IMG/VR virus record: IMGVR_UViG_3300047560_000180
Span: 1 to 28,082 of that record
Strand: one strand, 5' to 3'
DNA length: 28,082 nucleotides
Origin: a virus
Notes under the pieces: generated by a model
Seen by the model: only the letters and a program-made list of their open reading frames with translations
Told to the model about the DNA's origin: nothing
Databases searched by the model: none
In this document: positions 1 to 28,082 of the stretch, in pieces
How the letters are laid out: every line of letters begins with the position of its first letter
How positions within the stretch are numbered: position 1 is the stretch's first letter
Translations under genes and position numbers: made by a program

Positions 1-1367
1 CCATCAGAGCCTGTACCAGGACCACCAGAAGGACCTGCTGGAGGTGCTGCAACACTTGTTGCTGTTGCTGTACCAGCAGGAGCACCAGAAGGCGGCGGAG
101 CAGGAGCATTGGACTCTTGTTTTACTTCACCAGCTGGAGCACCTGTTGGAGCTGCGTTAGTTCCAGTTGCTCCACCAAGACCAAATGCGCCAGCGCCTGT
201 TTGACCTAGAGCAGCAGGAGCAGCTTGTGTTGGTGCACCTGCAGGCGCAGACATAGAAGGTGTTGATGGTGTTTCAGAAGGCGGCGGACCTATTGGATTG
301 CTAACAACTACATCGCCTGCAACACTTTTGTTTTCATCGATCTCACCATACCTTTGACCTGTTTGAATATTGATCGCAACAGTTCCATCTTTTAGTTTAT
401 TCTTAAGAATACCAACTTCTTGACCTTCTTTATTCTTTGGAAAACGTTTGAAGTCGGACTGTTTTAATTTAGCTCCACCATCACCCCAACTATTTCCTGG
501 TTCATCATAGAAAGCTTCTTTGATACCTTTGAATCCTTTTTGAAGATCAGGACGACCTTTCAGTCTTGAACCAACTTCTTTTGCATTATCGCTAACTTCT
601 TGCTGATCCGTTTTACCTTCGCTACGCTTCTTAAGCGCATCAAACATAGGATCATCCATGATGGCTTTAGTTAGCTCTTGTAATCCTTTATACAGTAAAA
701 TTGCAGCAACAGCACCAGCAGCTAAAGCTCCACCAACAGGAGTTGCGAGAAGTGTTCCCATCATTCTAAACAACGCTGGAAGTTTTCCAACAAGCTCAAG
801 TGCAATACTACCAGCAAGTCTAAGCAAGGTTTCAGCAACACCGAGCAAGCTTTTTAGCATGTTCAAAGCAGTTGGACCTAAGTTCTTTGTAATCCAACCA
901 AGTATAAGCTTTTCAAATAGATCACCAAAAAAGTTGCTCTTGTCGTCTTCTTTCTTTGGTTCTTCTTGTGGTGCGTTTACATTTACTGGAACACCATCGA
1001 TCTTTACAGGTACATCAGTTTTAGGAATAGCAAGAACTGTACGAATGAAGTCAATTCGACTTGCGTTCATCTCGTTATTGAGAACGCGGAATCTTGTTGT
1101 TATATCTTTATTGAGGTTCTTTAGAGACTTTACAACTGCACCAAGCGAAGCAATAACACTTTTAGCAATATCAGTAATCTTGGCAATTTCTTCGACTAAA
1201 CTTTGTAGTGTAGTGACAACAGAATTGACAATAATATTTGAAAATAGACCGCCAGATACGCGCTCTGCATTGTCATTAGCCACAGCAGGATTCTTACCAA
1301 AGAACTGCTTTAGATTTGGTCTATTGTCATTTGCGCCTCCAGCAGGAAGCAAAGCGGAAATAGCCAT
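1..1367 (-). CDS. Partial tail protein with coiled coil and hydrophobic core; tape-measure candidate
   Basis: The frame is open from an ATG at 1367 to the left window edge, about 455 codons, so the C-terminus is missing. The start overlaps the stop of the upstream 710-residue gene as TAATG, implying translational coupling. Residues about 45-100 are a heptad-like helical stretch rich in V, L, I and K. Residues about 165-228 form a strongly hydrophobic Ala/Leu/Gly region containing the segment GGALAAGAVAAILLY. From about residue 340 it becomes a low-complexity Pro/Ala/Gly tail. I do not recognise a family. A coiled coil followed by membrane-like hydrophobic helices is typical of tape-measure and tail-core proteins, and position downstream of a gp26/gp51 cassette would fit that. 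This role is inference; another structural or internal virion protein is equally possible. Confidence 0.75.
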   Translation of the reverse strand, partial: MAISALLPAGGANDNRPNLKQFFGKNPAVANDNAERVSGGLFSNIIVNSVVTTLQSLVEEIAKITDIAKSVIASLGAVVKSLKNLNKDITTRFRVLNNEMNASRIDFIRTVLAIPKTDVPVKIDGVPVNVNAPQEEPKKEDDKSNFFGDLFEKLILGWITKNLGPTALNMLKSLLGVAETLLRLAGSIALELVGKLPALFRMMGTLLATPVGGALAAGAVAAILLYKGLQELTKAIMDDPMFDALKKRSEGKTDQQEVSDNAKEVGSRLKGRPDLQKGFKGIKEAFYDEPGNSWGDGGAKLKQSDFKRFPKNKEGQEVGILKNKLKDGTVAINIQTGQRYGEIDENKSVAGDVVVSNPIGPPPSETPSTPSMSAPAGAPTQAAPAALGQTGAGAFGLGGATGTNAAPTGAPAGEVKQESNAPAPPPSGAPAGTATATSVAAPPAGPSGGPGTGSD

Positions 1368-3499
1368 TAGAATAATCCTCTTCCTGCAACAACACCAGCA
1401 GCTAGATTATATGGATTGAATCCTTGTTCCATCTTTCTAGGTGAATAAGATGCTGTCTGATATACTGTTCTTGTATTATTGACTACTTTATCATTCTGCA
1501 TGATAATGGTTCCACCGCGCGCTTGATTTTCTGCAATCATATTGTCGACAGCGTTTTGACTTGAAGCAGCTGCAAGAGCGTTTGCTGGTGCTCTTTGTGG
1601 TGCTGCTTCTGGTTTACCAGCAGACGCAACGGCAGCTCCAGCTCCCTTGTATTCCCAGTGCCATGGTTCGCGAGGAATGGTACTAAATCCAAAGCGACCA
1701 GCATTAGCCATTAGCCAATCGTTCTGCTTTGTTCCTTTAGAGTTAGCACCGCCGCCAAGGTCAAGAGCTGTACCCCAACCGTGGTTAGATGTACCAGGAC
1801 GAGCAGCAAGACCGCCTTGCGAATACAATCCCTTTTCTTGTGCTACTTTTACCTGAGATGCATATGAACGATAAGAGTCAGTAATAGACCAAGAAACGCC
1901 ATCTTGCTTTGCTGCTTGAACCATTGCTTCATATGCAGCAGCTGCGCTTGGTTGTAGTTTATGATTACCCTGACCAACAGATACTAGCTGTGCCTGATCT
2001 AGATTACCATTCGATCCAGTCTTTTGTGGTTCACCGAAGTTCTGTGTTGCTCCACCAGGACCTTGACCCGGAACTGCAAAGTTCCCAAACTGTGATGGAC
2101 CACCAGGTACACTTGATGCTTGTGGAACAGCAAATGTACTACCAGCGGCAGCAGTAGCAGCTGCTGGACCGCCAGCTAGACCTTCACCCTTTGCATATTT
2201 CATAGCCGTGTCAATGCGCTTCTGTCTATGTGCTCCAGACGAACGCTCGTAGTATTGGTCGACATACGCAGCAGCTTGCCCAGCATCTTGCGCTTGACGA
2301 ATCATACCGCCAGCTCTTTTTTCGTTATTGTTTAGTTCCCAGTTGATGAACTCAAGCTGTTCTTGGAAATTAGATTCACGAATAGGCTTGCCATATGTGC
2401 GCTGAAAGATAGCTTGGCGATCTGGATGCCATTGTGCTAGACCATATGCTTTGCCGCTATCTCCAACTGCGTTTGTTTTGAAGTTAGACTCTGCTTCGAT
2501 ATTAGCAGCAATACCAATAGCCTGTGCGCGAGTAAATCCCTTCTTCTCGAAAAAATCGATTGCCTCTTTTGCACTGCCAGTAGCAGCTACACCCGGTCCA
2601 GCATATCCTGCACCTGGACCAGCTCCTGCAGGACCACCACCGGGCGCAGCTCCGCCAGGTCCACCAGCAGGAGCTTCTTTGTTTTCACCACCAAGCATTG
2701 CTCCAACAGCTGCGCCAGCAAGTGCAGCAAATCCAATTTGCTTTGCAGCCTTCTTCATGCCTGCAACAGGACCGCGCGGCTCTTTGATCTTTTCTTTTTG
2801 CTCTTTTTCTTTAGCTACTTTCGCAGCTTTCTTTGTTACAGCAGTTTTTATTTCACCAGCTTTAGCTGCTTTAGAAGCACCAACACCCTTAGATGGTTTT
2901 GATTTAGCACCGCCAGCTTTAGTTGCTGTCTTTACTCCAGTCAGCGATTCGATAACTTTATCACGGAGATCGTCGTTCTGTTTGATTAGATCAGAGACAA
3001 CCTTTTCGTGTTGTTCGGTTAGATTGGTAATAACCTTTTCAACTTCACCAAAAGCATTTGGTATAGTCGTAAGAATCTTTTCGTGGCTTCTAGCTAGATT
3101 TGATGTTGCTTTGACAACACTACCCAGTTCACGACCGATCTTGCGCTCGGCAGTCTTCTGATCTTGCGAAACAGTTTCTGTAGGAGCTACAGCTTTTTGA
3201 ACAGCAGCTTTCTTTGTTGCAGTTTCTTGTGATAGAATATCAGCAAGACGACCAGTTAGCGGCTGACCGTTCTGATCGACAATGTTTCCCTTTTTGTCTT
3301 TATAGAACTTGGACTTGCCAATCTTACCAATGACTTGACCGAAGCCTTTGACCTTTTTCTTTTGCTTGGCTTGTCTAACTGGAGCAGGGTCGTCAGGAAG
3401 CGAAGGCTGCGCAGACAGTGCTTCTGCTGCAGCTTTCTTAGCACTATCGCTACCCTTTTCAAGGATAGCTCTAAGAATCTCTTCGTCTTCCTTTGACAT
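1367..3499 (-). CDS. Tail lysin with tail-lysozyme and VanY-type M15 peptidase domains
   Basis: This 710-residue protein probably cuts peptidoglycan during DNA injection. Residues 1-250 are charged and helical, with coiled-coil stretches around 120-190, then a short Ala/Gly hydrophobic stretch (255-271) and a Gly/Pro linker. Residues about 308-438 match the phage tail lysozyme family (Phage_lysozyme2): NIEAESNF with likely catalytic Glu337, then GKAYGLAQW. After a second linker, residues about 513-618 match the D-Ala-D-Ala carboxypeptidase (VanY, M15) family, with zinc ligands His573 and Asp580 in SNHGWGTALD and His614 in EPWHWEY, and probable catalytic Glu611. The ATG directly abuts the stop of the gp51-like ORF (TAAATG). 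With no lysozyme in the gp5 parts of this phage, it is the obvious source of the cell-wall activity. It could also act as part of a tape-measure system. Confidence 0.85.
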   Translation of the reverse strand: MSKEDEEILRAILEKGSDSAKKAAAEALSAQPSLPDDPAPVRQAKQKKKVKGFGQVIGKIGKSKFYKDKKGNIVDQNGQPLTGRLADILSQETATKKAAVQKAVAPTETVSQDQKTAERKIGRELGSVVKATSNLARSHEKILTTIPNAFGEVEKVITNLTEQHEKVVSDLIKQNDDLRDKVIESLTGVKTATKAGGAKSKPSKGVGASKAAKAGEIKTAVTKKAAKVAKEKEQKEKIKEPRGPVAGMKKAAKQIGFAALAGAAVGAMLGGENKEAPAGGPGGAAPGGGPAGAGPGAGYAGPGVAATGSAKEAIDFFEKKGFTRAQAIGIAANIEAESNFKTNAVGDSGKAYGLAQWHPDRQAIFQRTYGKPIRESNFQEQLEFINWELNNNEKRAGGMIRQAQDAGQAAAYVDQYYERSSGAHRQKRIDTAMKYAKGEGLAGGPAAATAAAGSTFAVPQASSVPGGPSQFGNFAVPGQGPGGATQNFGEPQKTGSNGNLDQAQLVSVGQGNHKLQPSAAAAYEAMVQAAKQDGVSWSITDSYRSYASQVKVAQEKGLYSQGGLAARPGTSNHGWGTALDLGGGANSKGTKQNDWLMANAGRFGFSTIPREPWHWEYKGAGAAVASAGKPEAAPQRAPANALAAASSQNAVDNMIAENQARGGTIIMQNDKVVNNTRTVYQTASYSPRKMEQGFNPYNLAAGVVAGRGLF

Positions 3500-3685
3500 T
3501 TATCGCCTTGTTGCTTTTTCTTGTTCTTCTTTTAGTTTCTCTAGATGCTCAATAAGCATCTTGACGTAAATATCTCTCTCCCACGGTATCATTCCATCTA
3601 TATCACTCAGCGAGTATTTGTGGTGCTGCATCAACGAAAAATTAGTTTTATAATAATTTGCTAGTGTATTATGAGAGAGGATCAT
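3500..3685 (-). CDS. 51: gp51-like small hub-assembly protein, probably made as a gp26 frameshift extension
   Basis: A 61-residue product is read if ATG 3685 is used; a TTG at 3688 would add one residue. It contains HHKYSLSDIDGMIPWERDIY followed by a charged C-terminal helix, which I recall from the small gp51-like hub-assembly proteins of T4-like cyanophages; no alignment was run. The ATG overlaps the gp26 stop (TGATGA). Both possible starts lie 15-18 bases from the only nearby Shine-Dalgarno-like GGAGGG, which is too far for normal initiation. The frame is exactly -1 relative to gp26 and joins it at a T8 run, so the product may be mainly a gp26-gp51 fusion of about 298 residues, like the G-GT tail-assembly chaperones of other tailed phages. 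Separate coupled translation remains possible. Confidence 0.65.
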   Translation of the reverse strand: MILSHNTLANYYKTNFSLMQHHKYSLSDIDGMIPWERDIYVKMLIEHLEKLKEEQEKATRR

Positions 3686-4395
3686 CAAAAAAAATCAGAC
3701 AGTCCCTCCAGCGTGACTGTATCTTCTTGCCCACAGCCCTTGCACTTATAGCTAAACGTATGCTTTAGTTTTGGCATCGTCGCAATAAACTCCATGATCT
3801 TAGCAAACTGCTGAGTGTTCAACGAGTCAATAAAGTCCATCGCATCCTGTAGATTATCTGGCTCATAGACATTCTCTTCGTCATAGACGGAGACAATACA
3901 CTTGGCAATCATCTTTAGCTCGTCGGTACCATCATTGACTAGCTTGATATCGCTGATCGTTGGATAGCGCATAACAACGCCAAGATTATCAGTGATCTTG
4001 ATCTTATTAGTATGCTTCTCGTTCTTCTCGACCTTGACTCGTTCCAGATTGATTTCAACTGGTGTTACAGCTTCACACGCAATACCAGAATAATTTACAC
4101 CACCAGTATGCTTATATTCTAGCTTGATAACTTCACCAACCGACTTAGCTCTTAGATTGAGGAACAAATATTCCAGATCAAAGAACGGTAGATCGGATAC
4201 ACTCACATCGCTATCTAATACACATGCAGACAATACGTCTTTCACTGCATCGATCATCGAGTTCTGATCTTCGGAAGTTGCTGCCATAAGCAGCGCTTTT
4301 TCTTCCTTGACTAGAAATGGTCTAAAAGAAACACGCTGTCCAGTTGAAGGCAGTTCAATCGAAAAACGTGGTGCTGCTAACTTAGGTAACGCCAT
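3685..4395 (-). CDS. 26: gp26-like baseplate hub protein (T4_baseplate family)
   Basis: This 236-residue protein has the look of the T4 gp26 baseplate hub family: an N-terminal beta-rich segment with the phrase FRPFLVKEEKALLMA, a central domain, and a C-terminal CxxC (Cys218, Cys221) in YKCKGCGQ before a short tail LEGLSDFF. T4 gp26 is about 208 residues, so the length fits. The start has a clear AGGAG Shine-Dalgarno at about 4403-4407 on the minus strand. In T4, gp26 takes part in assembling the central hub in the cytoplasm. The last codons contain an internal GGAGGG and a T8 run leading to the next ORF in the -1 frame (see the frameshift entry). It lies downstream of gp54, as in a tail-hub operon. 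Confidence 0.8.
   Translation of the reverse strand: MALPKLAAPRFSIELPSTGQRVSFRPFLVKEEKALLMAATSEDQNSMIDAVKDVLSACVLDSDVSVSDLPFFDLEYLFLNLRAKSVGEVIKLEYKHTGGVNYSGIACEAVTPVEINLERVKVEKNEKHTNKIKITDNLGVVMRYPTISDIKLVNDGTDELKMIAKCIVSVYDEENVYEPDNLQDAMDFIDSLNTQQFAKIMEFIATMPKLKHTFSYKCKGCGQEDTVTLEGLSDFF
3688..3709 (-). promoter_or_regulatory. Probable programmed -1 ribosomal frameshift signal (gp26 to gp51)
   Basis: Reading the minus strand, the end of gp26 contains GGAGGG (3709-3704), nine bases, then eight consecutive T (3694-3687) and the gp26 stop TGA (3687-3685). The bases T TTT TTT (3694-3688) form a canonical X XXY YYZ heptamer in the gp26 frame. Slipping back one base continues as TTG ATG into the gp51-like frame with no stop. 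An SD-like sequence about 10 bases upstream of a slippery heptamer is the stimulator arrangement known from dnaX. I did not find a convincing downstream stem-loop. Confidence 0.65.
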
Positions 4396-4410
4396 AATAT
4401 TTCACTCCTA

Positions 4411-5175
4411 TTATTTTCTATTCGATTTTTCCATGTTGAACAAGTCGCTGCTGCCAAAGTTATTATTGTGCTCTGTAGCATAACGATAATTGATTTCAAC
4501 CTGCATTTTGCCATACCCCTCGTCACCCCATGACATCTGAATATCATTGACGGAGACGGGATATGCCTCTTCTAGTGTAATCGTATTCTGAATTTCAAAT
4601 GTTGGTTGGTCAAAGATGCGCAGAATATTCGACGCGATCTGTGCACCGGCTGAGACGTTGCGACCAAAGGTAGTATTTGGATTGACGAACTTGGTAATAG
4701 CTTGCGATCCAATACGCGCAAGCGTCGTTGCGTCAGTACCGATTGGCTGCGAGAACTGCAGAATAGCGATGGTACCAATACCGTCTTTATAATACTTACC
4801 GTCAAACATGCCGGGAATTGAACTACGATTCGGATTGTCTCTGTAGTGACCCGTAAAGAAATCTTGCCAACGCATGAATACTTCACGCTCACGCATATCC
4901 TTTGATAGAATAATACTCATTGTGACGGGCTGCTGAGTAAAGCGATATGGTACACGACGGACTGGACCATGATAATTCTGGTCAAGTGTCTGGAGATTAC
5001 GCCCAGGCAGATTGATCGACTCGATGCGAAAGCGCATGCCACCGACTAGACCATATCTGTTTAGAATGGTAGGCGATACGCCGGGACCGCCAATGATCCA
5101 CGCTTCGAAGTGAGACGTGGAAGCAATACCGCTCTGTGAGATATTAGCATTGAATTCTTCGATATTGAATGGCAT
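4411..5175 (-). CDS. 54: gp54-like baseplate-tail tube initiator
   Basis: This 254-residue protein has the tail-tube fold signature shared by T4 gp19, gp48 and gp54: MRFRIESINLPGRNL near residue 46, a central block containing MRWQDFF, and a C-terminal strand pair with EEAYPVSVNDIQMSW, then a YRYAT strand. gp54 caps the hub and nucleates tube polymerisation. T4 gp54 is longer (about 320 residues) and gp19 shorter (163). Placement beside gp26 and the hub genes, rather than beside a sheath gene, favours gp54 over the tube protein itself. The ATG follows AGGATC and overlaps the stop region of the preceding 203-residue gene by spacing of only a few bases. Its T4 partner gp48 is here on the opposite strand at 6285. 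Confidence 0.7.
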   Translation of the reverse strand: MPFNIEEFNANISQSGIASTSHFEAWIIGGPGVSPTILNRYGLVGGMRFRIESINLPGRNLQTLDQNYHGPVRRVPYRFTQQPVTMSIILSKDMREREVFMRWQDFFTGHYRDNPNRSSIPGMFDGKYYKDGIGTIAILQFSQPIGTDATTLARIGSQAITKFVNPNTTFGRNVSAGAQIASNILRIFDQPTFEIQNTITLEEAYPVSVNDIQMSWGDEGYGKMQVEINYRYATEHNNNFGSSDLFNMEKSNRK

Positions 5176-5178
5176 TTG

Positions 5179-5790
5179 TTAGATCCTGTCGCGACTGTCG
5201 CGGTAAATGCGAGTTTTATTTGAGCCAACAAATCTATCAAAAGGTAAAAACAAAGCCATTTCCCATTCAGAGGGCTCGATGTAAAAGAATTTGGTTTTCA
5301 CGTGCGAGATAAGATATCGCTTGATGCACGGCTTGAAGAAACGATATTTACTTGCTTGTGCTAAAATCTGATAAGACAGTTTCAAACGAGTATTCTCATC
5401 CAGCGTTTTATTATTCGCTGTTGCATACAGCGCGTCCATTAGTTTGGCTCTAAGAGGGAGTGGTAGATAATGGAGATTGAGTCCCAAGAACGAGCCTCCA
5501 CTTCCGGCAAATCCGGCAGTCCTACCAGTACCGATAGGAAAGACAAGAGGATATCTGTCATAATATGGTAGCTTCCCTTTTCCCTTTGGATCATATTGAA
5601 ACAAATACATGCTGCCAATCATTGGGCGCGCTGTAAGTCTCGCACGATTGCTCGCGATCATACGCGATGGAGATGCGGATGTAGCTTGTGCTTGCTGGCG
5701 GAACCAGTTGCGAGCGTCACGCTTTACAGACGGCGTGAAGCCAGCCTTTGCACCGCGCTTTAGGATAGTGTCAAAGATATATGCAACCAA
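5179..5790 (-). CDS. Conserved T4-superfamily virion protein, gp2-like possible
   Basis: This 203-residue protein uses a TTG start one base after the gp4 stop, with AGGA about nine bases upstream; no ATG occurs early in the frame, so TTG is the supported start. A basic N-terminus is followed by a compact core: MYLFQYDPKGKGKLPYYD near residue 61, then PLVFPI and FLGLNLHYLPLPLRAKLMDAL. I recognise this core from T4-like phage genomes but cannot name its function with confidence. It sits directly after gp4 in the same operon. In T4 gene 2 (DNA-end protector) adjoins gene 4, so a gp2-like role is a reasonable guess from position only. The aromatic, basic composition would suit DNA or head-vertex binding. 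Confidence 0.6.
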   Translation of the reverse strand: MVAYIFDTILKRGAKAGFTPSVKRDARNWFRQQAQATSASPSRMIASNRARLTARPMIGSMYLFQYDPKGKGKLPYYDRYPLVFPIGTGRTAGFAGSGGSFLGLNLHYLPLPLRAKLMDALYATANNKTLDENTRLKLSYQILAQASKYRFFKPCIKRYLISHVKTKFFYIEPSEWEMALFLPFDRFVGSNKTRIYRDSRDRI

Positions 5791-5791
5791 G

Positions 5792-6238
5792 CTAGATTCC
5801 TAACTCTTTCTCTGTGAGAACAACGAATTCCCAGTTACGGTCAGCGCAGTATTCTTTTGCTGCGTCCCATTTACTTCTATTTATCCCGTACGTGGCTACT
5901 TCTCGCAGATACTTCTTAGTTGGCTTTGATCCATTTGTTTTGACTGTCGGCGGTACAGACTGTGATCTGGGTTTGATCTCAATCATCTTCACAGATACTT
6001 TCCCATCTTTATCTCGCATCTTTATAACAAAGTCAGGGAAATATCTGTGCCATTTACCATCAAGTGGTGACTTATAAGGAACAATAACCTCTTCAGATGC
6101 CCACTGAATAATATTGGAGTTCTCATCGAGATATTTCATAAAGCGCAATTCCCATGACGAGCGATACTGAATCTTCGTTGGGTCACCTTTATATTTGTTT
6201 GGGTTCTTGGGCTGAAAGCGCCCTCTGTAAGTAGCCAT
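5792..6238 (-). CDS. 4: gp4-like head completion protein with PD-(D/E)XK nuclease signature
   Basis: At 148 residues it matches T4 gp4 (also called 50/65, about 150 residues), needed to finish filled heads before tail joining. The sequence shows a complete PD-(D/E)XK-like set: Glu30 in SSWELRFMKYLD, Asp69 in YFPDFVI, and Glu87-x-Lys89 in MIEIKP, the same layout as TnsA-like nucleases. This suggests the protein trims or binds packaged DNA ends, though activity is inferred. It is the first gene of the leftward operon, facing gp48 across 46 bases. The ATG at 6238 has AAAGG immediately before it, an unusually close Shine-Dalgarno, with a weaker GGAT further upstream. Confidence 0.85.
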   Translation of the reverse strand: MATYRGRFQPKNPNKYKGDPTKIQYRSSWELRFMKYLDENSNIIQWASEEVIVPYKSPLDGKWHRYFPDFVIKMRDKDGKVSVKMIEIKPRSQSVPPTVKTNGSKPTKKYLREVATYGINRSKWDAAKEYCADRNWEFVVLTEKELGI

Positions 6239-6254
6239 ACCTTTATATATCCAG

Positions 6255-6262
6255 TATAAATA
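6255..6262 (+). promoter_or_regulatory. T4-type late promoter -10 element ahead of gp48
   Basis: TATAAATA, the exact T4 late promoter -10 sequence, lies in the 46-base divergent gap between gp4 and gp48, 22 bases before the gp48 ATG. T4 late promoters need only this element with the phage sigma (gp55) and sliding clamp. AGGAG follows as the ribosome site. No equally good element for the leftward gp4 operon was found in the gap. Confidence 0.7.
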
Positions 6263-6284
6263 TGATATCGGATAGGAGCCCTAA

Positions 6285-7499
6285 ATGTCTGCTAAACAAC
6301 TAAGATCAGAGAGACTAGCAACAGGCGTAGCTGGTGTTGCAGCTGCATTTAGCGCACTCAATCAAACAGCATCACCGCGAGTATCACTTGTCGGTCAAAT
6401 TAGCAGACCAGATCCATTTCAGGACTCTAGCTATTATTTCCCAGACGATCTCAAGAATATTGATCACTGGGTAGAGTTCCAAGCTGTAGAAACAAAAGGT
6501 CAAGGATCTGCTGCTCTTGGTAAATTAGCCGATTCTGCAGCATTTCAAGAATTCGCTACTAAAAATAAACTCAATGCATTTATTGGTCAAGGTGTACAGA
6601 GTCTAGCTAATCCTGGTGCATCAGTCAATCTCGCAACGATTAGACTGCCGATGCCATCTAATCTGTCGACTGATTATAATCCACAGTATTCTACACCGGA
6701 TCTTGCTGGAGCAGCTGGTGCTATTCTAAAGCCATTCGACCAGAAAATCTATAACAATTCATCGCTGCCTTCTCTATTAGGTGGAGCAGGTGGTGATGGT
6801 ATTGCTGGCGCAGCAGCAGAAACTGGTGCACGAGGCGCAGCCGCCGCGGCTACAGGATTAGCCGGCGCAGCAGTAAATGGTATTGGTGGCGCTGGAGCGT
6901 TTGAAGCAGCACTCAAAGTTGGTCTTGGTGTAGCACAGAACCCACATAAAATCGTTCTGTTTACTGGCGTTGACTTTCGTGAGCATCGTTTCTCTTGGAA
7001 ACTATCGCCAAGAAGCCGCGAAGAATCAAATATGATCAAACAGATTATTGATGCATTCACTTATTATGCGCATCCAGAATATGTCGGCGGTGGATTGTTC
7101 TTCAAATATCCAGAGTTCTTCAATATCAAATTCCGCCATCCAAATTATTTGTTTGAGCTACAGCCGTCTGTCTGCACAGATATTCAAGTAAATTACCACG
7201 GTCAAGGTGTTGCTGCTTATATTCGTGATGCAAATGGTGGCGGCGCACCTGCACCTGCTGAAATTGAATTGACGCTATCGTTCAAAGAAACAGAGATCGT
7301 CACGAAGAATACACTCAATAAAAGCTTGGGTCGACCTCCGGCTCCATCGGCTGATAATTCGAGTGCATATAGAGATCCAGAGCTTGCTGAACGTCTAAGA
7401 GCTGCGCCAGATGAAGCTGCTGGTATTATCAAGACTTCCCAACAGCAACAAGGTCGTGGTAGCAATCCAGCAACTGAAGTTGGTTCAGATTTCGGATAA
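6285..7499 (+). CDS. 48: gp48-like baseplate tail tube cap
   Basis: The 404-residue product resembles T4 gp48 (364 residues), which binds the gp54 ring and completes the platform on which the tube grows. The conserved C-terminal half (about residues 225-350) has FTGVDFREHRFSWKLSPRS, IKQIIDAF, HPEYVGGGLFFKYPEFFNIKF, VNYHGQG and a final ELTLSFKETEIVTK strand, all typical of the gp48/gp54/gp19 tube fold. The N-terminal part carries an Ala/Gly-rich flexible insert (about 160-210). It has a good AGGAG six or seven bases before the ATG and heads the rightward hub operon behind a TATAAATA late element. Its usual neighbour gp54 lies on the other strand. Confidence 0.8.
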   Translation: MSAKQLRSERLATGVAGVAAAFSALNQTASPRVSLVGQISRPDPFQDSSYYFPDDLKNIDHWVEFQAVETKGQGSAALGKLADSAAFQEFATKNKLNAFIGQGVQSLANPGASVNLATIRLPMPSNLSTDYNPQYSTPDLAGAAGAILKPFDQKIYNNSSLPSLLGGAGGDGIAGAAAETGARGAAAAATGLAGAAVNGIGGAGAFEAALKVGLGVAQNPHKIVLFTGVDFREHRFSWKLSPRSREESNMIKQIIDAFTYYAHPEYVGGGLFFKYPEFFNIKFRHPNYLFELQPSVCTDIQVNYHGQGVAAYIRDANGGGAPAPAEIELTLSFKETEIVTKNTLNKSLGRPPAPSADNSSAYRDPELAERLRAAPDEAAGIIKTSQQQQGRGSNPATEVGSDFG

Positions 7500-7507
7500 G
7501 GACAACA

Positions 7508-8128
7508 ATGTTTTTCTTTAGAGCACATCCAATTATTCCTTATCGTATTCCTGGGCAAACAAAGGGTATTGCCGTAACGGATATTACTCGTCGTTTTTCC
7601 GTGGCTAACTTTATCAATAATGGTAACGTCACGTTCGATTCTTATACGGTTCAAGATGGCGAACGCCCAGACGCTGTAGCCTATGATTATTATGACGACT
7701 TTACTCTCGACTGGCTTGTTCTATTGACCAACGAGATCCAGGATCCATATTTTGAATGGCCTCTTAGCTACGAGCAATTCAATAATATGATCCTTCAGAA
7801 ATATCGTGGATTAGGTGACAGCAATAGCGATCTATCCACTTTGTCGTATGTCAATCAAACTGTCCACCACTACGAGAAGATTCTGCAAAAGAATTATACT
7901 GCATCTGATGGTGTTCAGTTTAGAGTTTATCCGGAAAAAACGGTCGTCGTTGATTATACGACATATGCAGCACTACCAGCTACGGATAGAAAAGCTGTAA
8001 CGATCTATGAATATGAACAAGACTTGAACGAGCAACGTCGCCAAATCTATTTGCTCGACTTGCACTTTGTTCATCTTATCAAAGACCAGCATCCATATAT
8101 CTTTGAAGAAGGTCCGTTTATCAGATGA
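7508..8128 (+). CDS. 53: gp53-like baseplate wedge protein with LysM-like segment
   Basis: At 206 residues it matches T4 gp53 (196 residues), a wedge component that links neighbouring wedges into the hexagonal baseplate. The N-terminus has a short beta segment (VTDITRRFSV) followed by YTVQDGERPDAVAYDYYDD, a LysM-like stretch seen in gp53 and in tail protein X, then LDWLVLLTNEIQDPYFEWPLS. The rest is mixed alpha/beta and ends within the next gene: the ATG of gp27 overlaps this stop (ATGA). AAGGA overlaps the gp48 stop and serves as the ribosome site. It is the second gene of the rightward operon. Confidence 0.8.
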   Translation: MFFFRAHPIIPYRIPGQTKGIAVTDITRRFSVANFINNGNVTFDSYTVQDGERPDAVAYDYYDDFTLDWLVLLTNEIQDPYFEWPLSYEQFNNMILQKYRGLGDSNSDLSTLSYVNQTVHHYEKILQKNYTASDGVQFRVYPEKTVVVDYTTYAALPATDRKAVTIYEYEQDLNEQRRQIYLLDLHFVHLIKDQHPYIFEEGPFIR

Positions 8129-9351
8129 ATCCAAGCATTGCAGCTGGTATAATTTCACAATGCACTGTGAATGGCGGTGACATTCGCAGTCTCGTCAGTA
8201 AACTCGATTATTTCGAGAGCATTTATGAAACTGCTACTTCAGCGAACATTTCAGTCAATGACGCGTCAGGCTTCCATCAATCTGCCAAACTAAAGGGCGG
8301 AGAAGATGTTGAAGTTGGCTTTGGTAATCGTGAAGGCAGCACTATCCGTATGAAATATAAAACCGGTATTATCGGTGATAGAACGCGCGTCAAAGATAAT
8401 CAGGACTATTATGAGCTAACCTGCGTTCCACAAGAATTCCTGGATAATAATGCGAAGGAAGTGGCTAAAGCTTATGCGGGAGAGAAACTCTCGGAGATGG
8501 TCAAGAAGTGGCACGAGGATTACACTAAAGACTCCACGACGATCAAAAAAGATTTGACGACAAACGAAGAGTCAGAGGGTAACGCATCGTATTATGGAAC
8601 TGGTCGCTCTCCTGTGACAGCTATTCGATGGGCTGCTAAAGAAGCGAAGTCATCCAAGGCTAAAGCATCGAATTATGTCTATTACCAAGACCGCGATGGA
8701 TATCATTTTAGAACCATCGACTCGATGTTATCTGAAGGCGATAAGTTTACCCTAAGCTATGCAACTCAGAATATTGGTGGAACGGGATCGGATTCACAGC
8801 TAAACATTATTGCGTTCGAACAGCAAAAAGATTTCAATACTGTCGATTCACGTTTCAATGGAGCTGACTCAGATCACTGGTATTACTTTGACCCTACTAC
8901 TGGCAAGACGGGTGGCGGGTCAAAGCGCGATGGTGCTGGTAAAACATCACACGCTGGTAAAAAACAAATCACTAAAGATCAAAAGACTGCACGCGGTGAA
9001 CGATTCAATTTTATTATTGCTCCAGGAGCTTCTGGAAGTAAATTCCGTGATGCCAGAGATAAATCAATCTCTGAGAATAAAAGAACAGTGCACGAACATG
9101 GAGCTAATTCGTCAGCTGCAACACAACTAGATAATCTAATAATGAATGTTCGTGTTCCGGGTAATACAGAATATAAGCCAGGGATCAAAGTGAAATTGAA
9201 TATTCCAGCTAACCAAGAAACTGGTGAACTGGATAATCGTTCTGGTTCCTTTCTAGTTACTTCTGTACGCCATATTCTTTATAAAGACGGTAAAGACATG
9301 AAGTATGAATGCGTTCTTGAATGTAAGTCTGATTCGCAGAACAAGGAATAA
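8125..9351 (+). CDS. 27: gp27-like baseplate central hub protein
   Basis: A 408-residue protein, close to T4 gp27 (391 residues), whose trimer forms the central hub that holds gp5. The N-terminal portion (about 10-110) has the hub-fold pattern: a strand set, DYFESIYETATSANISVNDA, then YYELTCVPQEFLDN. The middle is charged and probably loop-rich, including a Gly/Lys/Thr stretch at about 255-290. The C-terminus returns to beta structure: VRVPGNTEYKPGIKVKLNIP, GSFLVTSVRH and KYECVLECKSD, a layout shared with Mu gp44-type hubs. The gene overlaps gp53 by four bases and sits just before the gp5 OB-fold gene, which agrees with gp27-gp5 being one complex. Confidence 0.8.
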   Translation: MNPSIAAGIISQCTVNGGDIRSLVSKLDYFESIYETATSANISVNDASGFHQSAKLKGGEDVEVGFGNREGSTIRMKYKTGIIGDRTRVKDNQDYYELTCVPQEFLDNNAKEVAKAYAGEKLSEMVKKWHEDYTKDSTTIKKDLTTNEESEGNASYYGTGRSPVTAIRWAAKEAKSSKAKASNYVYYQDRDGYHFRTIDSMLSEGDKFTLSYATQNIGGTGSDSQLNIIAFEQQKDFNTVDSRFNGADSDHWYYFDPTTGKTGGGSKRDGAGKTSHAGKKQITKDQKTARGERFNFIIAPGASGSKFRDARDKSISENKRTVHEHGANSSAATQLDNLIMNVRVPGNTEYKPGIKVKLNIPANQETGELDNRSGSFLVTSVRHILYKDGKDMKYECVLECKSDSQNKE

Positions 9352-9353
9352 TT

Positions 9354-9743
9354 ATGGCAGAACTAGGTACAGTTCTTGGGCAAGACGGATTGAAATGGTG
9401 GATCGGGATCGTTGAGGATCGCGGTACAGGGCAGTTCTCGGGTAAAAAGGACGATCTAAAGCTGGGTCGCATCAAGGTCCGCATCAAGGGAAAACACACG
9501 GATAATAAAGGCGACTTGCCAACGAGTGAACTTCCATGGTGTTATATTCTTATGCCAATGACGTCTGCTGGTATCTCTGGTGTCGGTCATTCTCCGACTG
9601 GAGTTGTTGAGGGTTCAAAAGTGTTGGGCTTCTTTATGGACGGTGATGGCGAGCAAGTTCCTATTGCTTTTGGTGTGCTTCCGCATATTCAACAGAAAGA
9701 AGATACTGATCAGAATTCAATTGGTTCTGGAGGTAAAATGTAA
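9354..9743 (+). CDS. 5: gp5 N-terminal OB-fold protein (split gp5)
   Basis: This 129-residue product equals in size the N-terminal OB domain of T4 gp5, which docks the spike onto the gp27 trimer. Visible features are the opening WWIGIVEDRG, KLGRIKVRIKGKH, LPWCYILMPMTSAGISGVGHSPTG and VLGFFMDGDGEQVPIAFGVLPH, the usual strand order of gp5/VgrG OB folds. The frame ends right after this domain with no lysozyme and no spike. Those follow as separate genes or are absent, so this is a split gp5. AAGGA precedes the ATG. The stop overlaps the next start (TAATG), with GGAGG inside the last codons serving the next gene. Confidence 0.85.
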   Translation: MAELGTVLGQDGLKWWIGIVEDRGTGQFSGKKDDLKLGRIKVRIKGKHTDNKGDLPTSELPWCYILMPMTSAGISGVGHSPTGVVEGSKVLGFFMDGDGEQVPIAFGVLPHIQQKEDTDQNSIGSGGKM

Positions 9744-10546
9744 TGGCAAGTGTAAAGATTATTCCACTTGCTACGTCTAATACGAGCCCTACGCTTACGG
9801 GAACGGTAAACTATAAGCGTTTCGACGATAGTGGTGTGCCGCGTGAAGACTTCTATGTCACGGTCAATTACACAAAGTATAAGCCGTTCGATGGTAATCT
9901 GGGTCTGGACGAGACAACATCACCAGCTACATGGAAGCTGCACTTCTCGCAAACACTGTATCCAGGTACATACGAAGTAGAAGCGAATGTCGTCGATATT
10001 GCGAGCAATTCATTATTAGCGACTGATTATAATCCAAATGGGCTTATTATCAATCAGCTTTCGCAAAAAGAATATAAGCAAAAGAATCCAACTCTGCTTG
10101 AAAAGGTTGCGACAGTTTCTTTGCTTATGGCAAGTCTGGATAAATTATTTGGTGGTAAGAACGGTATTGCTCCAGTCCCTTCTGTCCATCCAACACTAAA
10201 CGATGATGCTTCTACCTCGCTCGTTGGTCGTGGTAATGAAGAACGTGCTGAAGATAGCATGGCTAAAAGCAAAACTAAGACTGTACGCAAGGATAATGTA
10301 AATCCAAATCCAGTAGCAAATAAAGCAGTCGATCCAACAGCGAGCGCTGCGGGAACATATTCGCTCACAGATATCGAACGCGCTGCAGCTGGTGATCTCA
10401 ACGTTATAGATAATCTTGATTTTCTTTCTGCTGGATCTTCTCCCTCAGATACTATTAGTGCTCTAGACGAAACAAAGCAGATACTTGAAGACCAAAAGAA
10501 AATTCAGGGAACTGGTGAACTAGCTGTTGGCTCGGCGTTTGGATAA
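9743..10546 (+). CDS. Ig-like-domain protein between the two halves of gp5
   Basis: A 267-residue protein not recognised as a T4 protein. Residues 1 to about 95 look like a bacterial-type Ig-like beta-sandwich: SPTLTGTVNYKRFD, FYVTVNYTKYKPFDGNLGLD, TWKLHFSQTLYPGTYEVEANVVD, the pattern common in phage virion surface domains. A short hydrophobic helix (about 125-137) follows, then a polar, Ser/Asp/Lys-rich region to the end with little predicted structure. It is translationally coupled to the OB-fold gene and followed by the beta-helix gene, so it may bridge or decorate the hub and spike. That role is inference from position. Confidence 0.7.
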   Translation: MASVKIIPLATSNTSPTLTGTVNYKRFDDSGVPREDFYVTVNYTKYKPFDGNLGLDETTSPATWKLHFSQTLYPGTYEVEANVVDIASNSLLATDYNPNGLIINQLSQKEYKQKNPTLLEKVATVSLLMASLDKLFGGKNGIAPVPSVHPTLNDDASTSLVGRGNEERAEDSMAKSKTKTVRKDNVNPNPVANKAVDPTASAAGTYSLTDIERAAAGDLNVIDNLDFLSAGSSPSDTISALDETKQILEDQKKIQGTGELAVGSAFG

Positions 10547-10555
10547 GGAATAATA

Positions 10556-11428
10556 ATGACAAGTTGGGATCAACAAGAACCGGGTGGTAAGAAGTCTCAG
10601 TATCTAGGTAATCATACCTATACGACTGAGGCTGGTCATGTTGTCGAATTCGATAATACCCCTGGTGATAGACGCGTTCATATCTATCATGCTTCTGGTA
10701 CATTCATCGAGATCAAAGACGATGGAGCAATGATTACCACAGCAAAGGGTGATCGTCAGGACTTCAATGATAAGGGTAAGCACGAAGTCGTTACTGGTGA
10801 GTTCGGTCTTACAGTCAATGGACCGATCAATATCTACTGCACGGGTAATGTTATTCAGCATGTCGATGGTAATTACGAACTAAATGTCGGCGGCGATCTC
10901 AAAGTAAAGGTTGGCGGCAACGAGCTTCGTGAAGTTATTGGCGATCAGCGTACACAGGTCAACGGTAAGACAGCACACAGAACGTCTGATAATCGCGACG
11001 AAGTAACTGGTGGTAATAAGACAGAGACGATCAACCGCGAATATTTCCAGTCGGTGGGAACAGAAGCTACATTGATTTCCGGCGGCAGCTTTGCCATTCT
11101 TGCCGGTGATGATTTCCAAGCTATTGCTACGGATCAAGTTGGTATTGGTGCTGGAACTATTGCTGCATTTGCTGGCGGAACTCAGGTTCAGATCGAATCT
11201 AAAACAGATGCAACATTTATAAATGCCGGCGATGCTGTCCAGATCAATGGTAATGGAGGTCATCCTTCGTACATATTTTCAAAAGGATCTGGTAAAGCTG
11301 GTGTCTTCTCAAATAGCAACGATGTTGTTATTGGTGCTGGTGGTCTAGCTAAGACTCAGACCGATGGCGGAACTAAGCTTGAAAATCAATCTGTTGTTCC
11401 CGCCTCTGGTAAACTCGTTCCAAGTTGA
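10556..11428 (+). CDS. gp5 C-terminal beta-helix spike protein
   Basis: This 290-residue protein carries the membrane-piercing needle. Residues 1-80 form a beta-rich base (GHVVEFDNTPGDRRVHIYH, GTFIEIKDDGAMIT) like the region joining the OB domain to the helix in VgrG/gpV proteins. Residues 87-142 contain seven consecutive octads with G at the third position, starting at 87, 95, 103, 111, 119, 127 and 135, five of them adjacent VxG octads. VxGxxxxx is the known repeat of the T4 gp5C triple-stranded beta-helix. Further strands run to about 235, and the C-terminus is Gly/Ser-rich. I see no HxH tip motif. It is the third piece of a split gp5; AAGGA precedes the ATG. Confidence 0.85.
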   Translation: MTSWDQQEPGGKKSQYLGNHTYTTEAGHVVEFDNTPGDRRVHIYHASGTFIEIKDDGAMITTAKGDRQDFNDKGKHEVVTGEFGLTVNGPINIYCTGNVIQHVDGNYELNVGGDLKVKVGGNELREVIGDQRTQVNGKTAHRTSDNRDEVTGGNKTETINREYFQSVGTEATLISGGSFAILAGDDFQAIATDQVGIGAGTIAAFAGGTQVQIESKTDATFINAGDAVQINGNGGHPSYIFSKGSGKAGVFSNSNDVVIGAGGLAKTQTDGGTKLENQSVVPASGKLVPS

Positions 11429-11437
11429 TAGGTAAAA

Positions 11438-12757
11438 ATGGCTGAAGTAAAAGAAACACCAGATCAAATCTCTAAGCGAGAATCACTTGCACAGCTAAAA
11501 CAGGAAGCTGGTGGCGGCAAAGTTCTCGTCAAGGGTGACTATTATTATTTGGGCGGAAAGAGATATCAGTATACTGGTATCAACGAGCTTTGCGAGTTGC
11601 TCGAACGTATGAATCGTGATCATCCTGATCTGGTCAATACAGACGAAGCAGTCAAGATGATTGCTGATCCTCTCGGTTATAGTCCACCGCCATTTCAACT
11701 TGATCCTGCAATTACACTTGGGCTTGCTGCACTTCAACAGACTGGAGCACTTGATGCTTTGACTGGTCTCGCTAAAGATTTCTTGGGTGCTGGGCTCGAC
11801 GGTCCAATCTCTGCTGTTACCGGAGCAATCAAAGGATTGACAAGCGCACTTCCATTCAAGTTGAATGGCGCAGCTGATATTGTCAATTCGATTGCACAAG
11901 TAAAGGTTCTGATGCAGCTAGGTCTATCTGGACCAGCATCGATTGTATTTGCTGCAATCAATGGTAATTTGCTGAAAGGTATTCCTGGACTTGGTGATCT
12001 CGCTGCAGCAGTCAATCTATCTAATGAGATTGCTGCACTTACCAAGATTGCTGCTGACCCGATCGGGTTTGCTGCTAAAGCTGCTGGTATTCAAGGTCAG
12101 TTTCCAATGCTCAATATGAACGCGATGGCTGGAGTTCTTCTCGGAGCAGCTGCTTCTGGTCGTAAGCCAAACTTTGCATCGCTCGTTCCTAATCTTGTGC
12201 TTGCGAGCGGTATTCTCAAGATGCTTCCGAAGGTTACGATTGCTCCGTCTAAAGATGCTCAAGCACCAAAGAAGCTGAAGCCACCATCAAAGCCAATCGA
12301 TCCTATTGTTCCTAAGAATCTGTTTGCGGAAGCAGCAGCTGGATCGTCGCTTGCTACACTCAAGCAGCCTCTATCGCAGTTTATGGGGATTATGTCCACT
12401 ATTGCACCGAGAACAAACCTTGTTGCTGATAGCCCAGCAAAGACATCTTACGGGACTCAGAAGCTAACCGGCAATGCTAATACTGTCAACTGGGGTTCGG
12501 GTGGCTATGGGCGTGATGATTCCAAAGCTAAACTTGAAAAGAAACGTATGGAAATCTCAGCTAAGATTGAGAAACATACATCTGAGCTACTTGAACAAGT
12601 GGACTATACAAAGCTGACTAAGTATAGTTATCCGGATCTGATCAAAAAGTATCCAGGCATCAAGCCAACATCAACTGTTGCTGAAGCTCTGCATATCATT
12701 GATGTGACGGATAAAGCAGCGGCAGCTAAAGCTAATACGAGTATTACGACCGCCTGA
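11438..12757 (+). CDS. Unrecognised hub-operon protein with long Ala/Leu/Gly amphipathic region
   Basis: I do not recognise this 439-residue protein. The first 80 residues are polar and mixed, with VLVKGDYYYLGGKRYQYTG. Residues about 85-265 are a run of short Ala/Leu/Gly/Ile-rich helices (ITLGLAALQQTGALDAL, IVFAAINGNLLKGIPGLGDL, MAGVLLGAAASG) without an obvious single transmembrane span. A Pro/Lys linker (about 270-290) and a charged helical C-terminus with LEKKRMEISAKIEKHTSELL (about 367-387) follow. It closes the hub operon after the spike gene and precedes the 77-base gap before gp25. It could be a hub-associated chaperone, a spike-tip or injected protein, or a tape-measure-like helix bundle; the sequence does not decide. 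Confidence 0.7.
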   Translation: MAEVKETPDQISKRESLAQLKQEAGGGKVLVKGDYYYLGGKRYQYTGINELCELLERMNRDHPDLVNTDEAVKMIADPLGYSPPPFQLDPAITLGLAALQQTGALDALTGLAKDFLGAGLDGPISAVTGAIKGLTSALPFKLNGAADIVNSIAQVKVLMQLGLSGPASIVFAAINGNLLKGIPGLGDLAAAVNLSNEIAALTKIAADPIGFAAKAAGIQGQFPMLNMNAMAGVLLGAAASGRKPNFASLVPNLVLASGILKMLPKVTIAPSKDAQAPKKLKPPSKPIDPIVPKNLFAEAAAGSSLATLKQPLSQFMGIMSTIAPRTNLVADSPAKTSYGTQKLTGNANTVNWGSGGYGRDDSKAKLEKKRMEISAKIEKHTSELLEQVDYTKLTKYSYPDLIKKYPGIKPTSTVAEALHIIDVTDKAAAAKANTSITTA

Positions 12758-12761
12758 ATAC

Positions 12762-12807
12762 AATTCCTATTATAATGGCGTTTGATTGATTTGTCAAGTC
12801 TTTTTTT
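12762..12807 (-). promoter_or_regulatory. Perfect consensus sigma70 promoter with A-tract, antisense to the hub operon
   Basis: On the minus strand TTGACA (12797-12792) and TATAAT (12774-12769) are both exact consensus hexamers separated by exactly 17 bases. Seven A (12807-12801) lie just upstream of the -35, like an UP element. The predicted start, near 12762, falls five bases beyond the stop of the 439-residue gene, so the transcript would run antisense through it. No plausible coding gene starts soon after. It lies back to back with the gp25 late element. Confidence 0.7.
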
Positions 12808-12810
12808 CTG

Positions 12811-12818
12811 AATAAATA
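12811..12818 (+). promoter_or_regulatory. T4-type late promoter -10 element ahead of gp25
   Basis: AATAAATA fits the NATAAATA late-promoter form used by T4-like phages (one base from TATAAATA). It lies 16 bases before the gp25 ATG, with AAAAGGAAA as the ribosome site between them, inside the largest gap of the window. The T7 run at 12801-12807 just upstream lacks a convincing stem, so I do not call a terminator here. Confidence 0.55.
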
Positions 12819-12834
12819 AGCAAAAGGAAAACAA

Positions 12835-13257
12835 ATGAAAAAAAGACCACTACCAGCATCGCTCAAGAAAGTCACAAACAAGGACTTCGATCTTTCGTTT
12901 CGTGCGCATCCATCGACTGGCAAACTGTTGATGAAGAAGGACGATGATGCTGTCAAGCAGGGTCTAAAGAACCTTTTGCTGACTAATCGCTACGAACGTC
13001 CATTCCGCCCAGAATATGGTGGCGATGTTCGCAAGCGTCTATTCGACAATTTCGACACTGTTTTCGTCGAGGACTATTCGAATCAAATCAAGACTGCTAT
13101 CAAGAACTATGAGCCAAGAGCAGTTATCGATGATTATGATTCTGTAGTAGTATCAGAAAATAGAGACAACAATCAACTGTACGTTACAGTCAAGTTTAGA
13201 AACGCTGTCACACTAAGTGACATTAGCATCGACATCAATCTTAATAAGGTCCGATAA
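12835..13257 (+). CDS. 25: gp25-like baseplate wedge protein
   Basis: At 140 residues it matches T4 gp25 (132 residues) and the GPW_gp25 family, the small wedge protein that links gp6 and gp53 and primes sheath assembly. Visible family features are SFRAHPSTGKLLMKKDDDAVKQGLKNLLLTNRYERPFRPEYGGDVRKRLF, shown here as successive parts: the early FRAHP, the AVKQGLKNLL helix, the conserved RPFRPEYGG turn, and a C-terminal strand ending IDINLNKVR. It has its own late element and Shine-Dalgarno after the 77-base gap, and its stop overlaps the gp6 start (TAATG), so it heads the wedge operon. Confidence 0.9.
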   Translation: MKKRPLPASLKKVTNKDFDLSFRAHPSTGKLLMKKDDDAVKQGLKNLLLTNRYERPFRPEYGGDVRKRLFDNFDTVFVEDYSNQIKTAIKNYEPRAVIDDYDSVVVSENRDNNQLYVTVKFRNAVTLSDISIDINLNKVR

Positions 13258-15149
13258 TGGCAGTCAATACAGATCTCATTGTAACAGGATTGGACTTTGA
13301 TACGATCCGTTCTAATCTACGCAACTATATGGCTTCAAAAGCTGAGTTTGCGGATTATGACTTTACAGACTCAGCTCTAGGTACGTTGCTTGATCTTCTT
13401 GCATACAATACGTATTATAATGCGTTCTATGCAAATATGGCATCAAATGAAGGATTCCTTGATACAGCACAGCTCTATGACTCGGTTGTTTCACATGCTA
13501 AGAATCTAGGCTATACGCCAAAGTCTGCTCGCGGTGCTTCTGCTAACGTTCAACTTATCTTTACTAACTCTTTTGCTAATGCTACATTCCGTTCGATTGT
13601 TGTTCCGAAGAATACACTATTCACAACCACAATCAATGGTGCATCATATAAGTTTGTGACTCCACAGACATATACAATCTCAGCAAATAACTCTGGTGGC
13701 TTTGCTGATTATGTCCGTATCACAGAAGGTGAGCCACTAACTCATCGTTACATCTTCAATCGTACATCAAATACATCTTTCGTTCTTCCAAACGATAACG
13801 TAGATACGACGAGTATTGCTGTTCAAGTTACTGTTGGCGGCAACAATCAAAACTATGTTCTCGCTGATGATGTAATGACTTCCAATTCAAGCTCGCAGAT
13901 TTTCTTTGTTGAAGCTGATATCAATAAGAAGTATAAGGTTGCATTTGGTGATGGAGTTCTTGGTAAACTCCCAGCCACTGGTTCTATTGTGACTGTAGCT
14001 TATCGTGTATGTAACGGAACAGCCACAAACGGCGCAAATAGCTTTACCATCGTTGGTAGTAGCCTTTCAGGTCAAACTGGTGTTACGGTTGTTCCGATTG
14101 GTCGTGCTTCCGGTGGTGCCGCTATTGAAGATATCGAATCAGTTCGCTTCAATGCGCCAAGACTTTATGAAACACAGAATCGTTCTGTTACAGCACAAGA
14201 CTACGAGCGCATTCTTCTTCGCGACAATCCAGACATTCAAGCTATCTCTGTTTGGGGTGGCGAAGAAAACGTTCCGCCAATCTATGGTAAAGTATTTGTC
14301 GCAGCCAAGCCAAAGAATACAACTGTGTTCTCAACTGGTCGCAAGGCTGAGATTGTCAATAACATTCGCAAGTATAACGTACAGTCGATTGATGTTGAAG
14401 TAACAGATCCAACTTATCTGTATATCATTCCATCGATTACCGTTCGCTACGATTCACGTCTTACATCGCTAACGCCAGGTGAATTGGCTAGCGCAGTTTC
14501 TGAACGCGTTGTTTCGTTCGAATCGAACTACCTATCTTCATTTGGTAAGTCATTCCGTTTCTCAAGATTCCTTGACTATCTGGACGGCACAGACGATTCT
14601 ATCGTTGGCACAACATCAATCATTCGTCTGCGTAAGACGTTTGTTCCAGTCTTGTCATCGCCTAGCTCTTATACATTGAACTTCAACAATGTGCTAGAAA
14701 AGCTAGGACCTACTGAACTGGTGAGCGGTATCGCAAACCATCCTGGTTATGGTGGTATTACATCATCGACATTTACATACGTTGGATTTGAATCGTTCTT
14801 TGACGATAACGGCTTTGGTACACTTCGTACATACTATCGCTCTGGCGCTGGTCGTCTGGGTCGTGTATATACTAACACGACTGCCGGCACTGTTGATTAC
14901 GCAAATGGTATTGTTTATATCAACAACTTCTTGCCAACTGCTTATCAAGGCGATGGTATCTCTGTTGTTGTATCTCCAGTATCACCGAATGTATCGCCTG
15001 TCAGAAACCAGATCCTTCTGTTATCACAATGCGAAGTAAACATTGTTGAAGACAGCACAAACAAGACAGTAGCAACAGCGTCTAACATCGAGACAATCGG
15101 TCAGACGGCTACTATTCAGCAACCATCAGTAAGGCTGTATAACTTCTAA
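13257..15149 (+). CDS. 6: gp6-like baseplate wedge protein
   Basis: This 630-residue product matches T4 gp6 (660 residues), whose dimers form the continuous ring of the baseplate and drive its rearrangement on contraction. The N-terminus has the family block DLIVTGLDFDTIRSNLRNYM, then DFTDSALGTLLDLLAYNTYYNAFYANMASNEGFLDTA in parts (about 39-75). The centre contains the region common to gp6 and gpJ-like wedge proteins (AQDYERILLRDNPDIQAISVWGGEE, about 315-340). The C-terminal third is beta-rich. It lies between gp25 and the gp7-like gene with TAATG overlaps at both ends, the same wedge gene neighbourhood (25-6-7-8) used by T4-like cyanophages. Confidence 0.88.
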   Translation: MAVNTDLIVTGLDFDTIRSNLRNYMASKAEFADYDFTDSALGTLLDLLAYNTYYNAFYANMASNEGFLDTAQLYDSVVSHAKNLGYTPKSARGASANVQLIFTNSFANATFRSIVVPKNTLFTTTINGASYKFVTPQTYTISANNSGGFADYVRITEGEPLTHRYIFNRTSNTSFVLPNDNVDTTSIAVQVTVGGNNQNYVLADDVMTSNSSSQIFFVEADINKKYKVAFGDGVLGKLPATGSIVTVAYRVCNGTATNGANSFTIVGSSLSGQTGVTVVPIGRASGGAAIEDIESVRFNAPRLYETQNRSVTAQDYERILLRDNPDIQAISVWGGEENVPPIYGKVFVAAKPKNTTVFSTGRKAEIVNNIRKYNVQSIDVEVTDPTYLYIIPSITVRYDSRLTSLTPGELASAVSERVVSFESNYLSSFGKSFRFSRFLDYLDGTDDSIVGTTSIIRLRKTFVPVLSSPSSYTLNFNNVLEKLGPTELVSGIANHPGYGGITSSTFTYVGFESFFDDNGFGTLRTYYRSGAGRLGRVYTNTTAGTVDYANGIVYINNFLPTAYQGDGISVVVSPVSPNVSPVRNQILLLSQCEVNIVEDSTNKTVATASNIETIGQTATIQQPSVRLYNF

Positions 15150-17596
15150 TGGCAAAAATTGTAGGCTCAGACGAAATCTTCAAAAAGATTTCTTCGCAGA
15201 TTGATTCCCAGTTTCCTGGATTCATTCGCGAAGAAGGTCCGCAATTTGTTGCCTTTCTCAAGGCATACTTTGAGTATATGGAGCAGTCTGGTAACGCAGT
15301 CAATTCGATTAGAACACTGCGTGAAAACAAAGATATCGACAGAACTGTTGATTCGTTTGTGGAATACTTCCGTCGCGAGTTTATGCTCAATATTCCAAAA
15401 GAAACGCTTGCTGATAAGCGTCTTATGGTCAAGTATATTCGTGACTTCTATCGTACACGTGGTTCGCAAGAATCATATCGTTTTCTTTTTCGTGCGCTCT
15501 TTGGTCAAGAGATTGATTTCTATTATCCTGGCGACGATATCCTTCGTGCGTCCGATGGTCGTTGGGTAAAAGAAGTTCGCATCCGTTCGGCTGCACCATT
15601 CTCAACTAATCCACGCAACTTTGAAGGCAAGCGTATTCGTGGTAATACGTCGGGAGCTACTGCTTTTGTTCAAGACGTAGTAGGAACAATTGCTTCTGGT
15701 ATCGAAGTTTATGACATGACTGTCGAGAATGTTGCTGGAATATTTGTTGATGGTGAACGTATTATTGATGTTGACAATAGCAGCAACTATGCAACAATCA
15801 ACGCGCAAGCCGGTTCGCTCATTGGTATCGACGTAACAAAAGGCGGCGCTTTTCATAACTTAGGTGATTCGATCCAAATTAGTGAAGCTGGATCTACAGA
15901 AGTTGCATCAGCTGTTGTTGCGGAAGTAACCAATAGAAGTGCTGTTACATTGAAACTTGTAAAGGCTGGTTCTGGTTATACTAAAGAAGGAACACGTGTT
16001 TCTATTGTCAACGGCAATGGTTACGAGTTCGATGCTAAAGTTCAATCCTTTACAAGCCAAGCTATCTCTGGTGTTTCAATCAATACTGATCTAATTGGTC
16101 CAATGAAAGATGTGCGTCTTGATACGCCGTCTTTCTTTGTTCGCAAAGGCGCAAACACTTCTCCAGTTGAAAAGAAGCTAACTGGAACACTAAGTACATC
16201 TTCTGTATCTAATACGGTTACTGGATCTGGAACAAACTTTGTAACACAGCTTCATGTTGGAGATATTGTTCGTATTTACGGTGTTGCTAATACAGCGCGA
16301 GTGCATGCTATTACTAACGCAACATCTTTTATATCTACCTTTACACCATTCCAAACTGTAAGCGGTGCAAACGGATATATCAAGCTTGCTGGTGCTAACG
16401 TTTCTTCTAGACTTATTACAGCGCTTACATTTAGTAACGCTGTTTTCTATTCGATCAACGCAATCACACTTATCAATCCTGGATATGGATATAGCACATC
16501 GTTACCAACAATTAGAATCTACGACGAGCTTATTGCTCCATTGAATTCTTCAGACGGCTCTGGTGGTATTCTTGGTAATAACGCAATCGTGCTTGCTAAC
16601 AATGCACCTGGATCTATTAGCAAGCTTCGCATTATAACACCAGGCGCAAACTTCAACAAGTATGAAGATGCTACAATTCTGAATCTTTCGCAGTCTAACG
16701 CTGCGTTCACAGAATCACAAGCTAGTTCATATGCAAATAGCTCGCCGTCAACAAGATATCTTATTCGTAAGAAGACATTCTCGGCTACTGGTAAGCCAAA
16801 TCCATCTGGCTTCCTTGAGCTGCCTGGACGCTATATCGACACGAAGGGTTTCCTGAGCTGGAACAATAAACTACAAGATAACGAGTATTATCAAGAGTTC
16901 TCTTATGTCATTCGCGTAGCAGAAGTTCTTGAGAAGTATAAGAGCATTATCAAGTCATTAGTCCATCCAGCAGGTTCTGCTTTGTTTGGCGATTATATGA
17001 TTTCGTCGAGTGTTGATATTCCAAGTTCGATTATTGACGCCGCGCCGTCAACTGTTCAGTCCACTGTTACAGAATCGATTACAACATCATCTACTCAAAC
17101 GGCTACTGCTGCATACAATAGTGGTATCGATGTTACAGAATCTATTACTGCAACAGTTTCGCAAAACGGAACATTTGTTGCAAATGGTATCGTAACAGAA
17201 TCTATTACAGCGTCTGCAACTCATCAGGGTCAGCGTTTTGCAATCATGTCTGGCGTTTATGGAAAAGTCCTTTATGCAAACAGCGAGATTCAGTCGTTGC
17301 AGAGTTCAGGAATTTCACTATATGCACCGATTACTATTGCGACATTCGACGGAACACCTCGTCTTGTTATCGGCACAAAGGGTACACTAGGTTTTGCAAA
17401 CGGCGCAATGAAAGCCAACTCGGGATCGATCATTGTCGGTGGGCGCGGTTCAAACCTCTATCTCGTACCTGTTGCTGGATCGAATACAACAATATTCAAT
17501 GTCAACGCAATCTTCTCGAATGCTGCGTTCTCAATTCGCACAAACTATATTCCAACGCAGGCAAACGTTCAAATTTACTACAGTACCGGTCCGTAA
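15149..17596 (+). CDS. 7: gp7-like baseplate wedge structural protein
   Basis: This 815-residue protein starts with a helical domain (about 1-130) of a T4-superfamily wedge type: FVAFLKAYFEYMEQSG, DIDRTVDSFVEYFRREF, RDFYRTRGSQESYRFLFRALFG and YPGDDILRASDGRW. Position between gp6 and gp8 points to gp7, although T4 gp7 is longer (1,032). The rest is a string of beta modules: an SGATAFV block (162-205), repeated GxGY blocks, a GSGTNF...GD block (344-417), and a C-terminal stretch with three VTESIT repeats (about 637-690). Two of these module types recur in gp8 and in the 2,128-residue protein downstream. Confident as a structural wedge protein, less so as gp7 itself. Confidence 0.7.
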   Translation: MAKIVGSDEIFKKISSQIDSQFPGFIREEGPQFVAFLKAYFEYMEQSGNAVNSIRTLRENKDIDRTVDSFVEYFRREFMLNIPKETLADKRLMVKYIRDFYRTRGSQESYRFLFRALFGQEIDFYYPGDDILRASDGRWVKEVRIRSAAPFSTNPRNFEGKRIRGNTSGATAFVQDVVGTIASGIEVYDMTVENVAGIFVDGERIIDVDNSSNYATINAQAGSLIGIDVTKGGAFHNLGDSIQISEAGSTEVASAVVAEVTNRSAVTLKLVKAGSGYTKEGTRVSIVNGNGYEFDAKVQSFTSQAISGVSINTDLIGPMKDVRLDTPSFFVRKGANTSPVEKKLTGTLSTSSVSNTVTGSGTNFVTQLHVGDIVRIYGVANTARVHAITNATSFISTFTPFQTVSGANGYIKLAGANVSSRLITALTFSNAVFYSINAITLINPGYGYSTSLPTIRIYDELIAPLNSSDGSGGILGNNAIVLANNAPGSISKLRIITPGANFNKYEDATILNLSQSNAAFTESQASSYANSSPSTRYLIRKKTFSATGKPNPSGFLELPGRYIDTKGFLSWNNKLQDNEYYQEFSYVIRVAEVLEKYKSIIKSLVHPAGSALFGDYMISSSVDIPSSIIDAAPSTVQSTVTESITTSSTQTATAAYNSGIDVTESITATVSQNGTFVANGIVTESITASATHQGQRFAIMSGVYGKVLYANSEIQSLQSSGISLYAPITIATFDGTPRLVIGTKGTLGFANGAMKANSGSIIVGGRGSNLYLVPVAGSNTTIFNVNAIFSNAAFSIRTNYIPTQANVQIYYSTGP

Positions 17597-17600
17597 ACGG

Positions 17601-17608
17601 TATAAATA
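17601..17608 (+). promoter_or_regulatory. T4-type late promoter -10 element ahead of the 190-residue gene
   Basis: Exact TATAAATA in the 27-base gap after the gp7-like gene, 15 bases before the next ATG, with AGGAAA as ribosome site. A 5-base inverted repeat (TACCG/CGGTA, 17584-17602) overlaps its left edge but is too weak to call. Confidence 0.7.
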
Positions 17609-17623
17609 CCCATAGGAAACATT

Positions 17624-18196
17624 ATGTCAGAAACTATCAATACATCAACTTTTGCTGATGCTACAGTTATCAGAGGAGCCAAAGAAGTGGAAGAAGTCAA
17701 ACTTACCGGCAAATACGTCGCACAATGCTTCGACGTAAATGGTAATCTAAAGTGGGAAGAGCACTTCGATAACCTTGTGACGACCCAAGGCAAAAACCAT
17801 ATTCTTGATACGTATCTTGCTGGTAACGGTTATACAGCTAAGGTATTCCTTGGTCTGATTAGCTCGACAGGTTATACAGCAGTTGCTGCTGGAGATACAG
17901 CCAACTCACATACAGGCTGGACTGAGTTTACTGGTTACTCGCAGACAACTCGTCGCCCACCATCATTCTCGTCAGCCTCAAGCGGATCGAAGGGAACGTC
18001 AACTGCTGCTGTATTCTCAATCACTTCAGCTAATACAGTCAAGGGTACATTCCTTGTAGCTAATACGGGAACTGGTCTCGCAGCTGCTAAGGGTGGATAC
18101 TCTGGTTCACTTTACTCAGCAGGTCTATTTACTGGTGGTGATAAGACTGTTGGTAGCGGCGATATTGTCAACGTCACTTACACGGCTTCTGCATAA
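17624..18196 (+). CDS. Small virion protein of unknown function, separately promoted
   Basis: A 190-residue protein inserted between the gp7-like and gp8 genes. The N-terminal part has KLTGKYVAQCFDVNGNLKWEEHFDNLVTTQGKNHILDTYLAG in successive parts, a pattern I recall from phage structural proteins of unknown role found near head or tail genes in unrelated phages. The remainder is Gly/Ser/Thr-rich beta sequence (VFLGLISSTGYTAVAAGDTA, then a GYSGSLYSAGLFTGG block) ending in YTASA. No signal peptide or enzyme motif is visible. An exact late-promoter element just upstream suggests it is made in more copies than its neighbours, as expected for a decoration or fibre-attachment protein; that is inference. 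Confidence 0.7.
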   Translation: MSETINTSTFADATVIRGAKEVEEVKLTGKYVAQCFDVNGNLKWEEHFDNLVTTQGKNHILDTYLAGNGYTAKVFLGLISSTGYTAVAAGDTANSHTGWTEFTGYSQTTRRPPSFSSASSGSKGTSTAAVFSITSANTVKGTFLVANTGTGLAAAKGGYSGSLYSAGLFTGGDKTVGSGDIVNVTYTASA

Positions 18197-18198
18197 TA

Positions 18199-20034
18199 AT
18201 GGCTTCTCTGATCCCACGTCGATTCCGCGTTCACGAAGCGATTCAGTTCCTTGAGTCGCTGAGCGAATCTGCGCCTACTCGTTATTACTTTTACATTGCT
18301 AAGACTTCTGCGTATGCTAACGCATATCCAGTCACTGGGCAAGTAAAGACTACTACAACATCAAATACGATTGTTGGCGTGGGAACATATTTTACAACAG
18401 AACTTGCTGTTGGTGATAGACTTGCTATTACTGGTCAATACGAATCACCCACAACCAATCCTAGAATTCTGGTTGTTCAGTCGATTCCAACTGCTCAGAC
18501 GATTATTGTTTCGCCTCGTCCAGTTGCTTCAAATACGACTGGTGCAAACGTATACATTCGTAAGCTTTGGTCAGAACTAAAGCCACCAGCACCAACACCA
18601 TCATATCAAGCCGTAAACTACGATTCATGGCGCAATATGATGTCGCTAAAGAAGATTCAGTCTTCTGACGCTTCTCATGTTGTTCCTCGTGTCAATTGGG
18701 CTAACAACACATTCTTCAATGCTTGGGATGATGCAGCTGTTCTTCAAACAGCAAATGCAGCAATTCTACGCTATTACTGTGTGACTGATGATTGGAATGT
18801 TTATAAGTGCATCGACAACAATCGTAATGCAAATTCAACGATAAAGCCAACTGGAACTGGAACATCGATTGTTTCGACAGCTGATGGTTATCGTTGGAAA
18901 TATATGTACACCATTGAGTCTGGTGAACGCACCAAGTTTTTGACTATTGATTATATGCCAGTCAAAACTCTAACAGCCAACAACGGCTCTGCTCAGTGGA
19001 CTGTACAACAGAATGCAATAATTTCTGGTAACGGTGCAATTCATCTTATCAAAGTTGTTGCCAATGGTGCTGGTTATCTTAGCACAACAAATACTTTCTC
19101 GACAGTTACAAATACAACATGGATGAAATTGAAGTCATCTGCTTCTGGTATTGACGGAACTTATGTTGGTTCTGGTCTATTCATCAGCGAAGGTGCGGCT
19201 GCTGGTCAACTTCGTAAGATTGTAAAGTATTGGGGTGCAAATAATACTCTAATCGTCAATTCTGCGTTTAGTGTTACACCAACAACATCAAGCCGTTATG
19301 TTATCTCTCCACTTGTAACAGTTCGTGGTGATTCTGGCGGAACTACAACTTCTCGTGCTACAGCTTATATTTCTAATACAGTTGGCGGTCAAGTTCGTAA
19401 GATTACTGTTATCAATCAAGGTCGTTCTTATTCGACAGCCAATGTTGTTATCTCAGCAAACTTAGGTTTTGGTGCAACTGGTCGCCCAATCATTTCGCCA
19501 CTCAATGGTCATGGATCAGATCCAGTCGATGAGCTTGGTGGAACAGCTGTTATGTTGAATGTTCGCACAACTGGTGCAGAATCTAATACGTTCCCAACAA
19601 ACAACGACTTTAGAACAATTGGTATTATTCGCGATCCATTGCTTGCCAACGGTGCGCAAGCTAATGCTTCAGTCATCGATCAGTCAACTCGTATTGGTAT
19701 ATCACTTGCAACAGGTGATTTTACTGCAGACGAAATTATTACTGGTCAGAGAAGCGGTGCTAAGGCTCGTCTTGTTTATTTTGCCAATACTAATGATGCA
19801 AGAACAAGTGGAACACTAAAAGTTATTCGTGTTTCGACAAACGGAACTGGCGGTGGATTCCAAGTTGGTGAACTGGTAGTCGGTTCAAACTCTACAATCA
19901 CTGCAAACGTTGTTTCTGTTACTAAACCTGCTCTAAAACCCTACAGTGGTTTAGTAATATATACTGAGAATAGAGAATCAGTCTTCAGAGGTCCTGCGCA
20001 GACCGAAGACTATAAATTTACTGTAAAATACTAA
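18199..20034 (+). CDS. 8: gp8-like baseplate wedge protein, extended form
   Basis: A 611-residue protein carrying T4 gp8 signatures: ARNY-like opening replaced here by YYFYIAKTSAYA (about 29), NYDSWRNMMSLKKI (about 139), the block YYCVTDDWNVYKCIDNNRNA (about 193), STADGYRWKYMYTIESGE and KFLTIDYMPVKT (about 226-260). T4 gp8 is 334 residues; the extra length comes from an inserted GVGTYF...GD beta module (45-121) and a long beta-rich C-terminus with GxGY and SGAKARL modules (about 280-600), as in marine T4-like phages. gp8 binds gp7 and gp6 in the wedge. It follows the 190-residue gene with two bases between stop and ATG. Confidence 0.8.
   Translation: MASLIPRRFRVHEAIQFLESLSESAPTRYYFYIAKTSAYANAYPVTGQVKTTTTSNTIVGVGTYFTTELAVGDRLAITGQYESPTTNPRILVVQSIPTAQTIIVSPRPVASNTTGANVYIRKLWSELKPPAPTPSYQAVNYDSWRNMMSLKKIQSSDASHVVPRVNWANNTFFNAWDDAAVLQTANAAILRYYCVTDDWNVYKCIDNNRNANSTIKPTGTGTSIVSTADGYRWKYMYTIESGERTKFLTIDYMPVKTLTANNGSAQWTVQQNAIISGNGAIHLIKVVANGAGYLSTTNTFSTVTNTTWMKLKSSASGIDGTYVGSGLFISEGAAAGQLRKIVKYWGANNTLIVNSAFSVTPTTSSRYVISPLVTVRGDSGGTTTSRATAYISNTVGGQVRKITVINQGRSYSTANVVISANLGFGATGRPIISPLNGHGSDPVDELGGTAVMLNVRTTGAESNTFPTNNDFRTIGIIRDPLLANGAQANASVIDQSTRIGISLATGDFTADEIITGQRSGAKARLVYFANTNDARTSGTLKVIRVSTNGTGGGFQVGELVVGSNSTITANVVSVTKPALKPYSGLVIYTENRESVFRGPAQTEDYKFTVKY
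20011..20018 (+). promoter_or_regulatory. Possible late promoter -10 element ahead of the giant gene
   Basis: TATAAATT, one mismatch from TATAAATA, lies inside the last codons of gp8, 28 bases before the ATG of the 2,128-residue gene. Weak: it is coding sequence and the last base deviates. Confidence 0.25.
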
Positions 20035-20046
20035 TTGGAAGGTATC

Positions 20047-23000
20047 ATGGCTTCAACAGCTAATTCAGTTTCACTTTCAACGAACTTCAACGTAGCTCCG
20101 TTCTACGACGATTTTGATGAAAGCAAAAACTTCCATAGAATTCTTTTCCGTCCAGGATTGGCTGTGCAAGCTCGTGAGCTTACACAAATGCAAACGATCT
20201 TTCAAAACCAGATTGATCGTTTTGCTGAGCATATCTTCCAAGAAGGTTCTTCGGTTCGTGGCTTTGAACTAAACTACGATCCAGATTATCAGTATGTAAA
20301 GCTGCGCAACAACAACTCAGTTGGTACATCAGTCAACGCAGCTGCGTTCTTGAACAATGTTATCAAGGGCGCAACATCTGGCGTTCTTGCTACGGTTATC
20401 AAGACGAACGATGGTTCCGAAGCTAATACACCAAACTTCAAGACTTTCTATGTCAAGTATCTTTCTGCCAATACTACAACTGGCTATCGCTACTTCGCAA
20501 ACAACGAAATCATCAATTCGGTTACAACAGTTGGTCTAGCTGCTAATACAATCACAGCTGCCCAAGGTGGATCAACTGGCGCTGCTGCAGCTCTCAAGGT
20601 CGGTTCTGGTATCGTATATGCTAAGGATCATTTCATTCGTGTTCCTGAGCAAACAGTTCTTGTTGGCAAATATACTTCAGCTCCATCTGCTCGCGTTGGT
20701 TTTGATGTAACAGAATCCATCATCACAGAAACAACAGATGGAACGCTGCTTGATCCAGCATCTGGTTCATATAACTATGCTGCTCCAGGCGCTGCTCGCC
20801 TCAAGCTGGAAATAACTATCAAGTCACAAGCACTTACAACAGCTGTATCGAATACATTTGTTGAACTGATGCAAGTCAAGGACGGTGCTGTTCAGTCTAT
20901 TGCTTCTCGCCCAAAGTATTCAGAAATCCGCAAGTATCTTGCTGAACGTACATACGACGAGTCTGGCGACTATGTTATTCGTGGTCTGAACGTTACGATG
21001 CGTGAGCATCTCAAGTCAGGTAACAATCAAGGTCTCTATACATCTGGTGAAGGTGGCAATACAAGCCTTCTTGTTGCAGTTGTTGATTCTGGTAAAGCTT
21101 ATGTAAAGGGTTTCGATAACGAAATTATCGTATCATCTCGCATAAACGTAAACAAGGGAACAACATACAACGTAACAGAAAGTGCCAAAGTTCTTCCTGA
21201 CTACTCAAACTATATTCTTGTAGATAACGTCTGCGGTCAGTGGGATGTCAATGGTCAAGGAACTGTTTCTCTCCGCGATAGCCAAGCCAATTCAATCTAT
21301 AACAACGCTTACTCGGTGACTGGCTTTGCTGGCGCACACATTGGTCGCGCTCGCGTGCGTGGTATCGAACTTGACTCAGGAACTCCTGGAACTCAAGACG
21401 CAAGATATCGTTTGTATCTGACAGATGTTGTAATGAACTCTGGCAAAGATTTCCGTCAGACACAGTTTATTGGTTGGAACGGCGGAACTGGTGCAGCCAA
21501 CGGTAAAGCTGACATTGTTGCATCGACAGGTCTTTCTGCTAACGCAGTTGGTACAACATTCAACCGCGCAATCTTCCGTCTGCCATCAAAAGCTACAAAG
21601 ACTTTGCGTAATGCGTCGAACGTTCTGAACAACGATTTCAACTTCTACAAAGCATTCGATATCGCATCGGTTGCTAACAACGGAACATTCTCTATTTCTA
21701 GCGGTGATTCATCAGAAACCTTCGATGGTTCTGGATCACTTTCACCATCAGCTATCAATTCTGACTTCTATGTTGTTGCATCAAGCGCAGCTAATACAGT
21801 TCCGCTAACTGGTAACGTATCCATCACTTCTGGTGGTTCAACTATAGCTTGGACTGGTGCTGGTACATCAACAATCTTTGATAAGCAAATTTGCCCTGGC
21901 GATATTCTCAATGTTGGTACAGCTGGCGACTTTACTGTCAAGTCAGTTGATAGTGCAACATCGATTACAGTAGAAAAAGCTGCAACAGGCACTTGCACAA
22001 ACGTAAGATTCTTCAAGAAGATCAAGTCTGGTCAAGTTATCAATCTTGCTGGTGTTGGTTCACAGGGTACCACTATTACTGCTGGAACTCGTACAGTATC
22101 TGTGGCTAATACTGTAGCATCGATTGATCTGAAAGAACGTTTCCGTTCAACTTTCCCAGCTAAAGCTGTTGTCAAGCTCAACAAGATCGATGGTCAAGAA
22201 GCTGCTAAGACGGTTGTTCGTAATCGTCTTGTTCAAATCTATATTGACAACTCGACATATGCAACAACTGCAACTGAGTTCAATCTTGGTCTATCAGACG
22301 GTCTGCGTATTGTATCTGTTCGTAGAAAAGCTGGTTCAGCCTTTAGCTCAACAACTGAAGGTACGGACGTAACAGCAAACTTCATTCTCGACAATGGTCA
22401 GAATGATAACTACTACGATCACGCCAAGCTAAAGATGAATCCATCGAAGCCATTGACGCTTTCGTTGAATGATCGTCTGCTTGTAACACTTGATCACTTT
22501 ACACATAGCTTCTCGTCAGGTATCGGCTACTTCTCTGTAGATTCATACCCAGTCAACGATGCTACAGCTGCTACTGATACAACAAAAATCTTTACTTACG
22601 AGATTCCAATTTACGTCTCGAAGAGTTCTGGTGGCGCTTACGATCTGCGTGATTGCATTGATATGCGCCCACGTATCATCGATACAGCTACAAGCACAGC
22701 AATCATCGGCTCGGTTTCTACAAACCCAGCAACATCAACATCTGTCTATCAGCCAACTGGTGGTCTACATTTCTCGCCACCAAACGAAGACTTTACAACT
22801 GATCTTCAGTATTATCTTGGTCGCTCTGATGTTGTGGTTATGTCACCAGAAGGTCGTATCAACGTAATCGCTGGAACACCTTCGGTCAATCCAAAAGCTC
22901 CTGCGGAAATTGGCGAAAATATGCCACTCGCAACGCTAACGATTGCTCCATATCCATCACTTCCTTATGAAAATGCTCGTCGTGCAGATCGTATTGATTC

Positions 23001-26000
23001 GGCAAACAAGATCAAGAAGGCAATGAATCCTCGTTTCACAATGAAGGATATCGGCGAAATCTCGAAGCGCATTGATCGTCTTGAATACTATACTTCGTTG
23101 AACATGCTTGAGAAGAGCACAAACGAATTGCTTATCCGTGACGAGAACGGCTTGAATCGTTTCAAGAATGGTTTCCTTGTTGATCCATTCAATGGTCATG
23201 GTATTGGTAACGTATACGATCCAGACTATAAGATTTCGATTGACGACAAAGCCAGCGAAATGCGTCCACTCAACGTATATCGCAATACAAAGCTGCGCGC
23301 AGATCTTCTATCATCAACTCATGTTGTTCGCACAAACGTAACAACTGCTGGTGTCTATAAAGATCAGGTTATCACACTGACAACAACTCCTGCTTCAGGA
23401 ACATTTGTTGCTGGTGGTACGGTAACATCTGGTGGTTCAACTGCTACGATCCGTCATCGCGTTGGCGCAAAGCTATATGTTGAAAATGCAACAGGTAACT
23501 TTGCTGCTTCTGCAACGATCACAAGCAATGCAGTCAATGCTACAATTTCTTCTGTAGCAGTAACAGCGCCTGGTGATATTGTTACACTTCCTTACTCACA
23601 TAAAGTTCTTGTTCAGCAACCATATGCTACAACAACAAGAAATGCTGCTGGTACAAGTTATAGCTGGAAGGGTGTTCTATCACTCGATCCAGACAATGAC
23701 TACTGGTATGATACAACTGCTAAGCCAGAAGTCAATATCAATATTGATGGTAACGCTGACGCTATTGCATATATCGCAACAACAATGGGTATCAAGTGGG
23801 ACGACTGGAAAACAACTTTCGTTGGTGAACCAGTTCTTGTATCACAGAATACTATTGAAACAAGTCGTTCGTCAGACTCATCTCGTGTAAACGGTGGTAC
23901 TGAAACTACAACTACTACTTCGTTTACAACAGAGTCTGTCTACTCAGTTCCATCAACAGAAGTTCGTAGCGGTACTCAGTTCAATACATCTATCACAGAT
24001 GTGAAGCAGACTGTTGGTAATGTTGTAACAGATGTTTCGATCCAGCAGTATATGCGTGCAAGAACAATTACGGGTAACGCAGTTGGCATGAAGCCATCGT
24101 CACGTCTGTATGCGTTCTTCGATGGTATCGATGTATCTGCATATATTACTCCATTGACACAAGCTGAATTCCTTTCAGGTCTAAAGAATTCGCAAGGTGC
24201 TTCGGTTGCACCGACATCCGCTCGTGGTTCTGCTCTGTATTCCAATACAGACGGTACTGCATACTTCTTGTTTACAATTCCAAACAACGATGGTCTTCGT
24301 TTCCGCACAGGTTCGAAGCGCCTTCGTCTAACTGACAACGCTCAAAATAGCAGCTCATACGGTCAGTTTACAACTTCAGCTGAAGCAGAATACTCAGCAG
24401 AAGGTTTGTCGCTTGGTAAGTCGGATATTACTACATCAACACGTAAGGTTGGTGTTTGGGCTACGAATCCTATTGAAACAAGAAATGTTACTTCGTTCAA
24501 TACGGAATACTCGTTCTCGACAACAGTTGATACGTCATTCCAGCAGGATCCACCAAACAACGATCCTATTGCTCAGACATTTACTGTTGATGCTTTGAGA
24601 GCAGCCAAGAACAAGACAAGCGGTCTATATCTAACAAAGCTTGATCTGTTCTTTGCAACAAAAGATCCAAAGCTTTCTGTTACAGTTCAGCTGCAAGAAG
24701 TGGATAAAATTACTGGAACAGTTACACCACGTGTTGTTCCATTCTCTTCTGTTACACTAGTTCCAGCAGATGTCAATGCAAGCGAAACAGATAGCACGAT
24801 CCCAACTCAAGTTTACTTCCCTGCTCCAGTATATCTGCAGGAAGGTTCAGACTACGCTATTGTAATTGTTCCAGAAGCATCAAATCCAAATTATACAGTT
24901 TGGACTGCTGTTCTTGGTGATAACGATCTAGCCACGGGTGGACGTGTTGCTGTTCAGCCAGCTTCTGGCTTCCTCTACACATCTTCGAACCAACGTTCGT
25001 GGGTACCTGTAGAAAACGAAGACATGAAGTTTACAACATACTATGCTGAGTTCGACAAGTCGGCTGATGGTCTTCTTATCCTCAAGAACGACAAGAAAGA
25101 CTTCTTGACTGTAACTTCGCTGACTGGAACATACGTCAACGCAATTGGTGAAGTTATCCACGGCGAAACTCGTATCCTTGGTACGTTTGCTAATACCAAA
25201 GCTGTTGCAGCTCAGATCGCAAACGGAACTTGCTACGTTCAAAGTTCCAACGCAACAGCTACTATCACAGGTGTTGTAACCGAGTATAACTCAGCTTATA
25301 TCATGGCTCGTGTCGATACTTCAGCTAAGTTTGCCAATACAGACTTTGTTCGTCTGCGCTTTAGCTCACCAACATCTGGCGTGATTGTTGCTAACTCGAC
25401 TGGTAAGATCAAGGGTACGATTACTCCAGTTGGTCGTGTAGAATACTATGATGCAGTCAACTACGCAAACACGAAGCTGTATGTTGCTAACCTTGCTTAC
25501 ACAACTTCTGGTGTAACATCGTCTTGCACATACAATCGTATTCTCAAGGCTAACACTTGGTTGTCAACACAATCAACAAATATCAAGTCGAAGGTTCTTT
25601 CGGTTGATAACGTTCCTATGGATTATGTTCAGGTATTTGCTGGAACAATCATTCCTTCAAATACATACGTTTCTTCTTATGGTAAGTTTGCCACAAGCTC
25701 GTCAGCTAAAGATAGCTCTTATGTTTACTTGAATCTGAATAACTCTGACGAACTTGATGCAACTCGTTATATCATCAGCCGCTCAAACGAATCAAATACG
25801 AGTGTTTCATCTTCAACAATGAACACTGGTTCAGTAGACATCAAGCTCCAGATGAACTGCCGTAACATTACAGCATCGCCTGTGGTTGATTTGTCTCGTA
25901 TTGCTTTGACTGGTGTTCAAAACTTGATTAGCACGGAAGGTGAAATTGCTTCTTCGGAAGATAACGTATCTAACGGCGGTAACTCAAAGTCACGCTATAT

Positions 26001-26433
26001 TACTCGTATCGTGACACTGGCTGACGGTCAAGATGCTGAAGATATCCGCGTATATCTCGGTGCTTATCGTCCACCAGGAACTCAAGTTCATGTTTACTGC
26101 AAGGCTTTGAATGCGTCAGATAGCGATACATTTGCTGAACGCAAGTGGATTGAGATGACTCGCGATACAGATCAAGGCTTTACACCGACTGCTGTATACT
26201 CAAGTTCGACAGATAGAAACGACTTCCTCGAGCTAGTTTACAAGGTTCCAAGCTGGACCGATACATATAAGGCAGGTGCTAATAACTCAACAGGCATTTT
26301 CCAGTATCGTAACTCAACTGGAGCACGTTTCAATGGCTTCAAGTATTTCGCAATCAAGGTAGTTCTGACGGCAGACTCGTCGCCAAATCCACCACGTGTT
26401 CGCGAACTCAGAGCAATCGCACTACAGAGATAA
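20047..26433 (+). CDS. Giant DUF4815-type virion structural protein
   Basis: The frame is open from a TTG at 20035, but the ATG at 20047 with GGAAGG just upstream is the better start, giving 2,128 residues. The N-terminus (about 12-70) has the signature of the DUF4815 family of T4-like phages: NVAPFYDDFDESKNFHRILF, then PGLAVQARELTQMQTIFQNQ. Further family blocks are LRDCIDMRPRI, YYLGRSDVVVMSPEGRI (about 920) and EISKRIDRLEYYTSLNMLE (about 1000). A module starting DPIAQTFTVDA (about 1505-1630) and a C-terminal domain with VYLGAYRPPGTQVHVYCKA (about 2000) resemble carbohydrate-binding-like beta folds, by eye. Beta modules at 105-157 and 585-660 recur in gp7 and gp8. Probably a peripheral baseplate or fibre-anchoring protein. 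Confidence 0.8.
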   Translation: MASTANSVSLSTNFNVAPFYDDFDESKNFHRILFRPGLAVQARELTQMQTIFQNQIDRFAEHIFQEGSSVRGFELNYDPDYQYVKLRNNNSVGTSVNAAAFLNNVIKGATSGVLATVIKTNDGSEANTPNFKTFYVKYLSANTTTGYRYFANNEIINSVTTVGLAANTITAAQGGSTGAAAALKVGSGIVYAKDHFIRVPEQTVLVGKYTSAPSARVGFDVTESIITETTDGTLLDPASGSYNYAAPGAARLKLEITIKSQALTTAVSNTFVELMQVKDGAVQSIASRPKYSEIRKYLAERTYDESGDYVIRGLNVTMREHLKSGNNQGLYTSGEGGNTSLLVAVVDSGKAYVKGFDNEIIVSSRINVNKGTTYNVTESAKVLPDYSNYILVDNVCGQWDVNGQGTVSLRDSQANSIYNNAYSVTGFAGAHIGRARVRGIELDSGTPGTQDARYRLYLTDVVMNSGKDFRQTQFIGWNGGTGAANGKADIVASTGLSANAVGTTFNRAIFRLPSKATKTLRNASNVLNNDFNFYKAFDIASVANNGTFSISSGDSSETFDGSGSLSPSAINSDFYVVASSAANTVPLTGNVSITSGGSTIAWTGAGTSTIFDKQICPGDILNVGTAGDFTVKSVDSATSITVEKAATGTCTNVRFFKKIKSGQVINLAGVGSQGTTITAGTRTVSVANTVASIDLKERFRSTFPAKAVVKLNKIDGQEAAKTVVRNRLVQIYIDNSTYATTATEFNLGLSDGLRIVSVRRKAGSAFSSTTEGTDVTANFILDNGQNDNYYDHAKLKMNPSKPLTLSLNDRLLVTLDHFTHSFSSGIGYFSVDSYPVNDATAATDTTKIFTYEIPIYVSKSSGGAYDLRDCIDMRPRIIDTATSTAIIGSVSTNPATSTSVYQPTGGLHFSPPNEDFTTDLQYYLGRSDVVVMSPEGRINVIAGTPSVNPKAPAEIGENMPLATLTIAPYPSLPYENARRADRIDSANKIKKAMNPRFTMKDIGEISKRIDRLEYYTSLNMLEKSTNELLIRDENGLNRFKNGFLVDPFNGHGIGNVYDPDYKISIDDKASEMRPLNVYRNTKLRADLLSSTHVVRTNVTTAGVYKDQVITLTTTPASGTFVAGGTVTSGGSTATIRHRVGAKLYVENATGNFAASATITSNAVNATISSVAVTAPGDIVTLPYSHKVLVQQPYATTTRNAAGTSYSWKGVLSLDPDNDYWYDTTAKPEVNINIDGNADAIAYIATTMGIKWDDWKTTFVGEPVLVSQNTIETSRSSDSSRVNGGTETTTTTSFTTESVYSVPSTEVRSGTQFNTSITDVKQTVGNVVTDVSIQQYMRARTITGNAVGMKPSSRLYAFFDGIDVSAYITPLTQAEFLSGLKNSQGASVAPTSARGSALYSNTDGTAYFLFTIPNNDGLRFRTGSKRLRLTDNAQNSSSYGQFTTSAEAEYSAEGLSLGKSDITTSTRKVGVWATNPIETRNVTSFNTEYSFSTTVDTSFQQDPPNNDPIAQTFTVDALRAAKNKTSGLYLTKLDLFFATKDPKLSVTVQLQEVDKITGTVTPRVVPFSSVTLVPADVNASETDSTIPTQVYFPAPVYLQEGSDYAIVIVPEASNPNYTVWTAVLGDNDLATGGRVAVQPASGFLYTSSNQRSWVPVENEDMKFTTYYAEFDKSADGLLILKNDKKDFLTVTSLTGTYVNAIGEVIHGETRILGTFANTKAVAAQIANGTCYVQSSNATATITGVVTEYNSAYIMARVDTSAKFANTDFVRLRFSSPTSGVIVANSTGKIKGTITPVGRVEYYDAVNYANTKLYVANLAYTTSGVTSSCTYNRILKANTWLSTQSTNIKSKVLSVDNVPMDYVQVFAGTIIPSNTYVSSYGKFATSSSAKDSSYVYLNLNNSDELDATRYIISRSNESNTSVSSSTMNTGSVDIKLQMNCRNITASPVVDLSRIALTGVQNLISTEGEIASSEDNVSNGGNSKSRYITRIVTLADGQDAEDIRVYLGAYRPPGTQVHVYCKALNASDSDTFAERKWIEMTRDTDQGFTPTAVYSSSTDRNDFLELVYKVPSWTDTYKAGANNSTGIFQYRNSTGARFNGFKYFAIKVVLTADSSPNPPRVRELRAIALQR

Positions 26434-26436
26434 TGA

Positions 26437-26652
26437 ATGGCGCTTGATAAAATCAAAGACTATCCCGATCTAGCGAAAGACCCGAATACAAAAGCTGTTG
26501 TAAATATAGACAATTCGGGTCTTTCTGCCTACCGCAAACAGCGAGATAAGCAGAAAGCGTTAGATCAGGCTTTTCAAGATATAAATAATATGAAACAAGA
26601 ATTCAATGATATCAAAACGCTCATGCAGCGCATTTTAGACAAGATAGGATAA
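26437..26652 (+). CDS. Small coiled-coil protein
   Basis: A 71-residue acidic-basic protein. Residues 1-30 are polar (YPDLAKDPNTKAVVNIDN), and residues about 32-70 form a continuous helix with heptad-like spacing (ALDQAFQDINNMKQEFNDIKTLMQRILDKI read in parts), likely a dimeric or trimeric coiled coil. I recall small proteins of this kind beside tail-fibre genes of T4-like phages, but their role is unknown to me. It starts three bases after the giant gene's stop and is followed by the repeat fibre gene, so a trimerising adaptor or fibre chaperone is plausible. The inference rests on position and the coiled coil only. Confidence 0.7.
   Translation: MALDKIKDYPDLAKDPNTKAVVNIDNSGLSAYRKQRDKQKALDQAFQDINNMKQEFNDIKTLMQRILDKIG
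26580..26587 (+). promoter_or_regulatory. Internal late-promoter-like element before the repeat fibre gene
   Basis: Exact TATAAATA, but inside the coding sequence of the 71-residue gene, 68 bases before the next ATG. It could give extra transcripts of the two fibre genes. It encodes part of the helix (D-I-N-N), so chance is a fair explanation. Confidence 0.3.
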
Positions 26653-26655
26653 CCA

Positions 26656-27480
26656 ATGGCTGTAATTGCAAACGTAGCCCTTACTAATACTTTTGATACG
26701 TGGCGCACTCGCTCAAATCAGGGCTTCACTCGTCTGAATGCGTTTGCGATCAATGAATCATCTCTTTATGCCAATACACTGACTGCTAATACCTCGTTCC
26801 TATCAAAGGGTCTTGGTACTTTCAACGGTCGTGTAACAATCGGAACTAACCTCAACGTATCAGGTAACACGACTTTCGGTGCTGCTGGTAAAGTTGCCAA
26901 CGTAGTTGGTTGGTTCGGTGTTGCTGGTCGTCAGTCGGTTTCAACTAATTTGTTTGTCGGTGGTAATACTACAGTATCTGGACTAGTTACTGCATCGGGT
27001 CGTGTAACAATAGGTACAAATCTAAACGTATCTGGTAATACAACTATTGGTGCGGCTGGTAAAACAACCAACGCTACTGGTTGGTTTGGTGTTACGGGTC
27101 GTGCGACAGTTTCGACAAATCTTTTTGTTGGTGGTAATACTACACTCAACGGTACAACAACTGATAAGTCAAATGCTCTCAATCAGACTTTGACAGATGC
27201 TGCAACAATTTCTTGGGATACGGCACTTGGTCGTGTTGCTACAGTAACTCTTGGCGCTTCACGCACAATTGCTGCTCCAACTAATCAAAAGGTTGGTACA
27301 TACATCCTTCGTGTTGTTCAAGGTGGTTCAGGTAGCTATACACTTACATGGAACGGCAACTTCAAGTGGACTGCTCAGACTGCTCCAGTTCTTTCGACAG
27401 CAGTTGGCGCAGTTGATATTTTCACGTTCTTCTCTGATGGCTCCAAGATGTATGGATCTTATCTCCCAGACGTAAGGTAA
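26656..27480 (+). CDS. Tail-fibre-like protein with tandem 57-residue repeat
   Basis: A 274-residue protein. The N-terminus (about 8-24, LTNTFDTWRTRSNQGF) is a phrase I recall at the start of fibre and baseplate-attached proteins of T4-like phages. Residues 58-114 and 115 to about 165 are two copies of one unit, each holding two TNLxVxGNTT strands, so the motif occurs four times; this fits a trimeric beta-helix or beta-prism shaft. The C-terminal part (about 170-274) is a separate beta domain: VATVTLGASRTIAAP, GTYILRVVQGGSGSYTLTWNGNFKW, IFTFFSDGSKMYGSY, a form common at the tip of phage fibres. TAGGAT precedes the ATG. It most likely sits at the baseplate edge and may contribute to host contact. 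Confidence 0.75.
   Translation: MAVIANVALTNTFDTWRTRSNQGFTRLNAFAINESSLYANTLTANTSFLSKGLGTFNGRVTIGTNLNVSGNTTFGAAGKVANVVGWFGVAGRQSVSTNLFVGGNTTVSGLVTASGRVTIGTNLNVSGNTTIGAAGKTTNATGWFGVTGRATVSTNLFVGGNTTLNGTTTDKSNALNQTLTDAATISWDTALGRVATVTLGASRTIAAPTNQKVGTYILRVVQGGSGSYTLTWNGNFKWTAQTAPVLSTAVGAVDIFTFFSDGSKMYGSYLPDVR
26827..27150 (+). repeat. Tandem 171-base coding repeat, about two copies
   Basis: Copy one starts with GGTCGTGTAACAAT at 26827 and copy two with the same 14 bases at 26998, a period of 171 bases (57 codons). The second copy fades after about 150 bases. Many third positions differ while the protein is nearly identical, so the duplication is old and kept by selection on the protein. Confidence 0.85.
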
Positions 27481-27483
27481 GCA

Positions 27484-28082
27484 ATGTTTCTAGGATTCCT
27501 AGCACGACCAACAAAAGTTGTTACGATCAGCAATGCTGCATCTAACTATAATCTTTATACAGCTGCGGGAAGCCCAACTTATCCGCTGAATATCCTTGCA
27601 TTTATCAACGCTTCTGTGACGTCTAACTCTCCATCGACTCCTGCGTTTGACGTTGGTTCGTTTAGTGCTGGAACATTTGCGTTCGTCAAGAACAACGCTA
27701 CAATTACTGGTGGAACAGGAACAACTGGTAATCCAGGCAATGCAGGAACAACTGGTGCAGCTGGTAATACAGGAACTCCAGGCAATCCAGGCGCTGCGGG
27801 TAATCCAGGCAACACTGGTTCAGCTGGTAATACTGGCGCTGGTGGTGCTGGTGGTAACGGAGCAAACTCATCTCCTGCAAATCCTGGCGGTGGTGGATCT
27901 CCAGGCAACGCTGGTGGAACTGGTGGAACAGGTAATAACGGCGCTTCAGGAAATGCTGGCGGTCCAGGAAATAACGGGACAGCTGGTAATTCAGGCAACG
28001 CTGGTGGAACTGGTGGAACTGGTGGTTCATCGTTCACTGTTCCAACAGTTGCTGGTCTGATTACTGTCGTAGATAATACATC
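27484..28082 (+). CDS. Partial collagen-like Gly-X-Y fibre or adhesin protein
   Basis: Starts at ATG 27484 with AAGGTAA before it, three bases after the previous stop, and remains open at the right edge (199 codons seen). Residues 1-75 form a small beta domain (ARPTKVVTISNAASNYNLYTAAG, FAFVKNNATITGG). Residues about 75-181 are an almost unbroken Gly-X-Y run rich in Asn, Ala, Thr and Pro (GNPGNAGTTGAAGNTG and so on), interrupted once near 127-134 by NSSPANP. After it, a new beta segment begins (SSFTVPTVAGLITVVDNT). Such runs fold as collagen-like triple helices or as polyglycine-II sandwiches, the latter known in phage S16 adhesin gp38. Receptor binding is a reasonable guess; the missing C-terminus would decide. 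Confidence 0.75.
   Translation, partial: MFLGFLARPTKVVTISNAASNYNLYTAAGSPTYPLNILAFINASVTSNSPSTPAFDVGSFSAGTFAFVKNNATITGGTGTTGNPGNAGTTGAAGNTGTPGNPGAAGNPGNTGSAGNTGAGGAGGNGANSSPANPGGGGSPGNAGGTGGTGNNGASGNAGGPGNNGTAGNSGNAGGTGGTGGSSFTVPTVAGLITVVDNT
27706..28026 (+). repeat. Degenerate short coding repeats (Gly-X-Y tract)
   Basis: The tract is built from imperfect 9- to 18-base units such as GGTAATCCAGGCAA, GGAACTGGTGGAAC and GCTGGTAAT. The unit AACGCTGGTGGAACTGGTGGAAC occurs at about 27908 and again at about 27999. Such repeats are prone to slippage and recombination, which could change the tract length. Confidence 0.7.

Follow-up and report, generated by a model that had tools for sequence, protein, structure and literature searches.

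The DNA analysed here, which we refer to as the window, is a stretch of 28,082 nucleotides of the IMG/VR virus record IMGVR_UViG_3300047560_000180. Its minus strand carries a gp26-like open reading frame of 236 amino acids (3685..4395), which matches PF12322 (E=5e-66) and phrog_150 (E=4e-71), followed in the -1 frame by a gp51-like stretch (3500..3688) that matches phrog_634 (E=1e-27). The next gene downstream (1367..3499, minus strand) is tape-measure-like, matching phrog_9570, ‘tail length tape measure’ (E=2e-31), as well as PF18013 and PF02557, and its product contains a phage tail lysozyme domain and a VanY-type peptidase domain. The phrog_150 profile, which has 282 positions, also matches the gp51-like stretch, at profile positions 236-278, and this was the first hint that the family has fused members. 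Elsewhere in the window, a gp5-like baseplate hub/tail lysozyme is split over 9354-9743, 9743-10546, and 10556-11428; phrog_430 matches the gp5-like N-terminus in the first of these and the middle part in the last, with an unmatched ORF of 267 amino acids between them. A very large ORF of 2132 amino acids with a TTG start lies on the plus strand (20035-26433).

The gp26 gene ends in CTG GAG GGA CTG TCT GAT TTT TTT TGA. Read 5' to 3' on the minus strand, this end contains a Shine-Dalgarno (SD)-like GGAGGG (3704..3709), a nine-base spacer ACTGTCTGA (3703-3695), and a run of eight Ts (3694-3687), of which the first seven form the heptamer T TTT TTT (3688..3694) and the eighth is the first base of the gp26 TGA stop codon (3685..3687). 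The zero frame is GAT TTT TTT TGA, which puts the heptamer in phase for a tandem -1 slip, and the -1 frame is open from the heptamer to 3500. A TGA stop codon in the -1 frame (3695..3697) directly abuts the 5' side of the T run. This confines the overlap of the two frames to the heptamer, which is thus the only place where a -1 slip can join them. The predicted product of such a slip would add 62 codons to the 236 of gp26, giving a fusion protein of 298 amino acids. As for separate initiation of gp51, the gp51 frame has an ATG (3685-3683) that overlaps the gp26 stop codon (TGATG), and GGAGGG lies 15 nt from the TTG at 3688 and 18 nt from this ATG. A sequence-only reading of the same DNA had already placed a slippery heptamer in the correct phase, with the gp51-like -1 frame open exactly across it, with which the sequence agrees, and its coordinates, spacings (15-18 nt), T8 run, and 298-residue product all proved exact when the sequence was read again.

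Blastn matches to cyanophages cover the junction itself, and the arrangement was found far beyond the window. Scanning IMG/VR with gp26 returned 78 loci, of which 74 had an intact junction; in every one of these 74, T TTT TTN stood in the same phase and was followed by 56-68 open codons in the -1 frame. In the first set of records, 84 of 90 had the in-phase heptamer, and four more single-protein scans yielded 161 analysable loci, every one of which contained it (161/161). Overall, in-phase T TTT TTN was present in 245 related records, some of which may be near-duplicates. Isolates from other groups, namely S-ShM2, ACG-2014d, phiM12, Vibrio V07 and D484, Aeromonas AsFcp_1, Stenotrophomonas Yut3, Rhizobium RHph_I34, and Melnitz-3 share both heptamer and phase. 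The second codon of the heptamer varies (TTT, TTC, TTG); the first, a Phe codon, is TTT in every case and is invariably preceded by a T, which is what tandem slippage requires. When lineages were clustered at <80% identity, giving 25 that were chosen for having the heptamer and are not fully independent, the first junction Phe codon was TTT in all 25, compared to a TTT:TTC ratio of 146:113 elsewhere in gp26, and T-TTT-TTN was used at none of the 24 other Phe-Phe dipeptides in the gp26 proteins of these lineages. Across 26 close relatives of the window, GAT TTT does not vary at all and CTC TCT, right behind the slip, hardly does, compared to a mean synonymous identity of 0.57. Judged by these comparisons, the junction heptamer is more than a product of chance. 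They also dispose of the notion that a single gene was split by an error of sequencing or assembly or by a recent frameshift mutation; the change of frame does sit in a homopolymer, but the split recurs, with identical phase and an open -1 frame, in 245 records drawn from many assemblies and isolates, which refutes it.

Six records (L080, L087, L088, L092, L093, L094) lack the canonical heptamer and have kept the -1 extension. Most of them are Ackermannvirid-like, and they comprise Vi01, Dickeya Kamild, two Klebsiella phages, Vibrio D528, and Aeromonas TSW001. In place of T TTT TTN, their junctions read A ATT TTC, A CTT TTC, or similar, which resembles G GTT TTC, the slip site of T7 gene 10. 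In Vi01, no ATG, GTG, or TTG precedes the conserved part of the extension. A GTTTTT motif similar to these exceptional junctions has been reported for Vandenendeviridae (PMC12846349).

Downstream of the heptamer, in the clade of the window, the post-slip codons ATC CTC TCT CAT AAT show almost no synonymous variation. RNAalifold applied to this clade paired UCCUCUCUCAU with GUGGGAGAGGG, located in the Pro-Trp-Glu-Arg (PWER) codons approximately 90 nt further on. In the window, the 5' arm UCCUCUCUCAU (3671..3681, minus strand) starts 6 nt past the heptamer and the 3' arm in the PWER codons reads GUGGGAGAGAG (3574..3584, minus strand). A hairpin of GGAGGG with a downstream CCTC around the slip site was also considered, and was rejected because RNAalifold pairs the CCTCTC block with the PWER codons instead. 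Rfam gave no matches within 3300-4000. Within the close clade, covariation was nearly uninformative (one double change), and wider lineages were used instead. Each lineage was compared with 400-1000 synonymous-codon resamplings, with positions counted from the first T of the heptamer as 0. Stems with a 5' arm starting at +11 to +17, which is 4-10 nt past the heptamer, were enriched, with 12 of the 25 lineages at p<0.05 (Fisher 3e-11), or 7 of 19 (3e-5) when a single lineage was taken per stem class, and at seven other 5' arm positions these 25 lineages showed no or barely any enrichment. Since the position +11 to +17 had been picked after seeing the data, the test was repeated with 31 further lineages, in which this position was once more the only one to stand out (10/31, Fisher 1e-8). 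At the level of sequence, there is thus selection for a downstream stem across lineages.

The 3' partner of the stem differs between lineages. It lies in the PWER codons, closing a loop of 86 nt, in the window group and in L048, L090, L200, and L243, and at +61-69, closing a loop of 38 nt, in L045, L055, L064, L185, and L238, and phiM12 and L065 use other 3' partner sites. No such stem was found in L044, L066, and L084. The third-position pair +17:+116 was C-G in 19 cases, U-A in 9, C-A in 7, and U-G in none (permutation p=0.0005, a value that ignores relatedness), and in the class with the partner at +61-69 a compensatory change is seen, with GCTGAGTCA/TGGCTCAGC appearing as GCTGAATCA/TGATTCAGC. 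In many relatives the PWER stem has 11 bp with GUGGGAGAGGG as 3' arm. The stem of the window itself is degraded by a change of AGG to AGA, which creates a C.A mismatch and leaves 9 bp between 3679-3671 and 3584-3576 (p=0.025). The total folding energy of the window was not below the synonymous null (z +0.6). For both reasons, the role of the stem is less certain in this phage than in its relatives; a predicted structure at ~5-9 nt is present for the group and weak in the window. It seems somewhat more probable than the opposite that a long-range stem drives this frameshift in T4-like marine phages, in which the 5' arm stayed fixed ~6 nt past the slip site and the 3' partner moved in the course of evolution (~38, 45, or 86 nt, in different conserved gp51 codons). 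The same stimulator would then have been re-established repeatedly, despite strong constraint on the protein.

The sequence-only reading had missed this stem, for which the comparative support is much stronger than for the SD-like element, and had instead named the cassette SD-stimulated. GGAGGG is indeed at the place it gave, and its pairing with the anti-SD is strong (-9.8 kcal/mol), but this strength barely exceeds what synonymous coding of Leu-Glu-Gly would give: the encoded tripeptide predicts most of it, with p=0.14 for the window and a Fisher value of 0.013 for the 25 lineages, and several lineages with the heptamer have no good SD. It had proposed aligning the junction across related phages to look for a conserved slippery run and GGAGGG; the run was kept in the 245 records, but GGAGGG is only weakly conserved beyond the protein. 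GGAGGG may stimulate slippage, for which the sequence offers little support.

The T8 run of the window, and the runs of T7-T8 in many close relatives, raise the question of whether the shift could occur during transcription, with RNA polymerase adding a U in the run so that a share of the mRNAs carries the fused frame. Runs of seven or eight Ts are within the range where polymerase slippage is possible. However, 161 of the 245 sites (21 + 140) consist of T6 followed by C, which cuts the run to six and keeps the heptamer phase, and this suits re-pairing of tRNAs rather than polymerase slippage. The selection for a stem at ribosomal spacing argues in the same direction, and we consider transcriptional slippage very improbable.

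Alternatively, a small free gp51 could be made by termination-reinitiation at TGATG, or from the TTG or ATG driven by GGAGGG, in which case the T run would be incidental. An ATG overlaps or adjoins the gp26 stop codon in the window and in most of its close relatives (20 of 26 representatives), and several annotators list gp51 as a separate CDS. However, ATG has become ATA in nine close relatives of the window, and the gp51 frame has no ATG, GTG, or TTG among its first eight codons in 28 of 56 lineages (10/25 and 18/31 in the two sets), yet the N-terminal residues of this frame (LSHN...YYxTNF in the window group) are conserved even in the start-less lineages. In those lineages the region must therefore be made only by fusion, or from rare start codons. 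Separate initiation is also difficult to reconcile with the 15-18 nt between GGAGGG and the candidate starts, with the invariance of the T run and its phase, and with T4 gp51 being a full fusion, as described below. We therefore regard an exclusively separate gp51 as very improbable, and the TGATG overlap in the window leaves room for some free gp51 by reinitiation alongside the frameshift product. In many cyanophage genomes (ACG-2014d, KJ019082, and others) gp51 is unannotated, and elsewhere its annotated starts differ, as would be expected if gp51 is only a frameshift extension.

In T4, genes 26 and 51 are adjacent and divergently transcribed (L079 25803-27229). T4 gp26 consists of the PF12322 domain alone, and T4 gp51 of a PF12322 domain plus the phrog_634 extension. 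In profile alignments, T4 gp51 was colinear with the fusion family through the junction (E=5e-20), and T4 gp26 aligned with T4 gp51 (E=4e-10). By these alignments the two T4 proteins are paralogues, one being the short form and the other the short form plus extension. T4 gene 26 ends in GAG TTC TTT GAG TTA CTA TAA, without the slip site, and the two T4 genes make what the window's group makes by frameshifting. The sequence-only reading was right that T4 encodes gp26 and gp51 separately, but overlooked that T4 gp51 holds a complete short-form domain in addition to the extension.

A short protein and a C-terminally extended form that share an N-terminus would be typical of tail assembly chaperones (TAC), and both the frames and the colinear homology to the natural fusion T4 gp51 fit this. 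The tape-measure-like gene lies directly downstream, which is the usual TAC - tape measure gene order. When an AlphaFold2 model of the window gp26 (pLDDT 85) was compared with solved structures, 3fgx scored highest (Z 8.3), followed by the tail assembly chaperone of HK97, 2ob9 (Z 7.5), over residues 1-95, with the third row of the fold list at 4.9 and the others below 3; Foldseek alone, comparing the model with 2ob9, gave a probability of 0.72 but an E value of 0.8. A fold search with a model of the T4 gp51-like protein returned nothing usable. The predicted match of gp26 to the HK97 chaperone fold is supportive, not decisive. A review of T4 lists gp26 and gp51 as hub assembly chaperones, with gp51 absent from the particle (PMC3004832). 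The earlier suggestion that these proteins are G/GT-like tail-assembly chaperones is well supported by the invariant phase and run, the start-less frames, the colinearity of T4 gp51, and the HK97 fold match.

Our preferred interpretation, to which we assign a probability of about 0.92 on the basis of sequence comparison, is that gp26 and gp51 are one gene in which a programmed -1 ribosomal frameshift would give rise to TAC-N and TAC-NC, the slip probably being helped by the downstream stem and perhaps by GGAGGG. Most ribosomes would stop at the TGA at 3687-3685 and produce the 236-aa short chaperone (TAC-N). A minority would slip one base back on T TTT TTT, where the two Phe tRNAs would pair anew with UUU, enter the gp51 frame, which would encode the extension (TAC-C), and produce the 298-aa long form (TAC-NC). 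The RNA stem, with its 5' arm starting 6-8 nt past the heptamer, would probably aid this slip, and the upstream GGAGGG perhaps as well. By analogy with lambda gpG/gpGT, both forms would act jointly as chaperones of the tape measure protein, whose gene lies just downstream, during assembly of the tail or hub. Against this interpretation count the TGATG overlap, the degraded stem and the unexceptional folding energy of the window, the weak support for the SD, the six records with another junction, and the finding that U UUU UUU promotes -1 slippage less well than A AAA AAG when placed in E. coli constructs (PMC5009743).

Recasting these proteins as chaperones made with a frameshift is known in kind since 2022. 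The abstract of Vladimirov, Gautam & Davidson 2022 (Virology 566:9-15) reportedly presents frameshifting as apparently conserved among several T4-like groups and T4 genes 26/51 as separate TAC genes. As cited in the PRFect paper, this work found that some T4-like phages have one short and one fused chaperone gene instead of frameshifting (PMC10885494), and a 2025 paper cites it for poly-T slippery sequences in the TAC-N genes of T4-like phages (PMC12846349). According to these citing papers, the published T4-like TAC-N/TAC-NC systems and the window are alike in the poly-T slip site and in having a short and a fused form; the window differs in being a viral contig outside the named isolates. 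A long-range downstream stem was not described in the literature searched, in which the 2022 study was represented by the papers that cite it. The predicted frameshift explains why many T4-like genomes seem to miss gp51 or have arbitrary starts annotated for it, and it places these ‘baseplate hub’ proteins among the tail assembly chaperones. With the predicted long-range stem, the driver of frameshifting in a very abundant group of marine phages becomes concretely and cheaply testable.

A close parallel outside the T4-like phages is lambda gpG/gpGT and the family of Xu, Hendrix, and Duda, which share with the arrangement predicted for the window a short and a long form with a common N-terminus, a -1 shift near the end of the first gene, and a position directly upstream of the tape measure gene; HK97 is a member of these frameshifted tail genes, and its N-terminal fold may be similar to that predicted for the window gp26. 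The lambda heptamer is G GGA AAG, which differs from T TTT TTT, and compared to lambda the window protein is larger, its chaperone-like domain being followed by an additional beta-rich part, and the downstream stem of the window group closes a long loop. E. coli dnaX resembles the window in having an upstream SD-like element, a heptamer, and a downstream stem at 5-9 nt. However, dnaX uses A AAA AAG and a local hairpin, whereas the window has T TTT TTT, a predicted stem closing an 86-nt loop, and an SD-like element that is a candidate stimulator. The proteins of T4 genes 26/51 are homologous to those of the window, with T4 gp51 colinear with the predicted fusion, but T4 has two divergent genes without a slip site, and this contrast between two paralogous genes and frameshifting offers a clear natural experiment.
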